A DNA stretch of 64,000 nt, from NCBI RefSeq assembly GCF_000517085.1, contig NZ_KI912107.1:5019980-5083979 (forward strand), in the 5' to 3' direction. A program made the translations under genes and the position numbers. How positions within the stretch are numbered: the stretch's first letter is position 1; each line of letters begins with the position of its first letter. Shown in pieces: positions 1 to 64,000 of the stretch. This DNA comes from Saccharicrinis fermentans DSM 9555 = JCM 21142 (lineage in GTDB: Bacteria > Bacteroidota > Bacteroidia > Bacteroidales > Marinilabiliaceae). The notes under the pieces are model-generated. The model worked only from the letters and a program-made list of their open reading frames with translations. It searched no databases and had not been told where the DNA came from.

Positions 1-2153
1 AAAAAGCGCATATTTCTACCTTTTTTCATAACGACGAGGATATTGTCAGTTATGGTACAGGAAGTATTACTGTTAAAATTCAAAAAAGCCCATTGCATAT
101 TTCCTATTACCGCGATGGAAGACTTCTTTTTGCTGAAGAACAAGGGCTCGTGATGAATGATTCAGTGAAGGGCTTTAGAATGAGGCTCGAGGATGATGAG
201 AAGCTGATGGGGGGTGGTGAACGTGTGTTGGGCATGGATCGCCGTGGTAATCGCCTTCGCCTATATAATCAGGCCAGTTATGGCTATGGTACCAAAGCCG
301 AACTGATGTATTATTCAATGCCCATTGTTATGTCTTCGCATAAATATATGTTACTATTTGATAATACGACGGATGGTTATATGGACTTGGGTAAAACAGA
401 ACACGACATCTTACAGTTTGAATCGGTAGGTGGAAGGTTGAGCTACGTGGTGACAGCTTCTGACAGCTGGCAGACTTTGACTGAGAATTATATTTGCATA
501 ACAGGAAAGCAGCCAATGCCTCCTCGTTGGGCCTTAGGTAATATTAGTTCTCGAATGGGATATCGTTCTCAGAAACAAGTGGAAGACGTGGTGGATTTAT
601 ATCAGAAACATGATTTTCCGTTGGATGGTATAGTTTTGGATTTATATTGGTTTGGTCCCGATTTGAAAGGTCATATGGGTAACCTGGAATGGGATAAAAA
701 TGCTTTTCCAATGCCTGAGCAAATGATGCAGCGTTTGCATAATAAAGGGGTTAAGACCATCTTGATTACCGAACCTTTTGTTCTTGAGAAGAGTGCTAAA
801 TTTAAAGAATGTGCTGTCCAGAATCTATTGGGGACTGACTCTCTGGGGCAACCATATATTTATGATTTTTACTTTGGCACTACTGCTCTCTTAGATATTT
901 TTAAACCAGCGACAAAAGATTGGTTTTGGAGTGTTTACAAAAAGCATACCTTAAGTGGAGTGGACGGATGGTGGGGTGATTTGGGGGAGCCGGAGGTACA
1001 TCCGGATGCGCTTCAACACGTTAATGGACCAGCAAATTTATTGCATAATGTTTATGGACATGAGTGGGCTAAAACGGTTTATGAAGGCTATCAGCGTGAT
1101 TTCTCCAACACGCGTCCAGTGATATTGATGCGATCGGGATTTGCGGGATCGCAGCGTTACGGAATGATACCATGGTCCGGTGATGTTAGCAGGTCATGGG
1201 AAGGCTTACAGTCGCAGGTCGAGATTTCTTTACAAATGGGAATGCAGGGGCTGGCTTATATGCATTCTGACTTGGGTGGTTTTGCGGGTGATTATAAAGA
1301 TGCCGAATTATATACGCGTTGGTTGCAGTATGGTGTTTTTCAACCTGTATATCGTACGCATGCGCAGGAAGATGTGCCTCCTGAACCTGTTTTTTGGGAT
1401 AAACGTACCCAGGATATTACTCGTAGGTACATTAAATTGCGTTATGCACTGACACCATATTTATATACGATGGCTTATGTGAACAGCACAAAAGGAACTC
1501 CTTTAATGCGCCCTTTAATCTATATGGATGATGATAGCGCTTTGTTAAAGGAGAAAAATACTTACTTATGGGGTGATAATTTATTGGTGGCTCCAGTGAC
1601 TGAAAAAGAAGTTAAAGAGTGGAGCGTACAATTCCCTCAGGGAAGTAATTGGTATAATTTTTTTACAGATGAAAAAGTAGAGGGGGGACAGATTAAATCT
1701 ATAAAGGTTGATATCAATAATATTCCAGTTTTTGTAAAAGGAGGATCTTTTGTACCGATGGTTCCTGTTTTTAGCAATATGGAAGCATATAATACCCAAA
1801 AGCTCTTATTGCATTATTATGATGATTCCAGCGTAAAACAGTCACATGATTTTATGTATGAGGATGATGGTAGAACCAGTGGTAGCTGGAAAAATAAGCT
1901 GTATGAGAAATTGTATTTTAATGCATCTAAGGAGGACGATGGCTTACGTATTGATATTAGGAGGGAAGCCTTTGATTACAAAGGGAAGCCTGAGCGTAGA
2001 GATTTTTCGTTGTTGGTTCATCAACTGAAGAAAGAACCGCAACGAGTAATTATTAATAAGGAGAAGCATGATTTTTCATGGGACAAGGAAAAACAGTTAT
2101 TACAATTGGATTTTACCATGGATCTTGATTCTATGGCACTGCGCATACAATGA
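1..2153 (+). CDS. GH31 family alpha-glucosidase (5' end outside window)
   Basis: Glycoside hydrolase family 31 enzyme, expected to release glucose (or xylose) from the non-reducing end of alpha-linked glycans. The frame is open to the left window edge, so the gene is 5'-truncated; the TTG at 93 lies inside the coding region and is not a start. After an N-terminal beta-sandwich part comes the catalytic barrel. It contains DGWWGDLGEPE, with the GH31 nucleophile Asp at codon 978-980 (family pattern WxDxxE), and PWSGDVSRSW, with the expected acid/base Asp at codon 1182-1184. A C-terminal beta domain follows. The next gene is a GH13 lipoprotein 68 bp downstream in the same orientation, which fits a shared alpha-glucan function. 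Substrate specificity (glucosidase, xylosidase or transglucosidase) cannot be decided by eye. Confidence 0.9.
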   Translation, partial: KAHISTFFHNDEDIVSYGTGSITVKIQKSPLHISYYRDGRLLFAEEQGLVMNDSVKGFRMRLEDDEKLMGGGERVLGMDRRGNRLRLYNQASYGYGTKAELMYYSMPIVMSSHKYMLLFDNTTDGYMDLGKTEHDILQFESVGGRLSYVVTASDSWQTLTENYICITGKQPMPPRWALGNISSRMGYRSQKQVEDVVDLYQKHDFPLDGIVLDLYWFGPDLKGHMGNLEWDKNAFPMPEQMMQRLHNKGVKTILITEPFVLEKSAKFKECAVQNLLGTDSLGQPYIYDFYFGTTALLDIFKPATKDWFWSVYKKHTLSGVDGWWGDLGEPEVHPDALQHVNGPANLLHNVYGHEWAKTVYEGYQRDFSNTRPVILMRSGFAGSQRYGMIPWSGDVSRSWEGLQSQVEISLQMGMQGLAYMHSDLGGFAGDYKDAELYTRWLQYGVFQPVYRTHAQEDVPPEPVFWDKRTQDITRRYIKLRYALTPYLYTMAYVNSTKGTPLMRPLIYMDDDSALLKEKNTYLWGDNLLVAPVTEKEVKEWSVQFPQGSNWYNFFTDEKVEGGQIKSIKVDINNIPVFVKGGSFVPMVPVFSNMEAYNTQKLLLHYYDDSSVKQSHDFMYEDDGRTSGSWKNKLYEKLYFNASKEDDGLRIDIRREAFDYKGKPERRDFSLLVHQLKKEPQRVIINKEKHDFSWDKEKQLLQLDFTMDLDSMALRIQ

Positions 2154-2221
2154 GGTTGACTTCTTTATGGTTTAATGTAGCAATTGATGGATGTGATAAA
2201 TAAAAATTAAAATAAAAATAT

Positions 2222-4084
2222 ATGAAAAACTACCTTTATTTAGTTGTTATATCGACATGGGTGCTAGCTTGTTCAAACCCTCGGCAAAGTCAAGTTCAAA
2301 CAGTTTCAAAGCAAAGAAAAGTAGTGGTGTATCAGGTGTTTACACGCTTGTTTGGGAATACGAATACGCATAATAAACCATGGGGTACAATTGAAGAAAA
2401 TGGAGTAGGTAAGTTCAATGATTTCAGTGATAAGGCCTTGACTGAAGTAAAGAAGTTGGGAGTTACGCATATATGGTACACAGGAGTGCCACACCATGCA
2501 ACAGGAACAGATTATAGTCATTATGGTATTTCCTGTGATGATCCGGATGTAGTGAAGGGGCGTGCAGGTTCACCCTATGCTGTGAAGGATTATTATCAGG
2601 TTGATCCTGATTTGGCGCTTGACCCTGCTAAGCGATTGGATGAGTTTCAGGAACTGGTAGATAGAACGCATCGGCATGGAATGAAAGTGATCATAGATAT
2701 TGTTCCCAATCATGTGGCACGCCGATACCAGGGGTTGAACAATCCTAAAGGCATTGTTGATTTTGGAGCCAATGATGATACCAGTGTGGTGTATGCCCGA
2801 AACAATAATTTTTACTATATCCCTCATGAAACTTTTAAGGTGCCCATTCCCATGGATGGTTATGAACCATTGGGTGGAGAGAAGAATAGCTTGGTGGATG
2901 GACAATTTTCAGAGCGTCCTGCAAAATGGACAGGTAACGGTTCACGTTTGGCTCAGCCAAGTCATTACGATTGGTACGAAACTGTTAAGGTGAATTATGG
3001 TGTTAAACCGGATGGGAGTTATGATTTTGATTTGTTACCGGCAGGTTTTGATACCTTGGATTATAAGGAGCATTATGCTTTCTGGAAAGGGAAAGATGTT
3101 CCAGATTCTTGGGTGAAGTTTAGGGATATTGCTTTTTTTTGGTTGGATAAAGGGGTGGATGGTTTTAGGTATGATATGGCCGAAATGGTACCTGTTGAGT
3201 TTTGGAGTTTTATGAACTCATCTGTTAAAATGAAAAATCCTGATGCTTTTTTGTTAGCTGAGGTCTATCAACCAGATTTATACCGCGATTATATTTTTAA
3301 GGGAAAGATGGACTATCTATACGACAAGGTGGATTTGTATGATACCCTAAAGCATATCATGCAAGGTGGTGGTTCTACTGATTATATTGCACCTATTCAG
3401 CATAAGTTAGTCGACATAGAACATCATATGCTCCATTTCTTAGAGAATCATGATGAGCAGCGCATTGCCTCTCCTGAATTTGCAGGTGATGCTCGTAAAG
3501 GAATGCCGGCCATGGTGGTTTCGGCTACACTGAGTACCTCACCTACGATGCTTTATTTTGGTCAGGAAGTGGGGGAGCCTGGTGCTGAAAATGCAGGCTT
3601 TGGAAAATCGTCACGAACTTCTATTTTCGATTATATTGGAGTCCCTCATCACCAAAGGTGGATGAATGAGGGTAAGTTTGATGGAGGACAATTGACCGAA
3701 GAAGAAAAAGAGTTGCGTCATTTTTATCAACGCTTATTGAATTTTACAACGCAGAGTAGTGCCTTAATGGGGAGCTATGCCGATATTCATGCCTATAATC
3801 GAAAATATACCGAAGGCTATAATCATAAAGTGTATTCCTGTGTTCGTTGGAGTCAAGATGAAAAGCTGGTAATTATCTCTAATTTTAGTGAGCAGGAAAC
3901 GTATGATTTAGATTTGAAGATACCTGCCGGTATTGTTGCTCAAATGGATTTGAAAGAAGGTGAATATATGGCTGTTGATCAGCTGTTCCTGCAGGAAAAA
4001 GCAAAGCTGGTTGTGAACCAAACAAATGCAAGTATGCCAGTTCATATTGCTCCTTTGCAATCCTTTATATTTAAATGGAAGTAA
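2222..4084 (+). CDS. GH13 alpha-amylase family lipoprotein
   Basis: Alpha-amylase family (GH13) enzyme of 620 residues, probably anchored in the outer membrane or periplasm. The start MKNYLYLVVISTWVLACSN is a type II signal peptide with lipobox VLAC (Cys17). The four GH13 regions are visible: DIVPNH (region I), GFRYDMAE with the nucleophile Asp about residue 318, LLAEVYQ with the acid/base Glu about residue 347, and ENHDEQR with the third acidic residue Asp about 411. The C-terminal part is a beta-sandwich-like domain. All catalytic residues are present, so it should be active on alpha-1,4/1,6 glucans or malto-oligosaccharides. It follows the GH31 gene by 68 bp and is probably co-transcribed. 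Specificity (amylase, pullulanase or glucanotransferase) is not resolvable here. Confidence 0.9.
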   Translation: MKNYLYLVVISTWVLACSNPRQSQVQTVSKQRKVVVYQVFTRLFGNTNTHNKPWGTIEENGVGKFNDFSDKALTEVKKLGVTHIWYTGVPHHATGTDYSHYGISCDDPDVVKGRAGSPYAVKDYYQVDPDLALDPAKRLDEFQELVDRTHRHGMKVIIDIVPNHVARRYQGLNNPKGIVDFGANDDTSVVYARNNNFYYIPHETFKVPIPMDGYEPLGGEKNSLVDGQFSERPAKWTGNGSRLAQPSHYDWYETVKVNYGVKPDGSYDFDLLPAGFDTLDYKEHYAFWKGKDVPDSWVKFRDIAFFWLDKGVDGFRYDMAEMVPVEFWSFMNSSVKMKNPDAFLLAEVYQPDLYRDYIFKGKMDYLYDKVDLYDTLKHIMQGGGSTDYIAPIQHKLVDIEHHMLHFLENHDEQRIASPEFAGDARKGMPAMVVSATLSTSPTMLYFGQEVGEPGAENAGFGKSSRTSIFDYIGVPHHQRWMNEGKFDGGQLTEEEKELRHFYQRLLNFTTQSSALMGSYADIHAYNRKYTEGYNHKVYSCVRWSQDEKLVIISNFSEQETYDLDLKIPAGIVAQMDLKEGEYMAVDQLFLQEKAKLVVNQTNASMPVHIAPLQSFIFKWK

Positions 4085-4359
4085 TTTATTCGTAATGTAA
4101 AGCAAGTTGGATTCAGAATGATACCTCATCTATCCGCCTTGCTTTTGTAAAATATTACTGACTTATATTTTTCGACGATTATAACTATATGTTTAAAATA
4201 GTTGCGTTTAATGAACATTTACGCTATTGGGTGGTATTATATGCTAGTTATAGCGAAGTCCATAGTCGTGTTTATGGAGTATATCTCTTCAGTGGAGATG
4301 GGGACTTGCAAGCGTTATAAAATGTTACTATTTTTATAGGTATAGGAAGTTAAATATAA

Positions 4360-5868
4360 ATGAAATTACTAATGGATACAGAACTGTTGCCTTTTTCACA
4401 GTACTTAGAGTCATTTAAAGAAACACTTAAGAGTGTTTTTTACCAGCGAGACAATATTGAACAGTTTATTCAAAAAAGAGGATTCCCGGCGTTGGTACTA
4501 CGAGATATAATGGCAAAAAATCCTTTGTCAGTAGGTATTCCAAAAGAATATGGAGGGAGAGGAGTGATCATGAGAGAGTGTTTGGCTATGCTTGATGCAG
4601 CATCTTATGAGTCTCTTCCTTTGTCGTTGACTTTTGGAATTAACATCGCCTTATTTCTTGAGCCTGTCGGTAAATATGGAAGTGAGGAAGCTCGAAAGAG
4701 TATCTTTAATAGATTTATGACTCAACAAAATATGGGCGGGTTAATGATCACAGAACCTGATTTTGGTAGTGATGCATTGAGCATGCAGACCTACTGTGAA
4801 CAGGATGGAACTAATTATCATGTTAAAGGAACAAAGCATTGGCAAGGGCTGACAGGTATGGCTGATTATTGGTTGATTACCTCAAGGAAAAAATTGGATA
4901 ATGGGGATCTGGCCAGAGATATAGATTTTTTTGTTTGTGATGTGCAGCAGTCTCAGCAACGTATCATCGTAGAAGAGTATTATAATAACCTGGGACTTTT
5001 TCCTATCCCATATGGAAAAAATAAAATTGATGTTATTATACCACAAAGCTATAAGCTGATACCTGAATCGTCGGGCCTTAATTTGATGATGGATCTATTA
5101 CATCGCAGCCGTTATCAATTCCCAGGTATGGGTATGGGTTTTATTCGTAGAATGTTGGACGAAGCCATTGCTCATTGTAAATCGAGAATGGTGAGCGGTA
5201 AACCACTTATCCAATTGGATCAGGTTCAGCATCAAATCAATAAAATACAGAGTGCATTTACTGTTTGTTCTGCTATGTGTGCCCGCAGTGCGGCTTATGC
5301 AGGAGTGGAAAAAAACTTGTCGCCAGATGCCATCGAAGCAAATAGTATGAAGGCTTATGTGACTGATCTGATGCAAATGGCAGCGCAAGTACTTACACAA
5401 CTTAAAGGAGCCAACGGTTATAAAGCCGAGAGTGTTAGTGCACGTGGTATTATTGATTCACGTCCTTTCAGAATTTTTGAGGGATCTAATGATATGCTCT
5501 ATACGCAGATCTTTGAGATGGTGAGTAAGTTGATGGTGCGTCAAAAAAATATGAACCTATTGTCATTTTTAAAGGGATTTAAATTAACCCAACAGGTAGC
5601 CGAGCGTTTTGATAGCTTGGTAGATTTTGTGATTACCCCAAAGATGCCACAGCGAAAAAGTGTGGATATGGGTAAAATATTGAGCCGAATTGTTTCTGCT
5701 AATCATGTTTTTATGATGGAGACGAAAGGGTTTAGACAGGATTTGGTTGCGAATTGTATCGAAAATCTGAAACACGAAGTAGCTATGTTGGTTAGTTCTT
5801 ATCAGTTTACATCTGCCATTCAACCCGTTGAAGATTATAAGGAGTCGTCCTCCTGGTTTCATTGTTAA
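4360..5868 (+). CDS. acyl-CoA dehydrogenase family protein
   Basis: Flavin-dependent acyl-CoA dehydrogenase family protein of 502 residues. Visible family landmarks are the middle-domain motif ITEPDFGSD (about residues 127-135) and RIFEGSND, whose Glu (about residue 374) sits where MCAD-type enzymes carry the catalytic base. About 100 extra residues follow the usual C-terminus, longer than the roughly 380-residue short/medium-chain enzymes and nearer to long forms. It stands alone, with no thiolase, hydratase or ETF gene nearby, 275 bp after the GH13 gene and followed by a clear terminator, so it is probably a single-gene unit unrelated to glucan degradation. The substrate is unknown; activity on another CoA thioester or a related flavin-dependent oxidation is possible. 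Confidence 0.8.
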   Translation: MKLLMDTELLPFSQYLESFKETLKSVFYQRDNIEQFIQKRGFPALVLRDIMAKNPLSVGIPKEYGGRGVIMRECLAMLDAASYESLPLSLTFGINIALFLEPVGKYGSEEARKSIFNRFMTQQNMGGLMITEPDFGSDALSMQTYCEQDGTNYHVKGTKHWQGLTGMADYWLITSRKKLDNGDLARDIDFFVCDVQQSQQRIIVEEYYNNLGLFPIPYGKNKIDVIIPQSYKLIPESSGLNLMMDLLHRSRYQFPGMGMGFIRRMLDEAIAHCKSRMVSGKPLIQLDQVQHQINKIQSAFTVCSAMCARSAAYAGVEKNLSPDAIEANSMKAYVTDLMQMAAQVLTQLKGANGYKAESVSARGIIDSRPFRIFEGSNDMLYTQIFEMVSKLMVRQKNMNLLSFLKGFKLTQQVAERFDSLVDFVITPKMPQRKSVDMGKILSRIVSANHVFMMETKGFRQDLVANCIENLKHEVAMLVSSYQFTSAIQPVEDYKESSSWFHC

Positions 5869-5906
5869 TATTGTTGTAAGCACTTAGGTGCGATGGCTAA
5901 AAATAT

Positions 5907-5947
5907 AAAGGTATAAGTATGCAGATGCATAACTATACCTTTTTTTG
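5907..5947 (+). terminator. rho-independent terminator after the acyl-CoA dehydrogenase gene
   Basis: Stem AAAGGTATA (5907-5915) pairs perfectly with TATACCTTT (5934-5942). A nested TATGCA/TGCATA stem lies inside, and a T-run follows. It lies about 40 bp after the stop codon at 5868. Confidence 0.8.
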
Positions 5948-6666
5948 TTTGCTCTGCATGATGTATCATCGGAGCTACTGGCTTTGTTTTCACCAGAAGG
6001 GATATTAAAGTGATGAGTTGTTAAGTTCGCGCGTTAAGAGGTTTCGGGTAAAAGGTGGAAGGGTTTGAAGTTAAGGGTGTTGTTATTCAATTTTGAAAAC
6101 AAATCCAAGTAGAACCTATCGAAAATATTAATTTTAAAAAATGAGTTCAAGTAAAACACAAGAAGTTACAACTTGCAAAACAGCATTCAACATGATTTAA
6201 TTAGTGGATAATATCTAGTTAAATACTCAACTTTTGGCACTGATCCGATATCTGTTGGTCGTTTCAAAACCACGGTATCAATCAGGTTGATGGTTGTTAA
6301 TCTGTTTGTGCAGGTTTTCATAGACATCACTCCTTAAATGATTCTTAAAATCCTATTTTTTTATATTGAATGGTTAAGTACTATTGGTCCTCCTTTTAGT
6401 ATATCACTACTTTTATTGTATTTCAGGACTATTGAGGTTTCTTTTGTTACGAAGAATAATCCAGCATAAGATCATTATTGTTGCCATTATTATTTAGATG
6501 TATTCTAAAATAGCTTTATCGAACAGGTTTTCTACCACCTCCAAACCTTGATGAATCAAGCAAGGAAAGTGTATGAAGTACAATAAGCTTTGATTTTTTA
6601 TGTATTTTATTGTTAAAATATGTTGACACATGTTTTTTAATTACTTATATTGCCAAAAATTAATAA
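5948..6666. other. long intergenic stretch with degenerate repeat traces
   Basis: About 720 bp without a convincing gene. Around 6003-6080 there is GTTG/GTTAAG-rich sequence, and around 6105-6165 there are two short matches (AAATCCAAGTAGAAC and TTCAAGTAAAACACA) to the intergenic repeats at 41.4 and 42.1 kb, so this may be a decayed member of that family. A 44-codon frame on the - strand (6321 to 6187) starts after AAGGAG but has no recognisable relatives. The remainder is AT-rich upstream DNA of the Nudix-type regulator. Confidence 0.4.
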
Positions 6667-6683
6667 AGTGTATAATATACACT
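6667..6683. promoter_or_regulatory. 17-bp perfect palindrome, candidate operator of the Nudix-type regulator
   Basis: AGTGTATA-A-TATACACT, 8-bp arms around one base, 37 bp before the start at 6721. Regulators of the NrtR/AraR class bind AT-rich palindromes of this size and often control their own gene. No second exact copy was noticed before the transporter, GH94 or susC genes, so autoregulation is the main suggestion. Confidence 0.55.
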
Positions 6684-6720
6684 AAGCATAAAATTAGTAG
6701 GTGGATATAATGATTTTTGC

Positions 6721-7449
6721 ATGAAGTATAATGATTACATATCGGTTGACTGTGTGATATTTGGGTTTGATTTTGAAAATCTGAATGTTCTAGTTGTAGA
6801 AAGAACACTAAGGGATGAAAATGGCGTGGAGGAGTTTTCGGACTTAACACTCACCGGGAATCATATTTATGAGGACGAGACCATCAATGATGCGGCTAAT
6901 AGGGTACTGTTTGACCTGACGGGGTTAACAGGAATTTATCTGGAGCAGTTTAAAACATTTGCACATCCTGATAGATTAAAAAAAGAGAACGATAGGAAAT
7001 GGTTGCTTCATGATGGTAGAAATCCAGACAAAAGAATTGTGTCTATCGGTCATTTTGCATTACTGTCAAAACGAGATGTCACGCTGCAGTGGAAAGGTCG
7101 GAATGTAAAATGGGTTCCATATCATGAAATTGGTGAATTGGCTTTTGATCATAATGAAATATTGGAGAAGGCGGTTGTTGCATTGCGCGAAAAGGTAAAA
7201 CATGAGCCCATTGGTTTTGAGCTGTTGCCCGAAAAATTTACACTGACACAATTACAACGGGTTTACGAGATTATATTAGGTACAGAATTCGATAAGCGGA
7301 ATTTTAGAAAGAAAGTTTCGAGAATGAAATATTTAATTCCGCTGGATGAAAAACAGACAGGAGTGGCGCATAAGCCAGCTAGACTATATATGTTTAGTCG
7401 TGATGTGTATGAAAAAACTAAAAAAGAACTCATTGATTTTTGGGTGTAA
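6721..7449 (+). CDS. Nudix-related transcriptional regulator (NrtR/AraR type)
   Basis: Sugar-responsive DNA-binding regulator of 242 residues. The N-terminal part (about residues 5-150) has a Nudix fold, but the Nudix box region (LTGNHIYEDETINDAANRVL) lacks the acidic REUxEE residues needed for hydrolysis, as in NrtR-type regulators. The C-terminal part (about 155-230: FTLTQLQRVYEIILG, then NFRKKVSRMKYL) matches the NrtR winged helix. In Bacteroides the related AraR controls arabinose genes. Here the gene lies 27 bp before a sugar symporter and GH94, so a glucan or cellobiose-derived effector is inferred. The palindrome at 6667-6683 is its likely operator. Direction of control (repressor or activator) is not visible. 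Confidence 0.85.
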   Translation: MKYNDYISVDCVIFGFDFENLNVLVVERTLRDENGVEEFSDLTLTGNHIYEDETINDAANRVLFDLTGLTGIYLEQFKTFAHPDRLKKENDRKWLLHDGRNPDKRIVSIGHFALLSKRDVTLQWKGRNVKWVPYHEIGELAFDHNEILEKAVVALREKVKHEPIGFELLPEKFTLTQLQRVYEIILGTEFDKRNFRKKVSRMKYLIPLDEKQTGVAHKPARLYMFSRDVYEKTKKELIDFWV

Positions 7450-7476
7450 GCCCACATTGTCAAATATGAAACGAGC

Positions 7477-9090
7477 ATGAAAAATAATTTAATACATAAA
7501 GTTTCAATTAAAGAAAAAATAGGATATGCATTGGGAGACGGTGCAGCCAACATAGCATGGCGTGGTGTGTCTACCTTTCTGTTATTCTTTTATACCGATG
7601 TTTTTGGAATTACACCTGCTACAGCCGGATTGTTGCTCTTAATAGCCAGGTCAAGTGATGGTTTTAGTGATGTGTTAATGGGGATTGTGGGGGATAGAAC
7701 AAATACCAAATACGGAAAATTCCGTCCATGGGTTTTGTGGACAGCATTTCCGTTGGCAGCTATCTTGTCCTTATTATTTACAAGTCCAGATTTAAGTGAA
7801 ACCGGTAAGGTTGTATATGCATATACAACTTATATCTTGTTTACACTCATTTATACAGCTAACAATATACCCTATGGTGCTTTGATGGCGGTAATGACCG
7901 GTGATAATAAGGAGCGGACGAGTATTGGTTCTTATCGTATGGTAGGCGCTTTTGCCGGAGGAATGTTGGTTCAGGGTGCTTTGCTGTTTTTAGTAGCCTA
8001 TTTTGGCAACGTGAACCCGAGTATCGAAGTGAATGAGTTGGCCCCCAGTAAATATGAAGTCACTGTCTCAACACCAGAGACGGTTGAAAATGCCAATATC
8101 AAAACAGTAGATGGTATTGCTTTGTTTACTTGGGCAAGTGCAGAGGTGGATACGGCCAATCATCCATCTAATTATAAAAGTTTTTCCATGGAACCTAATA
8201 CAGCCTACACGTTTATTGTGGAAGGTGAAGAAGGAGTGAAGCCTGAGAAGATCAGATTAATCAACCAAAAAAAAGGTTATAGTTATTCTATTTATGTACT
8301 GTCTTTTTTTCTGGCCATTTTTATGGTGATCACCTTTTTAAGTACAAAGGAAAGGGTTCAGCCTTCCCCATCTCAAAAAAGTAACTTGGGAAAAGATTTG
8401 AAAGATTTAGTACACAATAAGCCGTGGTTAGTATTGTTGGGAATAGGTTTATTGTTTACTATTTATAATTCCATTAAGCAAGGTATTGTCATTATCTATT
8501 TTACCCATTATTTGCACAACCAATTACTAGCCGCTTCTTTTCTCGTAGGACTTATGATTGCCTCCATATTTGGAGCTATGGTTACTGCACCGTTGGGTAA
8601 AAGATTAGGAAAAAGAAAACTGTTCATATATGCTTTGTTGTTTTCTGGAGGTGTGAATGCCTTGATTGTATTTTGTGGACCCCAAGATGTAAGTGCCATT
8701 TTTGTTATTGGAATTGTTTCTGAATTTGCCTCTGCTATTTTTCCTACTTTGTTTTTTGCCATGCTGGGAGATGCAGCAGACTATTCTGAATATAAAAACG
8801 GACGCAGGGCAACCGGATTGATATATTCAGCTGGCTCCTTTGTGACGAAATTTGGAGGAGGACTGGCAGGGGCTATTATAGGATTGATTTTATCCATATA
8901 CCATTATGATGGATTGGATGCCAGCTCTATTGAAGGAGCAGTGCCTGCCATAAAAATGTTGATGAGCTGGATTCCTGCTTTAGTAGCATTGCTGGCGGCA
9001 GTTCTGATGACTATTTATCCATTAACACAAAGTAAGTTGGACGAAATAACTGTAGCATTAAATAGTAGAAGAGAGAAAGAAAGGATTTAG
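7477..9090 (+). CDS. GPH-type sugar:cation symporter (MFS), with soluble insertion
   Basis: Inner-membrane sugar importer of the glycoside-pentoside-hexuronide:cation symporter group, 537 residues. The N-terminus IGYALGDGAANIAWRG and the loop GDRTNTKYGKFRPW are typical of the family. Hydrophobic segments fit 12 helices. Unusually, about 90-100 polar residues (about 180-275, starting at NPSIEVNELAPSKYE) separate the two six-helix halves, with alternating hydrophobic/polar residues like a small beta domain. Ordinary members are 440-500 residues, which accounts for the extra length. The gene sits 27 bp after the regulator and 50 bp before GH94, so it probably imports cellobiose or short beta-glucans for phosphorolysis. 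Confidence 0.85.
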   Translation: MKNNLIHKVSIKEKIGYALGDGAANIAWRGVSTFLLFFYTDVFGITPATAGLLLLIARSSDGFSDVLMGIVGDRTNTKYGKFRPWVLWTAFPLAAILSLLFTSPDLSETGKVVYAYTTYILFTLIYTANNIPYGALMAVMTGDNKERTSIGSYRMVGAFAGGMLVQGALLFLVAYFGNVNPSIEVNELAPSKYEVTVSTPETVENANIKTVDGIALFTWASAEVDTANHPSNYKSFSMEPNTAYTFIVEGEEGVKPEKIRLINQKKGYSYSIYVLSFFLAIFMVITFLSTKERVQPSPSQKSNLGKDLKDLVHNKPWLVLLGIGLLFTIYNSIKQGIVIIYFTHYLHNQLLAASFLVGLMIASIFGAMVTAPLGKRLGKRKLFIYALLFSGGVNALIVFCGPQDVSAIFVIGIVSEFASAIFPTLFFAMLGDAADYSEYKNGRRATGLIYSAGSFVTKFGGGLAGAIIGLILSIYHYDGLDASSIEGAVPAIKMLMSWIPALVALLAAVLMTIYPLTQSKLDEITVALNSRREKERI

Positions 9091-9140
9091 GGAGTTGTTT
9101 ATATTGAAAATTTAAGTAGGGTAATTTAACAAGAAAAAAA

Positions 9141-11582
9141 ATGAAGTACGGATTTTTTGATGATAAAAATAAGGAATATGTGATCACCGATCCCCAAACA
9201 CCTTGGCCTTGGATTAATTATCTGGGATCAGAGGATTTCTTTTCCTTGATTTCTAATACGGCAGGAGGATATAGTTTCTATAAGGATGCCAAGTATAGGC
9301 GCTTAACGAGATATCGTTATAATAATGTGCCCATGGATAGTGGTGGACGATATTTCTATATAAAAGATGAGGATACCGTATGGTCGCCCGGATGGAAACC
9401 TTGTAAAACACCTTTGGATAAGTATGAGTGCAGGCACGGGATGAACTATACCAACATCATAGGAGAAAAGAATGGGGTATCGGCTTCATGTTTGTTCTTT
9501 GTTCCTCTTAATACCTGGGCTGAAGTGCAGAAAGTGACTTTGACAAACCATAGTGATGGGGTAAAAAAAATAAAACTCTTTTCTTTTATGGAGTGGGCTT
9601 TATGGAATGCGGCTACTGATATGGAGAACTTTCAGCGTAATTTGTCGACAGGGGAGGTTGAAATTGAAGGTTCAACTATTTACCATAAAACGGAATATAA
9701 GGAGCGAAGAAATCATTATGCCTATTATTCGGTAAATCATAAAATTGATGGATATGATACCGATAGAGAATCTTTTATGGGACTGTACAATGGTTTTGAA
9801 GAGCCGCAAGCTGTTGAGGATGGACAGGCAACTATGTCTGTAGCTCATGGGTGGTCGCCTATAGCTTCTCATTATCTGGAGGTTGAGTTGCAACCTGGAG
9901 CATCTAAAGATTTTGTTTTTATCTTAGGATATGTTGAAAATAAAGATCATGAAAAATGGGAGCGTAAAGGAGTGATCAATAAGACCAAGGCAATAGAAAC
10001 AATGGCAAAGTTCGATACTGCAGCTAAAGTGGATCAGGCCTTCGGAGAATTAAAAGCTTATTGGGATAGTTTGTTGACTGGCTTTGTGTTGAACTCGGGT
10101 GATGATAAGTTAGATCGTATGGTCAATATTTGGAATCAATACCAATGTATGATTACCTTTTGTTTTTCACGATCGGCTTCTTTCTTTGAGAGTGGGATAG
10201 GCCGTGGAATGGGTTTCCGGGATTCCAATCAGGATTTGATAGGTTTTGTTCATCAGGTACCCGAAAGAGCAAGGCAACGAATAATAGATATCGCTTCAAC
10301 ACAGTTCTTGGATGGGGCATGTTATCATCAGTATCAACCACTGACTAAGAGAGGTAATGATGATATAGGTGGTGGTTTTAATGATGACCCAATGTGGTTG
10401 ATTCTAGGGGTTACTGCTTATATTAAAGAAACGGGTGATTTTTCTATTCTCGAAGAACAGGTTCCTTTTGATAATGATATGCGGGTGGCCAAGCCATTGT
10501 TTAATCATCTTACGCTTTCTTTTGATCATGTGGTCAACCATTTGGGGCCACACGGCTTGCCTCTGATAGGAAGAGCCGACTGGAATGACTGCCTAAACTT
10601 GAACTGTTTTTCAACGGATCCTAATGAGTCTTACCAAACTACCGGAAATAAAACAGAGGGGTCAAAAGCCGAATCCTTAATGATTGCCGGTTTGTTTGTT
10701 GTTTACGGTCGTGATTATATTGAACTGTGCAAAGTACTGGGTAAAAATGAGGAAGCTGCTCGTGCACAGGTTCATGTGGATAATATGGTAGAAGCAATTA
10801 AACAGCATGGCTGGGATGGAGAATGGTTTTTGAGAGCCTACGATTTTTATGGTAACAAAGTGGGCAGTAATGAAAATGAAGAGGGAAAAATATTTGTGGA
10901 ATCCAATGGGTGGTGTACCATGGCCGAAATAGGTAAGGAGGAAGGAATGGTGAAGAAAGCATTGGATAGTGTGAAAGAGAAACTGGATACTCCCTATGGT
11001 ATCGTCTTAAATAATCCAGCTTTTTCTGAATATATTATAGAATATGGCGAAATATCGAGTTACCCACCTGGCTACAAAGAAAATGCAGGTATTTTTTGTC
11101 ATAATAACCCTTGGATCATGATTGGAGAAACAAAACTGGGAAGGGGAGATGAAGCTTGGGAATATTTTAGAAAGATTTGTCCTTCCTATCTTCAGGAGAT
11201 CAGTGATCTGCATAAAACAGAGCCCTATATGTATGCGCAGATGATTGCCGGTAAAGACGCTTATAAACCGGGAGAAGCAAAAAATTCGTGGTTATCAGGT
11301 ACGGCTGCGTGGAATTATTATACCATTACGCAATACATTCTGGGTATTCAGCCTCATTACGAAGGGTTAAAAATTGACCCTTGTATTCCTAAGAATTGGA
11401 AAGGTTATCAAGTGGAGCGGAAATTTAGAAATAGTGTATATAAAATTGAGGTTCGGAACCCTGATAAGGTGAGTAAGGGACTGAAGTCCATAACCGTGGA
11501 TGGAAAAGAAATTGAAGGAAACATAATACCCATTATGCCCGGGGGTGCACATCATGTTTTGGTTGTGCTGGGAAATGAATAG
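9141..11582 (+). CDS. GH94 cellobiose phosphorylase-like enzyme
   Basis: Cytosolic glycoside phosphorylase of family GH94, 813 residues, the usual length for cellobiose phosphorylase (about 810-820). The N-terminus [21 protein letters not shown] is characteristic. [13 protein letters not shown] carries the DWND motif (about residues 480-483) that contains the general-acid Asp. There is no signal peptide. The reaction would be cellobiose + phosphate to glucose-1-phosphate + glucose, saving one ATP equivalent. The adjacent symporter and the susCD-GH3 block support a beta-glucan pathway. Other GH94 activities (cellodextrin, laminaribiose or chitobiose phosphorylase) cannot be excluded, but the [10 protein letters not shown] wording is closest to cellobiose phosphorylase. 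Confidence 0.9.
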
Positions 11583-11628
11583 TTAATTAAAAATGTAAGC
11601 CTATGTAAAAGTAAGTCTTAGAAAAAAG

Positions 11629-11662
11629 AACCCGGAAAATAAGTTGCAGCTTACTCCGGGTT
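11629..11662. terminator. hairpin between GH94 and susC
   Basis: AACCCGGA (11629-11636) pairs with TCCGGGTT (11655-11662), with an inner TAAG/CTTA pair. A U-run would follow only on the minus-strand transcript, since the + flank is ACAATATC. It may therefore be a leader or processing hairpin separating the two transcription units rather than a classic terminator. Confidence 0.45.
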
Positions 11663-11716
11663 ACAATATCAAAACCTTTAAATAACGGAATTGAATCACT
11701 TTAATGATGCAAATGT

Positions 11717-14700
11717 ATGAAAAAGTCTAATCAAAAAAAGCGTTGTGTATCGTATGCACATGCTAAAGGAATATCCAATACGCATTGGATAAAAACGGTC
11801 ATTTCTTTTCTCTTGGTATTGTTCGTATCAACAAGTTTGATGGCACAGACCAAAGAAATTACAGGATCTATTACCAACTTAGAAGGCGACCCATTGCCTG
11901 GTGTTAATATTGTTATCAAAGGAACCACCTCAGGTACAGTTACGTCTGTTGATGGCGACTTTAGCCTGATGGCAGCCCCAACAGACATTCTTGTTATTAG
12001 CTTTATTGGCTATACTAGTCAGGAGATAGCTGTGGGAGACCAAACAAGCATCGATGTTAAGTTAGCTGAAGAAACGCTGGATGTTGATGAAGTGGTGGTA
12101 GTTGGTTACGGTGTTCAGAAAAAAAGTTTAACTACAGCTTCTATTTCAAGTGTAAAAGGAGAGGACTTACAGTCTATTCCAGTGTCTCGTGCCGATCAGG
12201 CTATGCAAGGAAGAACTGCTGGTGTCTCTGTTTTGTCGACATCTGGATCCCCTGGCGCAGGTGCTAAAATCAGAATTCGGGGAGTAAATTCTAACGGAGA
12301 TTCTAATCCATTGTTTATTGTCGATGGAATGAAAGCAGGAGACATTAATAATATTGACCCTGGTGATATCGAATCCATGGAGGTACTAAAGGATGCTGCT
12401 TCTGCTGCTATTTATGGTACAGAGGGATCTAATGGTGTGATTATAATCACAACGAAAATGGGCAAGTTAGGAACTTCTAAGGTGAGCTATGATTTTCAGT
12501 ATGCAATGCAGAGCTCTCGAAGTAATACTGAATTGATGAATGCAGAGCAATATGCAACATGGATGGATGAGTCGGGAGCAGGATCTGTAACTCTTGATGG
12601 AACAGATACTGATTGGTTGGATGAACTTTTTGAAACAACTCCAATGCAGAAACATCACCTTAGTTTTTCTGGAGGAAATGAAAAAACTACTTATATGGTT
12701 TCTGGTTCTTATTTTACTCAAAATGGTATCGTTGGTGATGATAAAGCTAAATATGAAAGGTTTACTTCTAGAGTAAATTTAAAAAGTGAAGTAAAGGATT
12801 GGCTTGATGTGGGTACTAACTTTAGTTATTCTCACTCAAACCAAAAGTATATTGGAGAGGACGATGAATATGGTAGTGTTGTTAATGCTGCTTTATTAAT
12901 GGATCCATTAACACCTGTTACTTATACTGGCACTCCTAATAATGTACTATCTCTTCAAGATGATGGACATACAATTCTCCGGGATGAGAATGATAATTAT
13001 TTTGGGTTACCTGCCTATGTTACCGGAGAAATTGTAAATCCGCTAGCTTTACTAGAAACGTATCATAATAAAATTACAGAAGATAAATTTTTAGGTACTG
13101 CATTTGCTACGGTTAAACCTGCTAAAGGTTTAAGGATAACTTCTAGGGTTGGTATTGATTTAGCTTACGAAATAGATCATTCCTGGACTTCGGAGTATTA
13201 TTTTTCTAGTGAGCGCCAAAACTCTAGCACTGCTGTTGATGATGATGTATCTAAATGGTATACATGGTTGTGGGAGAATTTTGCCTCTTATGATTTTAAT
13301 ATAGACGAACATAATATATCTGTATTGGCGGGTTATTCTGCTGAAGAATATGTTGCTCCAGTGTACAATATGCACTCAGGTGAATTAATTGCAGAGGGTA
13401 ATCAGTATGCATATCAGGGTTATACAACATCTGATGAACTTGATGATGTGGATGGTTCTTATACTGAAGAAACTATGGTATCGATGTTTGGTCGTTTATC
13501 TTATGATTTTAAAGATCGTTATATGTTCGAAGCTTCAATCCGTCGTGATGCAGCTAGTGTATTCCCAGAAGATAACAGAGCAGCTGTTTTTCCAGCATTT
13601 TCACTTGGCTGGATTATGTCTGAAGAAGATTTTTTTAATGTCCCAGGAATAGATTATGCTAAGTTTAGAGCTAGTTGGGGCCAAAATGGTAGTAAAGCTA
13701 ATCTTCCGGGAAATGAAGATAAAGAGTTTTTTACATTTTCAGGAATTCAATATCCAGATGCAGATGACGTTTATCAATCAGGTGCCGAACTTGATAAGTT
13801 AATTAATAAAGATTTGCAATGGGAAAAAACCGAGCAAATTGATGTTGGTTTAGACTTACGTGCTATGGGGGGGAAAATCTCGTTAGGTGTAGATTATTAT
13901 AATAAGGTAACCAAAGATTTAATTCTAATAGCTCAAGGACCTTTTTCAGTAGGAAATGAGTATCCATATGAGAACGGAGGAGATGTAACTAATAAAGGTT
14001 TTGATTTTGAAGTAGGGTATCGTAATCATGATAATAACTTTAAGTATAGTATAAACTTTAATTTATCTACCCAAGATAATGAAGTTACAAAAGTGAAAGA
14101 TGGAGTACCTCGTAGTGGAGATAATCTTCGGGGGTATAATTTAACATGGTTTGAAGAAGATTATCCTGTCTGGTATTTTAAAGGTTATAAAACGGATGGT
14201 ATTGATGCCTCAACTGGTGAGCCTAATGTGGTTGATGTTGATGGAGATGGGGTAATAACTGCAGCTGATCAAACTTACATTGGCGATCCACATGCTGATT
14301 ATTTATATGGAGCTACATTTAATGCTCAATATAAAGGTTTTGATTTTAATCTCTTTTTACAAGGTTCGCAAGGAAATGATGTCTTTATGGGATGGTTTCG
14401 TTCTGATAGGGTTTTTTCAAACAAACCAGCTTTTATGTTTGAGGATCGTTGGACATCAACAAACACCGATGCCAGCATGCCTGCAGCAAATAATACAAGT
14501 GATTACATTTACCGAAGTGATTTAATGGTGGCTGATGGTTCGTATTTACGTGTTAAGCAAATTCAGTTAGGATATACTTTACCTAAAAATGTAATTGATA
14601 AAGTAGGTTTTAACACGGCAAGAGTATTTGTCTCCTTAGATGACTATTTTACTTTTACTGATTATGAAGGATTAGATCCTGAAGCAGGTAGTGCTACTGA

Positions 14701-14776
14701 TAACCGTCAAGGTGTTGATCGAGGAATTTATCCTATTGGAGGGAAAGTTCTATTTGGACTATCAGTTAATTTTTAA
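11717..14776 (+). CDS. SusC-like TonB-dependent outer-membrane glycan transporter
   Basis: Outer-membrane importer of 1019 residues that takes up oligosaccharides using TonB energy. After an N-terminal signal segment ending about LMAQ comes a carboxypeptidase-regulatory-like beta domain (about 47-120, EITGSITNLEGDPLPGVNI), the EVVVVGYG motif before the plug, the plug domain (IRGVNSNGDSNPLFIVDG), and a long beta-barrel ending in an aromatic residue (LFGLSVNF), as outer-membrane proteins do. It is directly followed by susD 18 bp later, the defining pair of a Bacteroidota polysaccharide utilisation locus. Neighbouring GH94 and GH3 genes suggest a beta-glucan or cello-oligosaccharide substrate, which is inference. 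Confidence 0.96.
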   Translation: MKKSNQKKRCVSYAHAKGISNTHWIKTVISFLLVLFVSTSLMAQTKEITGSITNLEGDPLPGVNIVIKGTTSGTVTSVDGDFSLMAAPTDILVISFIGYTSQEIAVGDQTSIDVKLAEETLDVDEVVVVGYGVQKKSLTTASISSVKGEDLQSIPVSRADQAMQGRTAGVSVLSTSGSPGAGAKIRIRGVNSNGDSNPLFIVDGMKAGDINNIDPGDIESMEVLKDAASAAIYGTEGSNGVIIITTKMGKLGTSKVSYDFQYAMQSSRSNTELMNAEQYATWMDESGAGSVTLDGTDTDWLDELFETTPMQKHHLSFSGGNEKTTYMVSGSYFTQNGIVGDDKAKYERFTSRVNLKSEVKDWLDVGTNFSYSHSNQKYIGEDDEYGSVVNAALLMDPLTPVTYTGTPNNVLSLQDDGHTILRDENDNYFGLPAYVTGEIVNPLALLETYHNKITEDKFLGTAFATVKPAKGLRITSRVGIDLAYEIDHSWTSEYYFSSERQNSSTAVDDDVSKWYTWLWENFASYDFNIDEHNISVLAGYSAEEYVAPVYNMHSGELIAEGNQYAYQGYTTSDELDDVDGSYTEETMVSMFGRLSYDFKDRYMFEASIRRDAASVFPEDNRAAVFPAFSLGWIMSEEDFFNVPGIDYAKFRASWGQNGSKANLPGNEDKEFFTFSGIQYPDADDVYQSGAELDKLINKDLQWEKTEQIDVGLDLRAMGGKISLGVDYYNKVTKDLILIAQGPFSVGNEYPYENGGDVTNKGFDFEVGYRNHDNNFKYSINFNLSTQDNEVTKVKDGVPRSGDNLRGYNLTWFEEDYPVWYFKGYKTDGIDASTGEPNVVDVDGDGVITAADQTYIGDPHADYLYGATFNAQYKGFDFNLFLQGSQGNDVFMGWFRSDRVFSNKPAFMFEDRWTSTNTDASMPAANNTSDYIYRSDLMVADGSYLRVKQIQLGYTLPKNVIDKVGFNTARVFVSLDDYFTFTDYEGLDPEAGSATDNRQGVDRGIYPIGGKVLFGLSVNF

Positions 14777-14794
14777 TCATAAAACTACAATAGA

Positions 14795-16330
14795 ATGAAA
14801 ATATCATTATTATATAAAATCCCAGCATTGCTATTTGTATTATTAATAGCGTCCTGTAACGAAGATGAGTTTTTAAGTGTAGATCCTATAGGAGTGTTAT
14901 CTAGTGATGTATACTTAAAAACCGATGAAGAAGTAAAGGCTGTAGTCGTAGGTATTTATGATGCAATGCAAGAGAATTTTTCAAGTGGGGCATGGACAAG
15001 TCTTTATTTTGTGAAAAATTTGCCAGCTGACGATTGTTTGGCAGGTTCTACTGAAGGTGATCAACCGGGTTATCAAAATATAGATGATTTTGAAATACAA
15101 TCAGATAATGACAAAATTGAAGGAGTGTGGAGTAATCTATATAAAGCGATTAGTACTGCTAATACAATTATTAATAAGGTAGATGGAGATACTGATTTGA
15201 AAGTAAAAATGATTGCAGAGGCCAAGGCTTTGAGAGCATATAATTATTTCGAATTGGTAACTTTATTTGGGGGAGTTCCTTTAATGATTGTTAATCCTAC
15301 TGATGAAGCTGAGTATCACTTACCTCGCTCGACAGCAGCTGCAGTATATGCGCAAATTGAAACGGATTTAATAGAAGCTATTGCTGATTTACCTATGAAA
15401 AGTGAGTACAGTTCTGGTGATCGATATAGAATGTCGAAAGGTGCAGCTCAGGCTTATTTAGGTAAAGTGTATTTGTATCAGAAAAAATATGCAGAGGCAG
15501 AAACACAATTTGCAAATGTAATTAGTAGTGGAGAGTATGATTTAGAACCAGATTTTGCTAATGTATGGAGTGTTAATGGAGAATTTGGTCCTGAGTCATT
15601 ATTTGAAATTTCTTATACAGCCCAAGAAGTTTATGACTGGGGAACATTTCCATGGGATGGAACTAATGAAAGTAATATTGAAGTTCAACTTCAGGGGCCT
15701 CGTTCGAGCCTTTTTGATATTAGTGAGTCATCACTTAATATGTTAAATGGTTGGGGGTTCAATATGCCATCTGCTGAAATAGGACAGGCGTTTATTGATG
15801 CTGGAGATACCATACGCATGGCCTCTACTGTTATGTCTGCGGCTGATTTTGAAGCTACAGGTGGAGTTATAGTTGATGATGAAGCGCATGATTATGAGGG
15901 GTATATGAGGGTTAAGTATGTAACTACTTCTTCTGAAACTAGCACATCAGGTATTGCTGAGCTTAATTATAGTACTAATTGGCGGTTGTTGCGTTATGCT
16001 GATGTATTGTTAATGGCCGCTGAAGCATATCATTTTAATAATAATGATGCACAAGCGTTAATTGAATTAAATAAGGTAAGAGATAGAGCTAATCTTGCTG
16101 AAGTAACTGTTACCGGAGATGCATTATTTAATGCGATTGTAAATGAGCGTCAACTTGAACTTGCCTTTGAAGGTTGTAGATATTGGGATTTAGTTCGTTG
16201 GGAATTAGCGTCAAGCGAAATGTCAAATATTGGTTATGTAACAGGTAAACATGAGTTATTTCCAATTCCTATAAATGAAATAATTGCAAATACATCAATT
16301 TCTCCTGAAGATCAGAATCCAGGATATTAA
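14795..16330 (+). CDS. SusD-like glycan-binding lipoprotein
   Basis: Surface glycan-binding lipoprotein of 511 residues and partner of the preceding SusC. Signal peptide MKISLLYKIPALLFVLLIAS ends in a lipobox before Cys21. SusD/RagB family features follow: an N-terminal region with DEEVKAVVVGIYDAM, tetratricopeptide-like helices (SKGAAQAYLGKVYLYQKKY), and the C-terminal INERQLELAFEG-type segment (here IVNERQLELAFEGCRYWDLV), which is strongly conserved. It forms a lid over the SusC barrel. Spacing to susC is 18 bp, and a hairpin terminator follows 19 bp after the stop, partly separating it from GH3. Confidence 0.96.
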   Translation: MKISLLYKIPALLFVLLIASCNEDEFLSVDPIGVLSSDVYLKTDEEVKAVVVGIYDAMQENFSSGAWTSLYFVKNLPADDCLAGSTEGDQPGYQNIDDFEIQSDNDKIEGVWSNLYKAISTANTIINKVDGDTDLKVKMIAEAKALRAYNYFELVTLFGGVPLMIVNPTDEAEYHLPRSTAAAVYAQIETDLIEAIADLPMKSEYSSGDRYRMSKGAAQAYLGKVYLYQKKYAEAETQFANVISSGEYDLEPDFANVWSVNGEFGPESLFEISYTAQEVYDWGTFPWDGTNESNIEVQLQGPRSSLFDISESSLNMLNGWGFNMPSAEIGQAFIDAGDTIRMASTVMSAADFEATGGVIVDDEAHDYEGYMRVKYVTTSSETSTSGIAELNYSTNWRLLRYADVLLMAAEAYHFNNNDAQALIELNKVRDRANLAEVTVTGDALFNAIVNERQLELAFEGCRYWDLVRWELASSEMSNIGYVTGKHELFPIPINEIIANTSISPEDQNPGY

Positions 16331-16348
16331 TATTTTTAATTCATGAGC

Positions 16349-16380
16349 AAAAGCTACCTATATGGGTGGCTTTTGTTTTA
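16349..16380 (+). terminator. terminator-like hairpin after susD
   Basis: AAAAGCTACC (16349-16358) pairs with GGTGGCTTTT (16365-16374) with one G-U pair, followed by TTTGTTTT-like sequence. It lies between susD and the GH3 start, so it may reduce transcription into the GH3 gene. Confidence 0.65.
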
Positions 16381-16394
16381 TAAATACATATAAT

Positions 16395-18671
16395 ATGAAA
16401 CAACGAGTATTGTTTTTTTTATTGATTCTGATATGCGCTGCCGCATGTAAGTCGCAGCCTAAAGATGAGTCAGAGGAGAGTGAGTTTGTTGAGTCATTAT
16501 TAAAAGAAATGACTTTGGAAGAGAAGGTAGGTCAGTTGAATCAGTTTACAAGTCGTTGGGAGATGACAGGGCCAACACCCGACTCGGAGAATGCCCAAAG
16601 GCTTTCTGAATTGTTAAAGAGCGGGATGGTAGGCTCTATGCTGAATGTAGTAGGCGCCGAAGCGACTCGTAATGCGCAAAAAATAGTGGTCGAGAATTCT
16701 AGGTTAGGAATTCCCTTGATATTTGGTTATGATGTAATCCATGGCCAGAAAACGATCTTTCCTATTCCATTGGCAGAAGCTGCTTCGTGGGATCCTGAAT
16801 TGGCCAGGTTATCAGCATCTATTGCGGCCAAAGAGGCAGCAGCCAATGGATTACATTGGACCTTTGCTCCCATGGTAGATGTGGGACGTGATGCGCGCTG
16901 GGGGCGCGTGATGGAAGGAGCCGGCGAAGATAGCTATCTGGGTGCAAAATTCGCCGAAGCAAGGGTGAAAGGCTTCCAGGGTGATAGCTTGAACAGTGTG
17001 CTCACTGTGGCTGCTTGTGCAAAGCATTTTGCTGCCTATGCTTTCTCGGAGTCTGGTCGGGATTATAATGCAGTGGACATTGGTGGAGAGTCTCTTCATA
17101 ATGTTGTGTTGCCACCGTTTAAGGCTGCGGTGGATGCCGGAGTGGCCACTTTTATGAATTCTTTTAATACCATTGATGGTTTACCTTCTACTGCAAACCC
17201 TTATTTGCAGCGTGAATTGTTAAAAGGTAAATGGGGTTTCGACGGTTTTGTGGTTTCTGATTGGAATAGTGTAGGGGAGATGATCGCACACGGTGCCGCG
17301 GCCAACCTAAAGGAATGCGCCGAAAAAGCCATCACCGCTGGTTGCGATATGGATATGGAGGGTTATGCCTATGTGGATTATCTGACAGAGCTGGTAAATA
17401 ATGGGGAGGTAGATGTTAAGCTGATCAATGATGCTGTGTTACGTATTCTTAGAGTGAAATACAGATTAGGTCTTTTTGAGGATCCGTATAAGTATTGTAG
17501 TGAAGAAAGGGAGAAAAACAATATTTATACAAAAGAGCATTTGGAGGCCTCTCGGCGTATAGCCAGAGAATCTATTGTTTTGTTGAAAAATGAGAAGAAG
17601 TTATTGCCCATTAGTAATAAGGTGAAATCAATAGCCGTAATAGGGCCGTTGGCTGATGATAAGGATACACCCCTGGGGAATTGGCGTGCCAGAGCAGAGA
17701 ATAACTCAGCGGTGTCTTTGCTGGAGGGAATTAAGAAGGCTGTTGCAGGAGATGTGGAAGTAAATTATACCAAAGGGTGTGATCTCGCAATAGGAGGAAG
17801 GAAATTTTCTACTTATTTGAAAGTGAATGAAAATGATCGCTCTGGATTTTCGGAAGCAGTTAGGTTTGCAGCCCAGTCTGATGTTGTGGTGATGGCTATC
17901 GGAGAGGACGCTTTCATGTCGGGTGAGGGTAGAAGTGTGACAGATCTGAAATTGAAAGGCCTGCAACAAGAACTCTTTGACCAGGTTTATAAGGTCAATA
18001 AAAACATAATCATTGTACTTATGAATGGTCGTCCCTTGGTGATGCCAGAAATGGTTGAAAAGGCACCTGCAATGATAGAAGCGTGGCACTTGGGATCTCA
18101 GGCAGGAAATGCCATTGCTGATATTTTGTTTGGTAAATATAACCCTTCGGGTAAATTGCCCATCAGTTTTCCTCGTAATGTAGGACAGGTTCCTATATAT
18201 TATAATCACAAAAATACGGGACGCCCCCTAGCCAAATATCCTGAAGATAATTTATGGTCTAATTATATGGATAGTCCTAATTCTCCTCAATTTCCCTTTG
18301 GCTATGGTTTGAGTTTTACTTCATTTGAATATGCGGATTTGATGATGGACTCCAGAGAGATTGCACAAGATGGTAAGTTAAAGGTGAAAGTTGTGGTGAC
18401 TAATACAGGAGCTGTGAAAGGTAAGGAAGTGGTACAACTGTATATAAGAGATGAGGTAGCTACCTACGCTCGTCCGGTAAAGGAACTAAAAGGTTTTCAG
18501 AAAATAGAGCTGGAGCCTGGAGAATCCAAGGTAGTTGAATTTGAACTTACAAAAAAGGAATTGGGTTATTTCTTTCCGGATGGCACCTATGTGGTTGAAC
18601 CGGGTAACTTTAAAGTTTTTGTAGGTGGTAATTCTGTTGATGTATTAGAAGGAGATTTTTCTATTGTTTAA
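16395..18671 (+). CDS. GH3 beta-glucosidase lipoprotein
   Basis: Exo-acting beta-glucosidase of family GH3, 758 residues from the start at 16395. That ATG is chosen because MKQRVLFFLLILICAAACKS is a lipoprotein signal peptide; the upstream in-frame ATG at 16362 lies in the terminator hairpin and would spoil it. The (beta/alpha)8 domain holds GFVVSDWN with the nucleophile Asp about residue 289, and the second domain has SGEGRSVTDL with the acid/base Glu about residue 511. A C-terminal fibronectin-III-like domain (about 660-758) completes the usual layout. It likely trims oligosaccharides delivered by the SusCD pair. Beta-glucosidase is most likely; beta-xylosidase is possible but less fitting next to GH94. 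Confidence 0.93.
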   Translation: MKQRVLFFLLILICAAACKSQPKDESEESEFVESLLKEMTLEEKVGQLNQFTSRWEMTGPTPDSENAQRLSELLKSGMVGSMLNVVGAEATRNAQKIVVENSRLGIPLIFGYDVIHGQKTIFPIPLAEAASWDPELARLSASIAAKEAAANGLHWTFAPMVDVGRDARWGRVMEGAGEDSYLGAKFAEARVKGFQGDSLNSVLTVAACAKHFAAYAFSESGRDYNAVDIGGESLHNVVLPPFKAAVDAGVATFMNSFNTIDGLPSTANPYLQRELLKGKWGFDGFVVSDWNSVGEMIAHGAAANLKECAEKAITAGCDMDMEGYAYVDYLTELVNNGEVDVKLINDAVLRILRVKYRLGLFEDPYKYCSEEREKNNIYTKEHLEASRRIARESIVLLKNEKKLLPISNKVKSIAVIGPLADDKDTPLGNWRARAENNSAVSLLEGIKKAVAGDVEVNYTKGCDLAIGGRKFSTYLKVNENDRSGFSEAVRFAAQSDVVVMAIGEDAFMSGEGRSVTDLKLKGLQQELFDQVYKVNKNIIIVLMNGRPLVMPEMVEKAPAMIEAWHLGSQAGNAIADILFGKYNPSGKLPISFPRNVGQVPIYYNHKNTGRPLAKYPEDNLWSNYMDSPNSPQFPFGYGLSFTSFEYADLMMDSREIAQDGKLKVKVVVTNTGAVKGKEVVQLYIRDEVATYARPVKELKGFQKIELEPGESKVVEFELTKKELGYFFPDGTYVVEPGNFKVFVGGNSVDVLEGDFSIV

Positions 18672-18721
18672 TAGTACATTAGAATTTCGATAGGCAATTT
18701 CCTTTTGGATTTGGGTGTAGT

Positions 18722-18797
18722 AAAAAAAAAGCCTGTAGCTTAGTAGCATGTTCCACCACCCCAGTGGTTCATGGAACTAAGCGTACAGGCTTTCTTT
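18722..18797. terminator. strong bidirectional terminator between GH3 and the nif operon
   Basis: A long hairpin: GCCTGTA-GCTTAGT pairs with ACTAAGC-G-TACAGGC (one bulge), with a further inner stem CCACCA/TGGTTCATGG-like. It is flanked by an A-run on the left and TTTCTTTT on the right, so it can end both the rightward GH3 transcript and the leftward nif transcript. Confidence 0.85.
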
Positions 18798-18915
18798 TAT
18801 AGAATCGATTTGTAAAACCGACTCGCTGCGTAACCTAAATCTTTTTTGCCAAATGTTAAGGTTACCTTCGTAATAGATGAGGTGGATATTAATATCTTAA
18901 TTTGGAATAGATTTT

Positions 18916-19293
18916 TTAAATGCTTATTGCAGATTTTAGTTGAGTGTCTACCCATGATTTAATATCTTGAAGCCATTTGCATAAATCTACGATGTGATGT
19001 ATTTGTAAGGTGGCGGTATTCTTTTTGTAATCGCATTGCTTTTTAAGGTGAATTGCTTTGATTTTGATTTTTTCCGGGATAAGACTATTCTTTATTAAAG
19101 TTGCTAATATATCTTTTCCTGTTTTATAGGGTTCTATCCCATTTTCATATAAGATAGCACTCATCAAAAATTCGGCTGACATACTGATGAGGTTATAGGT
19201 GATTAACGATGGTTGTTGGTTGGATCCAGATAAATCCATCGCATTTTGATAATATTCAGTACCTGTTTGGTAGAATCTTTGAGAATTTTCCAT
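18916..19293 (-). CDS. small uncharacterised helical protein at the end of the nif operon (HEPN-like?)
   Basis: A 125-residue protein, probably all-helical, with no signal peptide. Its start lies 12 bp after the nifV stop, so it looks like the last gene of the nif operon. The stretch YNLISMSAEFLMSAILYENG with following GIEPYKTGKDILATL resembles the first helices of HEPN domains (helix, then a K/H-D-I/L-xxL pattern). The RxxxxH ribonuclease motif of toxin HEPNs is absent; the only Arg is near the N-terminus. A nuclease role is therefore not supported; a binding or scaffolding role is more plausible. The HEPN similarity is a visual impression only. I do not recognise a known nif gene product of this kind. 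Confidence 0.6.
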   Translation of the reverse strand: MENSQRFYQTGTEYYQNAMDLSGSNQQPSLITYNLISMSAEFLMSAILYENGIEPYKTGKDILATLIKNSLIPEKIKIKAIHLKKQCDYKKNTATLQIHHIVDLCKWLQDIKSWVDTQLKSAISI

Positions 19294-19305
19294 GCATCTT
19301 CCGGG

Positions 19306-20415
19306 TTAAAGGTTTAATATTAATTCTCTCAATTCATTTTTGCCGATACTCTGTTTTTGGCTTGCGGCCAACTTTTTCACCTTAGGAAGGATTTCTTTTC
19401 CTTGTTCTTTCGAAATATGGATTCCCATATGAGCGAGTGTATCTAATACCGCAGCTACTCCAGAGTGTTTGCCTATTATAAATTGAGGTTTTTTACCAAT
19501 TTCTTTGGGATCAAAGGCATGATAACTCATTGGGTTATTCAGTAAAGAACGGCAATGAATGCCAGACTCATGACAGGTTATCAATTCCCCTGTGATGGGT
19601 TTTGTTTGACTCATCTTACGGTTTGAAGCTGTCTCTATAAATTGACAAGCGCGGTTTATCTCTTTAAGATTTATGCCGAGGTCGAGCTGGAGGGAATATT
19701 TGGCAGCAGCAGCTACTTCTTCCAGAGGGGCATTGCCGGCTCTCTCACCTAAGCCATTAATCGTAACATCGATACTGTTTGCGCCGGCTTGTAGGGCAGC
19801 AACACTATTGGCAGTGGCCATTCCCAGATCGTTATGGGCATGAAATTCCAAGTTCATATTCGGAAAAAGAAAGCGGTAGCCAGCTATCATTTCATATACC
19901 GATATAGGATTCATGATGCCTACTGTATCGGCAAAACGAATTCGTTCAATACCCATACTGGTTGCTTTACTGATATATTCCTTTAAGAAATTTGAATTGG
20001 CTCGTGAAGCATCTTGTGCTCCAATGCCAACAAATTCAAAATGGTTGCGGGCGAGTCCAATCATTGTCTCCATTTGATTCAGCACCCAACTACGATCTTT
20101 ACCCATGGCAGCCAGCTGAATATCGCTTACCGGGAAAGAAATGCTGATGCGTTTAACTCCAGTGCGTTTGGTGGCCATAATGTCAGAAACGGTGGCACGA
20201 GCCCAACACAGCATATCAAAATTAAAGCCTTGATTTACCAAGGTTTTAATGTCTTTTTCTTCTTGGATGGATATGGCAGGAGTTCCTATTTCGGCTTCTT
20301 GAATGCCTAACTCTACCAGCATTTGTGCTATGCGTATTTTTTCCTCCAGTGAAAAAATGACTCCAGCAGCTTGCTCTCCATCGCGTAATGTGGTGTCAAT
20401 CAAATATTGTTTCAT
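19306..20415 (-). CDS. nifV: homocitrate synthase NifV
   Basis: Condenses acetyl-CoA and 2-oxoglutarate to homocitrate, the organic ligand of FeMo-co. The start MKQYLIDTTLRDGEQAAG at 20415 is preferred, because the DTTLRDGEQ motif of the isopropylmalate/homocitrate synthase family should lie near the N-terminus; an upstream in-frame ATG at 20454 would add 13 residues. EFHAHNDLGMATANS supplies the HxH metal ligands, and NGLGERAGNAPLEE is the conserved second motif. The protein has 369 residues, typical of NifV and without the LeuA-type regulatory domain. The immediate nif context (ferredoxin and nifB upstream) supports NifV rather than isopropylmalate or citramalate synthase. Confidence 0.93.
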   Translation of the reverse strand: MKQYLIDTTLRDGEQAAGVIFSLEEKIRIAQMLVELGIQEAEIGTPAISIQEEKDIKTLVNQGFNFDMLCWARATVSDIMATKRTGVKRISISFPVSDIQLAAMGKDRSWVLNQMETMIGLARNHFEFVGIGAQDASRANSNFLKEYISKATSMGIERIRFADTVGIMNPISVYEMIAGYRFLFPNMNLEFHAHNDLGMATANSVAALQAGANSIDVTINGLGERAGNAPLEEVAAAAKYSLQLDLGINLKEINRACQFIETASNRKMSQTKPITGELITCHESGIHCRSLLNNPMSYHAFDPKEIGKKPQFIIGKHSGVAAVLDTLAHMGIHISKEQGKEILPKVKKLAASQKQSIGKNELRELILNL

Positions 20416-20499
20416 AAGGCCATGATTGCATGTAGGGACAACGATATATGTCATCCCTACACTAGTGAAAAATTACCCGGATGATTTGCGAGAATAGGA

Positions 20500-20805
20500 T
20501 TAATCTGAAATTAAGTACTCCTCAACAGCTTTACCTTCCTCAAGGGCATCCAATATTTCGTCAATTTTTTCTTCTGTGATCTCTCCATACCATAGATTGT
20601 TGGGGTGAATAACCATAATAGGCCCCTGGCTGCATACATTTAAACAGGCTGTACTGGTAACCGCAGCATCAATGCCTCTATCATTACACTCCTCCATGAT
20701 GTAGGGAATAAAATTACCAGCTCCGTTTTTGTTGCAAAACCCTTTGGCATCTCCGGCAACACGGTATGAGTTACATACCAAAATGTGATATTCAGGCTTT
20801 TTCAT
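20500..20805 (-). CDS. thioredoxin-like [2Fe-2S] ferredoxin of the nif operon
   Basis: A 101-residue thioredoxin-fold [2Fe-2S] ferredoxin. Cys11 and Cys24 (C-x12-C) and Cys54 and Cys58 (ACLNVC, C-x3-C) are the expected cluster ligands; Cys40 is extra. Such ferredoxins occur in many nif clusters (the Azotobacter FdI-like 2Fe2S family) and are thought to supply electrons for cofactor assembly or to nitrogenase reductase. It lies between nifB and nifV on the same strand, with 76-84 bp gaps, so it is part of the operon. A direct role as electron donor to NifB is inference. Confidence 0.88.
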   Translation of the reverse strand: MKKPEYHILVCNSYRVAGDAKGFCNKNGAGNFIPYIMEECNDRGIDAAVTSTACLNVCSQGPIMVIHPNNLWYGEITEEKIDEILDALEEGKAVEEYLISD

Positions 20806-20881
20806 TAAAATAAATTTTTATTGGTTGTTTGTTTATTTTTCAATTTATGTCATATTCTTTTACACCGGTTTCAACTTGTCA

Positions 20882-22147
20882 TCATCCGCAACCAGTGCCT
20901 GTTCCTGAACAACCAGCACCGCATTTAAAGCTTTCTGCTTTGGTGATAGTCCTGAGTTCTGTGCCTTTATAAACAGCATCCATCCCCTGATCAATCAATC
21001 CCGACATCTCTATCACTTGCAATCCTGATTTTCCTAATATTTTAGAGGGCTTTGGCCCGATACCTCCTACGAGTATAGCCTTGCAGTCACTCAGTATATT
21101 GCCCAGTTCTTCCCACCGGCTGTCTCCGTTTCCTTTGGAGGGTGTAACGCGTTGGTTTACTAATTTGTATCCGTTGGGAGTCTCTTTGAAAACGTATAGC
21201 CTGTCTGCTTCTCCCAGATGTTGGTTCACTAAAATACCTTCATTGCTGGCCACTGCTACATAGGGGCGCTTATCAGCATCTCCCTTGTCTATACGTACTT
21301 TAGCTGCTTCGGTCAGTAGTTCCATCGCTTCAGTGCTATCTTTTCCCAGAAGTCCCGCTGCATCTGCCCGGCATCGGCTGCAGTGAGTCATTGGCGGTAA
21401 AAAAGCGCCAATTTCTTTTCTGATCTCTTTCATGTGAGCACTGCCAGGCTCTGTTAAATCAGAAAAAGGTGTTTCTTCCACAGGAATTAATGGAATCGTG
21501 TTCATCAAATCGACACCCAACTCAGATAATCCTTTAGCGAGTGCACCCAAGTGTGTATCGTTGATTCCTGGAATTACGATGGCATTGGCTTTTACAGTAA
21601 TACCTGCGGACTTTAATTTTGTAATGGCCTCCAGTTGTTTGCGCAGAAGGAGTTCCGCTCCGGCCAATCCAAAATATCCTTTCTTCTCATAACGTACCCA
21701 TCGGTATACTTTTTCAAGAATTTTAGGATCGAGGGAATTGATCGTAATGGTTACGTGACTCACCTTTAACGTCGCTAACTCATTGATATAAGGTGCGATG
21801 TTCAGGCCATTTGAAGATACGCATAGTATCATCTCCGGAAAATTAGAGCGTACCTGACGTAGTGTCTCCATAGTTTCTTCTGGGTTGGCGAAAGGATCGC
21901 CGGGACCAGCAATGCCTACGACCGATAGCTGAGGCATTTTTTTCTGTAGGGCTGTTAAGTATATGATAGACTGTTCGGGCGATAGTATATTGGAGGTCAC
22001 ACCGGGTCTACTCTCGTTGACGCAGTCGAACTTTCGGTTGCAATAATTACAACTGATATTACACTTGGGGGCGACTGGTAAATGCACTCTGGCATATTGT
22101 CCTTTAGCTTCTTTATTGAAACAGGGGTGTTTTTTGAAGTCTATCAT
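20882..22147 (-). CDS. nifB: FeMo-cofactor biosynthesis protein NifB with C-terminal NifX-like domain
   Basis: Radical SAM enzyme that makes NifB-co, the Fe-S-carbide core of FeMo-co. The start MIDFKKHPCFN at 22147 (ATG) is preferred over an upstream TTG at 22168. The SAM cluster motif is CNISCNYC (Cys29, 33, 36). The last 120 or so residues, beginning VAVASNEGILVNQHLGEA, form a NifX/NafY-like cofactor-binding domain, as in many bacterial NifB fusions, and may hold NifB-co before transfer to NifEN. The tail is Gly/Cys rich (CGAGCSGTGTGC). It lies about 59 bp downstream of nifN. No separate nifX gene is present in the window, so this domain probably does its work. Confidence 0.95.
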   Translation of the reverse strand: MIDFKKHPCFNKEAKGQYARVHLPVAPKCNISCNYCNRKFDCVNESRPGVTSNILSPEQSIIYLTALQKKMPQLSVVGIAGPGDPFANPEETMETLRQVRSNFPEMILCVSSNGLNIAPYINELATLKVSHVTITINSLDPKILEKVYRWVRYEKKGYFGLAGAELLLRKQLEAITKLKSAGITVKANAIVIPGINDTHLGALAKGLSELGVDLMNTIPLIPVEETPFSDLTEPGSAHMKEIRKEIGAFLPPMTHCSRCRADAAGLLGKDSTEAMELLTEAAKVRIDKGDADKRPYVAVASNEGILVNQHLGEADRLYVFKETPNGYKLVNQRVTPSKGNGDSRWEELGNILSDCKAILVGGIGPKPSKILGKSGLQVIEMSGLIDQGMDAVYKGTELRTITKAESFKCGAGCSGTGTGCG

Positions 22148-22206
22148 ATGCTTGTGTTTTAGTATCAAGGTGTTACTGTTTTGATCTTGATGGTTACTAA
22201 GTCTTT

Positions 22207-23619
22207 TTATATATATTTATAGCCCACTTCTGAGTTTTCTTGCTTGTACTCCATCATGGCATTTCCAATTTTGTCAAATAATTCCTGTGCTCCTTTGTAA
22301 GCAACATGTTTGAGCCGGGAGCCACCCATCCGGTCGTGAATGGGAAAGCCTACCCGAATAATAGGTATCTTGAGTTCACGTGCTATGTAGTAGCCTTTGC
22401 TGTTGCCGATTAAAAAATCGGGTTTCATATCAATACATAGTTCGTTTATTTTTTCGTAATCTAAATCACCCATCACCCGAATGGTTTTGCCATGTGTAGG
22501 AGCACATATTTCAATTTGTTCCTTCAATGCACCACTATTTCCTCCAGAAGCAGCAAGAATCACTTCAACACCTATTTCGTCTAAGAAGCCTGTCAAGGCT
22601 ATGACTAAGTCTTCTTCACCGTAAACCACTGCTTTTTTTCCAAAGACGTATTTGTGTCCATCGGCATAAGCATCAATGAGTCTGCCGCGTTCCATGGTGT
22701 ATTGGGTGGGCACTTCTTGTTGGCTAATATCACTTAATATTTGAAAAAGTTGATCGCTCTGTGTAATGCCTACAGGTAGATTGATGGTATGTTTTTTCAC
22801 GCCAAATTCCTTTTCCAAATATTCGGCGCCTGTGTACGCCATATTTTTGCTTTTGATTCTTCCCACTAGATTTCCTTTGTTTAATATGGGGCCAAATTCA
22901 ATACTGGCTTTGGCTCCTCCCATTTTCTTTAATTCATCCACAGGAGTTCCTCCATCGGGGATTCTGTGATAGGTATCCCATACCGGATTGTCTAATGTTT
23001 CGGAATAATCAGGAACCATGATATAGTCGATGCCAAAATCCTCTAGAATAGCTTTTAAAATTCTTAAATCTTCGGTGGAGATAAATCCAGGAAAAATATT
23101 CACCTTATTGTTCTTATCTACTTTTGAGGCAAAGGTTTTGGTGATGGCTGCTACTGTCTCATGAAAACCGTCCATGTGTGATCCTTGATAGCTGGGCGTA
23201 GATGAATATACAAACTCTGGCACTTCGGGCTCGTTCTTGTGTGCTGCACGATAATTTTTTAAAGCTTGCCCAATATCGTCACCAATGGTTTCGCTTAAGC
23301 AAGTAGTGCATACACCTACTACTTCAGGTTTATATTGAGCAATCACATTTTGTATGGCGGTGCTTAAGTTCGCTTCACCCCCAAAAATGGTTGATTCTTC
23401 ACTAAAATTAGATGAGGCAATATCTACCGGCTCTTTATAGTGGCTTATTAAATATCGTCGGATATAGGTGGCACACCCTTGCCCGCCGTGTATTACCGGA
23501 ACACATCCTTTGATTCCTTTATATGCGATACTTCCTCCCAGTGGAGAACACACTTTGCAGGCATTCCGCGTGGCAACGAAGTTTTTACGTTCTTTTAATA
23601 CAGGTATCTTGTCGGCCAT
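22207..23619 (-). CDS. nifN: nitrogenase cofactor assembly protein NifN
   Basis: Beta-like subunit of the NifEN scaffold that matures NifB-co to FeMo-co; 470 residues. It is homologous to NifK: NACKVCSPLGG, HGGQGCATYIRRYL and GVCTTCLSETIGDD keep Cys residues for the NifEN cluster, and SSNFSEESTIFGGEANL is the shared NifK/NifN motif. It is distinguished from NifK by its position after nifE and by the divergent N-terminus MADKIPVLKERKNFVATRNA. The gene follows nifE with a 142-bp gap and precedes nifB. Length and motifs look intact. Confidence 0.93.
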   Translation of the reverse strand: MADKIPVLKERKNFVATRNACKVCSPLGGSIAYKGIKGCVPVIHGGQGCATYIRRYLISHYKEPVDIASSNFSEESTIFGGEANLSTAIQNVIAQYKPEVVGVCTTCLSETIGDDIGQALKNYRAAHKNEPEVPEFVYSSTPSYQGSHMDGFHETVAAITKTFASKVDKNNKVNIFPGFISTEDLRILKAILEDFGIDYIMVPDYSETLDNPVWDTYHRIPDGGTPVDELKKMGGAKASIEFGPILNKGNLVGRIKSKNMAYTGAEYLEKEFGVKKHTINLPVGITQSDQLFQILSDISQQEVPTQYTMERGRLIDAYADGHKYVFGKKAVVYGEEDLVIALTGFLDEIGVEVILAASGGNSGALKEQIEICAPTHGKTIRVMGDLDYEKINELCIDMKPDFLIGNSKGYYIARELKIPIIRVGFPIHDRMGGSRLKHVAYKGAQELFDKIGNAMMEYKQENSEVGYKYI

Positions 23620-23761
23620 TTTTTTAGTATCTGGAGTCCTTATTCATTATTTATATACTGATGTATAGTTGACAACGAAGGACAGTTAAACTTTTGTATC
23701 ACGTTTGTTCGTTCTGTATCTCACCTAACTTGTTGTTTGATACTCATTATATTATGCGATA

Positions 23762-25093
23762 CTATTTTTGAATAAACTTCCATACCGGGCTGCAGACTGA
23801 GGCGTACACTTCTTTAGCGAAGTTGAGCATTCCCACAAATCCGGCAAGTGCTTCTTTACGTTCGTGGTTATGATCGCAAAATCCAAGTCCTAGTTTATAG
23901 GCTATGGGGCGTTCTTTTACACCTCCAATAAAGAGGTCGGCTCCGGTTTGTTTTACAAAGTCGGATAATTCGTTTGGATTTGAATCGTCAACAATTACAG
24001 TTCCTTTGTCACATATTTTTTGTAGTAGATTGTAATCGTCTTTGTTTCCGGTTTGCGAACCCACCACTACGGTTTGCATGCCCAATAGTCGTAAGGCTTT
24101 TACTAGGCTGATGGCCTTAAATGCACCACCTACATAAATGGCAGCTTTTTTACCTTCTAGTTTCTGGCGATAAGGTTGCAGAGCAGGTATGAGTTTTGCG
24201 ATCTCCTCAGATACCAAGGTTCTGGCGTTGGCCATTAATTCCGGGTCGTTAAAATGTTGAGCCACCTCGTAGAGAGCATCCGACATGTCTTCAATACCAA
24301 AGTAAGATACCTTCTTAAAGGGTATATCGTATTTTTTTTCCATTTCTTTGGCTACATGCATCATACTGCCGGAGCACTGTACCACATTTAATGATGCTTT
24401 ATGGCATTTGCGTACTTGCTCCACGCGGCCATCGCCTGTCAGGCACGCAATAATTTCTACTCCAATTCTCTTATAATATTCGGCTAATATCCAAAGCTCA
24501 CCGGCCAAGTTAAAATCTCCCAGTATGTTGATACTGTATTTGGGCGGTAGGTAGTTATCATCCGTTCCAACCAATTTCATCAAAGCGTCACATGCCGCTT
24601 TGTAGCCATCTTTTTTGGTTCCTTTAAAGCCTTCACTCATCACAGGAAGTACATCAACTCCTGTTTCGTTGCTTAGTCGTCTGGCAACAGCTTCTACATC
24701 ATCACCAATAACACCAACTATACATGTGCTGTATATAAAAACAGCCTCGGGTTTGTATGACTCAATTAGCTCGGTCAGGGCACTGTATAATTTTTTTTCT
24801 CCTCCAAAAACAACGTCTTTTTCTCGTAGGTCGGTTGAAAAACTTAAACGGTGCAATTGAGGGCCTGAAGACATGGCTCCCCTGATATCCCAGGTATAGG
24901 CGGCACATCCTATAGGACCATGTACAAGGTGAAGGGCATCGGCTATGGGGTAAAGGACTACCCTGGAACCACAAAATACACAAGCTCTTTGACTTACGGA
25001 ACCTGCGGCTGATTTTTTTTCGCAGGCTAAATCATGTTGGTCTTCGCCTATGGTAACAATCTGGGGTGTTCTATCTTTAATATATTTTGACAT
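23762..25093 (-). CDS. nifE: nitrogenase cofactor assembly protein NifE
   Basis: Alpha-like subunit of NifEN, 443 residues. RACVFCGSRVVLYPIADA, HLVHGPIGCAAYTWDIRG and YSTCIVGVIGDD provide the conserved Cys ligands of its Fe-S cluster, and SFSTDLREKDVVFGGEKKL is the NifD/NifE family motif. It lacks the NifD cofactor-ligand surroundings, having VVQCSGSMMHVAKEM where NifD carries the FeMo-co Cys with MCHRSINYI. The gene starts 263 bp after the nifK stop, and that gap holds a large terminator-like hairpin, so NifEN may be made at lower levels than NifHDK. Confidence 0.93.
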   Translation of the reverse strand: MSKYIKDRTPQIVTIGEDQHDLACEKKSAAGSVSQRACVFCGSRVVLYPIADALHLVHGPIGCAAYTWDIRGAMSSGPQLHRLSFSTDLREKDVVFGGEKKLYSALTELIESYKPEAVFIYSTCIVGVIGDDVEAVARRLSNETGVDVLPVMSEGFKGTKKDGYKAACDALMKLVGTDDNYLPPKYSINILGDFNLAGELWILAEYYKRIGVEIIACLTGDGRVEQVRKCHKASLNVVQCSGSMMHVAKEMEKKYDIPFKKVSYFGIEDMSDALYEVAQHFNDPELMANARTLVSEEIAKLIPALQPYRQKLEGKKAAIYVGGAFKAISLVKALRLLGMQTVVVGSQTGNKDDYNLLQKICDKGTVIVDDSNPNELSDFVKQTGADLFIGGVKERPIAYKLGLGFCDHNHERKEALAGFVGMLNFAKEVYASVCSPVWKFIQK

Positions 25094-25149
25094 GAAATAC
25101 TGTTTTTAATAGAAAGATTATTTTTTAGACATTTGACCTAAAAAAGATA

Positions 25150-25232
25150 AAGGCTGGCGAGGCAATTAAAATATTATACCACCTATTATTTCACACTTTG
25201 GCGTTCCAAAGTAGAATTGCCTCACCAGTCTT
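25150..25232 (-). terminator. 18-bp hairpin with U-rich tail between nifK and nifE (attenuator candidate)
   Basis: 25150-25167 pairs with 25215-25232 over 18 bp with two non-Watson-Crick positions, with a nested CTTTGG/CCAAAG hairpin in the loop and an AAAG/CTTT extension outside. Read in the nif direction, the stem is followed by TTTATCTTTTTTAGG. This is terminator-like inside an operon, and partial termination would lower nifEN-B expression relative to nifHDK. Confidence 0.6.
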
Positions 25233-25356
25233 AACCTTTGGCAAACACAAACAGGTCGCTTGCTAAATCAAGCTTAGATGATTAGACATAAGCATCAAGA
25301 TCATTTCAATAGTAGGTATGGCTGACCTGAGATCTGAATGCTTGTATCTACATTTA

Positions 25357-26739
25357 TTACATGACAAGTTCTACTTTTTCTTCAGGACTGTTTTCGTCTT
25401 GGTATTGCATCAATAAATCCAATATTTTTTCAAGGATTCGGATACCACCCATATACCCAAGTGTTGGGAAGTAAGAGTGTCCTACCCGGTCGACGATAGG
25501 GAATCCCATTCTTAAAAAAGGAATTTTCTCGTCAAGAGCGATATATTTTCCATAGGTGTTACCTATTAATAAATCAACACCTTCTTGTTTAATCCATTGA
25601 TGTAATTGGAACATATCGGCATTTGCACCATTTTTGAATTTGACTTGGTCTATTTTGTCACCGAATATTTCCTTCATTCTTTTACCAAAAGTTTTTCCTG
25701 GAGTACCAGAAACAACATAAGCAGGTACCATATCCAGGTCCAATAAAAACTCGCACAATGGAAGTAGCTGATCAGGATCTCCGAATAGCGCAACACGTTT
25801 TCCATAGAAGTACTGGTGCATGTCGGTAATCATATCAACCAAACGACCTCTTTCTCTATCAATCTCTTCTGGCACTGCTACAGCGCCTGCTTTTGATAAA
25901 GACATGATGAAACGGTCTGTTGCTTTTACGCCAATAGGAAGATCAAGCATGTCAAATGGAACTTTGCAGTTGTTATCTAAGGCAATGGCAGCTCCTTTGG
26001 TAGCCCATTCGCCAATAGCTACTGTTTTCATGCTATCTCCCATGCTTACTAATTCCGGAATGGTGGTTCCTCCTTTGGGGTACATCTCGAATTTCCCGGT
26101 CATAGGAGCGTCTAGTACATCTGATGTGTCCGGAACTAAAACGGTTTTGATACCCATCATTTTGCTTATTCGTTTGAGCTCTCGCATATCCGATGGTTCT
26201 ACCCAACCAGCCAATAGGTTGACCTGACGTTTAGCCTCGTCTGTTTTTATGGCGAAATGCTGAACGATAGATTGAAGCATATTGTGATATCCGGTTACAT
26301 GAGAACCAACATAACTGGGTGTAGAGGCTTCGATCACATGTTTTCCATCAGGTACTTTCCCATCTGCATTGGCTTTGGCAACAATCTGCTTCAAGTCATC
26401 ACCGATGGTTTCTGATAAGCAGGTTGAATGAACAGCAATAATGTCCGGATCGTATACCGAAAATATGGTACCTATGGCTTGTAATAGGTTGGCTTGTCCT
26501 CCAAACACTGAAGATCCTTCCGTAAATGAAGAGGTAGCAGCCATCACGGGCTCTTTGTAGTGACGGGTTAATGCGGATCGGTGATAAGAGCAACATCCTT
26601 GTGAACCATGGCTGTGCGGTAAACATCCGTGAACGCCTAAGGCTGCGTACATGGCACCTACTGGCTGACAGGTTTTTGCCGGGTTAATAGTTAGCGCTTT
26701 TCTGTCTATTTCTTTTTCTGTTGTATGTCGTAATAACAT
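25357..26739 (-). CDS. nifK: Mo-nitrogenase MoFe protein beta chain NifK
   Basis: Beta subunit of dinitrogenase, 460 residues. P-cluster ligands are visible as TCQPVGA (Cys24), SQGCCSY (Cys49/50) and HSTCLSETIGDD (Cys107), with the conserved Ser in ASTPSYVGSH. The family motif SSFTEGSSVFGGQANL is present. It is about 60 residues shorter at the N-terminus than Azotobacter NifK, as is usual for anaerobe-type nitrogenases. It starts only 19 bp after the nifD stop, and that gap holds a strong Shine-Dalgarno AGGAGGA (26753-26747) seven bases before the ATG, which should keep NifK equimolar with NifD. Confidence 0.96.
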   Translation of the reverse strand: MLLRHTTEKEIDRKALTINPAKTCQPVGAMYAALGVHGCLPHSHGSQGCCSYHRSALTRHYKEPVMAATSSFTEGSSVFGGQANLLQAIGTIFSVYDPDIIAVHSTCLSETIGDDLKQIVAKANADGKVPDGKHVIEASTPSYVGSHVTGYHNMLQSIVQHFAIKTDEAKRQVNLLAGWVEPSDMRELKRISKMMGIKTVLVPDTSDVLDAPMTGKFEMYPKGGTTIPELVSMGDSMKTVAIGEWATKGAAIALDNNCKVPFDMLDLPIGVKATDRFIMSLSKAGAVAVPEEIDRERGRLVDMITDMHQYFYGKRVALFGDPDQLLPLCEFLLDLDMVPAYVVSGTPGKTFGKRMKEIFGDKIDQVKFKNGANADMFQLHQWIKQEGVDLLIGNTYGKYIALDEKIPFLRMGFPIVDRVGHSYFPTLGYMGGIRILEKILDLLMQYQDENSPEEKVELVM

Positions 26740-26746
26740 AATAAAG

Positions 26747-26753
26747 TCCTCCT
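26747..26753 (-). promoter_or_regulatory. strong ribosome binding site of nifK
   Basis: AGGAGGA on the minus strand, 7 bases before the nifK ATG (26739). Most genes in this window have no such site, as is common in Bacteroidota, so it stands out and confirms the start. Confidence 0.75.
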
Positions 26754-26758
26754 AATGT

Positions 26759-28399
26759 TTATGCGTTAATAGTCATGCTTCCTACAATCTCAGGTTCGCT
26801 TTTCCATGGTGTGTCTACCAGGTTCCAAACGTTTGTTACCAACATGCGCTCCATCTCTTTATAAAAGTTGATGGCTCCTTCAAATCCAGCGTAGGGCCCG
26901 CCATAATCGTAGCTATGAAGCTGCTTTAAAGGTACACCGGACTTTTGTACTACATATTTTTCTTTGATGCCTGCACAGAATAGATCAGGTTTATAAAACT
27001 CAATTAACTTTTCAGTTTCGTGGTGAGATACATCATCGATGACCAAAGAATTCTTCTTCATCTGAGGCATCATGCCAGCGTAGTGACTAAATTCGTATCC
27101 TTTTTTTTCCAATTCTGCTTTTTTCGCCACCAAGTCGTCACGCCATAATTCTGGATTGTCTGTTTTAGTGATGGTTAACTCCTCGATGTTACGGGTGTCT
27201 GCATCAATTTTGATATCAGGAATTACATGGCGTCCTTCGTAGTCATCGCGGTGTGCAAACTCATATCCGGCTGAAACGGTTAGCATTCCCAGCTCTTCAA
27301 AAAGATCTTGGTAATGGTGGGCACGTGATCCTCCTACAAACATCATGGCCAATTTACCTTCTACTTTGGGTTTAATAGCAGCCTTTACTGCTTCTACTTT
27401 AGCTTCTTCTCGAGCGATGATTTCTTCCACTTTTTCAATAAGTTCAGCGTCGTCGAAAAATTCGGCTACTTTTCTAAGTGTTTTGGCAGTGGAGCTTCCT
27501 CCTATGAAGTTACCTTTGATCCATGGAATACCGTATTTTTCCTCCATCATTTCCGCAATGTAATTGATAGAACGGTGACACATTACCACATTTAAGTCAA
27601 CCGTATGTGAGTAGGCAAAGCTTTCTACAGTTGAGTTTCCTGAGTAGGTAGATACAAGAGTAATGCCCGCTTCTTCAAATAATCGTTCTAATTCAAAGGC
27701 ATCACCACCAATATTGTACTCACCTAAAAGGTTAATTTGAAATTTACCTTCGCGTGGACGATCATTGTTTCCTACCACGTGCTTGAAAATACCATTGTTC
27801 GCAATATGGTGACCAGCCGATTGAGATACTCCCCGATAACCTTCGCAAGAAAAACCAAAAATATTGATTCCCAATTCTTCTTTCATATCGCGGGATACGG
27901 CATGCACATCATCTCCGATCAGTCCAACCGGACATGTTGAGAATACCCCGATGGCCTTGGGGTTAAATAGCTTATAAGCTTCTCGTATCGCTTCCTTAAG
28001 CTTTACTTCTCCACCAAACACGATGTTTTCATCCTGCATATCTGTTGAGAACGAGTACATCATATAGTTCTCTGCGGTTTCTGTTTCTGGTTTCGTCTGA
28101 TTACGACGTGTGAGCCAGGCGTAAAAGCTACAACCAATAGGACCGTGAACCAAGTTAATGATATCTCTGGTAGGGCCTAGTACTACCCCTTTACAGCCGG
28201 CATAGGTACAACCTCGTTGTGTGATAATTCCAGGAATGGTACGAACGTTGGCTTGAACGGGTTGATCTATCTCTGGATCGTTAGCAACCATCGCCTTTTT
28301 TCGTTTCTTGGCAACCTTACTAGGGTATTTGCTAATGATTTCATCTATTATGGGCGTAGGATCTGGTAATCCTGCTGAATAATCTTTCTTTTTAACCAT
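26759..28399 (-). CDS. nifD: Mo-nitrogenase MoFe protein alpha chain NifD
   Basis: Alpha subunit of dinitrogenase, 546 residues. P-cluster Cys64 (RGCTYAGC), Cys90 (HGPIGCSFY) and Cys156 (FSTCPVGLIGDD) are present. FeMo-co ligands are Cys274 (VVMCHRSINYI) and His495 (LHSYDYGGPYAG). Gln193 and His197 (SQSAGHHIAN) match Azotobacter Gln191 and His195. These residues identify a Mo-type enzyme and indicate activity. Relative to Azotobacter NifD it has an insertion of about 50 residues (about 395-450), a mark of the Clostridium/anaerobe clade, plus a Lys-rich N-terminal segment. It lies between nifI2 (35 bp) and nifK (19 bp). Confidence 0.97.
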   Translation of the reverse strand: MVKKKDYSAGLPDPTPIIDEIISKYPSKVAKKRKKAMVANDPEIDQPVQANVRTIPGIITQRGCTYAGCKGVVLGPTRDIINLVHGPIGCSFYAWLTRRNQTKPETETAENYMMYSFSTDMQDENIVFGGEVKLKEAIREAYKLFNPKAIGVFSTCPVGLIGDDVHAVSRDMKEELGINIFGFSCEGYRGVSQSAGHHIANNGIFKHVVGNNDRPREGKFQINLLGEYNIGGDAFELERLFEEAGITLVSTYSGNSTVESFAYSHTVDLNVVMCHRSINYIAEMMEEKYGIPWIKGNFIGGSSTAKTLRKVAEFFDDAELIEKVEEIIAREEAKVEAVKAAIKPKVEGKLAMMFVGGSRAHHYQDLFEELGMLTVSAGYEFAHRDDYEGRHVIPDIKIDADTRNIEELTITKTDNPELWRDDLVAKKAELEKKGYEFSHYAGMMPQMKKNSLVIDDVSHHETEKLIEFYKPDLFCAGIKEKYVVQKSGVPLKQLHSYDYGGPYAGFEGAINFYKEMERMLVTNVWNLVDTPWKSEPEIVGSMTINA

Positions 28400-28434
28400 G
28401 TTTTCTTGTTTTTAATGCGTTATAAAAACTTAGC

Positions 28435-28812
28435 CTAATCGACTGCCTTACTACCTGTAATACCGGTTCTGACCTGAATTACATCCATTACTGGCATGAT
28501 AAATATTTTGCCACATCCGTGTTGGGCATCTTGATTAGCTTCAATAATTGCTTCTACAGCAGGTTGAACAAAAGAGTCATTTACAACTATCTCCAATACT
28601 CTTTGTGGGCGGAGACGGGGTTCTTTTCCTAAGTGTTCAAGTGCTTCTGGTTGATCGTTTTTAACCCCTTCTAGTATTTTTGCTTCCCAAAGACCTTTTC
28701 CTCTTCCGAATACTTTTCCCGATGCTGTCATCGAAGTAATATTGACATCAAGGAGTGCTTTTTTGGTTGCATTCATCTTGTCGATGTTGATGATGGCCAT
28801 TACCTTTTTCAT
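28435..28812 (-). CDS. nifI2: nitrogenase-regulating PII-like protein NifI2
   Basis: PII-family protein of 125 residues. In methanogens NifI1 and NifI2 form a complex that binds NifDK and blocks it when fixed nitrogen is present, an effect relieved by 2-oxoglutarate. MKKVMAIINIDKMNATKKAL is the PII-like first strand and helix. The T-loop region is longer than in GlnB, and GCGKIFIMPVMDVIQVRTG matches the PII C-terminal signature (GDGKIFV-like). Its location directly before nifD and after nifI1 is the diagnostic archaeal/anaerobe arrangement. No draT/draG genes are seen in the window, so this is the likely post-translational switch. Confidence 0.92.
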   Translation of the reverse strand: MKKVMAIINIDKMNATKKALLDVNITSMTASGKVFGRGKGLWEAKILEGVKNDQPEALEHLGKEPRLRPQRVLEIVVNDSFVQPAVEAIIEANQDAQHGCGKIFIMPVMDVIQVRTGITGSKAVD

Positions 28813-29022
28813 GTGTCTAAATTTTGCTTTTCAATGGTTAGATGAAACTCACCATCTTAATTATTTCCCTATGAGAGAATGGCTTTGTTTTGGCTCGTTT
28901 CATCCATTTTAAACTTATTGCTTAAGAATTAAGAGATGATATCCCAACGGGTTACCAAGGATGGAATGAAGTTTTTTGGAGTAGTTATATTCATGTATAA
29001 AACTTCTTTGTACCTCGTTTCA

Positions 29023-29349
29023 TTATAGTTCCTTAACACCTCTTGATATAGTATAGGCCTCTTCAACAGGAGTGATAAATATTTTACCATCTCCAAACGC
29101 TCCTTTTTCTCCTGAACGGGCTGCCTCCATGATAGTGGAGACTGCAAAGTCTTTGTCTTCATCTTTTATAACCATGAAGAGCTGTTCTTTGGGTAATTCA
29201 TCGTAGGTTACATCTCCAATTTTAATTCCTCGCTGCTTACCTCTACCTACCACTGGTGTTTTGGTAACTGCGATATAACCTGCTTCAAATAAGGCTTTAA
29301 GAACAGCACTCGATTTTTCTGGACGGATAATTGCTTTTATCATTAACAT
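29023..29349 (-). CDS. nifI1: nitrogenase-regulating PII-like protein NifI1
   Basis: PII-family protein of 108 residues and partner of NifI2. MIKAIIRPEKSSAVLKALFEAG is the PII N-terminus. The short T-loop region VVGRGKQRGIKIGDVTYDELPKEQL and GDGKIFITPVEEAYTISRG follow, as expected for NifI1. Two in-frame ATGs (29349 and 29343) are possible; the first is well spaced from AGGAG at 29363-29359. The gene lies between nifH and nifI2. The spacers on both sides are long (276 bp to nifH, 210 bp to nifI2), the first containing a hairpin and an inserted repeat element. Confidence 0.92.
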   Translation of the reverse strand: MLMIKAIIRPEKSSAVLKALFEAGYIAVTKTPVVGRGKQRGIKIGDVTYDELPKEQLFMVIKDEDKDFAVSTIMEAARSGEKGAFGDGKIFITPVEEAYTISRGVKEL

Positions 29350-29358
29350 ATACTGGGT

Positions 29359-29363
29359 CTCCT
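29359..29363 (-). promoter_or_regulatory. ribosome binding site of nifI1
   Basis: AGGAG on the minus strand, 9 bases before the ATG at 29349 and preceded by a run of eight A. It is one of few clear Shine-Dalgarno sites in the window. Confidence 0.6.
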
Positions 29364-29378
29364 TTTTTTTAGATAATT

Positions 29379-29416
29379 GGTTTTTGAGATAAGAGATAGC
29401 ACTTATCTCAAAAACC
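29379..29416 (-). promoter_or_regulatory. perfect 15-bp hairpin between nifH and nifI1
   Basis: GGTTTTTGAGATAAG and its exact complement flank an 8-base loop. On the nif transcript it is not followed by a U-run but by AATTATCTAAAAAAAA, so it looks like an mRNA 3'-end stabiliser or processing barrier for nifH rather than a standard terminator. nifH mRNA is often kept in excess by such stem-loops in other diazotrophs. Confidence 0.6.
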
Positions 29417-29465
29417 TTGGTTTGTTTATTTATAAATGTTATGGCTTTATTTAGTAACTAATCTT

Positions 29466-29608
29466 TGCAAGAAAACTCCAAATACTGCGTTATTCTCATT
29501 TTTGAAACAGTCATTTACCATCAGTAAACTCCTTGGTTTCAAAAATATCGAAAGCCTTGTCTTTGAAGCTTTTTATCAAAGACAGAAAAAAACAGTAGTT
29601 TTCTTGCA
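29466..29608. repeat. 143-bp inverted-repeat (MITE-like) element inside the nif operon, copy 1
   Basis: Terminal inverted repeats TGCAAGAAAACT (29466-29477) and AGTTTTCTTGCA (29597-29608) are exact. Two inner hairpins are present: TTTTTGAAAC/GTTTCAAAAA and TGTCTTTGA/TCAAAGACA. A second copy of the same length at 33051-33193 is about 94% identical by eye. No transposase is encoded. It sits between nifH and nifI1, so it is transcribed as part of the nif mRNA. Confidence 0.85.
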
Positions 29609-29625
29609 GCTACTAACTATGATAC

Positions 29626-30498
<873 letters not shown>

Positions 30499-30520
30499 TT
30501 AGTTTGAGTGTTTTCTTGTA

Positions 30521-30537
30521 TTTCATAGGATGTGCCA
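30521..30537 (-). promoter_or_regulatory. candidate sigma-54 promoter of nifH
   Basis: Minus strand TGGCAC-ATCCT-ATGAA: the -24 half matches the consensus TGGCAC exactly, but the -12 half has TGA where TTGC is expected. It lies about 70-87 bases before the nifH ATG. The nearby sigma-54 activator gene makes such a promoter likely, but the imperfect -12 leaves real doubt. Confidence 0.4.
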
Positions 30538-30726
30538 AAATGCGCATAGGGTGATTATAGATTGAATAGGGACTGGTTGTAATTGGTTGATATATAGTGT
30601 ATAGTAGTGTGTTTGCTTTTTGGCATGTAAATGATGAGCCAGAAATGGGAATTACAAATATGTAGAAAAGGTGCTTGTTTTTAGTTTATGTGTAACAAAA
30701 TAGGTAATGGTCTGTAATACAGTGTG

Positions 30727-30758
30727 ATGTAATTAAGGGCTTGTTTGCTTAATTACAT
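30727..30758. promoter_or_regulatory. long inverted repeat upstream of nifH, candidate activator binding site
   Basis: ATGTAATTAAG (30727-30737) and CTTAATTACAT (30748-30758) are perfect 11-bp arms with a 10-bp spacer. The right part also contains TGT-N10-ACA (30742-30757), the classical NifA upstream activator form. It lies about 280-310 bp before nifH, and about 190-220 bp upstream of the sigma-54-like site, a typical enhancer distance. Confidence 0.5.
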
Positions 30759-31135
30759 TCGTGTAGGAAAATGAACGTTACCTTGGTTTGTGTATCTATA
30801 CATATGAAGGAACTGGGTTAATGGTTTAGTTTGGTGTTCTGTTAAGGTGAGGAGCTAAGGAGATTTGAGCGTTTATGGGTTTAGAAGGTCAATAGTTGAA
30901 AAGTTGAGGGCTGTCTATTTATGAGAATCTTTGATCCATGTTCACGCATTGAGAAAAAAGGACGTTCAATTTTGAAAAGTTATACAAGGAAAGCGTAGGG
31001 GCCAAAACTAGGCAATAACTATATTCCATATTTCTCAATCGGTAGATAATTTTCTTTTCAATAACAGGAGCACAAATGCTTCAGCGGAATCCTTCAAGGC
31101 CAAGCTTAAAGAATGTTTCAATATTATTTATCGAT

Positions 31136-32329
31136 TTATTCTTTTTTTGCCAGAGAAAGTTCTTTTGCATTAATTGATTTTGGGTGCTTAAAATCCTGGT
31201 GTAAAGCTTTGTGTAATTCGCTTAACATTGCTTTAAGAGGGATATGATCTGGAATTGCTGAAAAATCAAACTTGTTTATGTTTTCGGATGTTGCAAAAAC
31301 TCCGGGAACCCAATGATTGGGGGTTTTAAGTTCTTTGTAACGATATTTGGCAAAGTCTAGCATATCATAACATTTCCATAATTTTCTCCAATGTAATAAT
31401 TGAGGTAGATCCAAAGGTGAGTTTTTATCTTCTATGTTGTAGCCGTCAAAATATGAATAAGAATCGTCATTTAGCATCTTGTCCAGTCTTTCTTTCGCTT
31501 GCTGATCAAGAAGGCTTATTGAATTGAGTTTGTTTTGAAATATTCCTTGCATTTCATCAAAGTGAGCTTCTTCTGTCATTCCAAAGGATAGTGTATGAAC
31601 ATTCGGGGTATTTAGGCAGAACCGAGCATTCCACTGAATTGGTGTAGCGTGTGGAATTGCTTTTTTTACTTTGTTGGGCGCTTTATAAAGTTGTCCTCCT
31701 TTGTCATTGGGAGAGATGATAAAAACACCCATGTCTTTTTTTTCAGCAAACCGTATAGCAGCTCGGTTTCGTTGATAAAAATAATAGTAATGGAGGTTTA
31801 CAAATTCAAATAAATTGGTACCAATGGCTTCTTCAATTGTTTCTAAATGGCCGTGGGTGCTAAATCCAACATGTTTAATGATGCCTTCTTCTTTCATTTT
31901 TAATAACTCTTCAACAGGTCCTCCTGTTTTGCAAGAAGTATGAAGGAGCTCGCTTGTGTTGATGCCATGCCATCCATAAAAATCAAAATAGTCTGTCTGT
32001 AATGTTTGGAGTTGTTCTTCGACTAATTTTCTTGTTTCACTGGCATTCTGCGGGTTTCCTTTAGTCATTAAATAATAGGACGATCGGTCTGCCTTTAATT
32101 CCTCATTTAATGTGATACCTAATACCTTTTCGCTTTTGACATAACCATGTGCGGTTTCAATATGGTTAATTCCATTTTTGAAGGCTAAATCAACGATGTG
32201 ATTACAATGTGCTTGTGTAAGTGCAGGAATTTCTTCTTTTGGATTATCCCACCCATTTTTAAATCTCATCCCGCCTAGTGTTATAGCGCTAATGTTCTTC
32301 TCTGTTTTTCCAAATCTGCGATATTCCAT
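31136..32329 (-). CDS. aldo/keto reductase family protein
   Basis: NAD(P)H-dependent aldo/keto reductase of 397 residues, probably cytosolic. The TIM-barrel start MEYRRFGKTEKNISAITLGG is typical. In HIETAHGYVKSEKVLG the catalytic Tyr is present, but the usual Asp of the tetrad (IDTA in most members) is Glu. The Lys (LMTKG) and His (FYGWHG) are in place. The C-terminal extension of about 100 residues resembles the ferredoxin-containing AKR subgroup in position but lacks the CxxCxxC cluster. The gene overlaps no others and follows the lipoprotein gene by 12 bp on the same strand. A link to nitrogen fixation is not evident; substrate unknown. Confidence 0.85.
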   Translation of the reverse strand: MEYRRFGKTEKNISAITLGGMRFKNGWDNPKEEIPALTQAHCNHIVDLAFKNGINHIETAHGYVKSEKVLGITLNEELKADRSSYYLMTKGNPQNASETRKLVEEQLQTLQTDYFDFYGWHGINTSELLHTSCKTGGPVEELLKMKEEGIIKHVGFSTHGHLETIEEAIGTNLFEFVNLHYYYFYQRNRAAIRFAEKKDMGVFIISPNDKGGQLYKAPNKVKKAIPHATPIQWNARFCLNTPNVHTLSFGMTEEAHFDEMQGIFQNKLNSISLLDQQAKERLDKMLNDDSYSYFDGYNIEDKNSPLDLPQLLHWRKLWKCYDMLDFAKYRYKELKTPNHWVPGVFATSENINKFDFSAIPDHIPLKAMLSELHKALHQDFKHPKSINAKELSLAKKE

Positions 32330-32341
32330 GAATAAGTATTG

Positions 32342-32980
32342 CTATTTTTCTAATCTGAGTATAAAATCTAGTTTGCCTTCTGCTGCCATCTCATTGGGGT
32401 TGCAGCCGGGTAGTCCTTCTGGGATAGTAAGCCCCAGCTTTTGATAATGTTCAAGCCATCCTGAATGAAATTTCCCACTTGCTGGATCTTTAAAGGTCAT
32501 AGGGTTTAGGGAGAATAGAGTGTCTGACTTGAATATTTCATATATAAATTCAGAGCAGTAGTAGCCCGGTTCAGATAATATGTAGGTGTGGTCGTATGGT
32601 TCTCCTATTAAATCTTCAGCTTGAATGAGTGCTTGTTTTATGTTCGGCTTTAGTTCGGCTTTTATTCTATACAAATCAGTGATGTAAGAGCTGTCACCAT
32701 TGGGGTGACAAAAGTTTGTGAGTGGTTCTTTGCATACTCCTATGGATGGATGTGCATGGATAACAAAAACCGAATCATCAAGCACTTTACAGATACCCAT
32801 ATGAGTATAGTTGGTTTTTGATTGGGTTTGGGTTACCTCATTGATTGCTTTCGATAAACCATTTTTGTGATTAGCTCTGAAGAGGATGTCACCGGTTTTA
32901 ATAAGCTTGTTTTTGTTTTGATGAGAGCAAGCCACAGTTAATAAGAGTATTATGATAATGTTAATAGTTATTTTTTGCAT
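32342..32980 (-). CDS. permuted NlpC/P60 (YiiX-like) lipoprotein
   Basis: A 212-residue lipoprotein with a papain-like fold of the circularly permuted NlpC/P60 type (YiiX/YaeF group). The signal peptide MQKITINIIIILLLTVACSH has a lipobox ending at Cys18. LIKTGDILFR is the conserved first strand, NYTHMGI holds the catalytic His, and GYYCSEFIYEIF holds the nucleophile Cys; in permuted members the His precedes the Cys, as here. Such proteins are thought to cleave peptide, amide or acyl bonds in the envelope. It is followed 12 bp later by the aldo/keto reductase gene, so the two are probably co-transcribed. A repeat element lies just upstream. Confidence 0.8.
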   Translation of the reverse strand: MQKITINIIIILLLTVACSHQNKNKLIKTGDILFRANHKNGLSKAINEVTQTQSKTNYTHMGICKVLDDSVFVIHAHPSIGVCKEPLTNFCHPNGDSSYITDLYRIKAELKPNIKQALIQAEDLIGEPYDHTYILSEPGYYCSEFIYEIFKSDTLFSLNPMTFKDPASGKFHSGWLEHYQKLGLTIPEGLPGCNPNEMAAEGKLDFILRLEK

Positions 32981-33050
32981 GGCGCAATATTATAACTTTT
33001 AGTATGAATATTAAAGCATATAGGGGTGTATATTTTTTTTATCTAGTCTT

Positions 33051-33193
33051 TGCAAGAAAACTCCAAATACTGTGTTATTCTCATTTTTGAAACAGTCATT
33101 TACCATTAGTAAACTCCTTGGTTTCAAAAATATCGAAAGCCTTGTCATTGAAGCTTTCTTATCAAAGATAGAAAAAACCGTCGTTTTCTTGCA
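33051..33193. repeat. 143-bp inverted-repeat (MITE-like) element, copy 2
   Basis: Same organisation as the copy in the nif operon: TGCAAGAAAACT at the left and CGTTTTCTTGCA at the right (11 of 12 match), with the same inner TTTTTGAAAC/GTTTCAAAAA hairpin. Weaker matching extends outward as TAGT-N3 on the left (33044) and N3-ACTA on the right (to 33200). It lies in the divergent spacer between the lipoprotein gene and nifA. Confidence 0.85.
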
Positions 33194-33405
33194 GCCACTA
33201 TATATACAAGGAGTTACTCATGGTGTTGGGCTATATGGCTTGGGGAGAATATACAAAACTTATCAATGACAAGTTTAAATGTATAGGGTGTTAGTTAGAA
33301 AAGATATAAATAAGCTCCACTTGCCCTATTGAAAATGGGGTTGATGTGTTTAATTGTTATATTTGAGTCGATATTTGTTTTGAATTGTAATTAGAGGAAG
33401 TAATT

Positions 33406-34965
33406 ATGCATGCACATTGTAAAAAAGGAGGTGGAGAATGTTATGGTCTTAAAGAGATGACTTTGCTTTTTGAGATTAGTCAACGTTTAATATCCAGTAA
33501 AGAGCTCAAGAATGATCTGTCTCCCATATTAAGAATGTTAGTGGAGTATTTGGGTGCAGAGCGAAGCTTTTTAACTATTTTCAATCGCAACAATTCCAAT
33601 ATTTATATTGAAGCGGCATACGGAATGAGCCAGAAACAGAAGATGTTGGGAAAGTATCGCTTGGGGGAAGGTGTAATTGGAAAGGTTGTAGAATTAGGAC
33701 AACCCATTGTTATACAGGAAATATCTAAGTCAAACCTTTTTCTGAATAAAACACGGTCTGAGTTGAATAAAGAAGGTCGAGAACTTAGCTTTATTTGTAT
33801 TCCAGTGGTTGTGCAAAATAAAACAACAGGAGCACTAAGCGTGGTTCGGCCTTTTAATCCGCATATTACTTATGAAGAAGATATCCATCTGCTTTCGATA
33901 GTTGGCTCCTTGATTGCTAAAACAGTAAAATTACGTCAGGAAAAAGCTGAAGAACTGGAACAATTAAAGCAAAAGAACCAAGAATTGGAGTCGGAGGTGA
34001 AGGCGAATAATTTTACAACCAACATTATTGGGAATAGTAGTAAAATGCGAGATTTGTTTTCTTTGATTGAAATGGTTGCTCGAACCAATAGTACCGTTCT
34101 TGTGAGAGGAGAGAGTGGAATTGGTAAGGAGTTAGTTGCGGATGCTATACATTCAGAAAGTAATCGAAAAAACAAAAAGATGGTGAAAGTAAACTGTTCT
34201 GCTTTGCCCGACTCTTTAATAGAAAGCGAGCTTTTTGGACACGAAAAGGGAGCTTTTACAGGTGCTGATCAGATGCGTAAAGGACGGTTTGAAATGGCTC
34301 ATGGTGGAACCATATTTCTGGATGAGATTGGTGATTTGCCTTTATCTACGCAAGTGAAACTTTTGCGGGTAATTCAGGAGCGAGCATTTGAAAGGCTAGG
34401 AGGATCTGACACTATTAAAATTGATGTGCGTATTGTATGTGCGACGAATTGTAATCTCGAAAAACTGATTGAGGAGGGTAGGTTTAGAGAAGACCTTTTT
34501 TATCGAATTAATGTATTCCCGATTTTTGTGCCTTCATTGAGAGAACGAAGAAATGACATCCCTTTATTGGTAGATCATTTTATTCATAAATTCAATCGAA
34601 AAAATAATGCAGCTATAAAAAGAATTACTACCTCAGCTATTGATATGTTAATGGTGTATCCGTGGCCTGGTAATGTTAGAGAGTTAGAGAATGTTATAGA
34701 GCGGGCATGTATATTGGCTCGTGATAATGTCATCCATAGTCATAACCTTCCTCCGACATTGCAAACAGCCGATTCTACAGCAACGGGTACACAGGAAGGT
34801 ATGACTGGAGTATTGGAAAGACTGGAAAGACAACTGATTATTGAGGGATTAACCAGTACAAAAGGAAATATAAGTAAAGCGGCAGATAGATTAAAGATAA
34901 CGGAACGTAAATTGGGAACACGTATTAAAAAGTATAGGATAGAGGCGTGGAGATACAAAGTTTGA
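33406..34965 (+). CDS. nifA: NifA-like sigma-54-dependent activator (GAF-AAA-HTH)
   Basis: Enhancer-binding protein of 519 residues. A GAF sensor domain (about 20-180) is followed by a short coiled-coil linker (EELEQLKQKNQELES), a sigma-54-interaction AAA+ domain with Walker A GESGIGKE (about 235-242), GAFTGA (282-287) and Walker B GGTIFLDEIGDLP, and a Fis-type HTH (GNISKAADRLKITERKLGTRIKKY). This is NifA architecture, and its position beside the nif operon supports the name. The oxygen-sensing Cys linker of rhizobial NifA between AAA and HTH is absent; instead there are two N-terminal Cys (5 and 12). Control of other sigma-54 genes is possible. Confidence 0.8.
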   Translation: MHAHCKKGGGECYGLKEMTLLFEISQRLISSKELKNDLSPILRMLVEYLGAERSFLTIFNRNNSNIYIEAAYGMSQKQKMLGKYRLGEGVIGKVVELGQPIVIQEISKSNLFLNKTRSELNKEGRELSFICIPVVVQNKTTGALSVVRPFNPHITYEEDIHLLSIVGSLIAKTVKLRQEKAEELEQLKQKNQELESEVKANNFTTNIIGNSSKMRDLFSLIEMVARTNSTVLVRGESGIGKELVADAIHSESNRKNKKMVKVNCSALPDSLIESELFGHEKGAFTGADQMRKGRFEMAHGGTIFLDEIGDLPLSTQVKLLRVIQERAFERLGGSDTIKIDVRIVCATNCNLEKLIEEGRFREDLFYRINVFPIFVPSLRERRNDIPLLVDHFIHKFNRKNNAAIKRITTSAIDMLMVYPWPGNVRELENVIERACILARDNVIHSHNLPPTLQTADSTATGTQEGMTGVLERLERQLIIEGLTSTKGNISKAADRLKITERKLGTRIKKYRIEAWRYKV

Positions 34966-35147
34966 ATGTGGATGTTACAATGGAACTTCGAAGATGTTTT
35001 CCCAATGGTTTTTTGGGGGTATAAGGACGAATTGTTTTTCTTTAGTGTTGATCTGGTAATGTACTCATATTTAGTATTTTCTTATTTCTTAGCTTTAACT
35101 TGAAATATAACGAGGATAAAATTTGTTGTAAAAAAGTGAAAATAATT

Positions 35148-35180
35148 TTTGGAGATTAAAATAAAAAGTGATTATCTTTG
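35148..35180 (+). promoter_or_regulatory. rRNA promoter P1
   Basis: -33 element TTTG (35148-35151), 21-base spacer, -7 element TATCTTTG (35173-35180), followed by CACCCGC. Fits the Bacteroidota consensus TTTG/TAnnTTTG. Confidence 0.8.
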
Positions 35181-35320
35181 CACCCGCTTTGAACGAAAGG
35201 CGTAGTAATAAGCTGAGATAGTGAGCGACAAAAGGGAAGTAGAAAACGTATTTAGTGATACGTTTTTAGGATAGGTCATAAGTTTCGAAAAAGAGCTTTA
35301 AAATATTTTAAAAAAAATAT

Positions 35321-35351
35321 TTTGCAGATTCAATAAAAACTTTTATCTTTG
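35321..35351 (+). promoter_or_regulatory. rRNA promoter P2
   Basis: TTTG (35321-35324), 19-base spacer, TATCTTTG (35344-35351), followed by CAGCCGC. Same layout as P1 and preceded by an A/T-rich tract that could act as an UP-like element. Confidence 0.8.
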
Positions 35352-35478
35352 CAGCCGCTAAAACGGTAGCAAAATGATCAAAAACTGAGATGATGAGAAA
35401 CTTTGGAACTGTTTAATTACAAAGGGTTAAGGAGTTAAAAATTAAAAAATTTATTTTTTAATTTTTCTTGAAAAAACA

Positions 35479-35511
35479 TTTGGAATTAAGGAAATAAAGT
35501 TGTTATCTTTG
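35479..35511 (+). promoter_or_regulatory. rRNA promoter P3
   Basis: TTTG (35479-35482), 21-base spacer, TATCTTTG (35504-35511), followed by CATCCGC. Nearest promoter to the 16S gene. Confidence 0.8.
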
Positions 35512-35597
35512 CATCCGCTTTTACAGCCATAGACTAACATCGGTTGGTTTTAAATAAACAGATTGAACTTAGGTTTAAGGCCTAAAAGATATAAAGA

Positions 35598-35633
35598 CGA
35601 TAAGGAGACTTATCGACGTTCTTTGAAAATATT
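35598..35633 (+). promoter_or_regulatory. rRNA leader hairpin and boxA-like antitermination motif
   Basis: CGATAAG-GAGA-CTTATCG (35598-35615) is a perfect 7-bp stem with a GNRA loop, directly followed by GTTCTTTGAAAATATT (35618-35633), a form commonly seen before Bacteroidota rRNA genes and resembling boxA. An antitermination role is inferred from position. Confidence 0.5.
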
Positions 35634-35738
35634 GGAATGCACAAAAGGAAAAATAACAGAGTGATTCTTTGAGTAAGGCTCTTGTAAAGAATAATAGTTA
35701 TAGAAATAGTTTACTAGATCTATACAGATAATTTTTAT

Positions 35739-37261
<1,523 letters not shown>

Positions 37262-37325
37262 TGGAGAGAGACTTACAATTATTAAAGATGAACTGTTATT
37301 TTTCGTGTATTTCATATTATAACAT

Positions 37326-37399
37326 AGTCCTGTAGCTCAGTTGGTTAGAGCACTACACTGATAATGTAGGGGTCCGCAGTTCAAATCTGCGCAGGACTA
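37326..37399 (+). tRNA. tRNA-Ile (GAT)
   Basis: Acceptor AGTCCTG pairs with CAGGACT; D-arm GCTCAGTTGGTTAGAGC; anticodon loop CTGATAA with anticodon GAT; T-arm GCAGTTCAAATCTGC. 74 nt without encoded CCA. Standard place in the 16S-23S spacer. Confidence 0.97.
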
Positions 37400-37405
37400 C
37401 TTTAA

Positions 37406-37479
37406 GGGGGATTAGCTCAGTTGGCTAGAGCGCCTGCCTTGCACGCAGGAGGTCATCGGTTCGACTCCGATATTCTCCA
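37406..37479 (+). tRNA. tRNA-Ala (TGC)
   Basis: Acceptor GGGGGAT pairs with ATTCTCC using two G-U pairs; D-arm GCTCAGTTGGCTAGAGC; anticodon loop CTTGCAC with anticodon TGC; T-arm TCGGTTCGACTCCGA. Six bases after tRNA-Ile. No CCA encoded. Confidence 0.97.
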
Positions 37480-37671
37480 CTCCTTAAAATTATAAAGTTT
37501 ACTGGTACTATTATAATGATAATAGTGGCTTTGTGGTGAAAAATGATGGATGAAATCAGGAGTGATTGCATCAATCACGTTGTCCAAAACGGGACAAAAC
37601 GTACATTGACATATTGGCAAAACAATCAAAATCATAAGTTGGCCTTAACGCAGATCGTTAAGGATCAACCA

Positions 37672-40471
<2,800 letters not shown>

Positions 40472-40548
40472 GGAGCATTAAGCGCCGAAATGTGATTTTG
40501 ATTGTAGCCGATGTGACAATAAAAAAATATAAAGGAATATAACAATAT

Positions 40549-40658
<110 letters not shown>

Positions 40659-40665
40659 TTACAAG

Positions 40666-40702
40666 AGAGCAATTGGATTTTATCCAGTTGCTCTTTTTTT
40701 TT
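40666..40702 (+). terminator. rRNA operon terminator
   Basis: AGAGCAATTGGAT pairs with ATCCAGTTGCTCT (one G-U) around a short loop, followed by a run of nine T. Ends the rRNA transcript just after 5S. Confidence 0.93.
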
Positions 40703-40905
40703 GCTTTATAAGTGGTGCAAGACGCAAGACGCATGAGGTGGCGAGTTGATATAGTTGGCGAGTTGGTAAAGATGTTAGCTTGTTAGGTTGGTGAGCTGGT
40801 AAAGTTGCGGAGTTGTTAAAGTCGTGGAGTTGTTGAAGTTGTTATAGTTGTGTTTCTCATTTAATAAATATCTTCCATTAATGTACAAAGCTATCAATTA
40901 ATGAA

Positions 40906-40952
40906 CCGCAGGGCAGGCCAGAACAATAGCCCCGTGGCCGGCGCTGGCGAGA
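40906..40952 (+). repeat. GC-rich core, copy 1
   Basis: Starts CCGCAGGGCAGGCCAGAAC and continues to GGCCGGCGCTGGCGAGAA. It can fold with GGCCA/TGGCC pairing around a 12-14 base loop and stands out sharply from AT-rich surroundings. The preceding AT-rich module (from 40847) is shortened. Confidence 0.8.
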
Positions 40953-41034
40953 AGCTTGATGGTGGCGAGTTGTTGAAGTTGGTAAAGTTTTTAGCTTGTT
41001 AGCTTGTTAGCTGGTAAAGTCGTGTAGTTGTTGA

Positions 41035-41226
41035 GTTGTGTCTCTCAGGTATTGCAAGCCTTCTTTTTTAATAGAACTTCAAGTACAGCATAGAATTTCT
41101 CAATTATAAAAATCTATATTTAAGCTCTTTCATCCAAAGGATATCTTCTATTTATATACAAAATTATCAGTTAAAAGATCGCAGGGCAGGCCTGAACAAT
41201 AGTCCCGGGGCCGGCGTTGGCGAGAA
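41035..41226 (+). repeat. AT-rich module plus GC-rich core, copy 2
   Basis: Full module starting GTTGTGTCTCTCAGGTATTG and ending in the core (41179-41226, variant CAGGCCTGAACAATAGTCCC). Its first 140 bases are nearly identical to copy 4. Confidence 0.8.
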
Positions 41227-41360
41227 GCTTGAAGTTGGCGAGTTGTTAAGTTGTTGAAGTTGGCGAGTTGTTGAAGTTGGTAAAGTTTTTAGCTTGTTAG
41301 GTTGGTGAGCTGGTAAAGTTGCGGAGTTGTTAAAGTCGTGGAGTTGTTGAAGTTGTTATA

Positions 41361-41552
41361 GTTGTGTTTCTCAGATATTGGTAACCTACGTTTTAAATAT
41401 AAATCCAGGTAGAACATAGAAGCTCTCAGTTATAAAAAATCCGTATTTAAGATTTCTCAATTAAAGGATATCTTCCATTTAAATAAGAAAGTTTCAATTT
41501 AAAAACCGCAGGGCAGGCCAGAACAATAGCCCCGGGGCCGGCGTTGGTGAGA
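41361..41552 (+). repeat. AT-rich module plus GC-rich core, copy 3
   Basis: Diverged module starting GTTGTGTTTCTCAGATATTG, sharing scattered blocks (AAATCCAGGTAGAACATAGA, AAAGGATATCTTCCATTTAA) with the others. Core at 41516-41552. Confidence 0.75.
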
Positions 41553-41570
41553 GGCTATAACCCGGAAAAT

Positions 41571-41693
41571 GCATTAGAAAATCTATTACGCCTTAAAATG
41601 GCTTCAAAAGAAGTCACTTCGTTACTTTTCTTCAACTCACCATAGCTGGTGCTATGCCTCATCTCAGAAAAGCCTTCTTTTATTGCTATTTAG
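41571..41693 (+). repeat. nested palindrome element, copy 1 (right side incomplete)
   Basis: Apical hairpin CATAGC-TGGT-GCTATG (41641-41656), flanked by conserved TTCAACTCAC and CCTCATCTCA. The middle helix CTTTTCT/AGAAAAG (41625-41631 with 41666-41672) and outer helix AAAAGAAG/CTTCTTTT (41606-41613 with 41674-41681) enclose it. A weaker AATGGC/GCTATT helix follows outside. The outermost arm seen in copy 2 has no partner here because the element is interrupted by the GTTG tract. Confidence 0.75.
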
Positions 41694-41734
41694 TTGGCGA
41701 GTTGTCTAAATCGTTGTAGTTGACGAGTTGGGAA

Positions 41735-41922
41735 GTTGTGTTTCTCAGGTATTGCAAGCCTTCTTTTTTAATAGAACTTCAAGTACAGCATAGAATTTCT
41801 CAATTATAAAAATCTATATTTAAGTTCTCTCACCCAAAGGATATCTTCTATTTATATACAAAATTAACAGTCAAAAGACCGCAGGGTTGGCCAGAACAAT
41901 AGCCGTGGCCGGCGGTGGCGAG
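41735..41922 (+). repeat. AT-rich module plus GC-rich core, copy 4
   Basis: Starts GTTGTGTTTCTCAGGTATTG and is almost the same as copy 2 up to its core (41879-41922), which has the shorter form AGCCGTGGCCGGCGGTGG. Confidence 0.8.
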
Positions 41923-42062
41923 AGAGCTTCAAGGGCGCACTCGAGGTGGTAGTGTGGCTGGCCTAGCGCGAAAGAAGAGTGTGCAGGATGGAATTGGAGC
42001 TCGGTGCGGGTTGATAGCGATCTATTGTTCTAGACTTTTTTGGTCCTTTTTGTGGCAATGAC

Positions 42063-42307
42063 AAAAAGGACGTGTACATAAGCAGCAAGAGCAAGGTGTG
42101 TATCAAAAGAATCAATCTATCCTCTCTATACAGAATCAATATTTCCAATTTAATAAATGCATTCAAGTAAAACATAGAGGGTGACAACGTATCCATAACC
42201 ATATTCAATAACTCTCAATGAATGAATAATCCCCATTTAAATATACAACTATCAGTAAAAGACCGCAGGGCAGGCCAGAACAATAGCCGTGGCCGGCGGT
42301 GGCGAGA
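42063..42307 (+). repeat. 245-bp direct repeat, copy A (contains GC-rich core 5)
   Basis: Begins AAAAAGGACGTGTACATAAG and ends after the GC-rich core (42263-42306). Identical to copy B at a constant offset of 575 bp except for one base (T versus A in CAAC[T/A]ATCAG). Confidence 0.9.
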
Positions 42308-42366
42308 GAGTTTCAAGGGCGCACTTGAGGTGGTTGTGCGCCGGACGGAATTATTACCCAAAAGCT

Positions 42367-42510
42367 GCATTAGAAAATCTATTACGAATTAAAATTGCTG
42401 CCAATCAAGTCGCCAGCTAACTTGTTTCAATTCACCATAGCTGGTGCTATGCCTCATCTCAACAAGTTCTTGATTGATTGCACTTTTAATTCTCATGACG
42501 AAGTTCTAAT
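42367..42510 (+). repeat. nested palindrome element, copy 2 (complete)
   Basis: Same apical hairpin CATAGC-TGGT-GCTATG (42436-42451) and same conserved flanks as copy 1, but different arms that still pair: middle AACTTGTT/AACAAGTT (42419-42426 with 42461-42468), outer CAATCAAG/CTTGATTG (42402-42409 with 42469-42476), then TGC/GCA and GAATTAAAA/TTTTAATTC (42386-42394 with 42484-42492), and finally ATTAGAA/TTCTAAT (42369-42375 with 42504-42510). The whole is a 140-base interrupted palindrome. Confidence 0.8.
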
Positions 42511-42637
42511 ACATCATTTGGGTTCGCTGATGCCGGGGAGGTAGTGATCTATTGTTCTAGACCTTTTTGGTTCTTTTTATGGCAATGACAATAACGAAGT
42601 TATCATGAGGGCCTTTTAAAATTTTACCTTCCCGAAT

Positions 42638-42882
42638 AAAAAGGACGTGTACATAAGCAGCAAGAGCAAGGTGTGTATCAAAAGAATCAATCTATCCTCT
42701 CTATACAGAATCAATATTTCCAATTTAATAAATGCATTCAAGTAAAACATAGAGGGTGACAACGTATCCATAACCATATTCAATAACTCTCAATGAATGA
42801 ATAATCCCCATTTAAATATACAACAATCAGTAAAAGACCGCAGGGCAGGCCAGAACAATAGCCGTGGCCGGCGGTGGCGAGA
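42638..42882 (+). repeat. 245-bp direct repeat, copy B (contains GC-rich core 6)
   Basis: Second copy of the 42063-42307 repeat with a single observed difference. GC-rich core at 42838-42881. The near identity points to recent duplication or gene conversion, with copy 2 of the palindrome lying between the two. Confidence 0.9.
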
Positions 42883-43108
42883 AGTTTTAAGATGGCGAGT
42901 TGTTATAGTTGCTAAGTTGTGTTTCTCGGGCATTGAAAACCTTTTCTTACACAAAAGAAGGACTAAGGTGGCTGGTTTCAGGTGACCATTGAAAGATAAA
43001 TTTAAGCATTAAAAACATGATTTTTCGTAATTACTTATTAAATATGAGAAATATCAGTTATTTTCGGCGTGCATATTGAATTTGCAAAAAACAAAAGTAT
43101 GACTGAAG

Positions 43109-44158
43109 ATGACAGATAAGAGAATTGAGAATATAAACGTCAGTGCTGAGGATGCGATCATCACTCCTAACCAGCTAAAAGATCTTTATCCTTTAAATGA
43201 GAATATTATTAGAACCATTGAAAAAGGGCAAGGTACAATCAAGAATATACTTAGTGGGGAGGATAAGCGAATATTAGTGGTTGTTGGCCCCTGCTCTATT
43301 CATGATATAGATGTAGCGAAAGCCTATGCACAAAAGTTAAAAAAGTTAGCCGACGAACTAAGTGATACTTTATACTTGGTGATGCGGGTCTATTTTGAGA
43401 AGCCGAGGACTACTGTCGGATGGCAGGGATTAATTAATGATCCTTTTCTGGATGATTCCCATCAGTTAGAAGAAGGTTTAAAGCAAGCACGTGAACTATT
43501 AACTTATATAGCTGAAATAGGTTTGCCTGTGGCGGGAGAGGCGCTTGATATTGTAACGCCTCAGTATATTCAAGATCTTATTTCCTGGACAGCCATTGGA
43601 GCCAGAACCACTGAATCGCAAAGCCATCGAAAAATGGCCAGTGGTCTTTCCTCTGTCGTTGGTTTTAAGAATGGGACAGACGGAAATATTAAGATTGCGG
43701 TGAATGCTTTGGAATCTGTCGCATCACCTCATAATTTTATTAGTATTGATCCGGATGGTCATGTGGCTGTTGTTAGAACCAAGGGCAATTCGAATACGCA
43801 TATTATCCTACGGGGAGGTAAAGAACCCAATTATGATAGCGATAGTGTTGCGCGGTACGAAAAGTATCTGGCGAAGGTTGGTTTACCAACCCGGATGATG
43901 ATTGACTGTAGTCATGCCAATAGCAATAAAAAGGCTGCCAATCAAAGGTTGGTTCTAAAAAGTATTGAAGAACAGATAAAGACAGGAAATAAATCTATTA
44001 TGGGAGTTATGATTGAGAGTAATCTTTTTGCAGGGAAACAATCTATTCCAGCTGATATTACTACCCTGCAATACGGTGTTTCGGTAACCGATGAGTGTAT
44101 TGGATGGGATGAAACCGAAGAATTATTAAAAGCCTTTGCTACTTCCATCCAGTCATAA
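43109..44158 (+). CDS. 3-deoxy-7-phosphoheptulonate (DAHP) synthase, AroF/G/H type
   Basis: First enzyme of the shikimate pathway: phosphoenolpyruvate + erythrose-4-phosphate to DAHP. It has 349 residues, the length of E. coli AroF/G/H. Class I motifs are present: VVVGPCSIHD with the metal-ligand Cys, MRVYFEKPRTTVGWQG, the substrate-binding GARTTESQSHR, MIDCSHANSNK with the metal-ligand His, MGVMIESNL with Glu, and SVTDECIGW with Asp. The N-terminal extension (about 45 residues) is the region through which such enzymes are feedback-inhibited by aromatic amino acids; which one cannot be told here. It is a single-gene unit with a clear terminator after it. Confidence 0.95.
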   Translation: MTDKRIENINVSAEDAIITPNQLKDLYPLNENIIRTIEKGQGTIKNILSGEDKRILVVVGPCSIHDIDVAKAYAQKLKKLADELSDTLYLVMRVYFEKPRTTVGWQGLINDPFLDDSHQLEEGLKQARELLTYIAEIGLPVAGEALDIVTPQYIQDLISWTAIGARTTESQSHRKMASGLSSVVGFKNGTDGNIKIAVNALESVASPHNFISIDPDGHVAVVRTKGNSNTHIILRGGKEPNYDSDSVARYEKYLAKVGLPTRMMIDCSHANSNKKAANQRLVLKSIEEQIKTGNKSIMGVMIESNLFAGKQSIPADITTLQYGVSVTDECIGWDETEELLKAFATSIQS

Positions 44159-44198
44159 TTTCCCTTGAGAATACTTCTTTGTGTTAAGAAACCTGTTC

Positions 44199-44240
44199 AA
44201 TCGTTCATTTTGGATCTTTCAAAATGAACGATTGTTCTTT
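44199..44240 (+). terminator. terminator after DAHP synthase
   Basis: AATCGTTCATTTTG (44199-44212) and its exact complement (44220-44233) around a 7-base loop, then TTCTTTT. It lies 40 bp after the stop. Confidence 0.9.
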
Positions 44241-44421
44241 TACGCCATGAAGTAGGAATAGTTGGAAACAAAAAAAAGCTTACGTTATATATGTAATAAA
44301 GGTTTAGTTGTAGAGCTGTATATGTTCAGGTAGGTATGCCTTAAAATCACTACGATAAATGAGTCAATACTATAGGCTTAATGTATTCAAATTATTTTGG
44401 CTATAAATAAACGGTCTCTCT

Positions 44422-44453
44422 TTTGTCAAGTATCATGCTATCTATTATATTTG
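44422..44453 (+). promoter_or_regulatory. ileS promoter
   Basis: TTTG (44422-44425), 20-base spacer, TATATTTG (44446-44453): a full match to the Bacteroidota consensus, 33 bp before the ileS ATG. Confidence 0.75.
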
Positions 44454-44486
44454 TACACTTTTTAAAAATTAGGAGAATAATTGCAG

Positions 44487-47400
44487 ATGAGTTCTAAGTT
44501 CAAAGAATACAAAGGATTAGATTTGTCCCAAGTAAATAGGGAAGTGTTAAAAAAGTGGGAAGAGAATGATACTTTCGAAAAGAGTATGACTACCCGAGCA
44601 GGTAATCCTACGTTTGTTTTTTACGAAGGACCTCCTTCTGCCAATGGACTTCCGGGTATTCACCATGTTATTTCTCGGTCTTTAAAAGATATTGTATGTA
44701 GATACAAAACACAACAAGGTTTTGAGGTGAAGCGTAAAGCCGGTTGGGATACGCATGGACTTCCTGTTGAATTGGGAGTGGAAAAATCTTTGGGGATTAC
44801 CAAAGAAGATATTGGCAAGAAAATATCTGTCGCTGAATACAATGCTTCATGCAGAAAAGATGTGATGAAGTATACCGATAAGTGGGAGGATTTAACCCAC
44901 AAAATGGGATATTGGGTAGATATGGAGCATCCATATATTACTTACGACAATAAATATATTGAAACATTATGGTACTTACTAAAAGAACTTTATAGTAAAG
45001 GTTATTTATACAAAGGTTTTACCATACAACCATATTCACCAGCTGCCGGAACCGGATTGAGTACGCATGAACTGAATCAACCTGGTTGTTATCGTGATGT
45101 TAAGGATACCACATGTACGGCACAATTTAAAGTGGTAAAAGATGAAAAGTCAGACTTTTTATTTGAAGGCGTAGATAGCGAGCTGTTTTTTCTTGCATGG
45201 ACAACAACGCCATGGACCTTACCTTCAAATACAGCCTTGGCTGTGGGGCCTCAAGTGGTTTACCAAAAGGTAAAGACTTTTAATCCATATACAGGAAAGC
45301 CTATGGTGGTCATCTTGGCAAAAAAACTAGTCTCCGCTCATTTTAACCCTAAAAATGCGGATTTGTCATTGGATGATTATAAGCCAGGTGATAAGAAAAT
45401 TCCATTTGAGATAATGGAAGAATATAGCGGAAAGCAGTTGGAAGGTGTTGTATATGAGCAATTGATTCCGTGGGTAAAACCCGATGGAGATGCTTTCCGG
45501 GTTATCTTGGGTGACTATGTAACCACCGAAGATGGTACCGGGGTGGTGCATATTGCACCTACTTTTGGGGCCGATGATGACCGGGTTGCCAAAATGGCGG
45601 GTATTGCACCATTAATATTAATAGATAAAGAGGGTAAACAAAACCCGATGGTGGATAAAACCGGTAAGTATTTCTTGTTAGAAGATTTGGATCCATCTTT
45701 TATGAAGGACTTTGTTCATGTAGAAAGCTATAAAGAATATGCAGGTCGTTATGTGAAAAACGATTATGATGAGCAACTAACCGAAAAAGATCCTACTCTG
45801 GATGTGGATATTTCTGTGATGTTGAAGCAGGAAAACAGAGCTTTTAAGGTGGAGAAGCATACACATAATTATCCCCATTGTTGGAGAACCGATAAACCCG
45901 TTCTCTACTATCCGTTGGACTCCTGGTTTATTAAAACAACTGCCGTTAAAGAGCGGATGATGGAGTTAAATAAGACCATTAACTGGAAGCCTGAATCCAC
46001 TGGTACAGGTAGGTTTGGAAAGTGGTTGGAGAATTTGGTAGATTGGAATTTATCTCGTTCGAGATATTGGGGAACCCCCTTACCTATCTGGAGAACCGAA
46101 GATGGAAAAGTAGAAAAATGCATTGGCTCTATTGAGGAACTGACCCAGGAAATTGATAAAGCAATTGCTGCTGGTGTCATGGAAAAAAGTCCTTATGGTA
46201 GCTTTAAAGTAGGTGATTTTTCAAAAGAAAATTATGAACAAGTGGATCTTCATCGTCCTTTTGTAGATGATATTATTTTAGTATCGGATGATGGTGAAAA
46301 AATGTTTAGAGAGCCTGATCTGATTGATGTGTGGTTTGATTCCGGTGCTATGCCTTATGCACAAATGCATTATCCATTTGAAACCGAAGATAAGAATGGA
46401 TCAGCCTTGGTATTTCCTGCCGATTTTATTGCAGAGGGAGTGGATCAAACCAGAGGATGGTTCTTTACTTTACATGCGCTGGGAACAATGCTCTTTGATT
46501 CAGTAGCCTTTAAGAATATCATTTCTAACGGATTGGTATTGGATAAAAAAGGTAACAAAATGTCCAAACGTCTGGGCAATGCGGTAGATCCTTTTGAGGT
46601 GATTGATAAGTTTGGATCTGATCCATTACGGTGGTATATGATCACCAACGCACAGCCATGGGATAACCTGAAGTTTGATGCCAATGGTATTGATGAAGTA
46701 AGACGTAAGTTCTTTGGTACATTGTACAATACTTATTCCTTCTTTGCGTTATATGCCAATGTGGATGGATTTACAGGACAAGAGGAGGAAGTACCGGTGG
46801 AAGATCGTCCTGAAATTGATAGGTGGATTATTTCTTTGCTCAATAGTCTGATTAAAGAAGTGACAGATAGCTTTGAGTCGTATGAGCCTACCAGGGCTGG
46901 AAGAGCAATACAACACTTTGTAACCGAGAATTTGAGTAACTGGTATGTGAGATTGAATAGAAAAAGATTTTGGGGTGGTGAATATTCTAAGGATAAGATA
47001 GCTGCTTACCAAACACTTTATACTTGTTTGGAAACAGTGAGTAGGTTGTCAGCACCCATAGCTCCTTTTTATATGGACCAACTGTATAATGACTTACTCT
47101 CTGTAAAAGATGAAGGATCATTTAATTCGGTACATTTGACTGTTTTCCCTAAACATGATGAAGATAGAATCCATCGTGCCTTGGAACAGAGAATGCTTTA
47201 TGCGCAAAATATTTCGTCCATGGTTCTTGGACTTAGAAGAAAAGAAAGTATCAAAGTTCGCCAGCCACTTCAGAAGGTGATGATACCTATTTTAGATGTG
47301 GAGTTTCAAGAGCAGGTGGATAAGATTAAAGATTTGGTGCTTTCTGAGGTGAATGTTAAGGAGATGGAATTTCTCACAGATACATCTGGTGTATTGGTGA

Positions 47401-47933
47401 AAAAGATTAAACCAAACTTTAAGACCCTGGGGCCTAAGTATGGTAAAATGATGAAGCAGATAGCTGGATTTATCAACCAGATGGGGCAGGAAGAAATCGC
47501 GTTGATTGAGAAAGAGGAAAAAATAAGTACCCAAATTGATGGACAAACTGTAGAAATTTCAATAGAAGATGTTGAAATTATGTCGGAAGATATTCCCGGT
47601 TGGTTGGTAGCCAGTGAAGGAAAAATTACAGTGGCATTGGATATACATATTACAGAGGAACTAAAGCAAGAAGGAATTGCTAGAGAGTTTGTGAATAGAA
47701 TTCAAAATTTGAGGAAGGATTCTGGTTTTGAAGTAACAGATAAAATAAATCTGAAAATTGAAAAAAATGATGCAATTAATCAAGCTGTAATCAACTATAA
47801 AGATTATATTGCATCGCAAACATTGGCTGAGGAGATAAATTTGGTTGATAAATGTAACGAATCCGATGCCAAACGCGTAGAGGTCGACAATGACGTTGAA
47901 ACCTACATCTTTGTAACAAAAAATACGTTGTAA
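44487..47933 (+). CDS. ileS: isoleucyl-tRNA synthetase
   Basis: Charges tRNA-Ile with isoleucine; 1148 residues from the ATG at 44487. A TTG two codons upstream, 5 bases after AGGAG, is an alternative start. The class I signatures are GIHH in PSANGLPGIHHVISR (HIGH, about 57-60) and KMSKR (about 691-695). The editing domain (CP1) region includes WTTTPWTLPSNTALAVG. The long C-terminus without a zinc-finger Cys cluster resembles the longer bacterial IleS form that also includes eukaryote-like, mupirocin-tolerant enzymes; membership in that clade is an inference. It is followed by a DksA-like gene 16 bp later, so the two are probably co-transcribed. Confidence 0.97.
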   Translation: MSSKFKEYKGLDLSQVNREVLKKWEENDTFEKSMTTRAGNPTFVFYEGPPSANGLPGIHHVISRSLKDIVCRYKTQQGFEVKRKAGWDTHGLPVELGVEKSLGITKEDIGKKISVAEYNASCRKDVMKYTDKWEDLTHKMGYWVDMEHPYITYDNKYIETLWYLLKELYSKGYLYKGFTIQPYSPAAGTGLSTHELNQPGCYRDVKDTTCTAQFKVVKDEKSDFLFEGVDSELFFLAWTTTPWTLPSNTALAVGPQVVYQKVKTFNPYTGKPMVVILAKKLVSAHFNPKNADLSLDDYKPGDKKIPFEIMEEYSGKQLEGVVYEQLIPWVKPDGDAFRVILGDYVTTEDGTGVVHIAPTFGADDDRVAKMAGIAPLILIDKEGKQNPMVDKTGKYFLLEDLDPSFMKDFVHVESYKEYAGRYVKNDYDEQLTEKDPTLDVDISVMLKQENRAFKVEKHTHNYPHCWRTDKPVLYYPLDSWFIKTTAVKERMMELNKTINWKPESTGTGRFGKWLENLVDWNLSRSRYWGTPLPIWRTEDGKVEKCIGSIEELTQEIDKAIAAGVMEKSPYGSFKVGDFSKENYEQVDLHRPFVDDIILVSDDGEKMFREPDLIDVWFDSGAMPYAQMHYPFETEDKNGSALVFPADFIAEGVDQTRGWFFTLHALGTMLFDSVAFKNIISNGLVLDKKGNKMSKRLGNAVDPFEVIDKFGSDPLRWYMITNAQPWDNLKFDANGIDEVRRKFFGTLYNTYSFFALYANVDGFTGQEEEVPVEDRPEIDRWIISLLNSLIKEVTDSFESYEPTRAGRAIQHFVTENLSNWYVRLNRKRFWGGEYSKDKIAAYQTLYTCLETVSRLSAPIAPFYMDQLYNDLLSVKDEGSFNSVHLTVFPKHDEDRIHRALEQRMLYAQNISSMVLGLRRKESIKVRQPLQKVMIPILDVEFQEQVDKIKDLVLSEVNVKEMEFLTDTSGVLVKKIKPNFKTLGPKYGKMMKQIAGFINQMGQEEIALIEKEEKISTQIDGQTVEISIEDVEIMSEDIPGWLVASEGKITVALDIHITEELKQEGIAREFVNRIQNLRKDSGFEVTDKINLKIEKNDAINQAVINYKDYIASQTLAEEINLVDKCNESDAKRVEVDNDVETYIFVTKNTL

Positions 47934-47949
47934 TTCAAATTTAACTGTT

Positions 47950-48327
47950 ATGGCTGAGAAGACCCGATATTCCGATGAGGAATTACAAGAATTTAAGCAA
48001 ATTATAAATGCCAAGTTAAGTAAGGCAAAAAAAGATTATGAGTTATTGAGAAATACCATTACGCAAGGTGATGGAAATGATACTCAGGATACCTCTCCAA
48101 CCTTTAAGGTTCTGGAAGAAGGGGCTGCTGTGCTTTCTAAAGAAGAGGCAGGTAAACTGGCGCAGCGTCAGCTGAAATTTATACAGCATTTACAAGCTGC
48201 TCTTGTACGCATTGAAAATAAAACATATGGCGTCTGTCGTGAAACCGGTAAGCTTATTTCTAAAGAAAGACTGAGAGCTGTTCCACATGCTACCCTAAGT
48301 ATTGATGCCAAAAGAAATCAAAAGTAG
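47950..48327 (+). CDS. DksA/TraR-like protein with degenerate zinc finger
   Basis: A 125-residue protein of the DksA/TraR family, which in other bacteria binds RNA polymerase through the secondary channel with ppGpp. An N-terminal coiled-coil (ELQEFKQIINAKLSKAKKDYELL) and a second helix precede YGVCRETGKLISKERLRAVPHATLS, the family's zinc-finger segment. Only one Cys of the four remains (C-x-x-T, and no second pair), so zinc is not bound in the usual way; Bacteroidota homologues commonly show this form. The gene lies 16 bp after ileS and is followed by a hairpin before lspA. Confidence 0.85.
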   Translation: MAEKTRYSDEELQEFKQIINAKLSKAKKDYELLRNTITQGDGNDTQDTSPTFKVLEEGAAVLSKEEAGKLAQRQLKFIQHLQAALVRIENKTYGVCRETGKLISKERLRAVPHATLSIDAKRNQK

Positions 48328-48351
48328 ATTGTAGTTTTAACCTAAAAATAA

Positions 48352-48384
48352 AGAGTGATCTCTCTAATGGAGAGGTCACTTTGT
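48352..48384 (+). terminator. hairpin between the DksA-like gene and lspA
   Basis: AGTGATCTCTC pairs with GAGAGGTCACT with one G-U around TAATG; the following T content is low. It may be a weak terminator, with the lspA start 14 bp beyond it. Confidence 0.55.
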
Positions 48385-48397
48385 GTAAATATTTATT

Positions 48398-49000
48398 ATG
48401 CTTTCAATATTAAAAAAGCCAGTCGTCATTGTGTTTTTGGTGCTTTTGGTGGATCAGGCTTTAAAGATTTGGGTGAAAACCCATATGATGCTGGGTGAGG
48501 AATTCAGCGTTTTTGGAGATTGGTTTATCATTCATTTTATTGAAAACAATGGAATGGCCTTTGGAATGGAATTGGCCGGTAAGTTTGGTAAAGTCATTCT
48601 CAGTGTATTTAGAATTGTAGCGGTTATTGGTATTGGTTATTACCTCTACCAACTCACCTTGAAAAAAGCCCCAACAGGTTTAATCATAAGTATATCGCTT
48701 GTGTTGGCCGGTGCAGTGGGTAATATTATCGATAGTGCTTTCTATGGATTGATTTTTAATGACAGCTACCCACAGGTGGCATCTTTATTTCCTGCTGAAG
48801 GTGGATATTCTACCTTTCTACATGGTAAAGTAGTGGATATGTTTTATTTTCCTCTATGGGAAGGTAATTTTCCGCAGTGGTTGCCTTTCTGGGGAGGGGA
48901 ACATTTTTTATTTTTCAGACCGGTGTTTAATGTCGCCGACTCTGCCATTACCATTGGGATTGCCATTATTCTGTTGTTTCAGCGTAAATATTTTAAGTAG
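48398..49000 (+). CDS. lspA: lipoprotein signal peptidase (signal peptidase II)
   Basis: Inner-membrane aspartyl protease that removes signal peptides from prolipoproteins, such as the SusD, GH3, GH13 and YiiX-like proteins of this window. 200 residues with four hydrophobic helices. Catalytic Asp112 (AGAVGNIIDS) and Asp181 (FNVADSAITIG) lie in the two conserved family motifs, and the IENNGMAFGM motif follows the first helix. The loop between the motifs is longer than in E. coli LspA (about 164 residues), as usual in Bacteroidota. A terminator follows directly. Confidence 0.95.
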   Translation: MLSILKKPVVIVFLVLLVDQALKIWVKTHMMLGEEFSVFGDWFIIHFIENNGMAFGMELAGKFGKVILSVFRIVAVIGIGYYLYQLTLKKAPTGLIISISLVLAGAVGNIIDSAFYGLIFNDSYPQVASLFPAEGGYSTFLHGKVVDMFYFPLWEGNFPQWLPFWGGEHFLFFRPVFNVADSAITIGIAIILLFQRKYFK

Positions 49001-49011
49001 TAAGTGATTTG

Positions 49012-49055
49012 AATCGAAATATTTACGGGTATACTGTATTATTTCGATTTTTTTA
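49012..49055 (+). terminator. terminator after lspA
   Basis: AATCGAAATA (49012-49021) pairs exactly with TATTTCGATT (49040-49049), followed by a T-run. It separates the housekeeping genes from the polysaccharide locus. Confidence 0.85.
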
Positions 49056-49235
49056 CATAATTTAAAGTCTTTGGGCTTTCTGTTTTTTAGCTGACATGTG
49101 GATTATGTGACTCAGGAGGCGAAGCGCACCTAATATTTTGTTAGTTTCGTTGTAAACAATCGTCTGTTAGTCAATATTTATCTAGTATGTGATTTTTTTA
49201 AATAATCTTGCCTTAAATTCCTAATTAAAATTTCC

Positions 49236-50354
49236 ATGAAAAAAGTACTGATTGTATTTGGAACACGGCCGGAAGCTATTAAAATGGCTCCTGTTGTCAA
49301 AGAATTTAAAAAGAATGGGCAAGTTTTTGAAACCAAGGTGTGTGTGACTGCCCAACATCGTGAAATGTTGGATCAGGTGTTAAACTTTTTTGAAATTATG
49401 CCTGATTTCGACCTGGATTTAATGAAGCCCAACCAAAACTTATTTTCTTTAACGGGTGATATTATCAATGGGATGAAACCTATTTTGGAAGACTTTAAAC
49501 CTGATTATGTGCTGGTTCATGGAGATACAACTACGTCCATATCCGTTGCCTTGGCTGCATTTTATGCAGGTGCTAAAGTAGGTCATGTGGAGGCTGGCTT
49601 GCGTACCTATAATAAGTTGGCTCCTTTTCCGGAGGAGATTAACAGGCAGTTGACTGGTCGTATTGCTGATTTTCATTTTGCTCCAACTACCCAATCTAAA
49701 GAAAATCTTTTAAGCGAGAAAACAGCGCCGAATTCTATTGTTGCGACGGGTAATACTGTCATTGATGCCCTCTTGGAAAGTGTCAATATTGTCAATGAAA
49801 TTACAGATAACGCTCAGATCAACCAGTTGAAAGAAATCATCGATCCGTCTAAGAAATTGGTGGTGGTTACCGGCCACCGTAGAGAGAACCATGGACAAGG
49901 ATTCCTGAATATTTGTAGTGCCCTTAGCGAGATTGCACGACGTGAGGATGTGCAAGTAATCTATCCTGTTCACTTGAACCCACATGTGCAAAAACCAGTT
50001 TATTCCATTTTAGGAGATAATCCGCATATTCATTTGATAGCCCCACTTCCATATGAAGCCTTTATTTGGTTGATGGATAAAGCTTATTTAATTGTAACAG
50101 ATAGCGGTGGCGTGCAGGAGGAGGCACCTAGTTTAGGGAAACCGGTATTGGTGATGAGAGATACCACAGAAAGACCTGAAGCTGTGGAGGCCGGTACTGT
50201 TATACTGGTAGGAACAAATAAAGATAAGATAGTGAAAGAAGCTATCGATCTGATGGATAACAAAGATCGATATAAAAGGATGAGCCTTCTACATAACCCT
50301 TATGGTGACGGAAAAGCTTCCCAAAGGATTGTGGATTTTTTATCTAAAAACTAA
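49236..50354 (+). CDS. wecB: UDP-N-acetylglucosamine 2-epimerase (non-hydrolysing)
   Basis: Interconverts UDP-GlcNAc and UDP-ManNAc in the cytosol; 372 residues, the usual length. GT-B-fold motifs are clear: FGTRPEAIKMAPV at the N-terminus, VHGDTTTS, GHVEAGLRTYN, PFPEEINRQL, VTGHRRENHGQG and the nucleotide-binding DSGGVQEEAPSLGKPVLV. First gene of the polysaccharide locus, followed 18 bp later by the matching dehydrogenase, so the product is probably UDP-ManNAcA. Confidence 0.95.
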   Translation: MKKVLIVFGTRPEAIKMAPVVKEFKKNGQVFETKVCVTAQHREMLDQVLNFFEIMPDFDLDLMKPNQNLFSLTGDIINGMKPILEDFKPDYVLVHGDTTTSISVALAAFYAGAKVGHVEAGLRTYNKLAPFPEEINRQLTGRIADFHFAPTTQSKENLLSEKTAPNSIVATGNTVIDALLESVNIVNEITDNAQINQLKEIIDPSKKLVVVTGHRRENHGQGFLNICSALSEIARREDVQVIYPVHLNPHVQKPVYSILGDNPHIHLIAPLPYEAFIWLMDKAYLIVTDSGGVQEEAPSLGKPVLVMRDTTERPEAVEAGTVILVGTNKDKIVKEAIDLMDNKDRYKRMSLLHNPYGDGKASQRIVDFLSKN

Positions 50355-50372
50355 CTTAATAAACTATCTATT

Positions 50373-51590
50373 ATGTGTAAAAATATTACAGTTTCAACTG
50401 TTGGACTTGGATATATTGGATTACCAACGAGTGCACTGATCGCTTCGAATGGGATTCAGGTAAATGGAACCGACATTAATACAAAGGTTGTAGAGACGAT
50501 CAACAAAGGTGAAATACATATTATTGAACCGGAGTTAGAAAGTTATGTGTCGAAGGCTGTAAAAAAAGGTTTTTTGAGTGCTTCTACTGAGGTTCGTCCT
50601 GCAGATGTTTATTTGGTGGTTGTGCCAACTCCGTTTAAGGGAGGTAATCACGAGCCTGATATCTCGTTTGTGGAGGCCGCTACTAAAAATATAGTTCCTT
50701 TGTTGAAGGAGGGTGATTTATATATTATTGAATCTACCTCACCAGTTGGAACAACTGAAAAAATGGAGAAACTCATTTTTACAGAACGTCCGGAATTGAA
50801 AAATAAAATTTATCTGGCCTATTGTCCGGAAAGGGTTTTACCGGGTAATGTGATGTATGAATTAGTGCAGAATGACCGTGTGATTGGTGGGGTAAATGCT
50901 GAAAGCACCCAAAAAGCAAATGATTTTTATGCTTTGTTTGTGAAGGGAGAATTACATGCTACAAATGCACGCACAGCCGAGATGTGTAAGCTTACCGAGA
51001 ACTCCAGTCGTGATGTACAAATTGCTTTTGCCAATGAGCTTTCTTTGATTTGTGATAAAGCGAATATCAATGTGTGGGAGCTGATTGAATTGGCCAATAA
51101 GCATCCGCGAGTAAATATATTGCAACCAGGGTGTGGAGTGGGAGGACATTGCATTGCCGTAGATCCCTATTTTATTGTGTCTGATTATCCTCGTGAAGCA
51201 CAAATGATAGGAAAAGCACGCGAGACCAATAATTATAAATCCTTTTGGGTAGCTGAAAAAATTCAGAATTCCAAATTGGCGTTCGAGCTTAAAAATGGAA
51301 ATACACCTTCTATTGCGATCATGGGGCTGGCTTTTAAACCAAATATCGATGACCTGCGTGAATCTCCGGCCAAATATATTGCACAAAGGGTGTTGCAGAG
51401 TACCAATGACGAAGTGGTGTATTTTGTAGAACCCAATATTGAAGAACATGGGGTTTTTAAATTAACGGACTACAAGGAAGCGGTAGAGAAAGCAGATATT
51501 ATTGCCTTTTTGGTGGCTCATGACGAATTTAAAGATTTGTCAATAGCGCAGGATAAAGTTGTGCTCGATTTTTGTGGGGTGAGGAAATGA
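50373..51590 (+). CDS. wecC: UDP-N-acetyl-D-mannosamine dehydrogenase
   Basis: NAD-dependent four-electron oxidation of UDP-ManNAc to UDP-ManNAcA, 405 residues. The N-terminal Rossmann motif VGLGYIGLPTSALIA is present, and GCGVGGHCIAVDPYF holds the catalytic Cys with the WecC-type surroundings (Ugd enzymes have GGSCFPKD-like). The third domain begins near MGLAFKPNIDDLRESP. The 18-bp spacing to wecB supports a shared pathway. UDP-GalNAc or UDP-GlcNAc dehydrogenase activity is a minor alternative. Confidence 0.92.
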   Translation: MCKNITVSTVGLGYIGLPTSALIASNGIQVNGTDINTKVVETINKGEIHIIEPELESYVSKAVKKGFLSASTEVRPADVYLVVVPTPFKGGNHEPDISFVEAATKNIVPLLKEGDLYIIESTSPVGTTEKMEKLIFTERPELKNKIYLAYCPERVLPGNVMYELVQNDRVIGGVNAESTQKANDFYALFVKGELHATNARTAEMCKLTENSSRDVQIAFANELSLICDKANINVWELIELANKHPRVNILQPGCGVGGHCIAVDPYFIVSDYPREAQMIGKARETNNYKSFWVAEKIQNSKLAFELKNGNTPSIAIMGLAFKPNIDDLRESPAKYIAQRVLQSTNDEVVYFVEPNIEEHGVFKLTDYKEAVEKADIIAFLVAHDEFKDLSIAQDKVVLDFCGVRK

Positions 51591-51640
51591 GCAAAGAGTT
51601 TTATTGTTTTTAATACAACATATTAGAATTAGGAGTTTTC

Positions 51641-54040
51641 ATGAGAAGTAAATTATTGCTGTTATCATTGTGTATTGTACTCACATTCGTAAGTAATGTT
51701 CAATCACAAAGTGTAGATCCGACTAAAGTGGATGTGGCTAGCCTCAGTGCAGCAGAGATACAGAAGTTAATGACAGAAATGAATAAGCGCGGGATGTCCG
51801 AATCGGAAGCCATTGCACTGGCGCGTGCCAGGGGGATGTCCGAATCTCAGATCAGCTTGTTGAAACAGCGAATCGCAGAGGTAAAGATGAGTGGTGCCGA
51901 TTCAGGGCACGAATCTATGGGTACTAACGTAGATTTGTCTTATTCGGTGGAGTCTCTGAGTGAAAAAGCAGAACTGGATTCTAGTTTAGTGGATAAGAGA
52001 ATATTTGGCTTCTCCTTTTTTAATAATGATAAATTGACCTTTGAACCCAATGTGAATAGTGCTGTTTCTCCTTCTTATGTATTAGGCAGTGGCGACGAGG
52101 TTTCTATTGATGTGTGGGGTGCCTCCCAACAGAGCTATCAGTTAGAAGTTGATCGGAATGGGAATATTAATATTCCTAATGTTGGCTTAATCGCTGTTGG
52201 AGGTCTTACTCTTCAGGAAGCATCAAAAAAAATTAAAAGTAAGTTGGTGTTGATTTATCGCGATCTTTCTGCGCAAACACCCAGAACCTTTGCGAGTGTA
52301 AACTTAGGACAGATACGAAATATTACAGTGAATGTTATCGGTGAAGCTTTTCTTCCAGGAACCTATACTGTTTCGGGAGCTTCTAGCGTTTTTAACGCCT
52401 TGTATCTGGCAGGAGGACCCAACTTGTCCGGCTCTTTCAGAGAAATAAAAGTACTGCGGGACGGTAAAGTGAAAGCCGTATTGGATGTATACGACTATCT
52501 GGTTAATGGAAACTCAGATGTGAATATGAGTTTGAGAGATGGTGATGTGATTTTGATTTCTCCTTATTTGAATAGAGTGGTTTTGGAAGGGGAAATTAAA
52601 CGTCCTGGTATTTTTGAAGCTAAAGATGATGAAACGGTCGGAGATATGGTTGAGTTTGCTGGGGGGTTTACCGATAATGCCTATACGCATCGTCTTCAAC
52701 TATACAGAAAAACAGGTCGCGATCGGTTATTTAAAGATGTATTAAATGAGGATCTGTTTGATACACCATTATCTAATGGAGATAGTATTAGAGTGGGTAA
52801 GATAATAGATCGTTTCCAGAATTTGGTTAGCATAAAGGGTGCGGTATACCGTCCGGGTGATTATGAGCTAACTGAAGGGCTGAGGTTATCGGAACTAATT
52901 CGTAAAGCCGATGGACTGAGGGAAGATGCTAGTATGGAACGTGGTATTATCACAAGAGTAAAAGATGATTTTAGCCTGCAAAGCATCGCTTTTAGTGTAA
53001 ACGATGTGATGACAGGAGAAACGGATGTTGAATTAAAGAAAGAAGATGAAATTAGTATTTCTTCGATTCATGATCTGCGAGAATATAGAACAGTTCAAGT
53101 ATATGGCGAAGTTCAGAACAGTGGAACCTATGATTATAAAGAAGGGATGACTGTTGAAGATCTGATTTATGAAGCCGGAGGATTTTTGGAATCGGCTTCT
53201 GATTCTTATATTGAGGTAGCCAGGCGTTTAAGTGTGGTAGAAGGGGCCGAGATTAGTGAAAAGTTAACGCATGTTTTTAAGAAAGCGGTGCCACGTAATT
53301 TGGAATTGAAAAATACAGACGCCTCCTTTGAGTTACAACCTTACGATCAAGTCTTCATACGCCAGTTACCTGGCTTTTCAGAAACAGCTGTTGTTAAAGT
53401 TACTGGTGAAGTGGCGTATGCCGGGGAATATGCACTTTCTTCAAAGTCAGAAAGATTAACGCAATTGATTACGCGTGCGGGAGGTCTTAAGCCGGATGCC
53501 TATCCGGAGGGTGCCATGTTAACCAGAAAGGTGGAGATTACAGAAAAGCAAAAGAGGCTGCGTGCCGAATTGTTGGAGAGGGACAGTACATTGCAATTTT
53601 CTGATTTGAATTTTGAAATTGTTGCAGTGAGTCTTGAAAAAGCACTGAGTATGCCAGGCTGTCGGGATGATGTATTTTTAAAGGGTGGAGACGAGATTTA
53701 TATTCCTCGACAAATGCCAATGGTTAAAATATCAGGAGAGGTCTTGAATCCCATATCTTCTAACTTTATAAAAGGAAAAACTTTAAAATCATATGTTTGG
53801 GATGGTGGCGGTTTTGGCTTACAGGCCAAAAAGGGAAAGGTATATGTTGTTTATCCCAATGGCTCTGCCTCAGGAACAAAAAGATTTTTCTTTTTTAAAA
53901 ATTATCCAAAAATAACACCCGGCTGTGAGATCGTAGTTCCTGCTAAACCATACAGAGAGCCTTTACCTGCTTCAGCATGGATAGCAATGGCCAGTGCATT
54001 GGCCTCTCTAGGTGTAGTGGTTTCCAATATTCAGTTTTAA
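51641..54040 (+). CDS. polysaccharide export protein (Wza-like, multiple SLBB domains)
   Basis: Outer-membrane or periplasmic export channel for the polymer made by this locus, 799 residues. A signal peptide (MRSKLLLLSLCIVLTFVSNVQS) without a lipobox is followed by two helical copies of GMSESEAIALARARGMSES-like sequence, a Poly_export domain (SPSYVLGSGDEVSIDVWG, about 145-230), then about six SLBB domains (for example VNVIGEAFLPGTYTVSG, VVLEGEIKRPGIFEA, VQVYGEVQNSGTYDY, VKVTGEVAYAGEYAL), and a C-terminal membrane segment. This many SLBB domains is much longer than E. coli Wza (379 residues) but usual in Bacteroidota. AGGAG lies 5 bases before the start. Confidence 0.92.
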   Translation: MRSKLLLLSLCIVLTFVSNVQSQSVDPTKVDVASLSAAEIQKLMTEMNKRGMSESEAIALARARGMSESQISLLKQRIAEVKMSGADSGHESMGTNVDLSYSVESLSEKAELDSSLVDKRIFGFSFFNNDKLTFEPNVNSAVSPSYVLGSGDEVSIDVWGASQQSYQLEVDRNGNINIPNVGLIAVGGLTLQEASKKIKSKLVLIYRDLSAQTPRTFASVNLGQIRNITVNVIGEAFLPGTYTVSGASSVFNALYLAGGPNLSGSFREIKVLRDGKVKAVLDVYDYLVNGNSDVNMSLRDGDVILISPYLNRVVLEGEIKRPGIFEAKDDETVGDMVEFAGGFTDNAYTHRLQLYRKTGRDRLFKDVLNEDLFDTPLSNGDSIRVGKIIDRFQNLVSIKGAVYRPGDYELTEGLRLSELIRKADGLREDASMERGIITRVKDDFSLQSIAFSVNDVMTGETDVELKKEDEISISSIHDLREYRTVQVYGEVQNSGTYDYKEGMTVEDLIYEAGGFLESASDSYIEVARRLSVVEGAEISEKLTHVFKKAVPRNLELKNTDASFELQPYDQVFIRQLPGFSETAVVKVTGEVAYAGEYALSSKSERLTQLITRAGGLKPDAYPEGAMLTRKVEITEKQKRLRAELLERDSTLQFSDLNFEIVAVSLEKALSMPGCRDDVFLKGGDEIYIPRQMPMVKISGEVLNPISSNFIKGKTLKSYVWDGGGFGLQAKKGKVYVVYPNGSASGTKRFFFFKNYPKITPGCEIVVPAKPYREPLPASAWIAMASALASLGVVVSNIQF

Positions 54041-54065
54041 GGATCTTATTTATTTTTTGTAGTAC

Positions 54066-55190
54066 ATGACAAATCAAGATAGTAAAGAAGAAAAAAAGCA
54101 TCAGATAATTAAAGATGATGAAATAGATTTAATAGCGCTGATAAAAACCATTTGGGATGGTCGTAAAACCATTTATTATTCAGTAGCAGTTTGTGTATTT
54201 ATAGGTTTATTAATAGCTTTTTTAAGTCCTGCTAAATATACAGCATCAGCTACCTTATTGCCGTCTTCCAATAAGCAGGGTAGTAATTTAGGTGGTTTAA
54301 GTGCTCTGGCTGGCATGGCTGGTGTGAATTTGAATTCCATGATGGGACAGTCCGAAGGTATTCCTCCCGAAATTTATCCGGAAATTGTGAATAGTTATCC
54401 TTTTTTAAATGAGTTTATTCATGAAAAATTTCATTTTGAGAAGTATGCGGAGCCTATTTCTATTTATGACTATGTAATGGCGGATACGATTCCTTCAATT
54501 GGGGCGAAGATTGCTCAATATACGATTCGATTACCTTGGACCATGAAAGATGCGTTTTCTTCAGGAAAGGAAGAGGACGAAAGATTTAATAGTGTTGATT
54601 ATGGAGTATTAAATTTAACGGAAGAGAAACAAAATGCCTTGTCTGTAGTGTTTCAACTTTTTGAAATAGATGTAGATGCAAAAACTGGTTTGGTTCGCAT
54701 TTCAATGGAAGAGCGAGAACCTATTTTGGTAACCCAATATGTACAGAAATGTATTGAATTGTTACAGAAGTATATTATCAATTATAAAACGCAACAGGTA
54801 CGTGAAAATCTGGATTTTGTACAGGCTCGATTTGATGAAAAAAAAGCGGCGTATGAGGAAGCACAACGAAATTACTTTAATTATAAGGATAGTCACCGAA
54901 ATGCTGTTTCGGAACGCGTAGATATGGAATTTCAACGATTAAGCGATGCCTACGATATGGCCTCTACGGTATATAAAAGCCTAGCCCAGCAATTAGAGCA
55001 AGCTAAAATAGCAGTTAAAGAGGAAACACCTGTGTTTACCATATTGGAACCTGCTAAAGTGCCTATGGAAAAAAGTGCACCCAATAAAAAGTTAATTCTA
55101 ATTGTAAGTGTGTTTTTGGGAGGATTTATTGGTCTGGGTATTATTTTGGGAAAGATCGTTTGGGGAAATCTGATTACGAATTTCGATTAA
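54066..55190 (+). CDS. Wzz-type chain-length determinant protein
   Basis: Inner-membrane polysaccharide co-polymerase of 374 residues that sets polymer length and couples Wzy with export. DDEIDLIALIKTIWDGRKTI leads into transmembrane segment 1 (SVAVCVFIGLLIAFLSP); the periplasmic part contains a long coiled-coil (about 250-320, DFVQARFDEKKAAYEEAQRN); the Pro-rich VPMEKSAPNKKL region precedes transmembrane segment 2 (LILIVSVFLGGFIGLGIIL). There is no cytosolic tyrosine kinase domain. It lies 25 bp after the export gene. Confidence 0.9.
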   Translation: MTNQDSKEEKKHQIIKDDEIDLIALIKTIWDGRKTIYYSVAVCVFIGLLIAFLSPAKYTASATLLPSSNKQGSNLGGLSALAGMAGVNLNSMMGQSEGIPPEIYPEIVNSYPFLNEFIHEKFHFEKYAEPISIYDYVMADTIPSIGAKIAQYTIRLPWTMKDAFSSGKEEDERFNSVDYGVLNLTEEKQNALSVVFQLFEIDVDAKTGLVRISMEEREPILVTQYVQKCIELLQKYIINYKTQQVRENLDFVQARFDEKKAAYEEAQRNYFNYKDSHRNAVSERVDMEFQRLSDAYDMASTVYKSLAQQLEQAKIAVKEETPVFTILEPAKVPMEKSAPNKKLILIVSVFLGGFIGLGIILGKIVWGNLITNFD

Positions 55191-55206
55191 TAAAAGTATA
55201 TTATAA

Positions 55207-56613
55207 ATGAATATTCCTAAAAAAATTAAAAATATATGTTGCATTGGAGCAGGCTATGTTGGTGGTCCAACTATGGCTGTTATAGCGCAAAAATGTCCTG
55301 AGATAAAGGTAACAGTTGTAGATATTAATGAACAACGAATAGCTGCCTGGAATGATAAGATTCTGGATAATCTACCTATTTATGAACCCGGATTAAGTGA
55401 GGTTGTAAAAGAAGCTAGGGGACGTAACTTGTTTTTTTCAACAGATGTAGATAAAGCTATCGTTGAGGCTGAAATGGTTTTTATTTCGGTGAATACGCCA
55501 ACTAAAACATACGGAGTTGGTAAAGGTATGGCGGCTGATTTAAAGTATGTTGAACTTTGTGCCAGGCAGATAGCAAAGGTATCTACTTCTGATAAAATTG
55601 TGGTAGAGAAATCCACATTGCCTGTGCGGACAGCTCAGTCCATAAAAACTATTTTAGATGCAGAGGGAAAAGATATTCAATTTAAGGTGCTTTCTAATCC
55701 CGAGTTTTTAGCTGAAGGTACAGCCATTGAAGATTTGCACCATGCAGATCGTGTTTTAATTGGGGGAGATCAGGATGTAGACGGGCTAAAAGCGATTCAA
55801 TGTTTAGTGGAAATTTATGCACACTGGTTAACTAAGGAACGTATTCTTACAACCAATGTATGGTCTTCTGAATTATCCAAGTTAACCGCCAATGCATTTC
55901 TAGCTCAACGAGTATCATCCATTAATGCTATTTCAGCACTTTGCGAACATACAGGGGCTAATGTAGATGAAATAGCGAATGCTATTGGTGCAGATAGCCG
56001 GATAGGTTCAAAATTTTTAAAAGCATCCGTAGGTTTTGGAGGTTCTTGTTTTCAGAAAGATATTTTAAATCTTGTTTACATTGCGCGTTCATACGGATTA
56101 GAAGAAGTAGCAGATTACTGGAATCAGGTAATCATTCTTAATGATTATCAAAAACGGCGTTTTGCAGAGACGGTTGTTAATACTCTTTTTAATACAATTT
56201 CAGGTAAAAAAATTGCCGTGTTAGGATGGGCCTTTAAAAAAGATACGAATGACACTAGGGAGTCAGCTGCTATTTATGTAGCAGATTACTTGCTGAATGA
56301 ACAAGCAGAATTGATGGTTTATGATCCCAAAGTTAAACCCGAGCAAATATATGCAGATTTAGATTATTTAAATACTCGTTCTGAGGAAGAAAATAGACGC
56401 TTGCTTACTGTAGTAACAAATCCATATGAAGCGATGGATGATGCACATGCGGTAACGATATTAACTGAATGGGATGAGTTTAAGAATTATGATTGGAAGA
56501 AAGTTTATAGAGGAATGAAGAAGCCTGCGTTTGTGTTTGATGGGAGAAATGTATTAGAAAACGAATTGTTAAAATCGATTGGCTTCTTAACCTTTAATCT
56601 AGGACGTTCTTAG
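55207..56613 (+). CDS. ugd: UDP-glucose 6-dehydrogenase
   Basis: Oxidises UDP-glucose to UDP-glucuronate, 468 residues, longer than the roughly 390-residue E. coli form and close to the animal-type enzyme. [17 protein letters not shown] is the NAD site, [20 protein letters not shown] and [16 protein letters not shown] are typical of that class, and [14 protein letters not shown] holds the catalytic Cys. The product UDP-GlcA would feed the glycosyltransferases downstream, and the later C5-epimerase-like gene gives a reason for it. Confidence 0.95.
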
Positions 56614-56631
56614 ATTAAATTTATTGACCGA

Positions 56632-57876
56632 ATGAAAGAAATAATTCATAAATACAAGACCGTTATTGCGAATTTTTCGTATCTAACTTTATTGCAAATA
56701 ATCAATATTATTCTTCCTTTAGTAACTTATCCAATTTTAATATCTAGGCTGGGATCTGAGGTTTTTGGGTTGGTGATATTCGCCCAGACAGTTGTGATTT
56801 ATTTTAGTGTATTAATAAATTTTGGTTTTGGTATTTCTGCAACAAAAGCAATTGCTAATGCAAAATATGATAAAAGAAAGATAAATGAAATTGTATCTGC
56901 GGTTTATATATTAAAAGCCTTCTTGTTTGTTGCCAGTTTTGTGATCTATATTATATTGCTTTTTACTGTAGAGGTATTCTATAATCACATGTTCCTTTTT
57001 TTTATTAGCTTTTTTGCAACATTGTTTGAATTTCTTTTTCCGCAGTGGTATTTTCAGGGGGTTGAAAGAATGAGATACATCACTATTTTGGGGGTTTGTT
57101 CAAAAGTATTGTTTACCTTATTAATTTTTATCTTTGTGAAGAACAGTAGCGATTATGTTCTAGTACCACTATTTAATGTTATTGGGTTTTTAGTTATTGG
57201 CGTATGGTCCCTTTATATTCTTGTTAGGAAGGAGTGCATTACTTTTAGAAGGCTGCCTTTACATGTGTTAAAAGTGTATTTATACGATAGTTGGCCGTTG
57301 TTTCTATCAGCTGCGTCAATTCAGTTATATGTAAATGCTAACAAATTAATTATTGGTTCTTTTTTAGGTATGAGAGATGTTGCTATTTATGATCTTGGCG
57401 AAAAAGTACTTAAACTTTTAAAAGTTCCTATAAGAATGATTGGACAGGCTTCCTTTCCTTCGCTAGCAAGGAATAAATCAATTAATGAAATAAATAGATA
57501 CCTTTTAGTTGCAATGGCTTTGATTATGTTTTGCTTGTCGCTTGTTAATATATTTTCTAAGGATATAATTTTATTACTAGCAGGTCCTAATTTACTTGAT
57601 GCTGAAATAATTGTTAGGCTTTTGACATTTTCTACAATTTTTATTGTAATTAGTCAGTTTATGGGGAATAGTAGGATGATAATTTTTGGATTTCACAAAC
57701 AATACTCATTAGTGATTTCAATATCTGTACTTTACTTTATCGTTAGTACTTTTTTGTTATTTATAATAAACAAACTTGGCTTGGTGGCACTTACTTTGAA
57801 TTCAATTTTTGTAGAAGTTATAGGAGCTTTCCTTATGGTTTTGTTTTGTTACAGAAAAAAAATACTTTTTAGCTGA
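56632..57876 (+). CDS. Wzx-type polysaccharide flippase
   Basis: Multi-pass inner-membrane protein of 414 residues of the polysaccharide transporter (MOP) superfamily, with about 12 hydrophobic helices and very AT-rich coding sequence. NFSYLTLLQIINIILPLVTYPILISRLG is the family's N-terminal segment (shown in parts: LLQIINIILPLVTYPIL), and FPQWYFQGVERMRY is the conserved loop. It should flip lipid-linked repeat units to the periplasm. Its stop overlaps the next start by one base (TGATG), showing translational coupling to the glycosyltransferase. Confidence 0.9.
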   Translation: MKEIIHKYKTVIANFSYLTLLQIINIILPLVTYPILISRLGSEVFGLVIFAQTVVIYFSVLINFGFGISATKAIANAKYDKRKINEIVSAVYILKAFLFVASFVIYIILLFTVEVFYNHMFLFFISFFATLFEFLFPQWYFQGVERMRYITILGVCSKVLFTLLIFIFVKNSSDYVLVPLFNVIGFLVIGVWSLYILVRKECITFRRLPLHVLKVYLYDSWPLFLSAASIQLYVNANKLIIGSFLGMRDVAIYDLGEKVLKLLKVPIRMIGQASFPSLARNKSINEINRYLLVAMALIMFCLSLVNIFSKDIILLLAGPNLLDAEIIVRLLTFSTIFIVISQFMGNSRMIIFGFHKQYSLVISISVLYFIVSTFLLFIINKLGLVALTLNSIFVEVIGAFLMVLFCYRKKILFS

Positions 57877-58772
57877 TGATATATTCATTTATAATACTAC
57901 ATTATCAGGCATTTGAAGATACAATAGAATGTGTGGATTCAATTTTTAATAATATAAAAAGGGATGATTACAATATAATAATTGTTGACAATAAGTCCCC
58001 CAACGATAGTGGTAAGATTCTGCAAAAAAAATACAATGGTCACCCAAAAGTGAAAATTATAGAACTTGATAAAAATATAGGTTTTGCAAATGGCAACAAT
58101 ATAGGGTGTGAATATGCCTATAAAACTTATAATTCGGATTTTTATATAGTGATTAATAATGATACCATTATCGAAGATAGATTATTTGTAGATAAAATTA
58201 TAGATATATATAAGGAAACACATTTTGATGTATTAGGACCATGTATTTGGTCTATTGTAGATGAAGTTGATCAAAATCCTGTACCTTATCCTACTGATTC
58301 ATTAAAAAAAAGCTTTAAAGCCCTTTTATATAATATAGCATTATTCGTTTTAAATTTTGTCAATAAAGACACAGCTCTAATAAGATTTGTTGATGGTAAG
58401 AGGAGTAAAAGGACAAAAAACAATACAGTTCTTGGAGGTAGAACCGAAAGTGAAAAAGGTATTAAACTGCATGGAGCAGCTGTTATTTTTTCAAATAAGT
58501 ACTATAGCAAATATAAAAGTGCTTTTGATCCTAGAACTTTTATGTATTGCGAAGAAGATATTCTATACTCTAGAATTAAAAATGATAAGCTAGTTTCGAT
58601 ATATAATTCTACGCTAAAGATATTACACAAAGAAGATGTTGCTTCAAACGCAGTGATGTCAAACGGTCAGCTCCGAAGAAGATTTAAATTTAAACATTCA
58701 ATATGGTCTTCGTTTGTCTTGCTTAGAATATATATGCATAGTTGGTTTAGGTCCTTGCGTTCTCGTTATTAG
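57876..58772 (+). CDS. family 2 glycosyltransferase
   Basis: GT-A fold glycosyltransferase of 298 residues, cytosolic face. The start SFIILHYQAFEDTIECVDSI is typical of GT2 rhamnosyltransferase-like proteins; NIGFANGNNIGCEYA and YIVINNDTIIED supply the nucleotide-sugar pocket and the DxD-equivalent (NNDT). HGAAVIFS and MYCEEDILYSRI follow, the latter containing the EED acceptor-side motif. It overlaps the flippase gene by one base. Donor sugar unknown. Confidence 0.88.
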   Translation: MIYSFIILHYQAFEDTIECVDSIFNNIKRDDYNIIIVDNKSPNDSGKILQKKYNGHPKVKIIELDKNIGFANGNNIGCEYAYKTYNSDFYIVINNDTIIEDRLFVDKIIDIYKETHFDVLGPCIWSIVDEVDQNPVPYPTDSLKKSFKALLYNIALFVLNFVNKDTALIRFVDGKRSKRTKNNTVLGGRTESEKGIKLHGAAVIFSNKYYSKYKSAFDPRTFMYCEEDILYSRIKNDKLVSIYNSTLKILHKEDVASNAVMSNGQLRRRFKFKHSIWSSFVLLRIYMHSWFRSLRSRY

Positions 58773-58902
58773 CGAGTTATTTGGCGGGTGGGTGTTTGTA
58801 ATTTGCAAATATATTGTAGGCCGTAAATCTTAATGATAACATTTTTCATATTTTTGTTGTTCCTCCAAGGAACTCCAATAATTTAACTGAATTAGAACCG
58901 CA

Positions 58903-60180
58903 ATGTTAGCTTTGCTCAAGACGAATTTTAAAATTAGTACAATTGATATTGTTTACTGGGGTATTGTCTATTGCTTTATTCTATATGCTTTTGAGGGGCC
59001 AATTAGGTTCTATTCTGATAAGGTGAGTTTTAGAGAGTTCATATATACAAAAGATATTGTTTTGCTAGCTCTAGGTACTTTACTAGTATTTAGAGTAGAT
59101 GATAGAGTTTTAACAAGTAGAATAGTAGTTATTTACATATATGTGATGTCTCTATTCGGGCTTGTTGCATTGTTAAATGGACTTCCGATTAAACAAGTTT
59201 TTCTTGCTTATAAAATATATTTAATTCTTTTTGTTGGGATTCAAAGTTATCGGCTACTTCCAGAGTTGGGGCCTCGTTTGTTAAAAGCTATGAATTGCCT
59301 GGCATTATTTAGCTGCCTTGGCTTAATTATTAATATGTTTTGTAGTTTTCCATGGGAAGGGGTCGATATGTCTATTGGTAATATTATAGTTGATACTTCA
59401 AGAACCGCATATGCAGCTGGAGGATTTAAAAGAGTGGCTGGTTTTGGGCGCAATTGGTCTAATCCTGCATATTTTGCTTTAATTGCAACTGTTTTAAATT
59501 ATAGCTATATTAAACATATTAAATTTCGTCATATTATTTTAGTTCTTGTCTTTTTTATTGGAATATTGATTTCGACAAACAAAGGGGCCATTATTACTTT
59601 TCTAATAATTTCATTTTTTGCTGTGATAATTCGGAAGGTGCCATCTTATATATTGAAAATAGTAATGTTGGCCACTCTGCTAATAGTAATAGCATTGCCA
59701 TTACTTAGTTGGAATGAAGTATTAAATGTAGATTATTCATCCTTAGTGTCACGAATTATTTTTTCTTCTTTTAAAGCAAGAGTTGAAGATGTGTGGCCTC
59801 AAGCGCTGATATTAATTAAAGAACATGGTAGTTTAATATTTGGTAGAGGAATAGGCGGTATTGGAGCACCTCAACTTATCTTCGAACCCAGTATCTACCA
59901 TCCGGCAGATAATCTGTTTATATATCTTTATGGTCTCTTTGGTGTTTTTTCTTGTGTAATTTTCGCTTATTTAGGTGTAAAAATTATGGTGCTATCAATA
60001 AAGGATAGTAGAGACACCATATTTGTGGCCTATCTTATTTTATCTTTTTTAGGAATTGGAGTTATTGGTTCAGCGCTTGAGAATGGTATCTTGAATTTCT
60101 TTTTTGGTATTATGTTAGCGTCATTGTATTCTCAGAAAATTAAGTTTATATCTAGCAGTGTGTCGGACTTACCAAGTTAA
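58903..60180 (+). CDS. Wzy-type O-antigen/capsule polymerase
   Basis: Integral membrane protein of 425 residues with about 10-12 helices, little sequence conservation, and a large periplasmic loop (about 290-330) ending in HPADNLFIYLYGLFG, matching the Wzy/O-antigen ligase pattern HNxxLxxxxxxG. Position between glycosyltransferase, flippase and Wzz supports a polymerase acting on lipid-linked repeats. Ligase (WaaL) function is the alternative, but ligases are less often inside such loci. Confidence 0.8.
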   Translation: MLALLKTNFKISTIDIVYWGIVYCFILYAFEGPIRFYSDKVSFREFIYTKDIVLLALGTLLVFRVDDRVLTSRIVVIYIYVMSLFGLVALLNGLPIKQVFLAYKIYLILFVGIQSYRLLPELGPRLLKAMNCLALFSCLGLIINMFCSFPWEGVDMSIGNIIVDTSRTAYAAGGFKRVAGFGRNWSNPAYFALIATVLNYSYIKHIKFRHIILVLVFFIGILISTNKGAIITFLIISFFAVIIRKVPSYILKIVMLATLLIVIALPLLSWNEVLNVDYSSLVSRIIFSSFKARVEDVWPQALILIKEHGSLIFGRGIGGIGAPQLIFEPSIYHPADNLFIYLYGLFGVFSCVIFAYLGVKIMVLSIKDSRDTIFVAYLILSFLGIGVIGSALENGILNFFFGIMLASLYSQKIKFISSSVSDLPS

Positions 60181-60319
60181 GCTCTTAGAATCGTGTAAGC
60201 GTGGCGCGGAAAAAGACTAAAGTCCGGCAGGCTGCTAGTAGGAATTAATATTTTATGTTTTAATATTGTTAATTTTCAATCCGAATGTATTTTAATGCTA
60301 AAGTTATTAAGTTTGAAAA

Positions 60320-61276
60320 ATGAAATCACGGAGTTTAGGTGTTGATATCTTAAAGACGATTCTTGCCATGATGATAGTAGGATTACATACAGGCGTTATG
60401 GTAGAATATGGGCACAGTTTAAACTATTTTTTTTCAAGTGGGATTTTCCGTCTAGCTGTTCCAATTTTTTTTCTTATTAGCGGGTATTTTTTTTGTAGAG
60501 TTAACTCGTTTGGGGGATTGAAACATTGGGGTATAAGGTTGTTATATTTGTTTTTATTCTGGAATACACTATTTATTCTGGTATACTTAACCTCTTCTCC
60601 TACTATTGAATTAAGAAAAATACTACTTTTTATATTTGTAGGCTACCATCATTTATGGTATGTTCAGGCCATGTTTATTGCAGGAATACTACTTTATGTT
60701 TTCAAATTTGTTTTTCATCAAAGTGATAATCGGTTATTGTTGTTTTCGATGGTGTTATATGTAGTTGGGGCAGTACTTCAATATATGCTTAGATTTAATG
60801 TTTTAAATTTAGGTATAAGTGAATCACATTCAGTTCATTTATTATATCGCAATGGTTTGTTTTTTGCCTTTCCATTTTTTTGTTTGGGTTATTACCTAAA
60901 GTCAAAAAATATTAGAGGTATTCCGTTACATTGGTTTTTTGTAAGTATCATATTATTTATAACCGAAGTATATTTATGTATTAAGTTTATGAATCCATTA
61001 AAAGGCATTGAGATGCATCTGGCATTATATCCTCTTTCATCTATTTTGTTTCTTTATGTGATTAATACAATTACAGGTACATATAGCACAGTAAAAATAG
61101 ATATTGGAAAGCTTTCTTCTTGTGTATTTTTTATTCATCCATTATTTATTGTAGTTGGAAAAAGTAATAACCTGATAGGAGTTAATTTATTTGTTTTTAC
61201 TTATGTTTTTTCTTTATTATTGGCATACTTCGTTATCATACCTATTCAAAGAAAATATTTATCATTTATTCTGTAA
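60320..61276 (+). CDS. acyltransferase 3 family membrane protein
   Basis: Integral membrane acyltransferase of 318 residues, with about 10 helices. The start RSLGVDILKTILAMMIVGLHTG contains the family's His (R-x4-D-xxK to LH), and VGYHHLWYVQAMFIAG is a second conserved segment. Such enzymes transfer acetyl or succinyl groups to sugars of surface polysaccharides. It probably O-acetylates the repeat unit of this locus. A 139-bp gap separates it from wzy. Confidence 0.85.
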   Translation: MKSRSLGVDILKTILAMMIVGLHTGVMVEYGHSLNYFFSSGIFRLAVPIFFLISGYFFCRVNSFGGLKHWGIRLLYLFLFWNTLFILVYLTSSPTIELRKILLFIFVGYHHLWYVQAMFIAGILLYVFKFVFHQSDNRLLLFSMVLYVVGAVLQYMLRFNVLNLGISESHSVHLLYRNGLFFAFPFFCLGYYLKSKNIRGIPLHWFFVSIILFITEVYLCIKFMNPLKGIEMHLALYPLSSILFLYVINTITGTYSTVKIDIGKLSSCVFFIHPLFIVVGKSNNLIGVNLFVFTYVFSLLLAYFVIIPIQRKYLSFIL

Positions 61277-61335
61277 ATATAATTAGCCATTAACTGGATA
61301 TAGATCCTGTTTGCCACAAAAATTAAAACTGTTTT

Positions 61336-62301
61336 ATGAAAGCAGCAACAAAATCATACAAGTCACTAAATACATTTAAGCAATACTATACACTGGACTC
61401 AACTGATTATTGGCATATAAAATACCAGGTAAACTCAGATACAAAATATTACTACTGGGATATGTCAGAAAAGGCATTTCGATGTGAACTAGAGAGAGAT
61501 AGAGAAGGGATAACTAAATATATAGGAGAAGATGGAGGCTCATATTATTCTTCTATAGAGTTAATTCAGTATGCTATGGCCTCTTTTCAGGCATATATTA
61601 AAACCAAAGATAAATATTGGCTAGACGAGTGTGTTTTGCATACGGATAAGTATTTATCGCTTGCTACACAATATAAAAAGGCATCATTCACTGTTTTAAA
61701 TCACTATCCTGTTTCTTTATATAAATTGAAAAATAAATGGCCAAGTGCCTTATCTCTGGGAGTGGCGTTGTCCTTATTGACTCGTCTTTCATCTTTGTTA
61801 GACAAAAAGTATTATTTAGAATCAGCTATTAAATTATTTGATAACTTAAAACTAAGTGTAGAAGATGGGGGCGTTTTAAGGGATGTTTCAATAAGAAATG
61901 ATGGAAGATGTTTTAGGGTGATGGAAGAGTATCCTTCAGATGAACTTTCGGGAGTACTAAATGGACATATTACTGCATTATGGGGATTGTATGATTTGGG
62001 CAATCATTATATGGATAGTAAAATCTTATTTGATGAGTTGTCAGTTGAATTGGCAGATAATATTTCTTTATGGGATGAGAAGCGTTGGAGTAATTATGAT
62101 ATTGCTCATTTAGTTGGAAAAAAGAAAAATTTAGCTAGTATTCATTATCATATGTTGCATATTCAACAGTTGTTTATAATGTTTAAATTAACTGGTAACG
62201 ACAAATATATTATTAGCGCAGAAAACATGATTAGGCAGAAGTATAGTGTATTCTGCAGGTTTTATGGTTTAGTGAATAAATTGTTTTTTAGATTGCTTTA
62301 A
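61336..62301 (+). CDS. D-glucuronyl C5-epimerase family protein
   Basis: A 321-residue protein matching the C-terminal catalytic region of heparosan-type glucuronyl C5-epimerases. In order are WPSALSLGVALSLLTRL (family W-x-SAM-x-G-x-xIS-xL), EEYPSDELSGVLNGHITALW (family EYP...VLNGF), GLYDLGNHYMDS, RWSNYDIAH (catalytic-Tyr region YDL) and IHYHMLHIQQL (family YH..HI.QL). It has no signal peptide, unlike the Golgi enzymes, so it may act on lipid-linked or cytosolic intermediates. It would convert D-GlcA residues to L-IdoA in the polymer. The upstream ugd supplies the GlcA. Assignment is by motif recall, not a search, and the substrate is inference. Confidence 0.75.
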   Translation: MKAATKSYKSLNTFKQYYTLDSTDYWHIKYQVNSDTKYYYWDMSEKAFRCELERDREGITKYIGEDGGSYYSSIELIQYAMASFQAYIKTKDKYWLDECVLHTDKYLSLATQYKKASFTVLNHYPVSLYKLKNKWPSALSLGVALSLLTRLSSLLDKKYYLESAIKLFDNLKLSVEDGGVLRDVSIRNDGRCFRVMEEYPSDELSGVLNGHITALWGLYDLGNHYMDSKILFDELSVELADNISLWDEKRWSNYDIAHLVGKKKNLASIHYHMLHIQQLFIMFKLTGNDKYIISAENMIRQKYSVFCRFYGLVNKLFFRLL

Positions 62302-62304
62302 TTA

Positions 62305-63483
62305 ATGAAAAATAAAATAAATAGCAGTAAAAAGATCGTAGTCTGTATATCTAACGATAGCTATGATGCAGATATTTGGACAAACAAACAACATTTAATG
62401 AGTCGTTTGTCTAAACTAGAAGATTTCTTTGTTGTATATGTCGATCAAGGTTTATCTACGAGTTACATAAAAAAACTTATTAAAAAAAAATGTTTATTGT
62501 CTATTTTTAAGATAATACAGAAAAGAAATAATAATTTAGTGACAGTGTCATTGCTTTTACCGTTAATTAAAGGAGGGTTTTTAAAAAAAATAAGTTGGTT
62601 TTTAATTGCTAAAACATTTAATTATATATTTCGTAAGAAAGAAGTTATTTATTGGATTTATCAACCGCAAGCATATTACCTTACTAGATATTTAAATAGG
62701 GGAAAGATTTTGTACGATTGTGTTGATGAATTTGTTACTCAGCCATTTTATAAGAATTATCCAAAACGACAAAAAGAATTGGAATTAATAGAGCCTAAAT
62801 TGGTAAATTCAGTTGATTTTGTAACCACCACGTCGTATTCAATTTACGAGGATAAAAAAGTTATAAATCCTACTTGTAAATATATTCATAATGTTGGGGA
62901 TTTTAACCATTTTTCTAAGCCGAATCCTAGGATTGTTATTAACGAAGATTGGGTATTTGATTCTAGGTGCAAGGTTCTATTTACAGGTGTAGTAGACAAC
63001 TATAAAACGGATCTGGATATGATACTGAAAGTTGCTTCAGATACACGAGACAGTCATTTGTATGTATTTGTTGGGCCAAATAGAATAGGAAATGATGATT
63101 TAGAAAAAAAGATTGATAAGGCAGAAAATATGGTTATGCTTGGTTATAGAGATTATCAGCAGGTGCCTGTATATCTTGCTTATGCAGATATATTGTGGTT
63201 GCCATATTTAAGAAGTTCACATACAGAAAGAGTATTTCCATTAAAGATTTTTGAATATTTAGCTTCGGGAAAACCTGTAATTGCAAAAAACTTATTAAGT
63301 ATTAAGGAGTATAAAGCTTATTTGAATACTTTTGAAATCTTTTCCGAACTGAAAGAATTATTGTCAAATGTATTATCATATGAAGATGCTGAAAAAAGAG
63401 AACAGAGGATTAAAGTAGCAAGTCAGAACACCTGGGAATCAAGGCTGAATAAAATTCTTGATTTTATTGGTGAACAAACTTAA
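62305..63483 (+). CDS. GT-B glycosyltransferase (TuaH/GT4-like)
   Basis: Glycosyltransferase of 392 residues. The N-terminal half contains VIYWIYQPQAYYLTRYL and LYDCVDEFVTQP, a motif seen in TuaH-like teichuronic-acid enzymes. The C-terminal half has FTGVVDNYKTDLDMI, YVFVGP, LGYRDYQQVPVYLAYADILWLPY and FPLKIFEYLASGKPVIAKNL, the GT4 nucleotide-sugar site with E-x7-E spacing altered (here K-x-F-E-Y). It starts 4 bp after the epimerase stop and is co-translated. The TuaH-like look fits a uronic-acid polymer but is not proof. Confidence 0.85.
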   Translation: MKNKINSSKKIVVCISNDSYDADIWTNKQHLMSRLSKLEDFFVVYVDQGLSTSYIKKLIKKKCLLSIFKIIQKRNNNLVTVSLLLPLIKGGFLKKISWFLIAKTFNYIFRKKEVIYWIYQPQAYYLTRYLNRGKILYDCVDEFVTQPFYKNYPKRQKELELIEPKLVNSVDFVTTTSYSIYEDKKVINPTCKYIHNVGDFNHFSKPNPRIVINEDWVFDSRCKVLFTGVVDNYKTDLDMILKVASDTRDSHLYVFVGPNRIGNDDLEKKIDKAENMVMLGYRDYQQVPVYLAYADILWLPYLRSSHTERVFPLKIFEYLASGKPVIAKNLLSIKEYKAYLNTFEIFSELKELLSNVLSYEDAEKREQRIKVASQNTWESRLNKILDFIGEQT

Positions 63484-63496
63484 TTACCATTTAAAA

Positions 63497-64000
63497 ATGA
63501 ATATATTATTACTTGCAAAGGACTACCCTCCTACTATCGGAGGTGTTGAAAATTACTCTTACTATTTGGCAGAGGGCTTAGGTAAAACAAACGCTGTTAA
63601 GGTGGTTACTTTTAGAGGGAAAAATAATGAGAACACCTGGGAAGATAACGTTAGTGTAAAACGTATAAATCTAGGGTTTAAAATTTCGGAAGTATTCAAA
63701 GGTGTTCTTCTTTTCTTTTCTTTATTTATTTGTCTATTGAAAGAGAGGGTTGATGTTGTATATGCTACGACCTGGAAAGTTGCTATTCCTGCAGCAGTAT
63801 TAAAGTGGATGTTTAGGTATGAGTTGATGATTACTTGCCACGGGGCAGAGGTAACAAGGCATAAAAAATCAAAAGTGTTAATGTCATTAATGAATTGGGT
63901 TTTTTGTAAATCCGATAAAATTGTTGCAGTTAGTGCTTTTACAAAGTCTAAGGTACACGAATATTCCGATGTTAGTGACCGTAAGGTTACTGTAGTTTAT
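63497..64000 (+). CDS. family 4 glycosyltransferase (3' end outside window)
   Basis: N-terminal 168 codons of a GT4 glycosyltransferase, starting at the ATG at 63497, 14 bp after the previous stop, and open to the right edge. MNILLLAKDYPPTIGGVENY is the classic GT4 start (P-x-GG-x-E), followed by ERVDVVYATTWKVAIPAA and ITCHGAEV (family THGxE-like) and KIVAVSAFTKSKV (family VS.....). The donor-binding C-terminal half is not in the window. Confidence 0.9.
   Translation, partial: MNILLLAKDYPPTIGGVENYSYYLAEGLGKTNAVKVVTFRGKNNENTWEDNVSVKRINLGFKISEVFKGVLLFFSLFICLLKERVDVVYATTWKVAIPAAVLKWMFRYELMITCHGAEVTRHKKSKVLMSLMNWVFCKSDKIVAVSAFTKSKVHEYSDVSDRKVTVVY

Follow-up and report, generated by a model that had tools for sequence, protein, structure and literature searches.

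The NEMIS or Correia elements of Neisseria have ends of the IS630/Tc1 type and use TA targets. They are MITEs of about 107 and 155 bp, the longer of which is almost always intergenic, and their transcripts form stem-loops that have been proposed as substrates of RNase III (PMC2229807). RUP of Streptococcus pneumoniae is likewise a MITE, and its mover, IS630-Spn1, was assigned from ends and target (PMC2229807). Predicted stem-loop structures have also been described for MITEPye1 of Paracoccus yeei, which was assigned to IS1182 (PMC11578231), and for BrickBuilt of Porphyromonas gingivalis, an intergenic MITE of the Bacteroidota with 23-nt direct repeats (PMC4596501). REPs are 20-40 bp long, and one of their ends is tagged with GTAG or CGTC (PMC3733652). 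IS1247, a published element of the IS1380 family, has direct repeats of 5 bp (PMC3281130).

The locus studied here lies in a stretch of 64,000 nucleotides (the window) of Saccharicrinis fermentans DSM 9555 = JCM 21142, contig NZ_KI912107.1, positions 5,019,980 to 5,083,979. Its two hairpin repeats belong to a parasitic MITE family of the IS1380 type that is spread through a group of Bacteroidota and for which no known name was found. The interior of this MITE is a hairpin that is unusually well conserved and strand-polar.

Copies in the window and in the S. fermentans genome

Both nested palindromes reported in the initial annotation are present where it had placed them (Table 1), and the apical hairpin said to be common to them, CATAGC-TGGT-GCTATG, is exact in each. 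When up to 3 mismatches were allowed, this hairpin had 3 matches in the window compared with 0.33 expected, and none of 100 shuffles reached 3. The arms of the two copies differ in sequence with pairing kept, as had been claimed. The length of copy 2 is the modal length of the family, and its fold gave z = -4.3 on the plus strand and -4.6 on the minus strand, with 0/200 shuffles as stable on either strand; the values for copy 1 were -2.4 (plus; 6/200 shuffles as stable) and -3.6 (minus; 0/200). The two further paired shells ascribed to copy 2 proved to be no addition, as copy 2 is full length and copy 1 is truncated. The lost sense left end of copy 1 is replaced by another repeat (AGTTGGCGAG...), to which the copy is fused, and the outer part of one of its arms is therefore missing. 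Both copies sit between a 5S rRNA gene (end 40658) and an open reading frame starting at 43109, whose product we take to resemble DAHP synthase. This whole stretch is a mosaic of repeats, in which an exact 245-bp direct duplication (42063-42307 and 42638-42882) was also observed. The flanks of copy 2 are not identical (TATTA/TTCGC), and neither copy in the window shows matching flanks.

Table 1. Positions of the two element copies and their parts in the window
Feature	Position	Strand	Remark
Copy 2	42357..42522	minus	full-length 166-bp element, arm type a; minus is the sense and more stable strand
Copy 2, left terminal inverted repeat (sense orientation)	42504..42522	minus	CCCAAATGATGTATTAGAA
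Copy 2, right terminal inverted repeat (sense orientation)	42357..42375	minus	
Copy 2, conserved apical hairpin	42436..42451	minus	sense CATAGC-ACCA-GCTATG
Copy 1	41561..41691	minus	truncated element, arm type b; sense left end and its terminal repeat missing
Copy 1, apical hairpin	41641..41656	minus	

Further copies, for which the initial annotation had recommended a search, are numerous in the 5.98-Mb genome of S. fermentans. The core pattern at up to 3 mismatches gave 50 matches and the reversed pattern none, blastn with copy 2 gave at least 48 matches with fragments included (40 of 206 candidates scored), and covariance model R1 matched 87 of 150 scored candidates. The stretches examined held 76 non-overlapping copies or fragments. 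The S. fermentans copies comprise arm types a and b together with a divergent set of single copies; among the 50 of the 76 that could be classified, 20 were a-a, 24 b-b and 6 mixed, one of the latter (C3:660226) being a near tie. Additional copies with unpaired arms had been named beforehand as an observation that would contradict a selected fold. Such arms were found in the 6 mixed copies and not in the other 44. The mixed copies speak against any rule demanding pairing in all copies without exception; as their arms do not match, the subfamilies recombine.

Several other forms were observed. Half elements of S. fermentans (C3:2787016, 2798377, 3533291, 2170054, 2170973 and 2694169; C4:8179, 8931 and 9851) end near the apical hairpin and run on into a common sequence, GGGTYCTAAGATGA or AGAGCCTAAGATGA. 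Very short forms of about 40-70 bp, consisting of the terminal arms only, occur at L164 (G004), L165 (G006), L182 (G001) and C3:241168 (S. fermentans). At L061, L062 and L064 (S. fermentans C3), stretches with 23S rRNA genes also contain clusters of the element, and a 23S 60-mer of the window is also present in all three. At L072-L076 and L084 (S. fermentans), copies of type b are fused at one identical point to a fragment which by eye resembles the transposase gene at L063 13580-15259, presumably an IS66-like one.

Regarding the genomic context, 77 copies were judged in named loci, of which 69 had both neighbours within 800 bp and 8 lay farther from them. None of the 77 was inside an open reading frame of at least 90 codons, as called mechanically (genes split by copies, e.g., at L105, escape such calls). 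Between co-directional genes, 23 of the 69 intergenic copies were in sense and 13 in antisense orientation, while 18 lay between convergent and 15 between divergent genes. There is no clear orientation bias, and position therefore does not support read-through from neighbours. The Bacteroidota-type promoter consensus is TTTG-N18-21-TAnnTTTG. It was found in full in 0 of 78 copies; when its last G was left out, 38 of the 78 copies had it on the sense strand, close to the 3' end of that strand, and none had it on the antisense strand, compared with 0.6 in shuffles, and since the copies share ancestry this promoter-like motif is only a lead.

Distribution, target sites and the IS1380 partner

A covariance-model search beyond S. 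fermentans, also proposed at the outset, revealed matches in several genera. With the model built from the S. fermentans copies and up to 150 candidates scored per genome in the genus search, 150 of 150 scored candidates matched in Labilibacter sediminis (G005), and 7, 7 and 6 copies were found in the congeners G001, G003 and G006, respectively; there was no match in G002, G004, G007 and G008. The S. fermentans core at up to 2 mismatches was not found in the other eight genomes of the genus set, and at 3 mismatches it gave one match each in G002 and G003, a number no higher than that obtained elsewhere with the reversed control. The exact core had no match among the named genome contigs. A looser core pattern located 107 stretches in the named genomes, the hosts being L. 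sediminis, Carboxylicivirga, Saccharicrinis, Draconibacterium aestuarii, Plebeiobacterium sediminum, a Prolixibacteraceae MAG and two Bacteroidales MAGs. Order-wide, with 10 candidates scored per genome and stricter filters, at least 8 of 295 genomes matched, S. fermentans included, and the plasmid collection gave no match to the element.

The family element is 166 bp long, has no transposase gene and occurs in many dispersed copies, as is typical of a MITE. It has terminal inverted repeats (CCCGnATTATGyATTAGAA; CCCG..ATTAGAA / TTCTAAT..CGGG) and, at most of the insertions examined, identical 5-bp flanks. In L. sediminis, the 5-mers to the left and right of the element were identical in 41 of the 49 copies inspected (shuffled mean 15.5; 0/10000 shuffles as high). 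The named collection spans several organisms (L324, L329, L331, L333, L335, L338 and L340 are not from L. sediminis) and contained 109 cores away from locus edges, for 96 of which both ends could be located; identical 5-bp flanks were present at 78 of these 96 insertions, against a shuffled mean of 30.2 and again with 0/10000 shuffles as high. The target consensus is TTNAA, the counts per position among the 78 being T 76, T 78, any, A 78 and A 72. The length of the element was 166 bp in 82 and 186 bp in 8 of the 96 copies. At L105 of L. sediminis, a MITE copy splits a Y1 transposase gene. Identical TTNAA flanks together with this split gene define the element, on sequence evidence, as a mobile transposon inserted by staggered cuts. 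The 186-bp variant at L286 (Prolixibacteraceae MAG) is flanked by TTTAA at either end, and its 3' arm contains a small additional stem; at L398 (L. sediminis) another transposable element, which we assume to be IS4-like, is inserted inside a MITE copy.

An intact transposase of the IS1380 family (NF033539, 258 bits at a cut-off of 180; Pfam DDE_Tnp_1_4) was found in the sister species G002. The ends of the G002 element, CCCGAATTATGCATTAGAA and CCTGCTCTATGCAATAGAA, match those of the MITE, and its flanks are TTAAT/TTAAT, which makes an IS1380 transposase the likely mobiliser. Two MITE copies of L. sediminis agree with the first of these ends at 17-18 of 20 bases. A search for the terminal repeat covered the seven congeners other than S. 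fermentans and G005; in the four congeners without model matches it occurred at 0-1 mismatches in three places: at the end of the intact transposase gene in G002 (0 mismatches), at the end of a broken transposase gene in G008 (1 mismatch), and in a short form with terminal arms only in G004 (0 mismatches). Order-wide, 8 of 13 loci with the same or related transposase genes or remnants have such an end at up to 3 mismatches, four of the 13 on both sides (L235, L364, L365 and L376), and the ends at most of the 8 adjoin TTTAA, TTAAA or near forms; the remaining five (L366-L369 and L374) show no such end, L366 beginning at a contig end. In G184, a genome from another family of bacteria, the ends of the MITE copies (L352 and L354) agree at 17 and 19 of 20 bases with those of a different IS1380 element (G006, L392). 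Matches between MITE ends and IS1380 elements were thus obtained in two cases, G002 and G006 L392. IS1380 is well supported as the partner family of the MITE, and we infer that transposases of this group move, or once moved, these elements. The ends of L352 and L354, CCTGAACTATTCATAAATTT, look as if a MITE interior had been taken up by a second IS1380.

The G002 protein as a query had no match in the genome of S. fermentans or of L. sediminis, and matches to the family model were weak, two in the former and one in the latter, and all fell below the cut-off. By these searches, no genome of the genus combines many MITEs with an intact matching partner, and neither S. fermentans nor L. sediminis was found to have an intact partner of its own. 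In G261, a single MITE match was obtained, and such an IS is present there only as remnants. The draft assemblies may miss the partner gene, or it may have been lost. Other candidates were rejected. A transposase gene near the terminal repeat in L. sediminis, which is the sub-cut-off match of the family model in that genome and presumably IS4-like, belongs to an element that sits inserted in a MITE, and the IS1380-family genes of G006 (L392) and G003 (L395) were not accepted as partners of the genus type because the ends of their elements differ from those of the genus-type element.

Covariation and strand polarity of the fold

The conserved loop with covarying stems, inferred initially from two copies, was seen in many copies of several genera when controls were included. 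The fold was derived from 23 S. fermentans sequences. In 76 distinct rows from five genomes, two of them antisense and a few truncated or chimeric, 93.2% of the cells pair compared with 38-43% when slid, and in 42 distinct rows without any S. fermentans sequence 91.8% pair compared with 38-46%; the fitting of the alignments to the covariance model raises these pair counts, and the cells are not independent events. Both sides changed at 34 of 45 pairs in the larger set (18.9 shuffled) and at 37 of 45 in the smaller one (23.0 shuffled), the shuffle control being inflated by kinship of the sequences, and the covariation score of the 42 rows was 0.502 compared with at most 0.088 when slid. The other-genome alignment was made from 43 loci selected for variety, including 7 of the many L. 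sediminis loci; eight antisense matches were removed, and L123, L127, L128, L133, L349 and L351, mostly truncated or low-scoring, were omitted. Unpaired columns carry 1.25 bits and paired columns 1.10, and some G-U pairs are fixed in most rows (e.g., 56/75 and 53/76). The matched changes in both arms along the whole element keep the hairpin fold and suggest that a single-stranded form does something.

Some subfamilies hinted that the 5' loop (ACTTCGT) pairs with the 3' bulge (ACGAAGT) in a pseudoknot. This was not supported; the mean longest complementary run was 3.67 compared with 3.62 in shuffles, of which 207 of 500 were as high. The statement that no named family fits the core agrees with Rfam 15, which gives no match at the element in the window. 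Among six copy-bearing loci, a single Rfam 15 match reached E<=1; it was to a snoRNA model, scored under the cut-off of that model and lay beyond the bounds of the element.

When folded as RNA, the sense strand was the more stable one throughout a selection of 35 copies from several genera, and the same held for 64 of 67 copies in a larger set, from whose alignments five and nine row-name patterns (antisense, truncated, chimeric or poorly aligned) had been excluded. Relative to dinucleotide shuffles, the sense z-score was lower in 26 of the 35 copies, higher in 6 and tied in 3, and the difference in stability between the strands owes part to base composition. Among pairs predicted on both strands, G-U outnumbered A-C by 65 to 31 in the larger set and by 48 to 15 in the 42 sequences, 22 of which had more G-U and 5 more A-C. 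RNAalifold on A5 gave -32.6 and -7.6 kcal/mol for its two strands. Polarity and G-U excess favour selection on one strand, as RNA or as single-stranded DNA; since the copies share ancestry, the G-U/A-C bias is support rather than proof. Neither a cruciform nor the copying of arms predicts such a bias, which therefore speaks against both.

Interpretation and relation to described elements

Based on the results of this study, the explanation that accounts best for the whole is an IS1380-type MITE with dispersed copies, in which the ends and the fold of one strand are kept and the arms recombine; we put its probability at about 0.8. Dispersed copies, common ends, 5-bp TTNAA duplications, the IS1380 match in the sister species and covariation in 42 sequences are all seen directly. 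An IS1380 transposase would bind the CCCG...ATTAGAA ends and mobilise the element, inserting it at TTNAA. Selection would preserve the fold of one of the two strands; RNA is the most likely form on which it would act, and single-stranded DNA in the course of replication or transposition a less likely one. Recombination swaps arms between subfamilies, giving rise to mismatched chimeras.

The initial annotation had considered a REP/RAYT-like system, i.e., hairpins that are REP-like repeats moved in single-stranded form by a Y1 (HUH) tyrosine transposase. The search for Y1 genes that it advised gave matches in 9 of 9 genomes of the genus, 51 in total, and one of the 4 in S. fermentans lies about 180 bp from a copy. 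However, 31 of the 51 Y1 loci were scanned with the model and a copy was present in the examined flanks of 2 only, and the Y1 gene of L. sediminis mentioned above carries the element as an insert. A length of 166 bp and CCC...GGG ends also disagree with the size and tag of REPs (PMC3733652); the element is not a tagged hairpin of 20-40 bp, and the 31 Y1 loci scanned do not show the pattern of a Y1 gene flanked by repeats. The 5-bp TTNAA duplication and the CCCG...CGGG ends, as in the IS1380 family, point to a DDE transposase, and a REP/RAYT-like system is accordingly not supported and very improbable. It is scarcely credible that the repeats are a stand-alone family of structured RNA genes which only appear mobile through recombination. 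Strong covariation and a conserved loop would agree with such genes, but the many sites with 5-bp target duplications, and the ends in common with insertion sequences, speak against them.

Long palindromes are corrected by template switching. An ordinary MITE with a functionless palindrome could thus keep its arms complementary if template switching during replication copied one arm of the hairpin onto the other, and the exchange of arm types and the internally deleted copies indicate that rearrangement is frequent. However, template switching should erase mismatches and internal loops, and these stay at fixed places; moreover, the unpaired columns carry more information than the paired ones, particular G-U pairs are held, and the process gives no reason for G-U over A-C. 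A functionless palindrome is therefore considered unlikely. Selection could also act on the fold in double-stranded DNA, where a cruciform or a long inverted repeat would help the transposase to bring both ends together. The family is mobile by inverted repeats, and 9 of the 35 copies have no sense advantage relative to shuffles of the same composition, both of which would fit. A cruciform, however, folds both strands and predicts no polarity, in conflict with the greater sense stability in 35/35 copies, the difference between the A5 strands and the excess of G-U over A-C on common pairs, so that this possibility appears quite unlikely.

The polarity of the IS1380-type MITE leads to a more specific proposal, which is tentative and which we hold with considerable doubt: the MITE may encode a structured RNA. 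One strand would be transcribed, its loops (around CUUCGUNAUGA, UGUAAUAGAUU and GAGGCAUAGC-ACC-GCUAUGGUGA) would be bound by protein or RNA, and the RNA would govern the spread of the element, e.g., through control of the IS1380 transposase or through processing that shields host transcripts. If this is true, selection acts on the RNA as well as on the ends throughout an order of bacteria. Definitions of bacterial MITEs usually rest on the ends, and the interior is regarded as filler; here the interior is one long polar fold. If polarity means RNA, the family provides a natural case in which to test whether a non-autonomous transposon depends on a non-coding RNA for its existence. The family would, moreover, be a MITE family linked to IS1380. 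In the open literature, as represented by titles and abstract openings outside ISfinder and subscription journals, no IS1380-linked or Bacteroidota hairpin MITE was found, a silence that is weak evidence of absence.

In behaviour, the closest described elements are NEMIS, ERIC and RUP (PMC2229807), MITEPye1 (PMC11578231) and BrickBuilt (PMC4596501). The NEMIS/Correia elements are similar in size to the 166-bp MITE and differ in host group. The description of BrickBuilt does not mention IS1380 (PMC4596501), and for neither MITEPye1 nor BrickBuilt is a test of covariation reported in the accessible parts of the papers (PMC11578231, PMC4596501), whereas covariation was tested in this study. RUP resembles the present case in that its mover was assigned by matching ends and target; it differs in being an element of 107 bp with IS630 and TA, compared with IS1380, TTNAA and 166 bp here. 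The IS1380-family insertion sequences themselves share the 5-bp direct repeat (IS1247), and the G002 element has the same ends and the same TTNAA-type target as the MITE, which differs from them in having no transposase gene.
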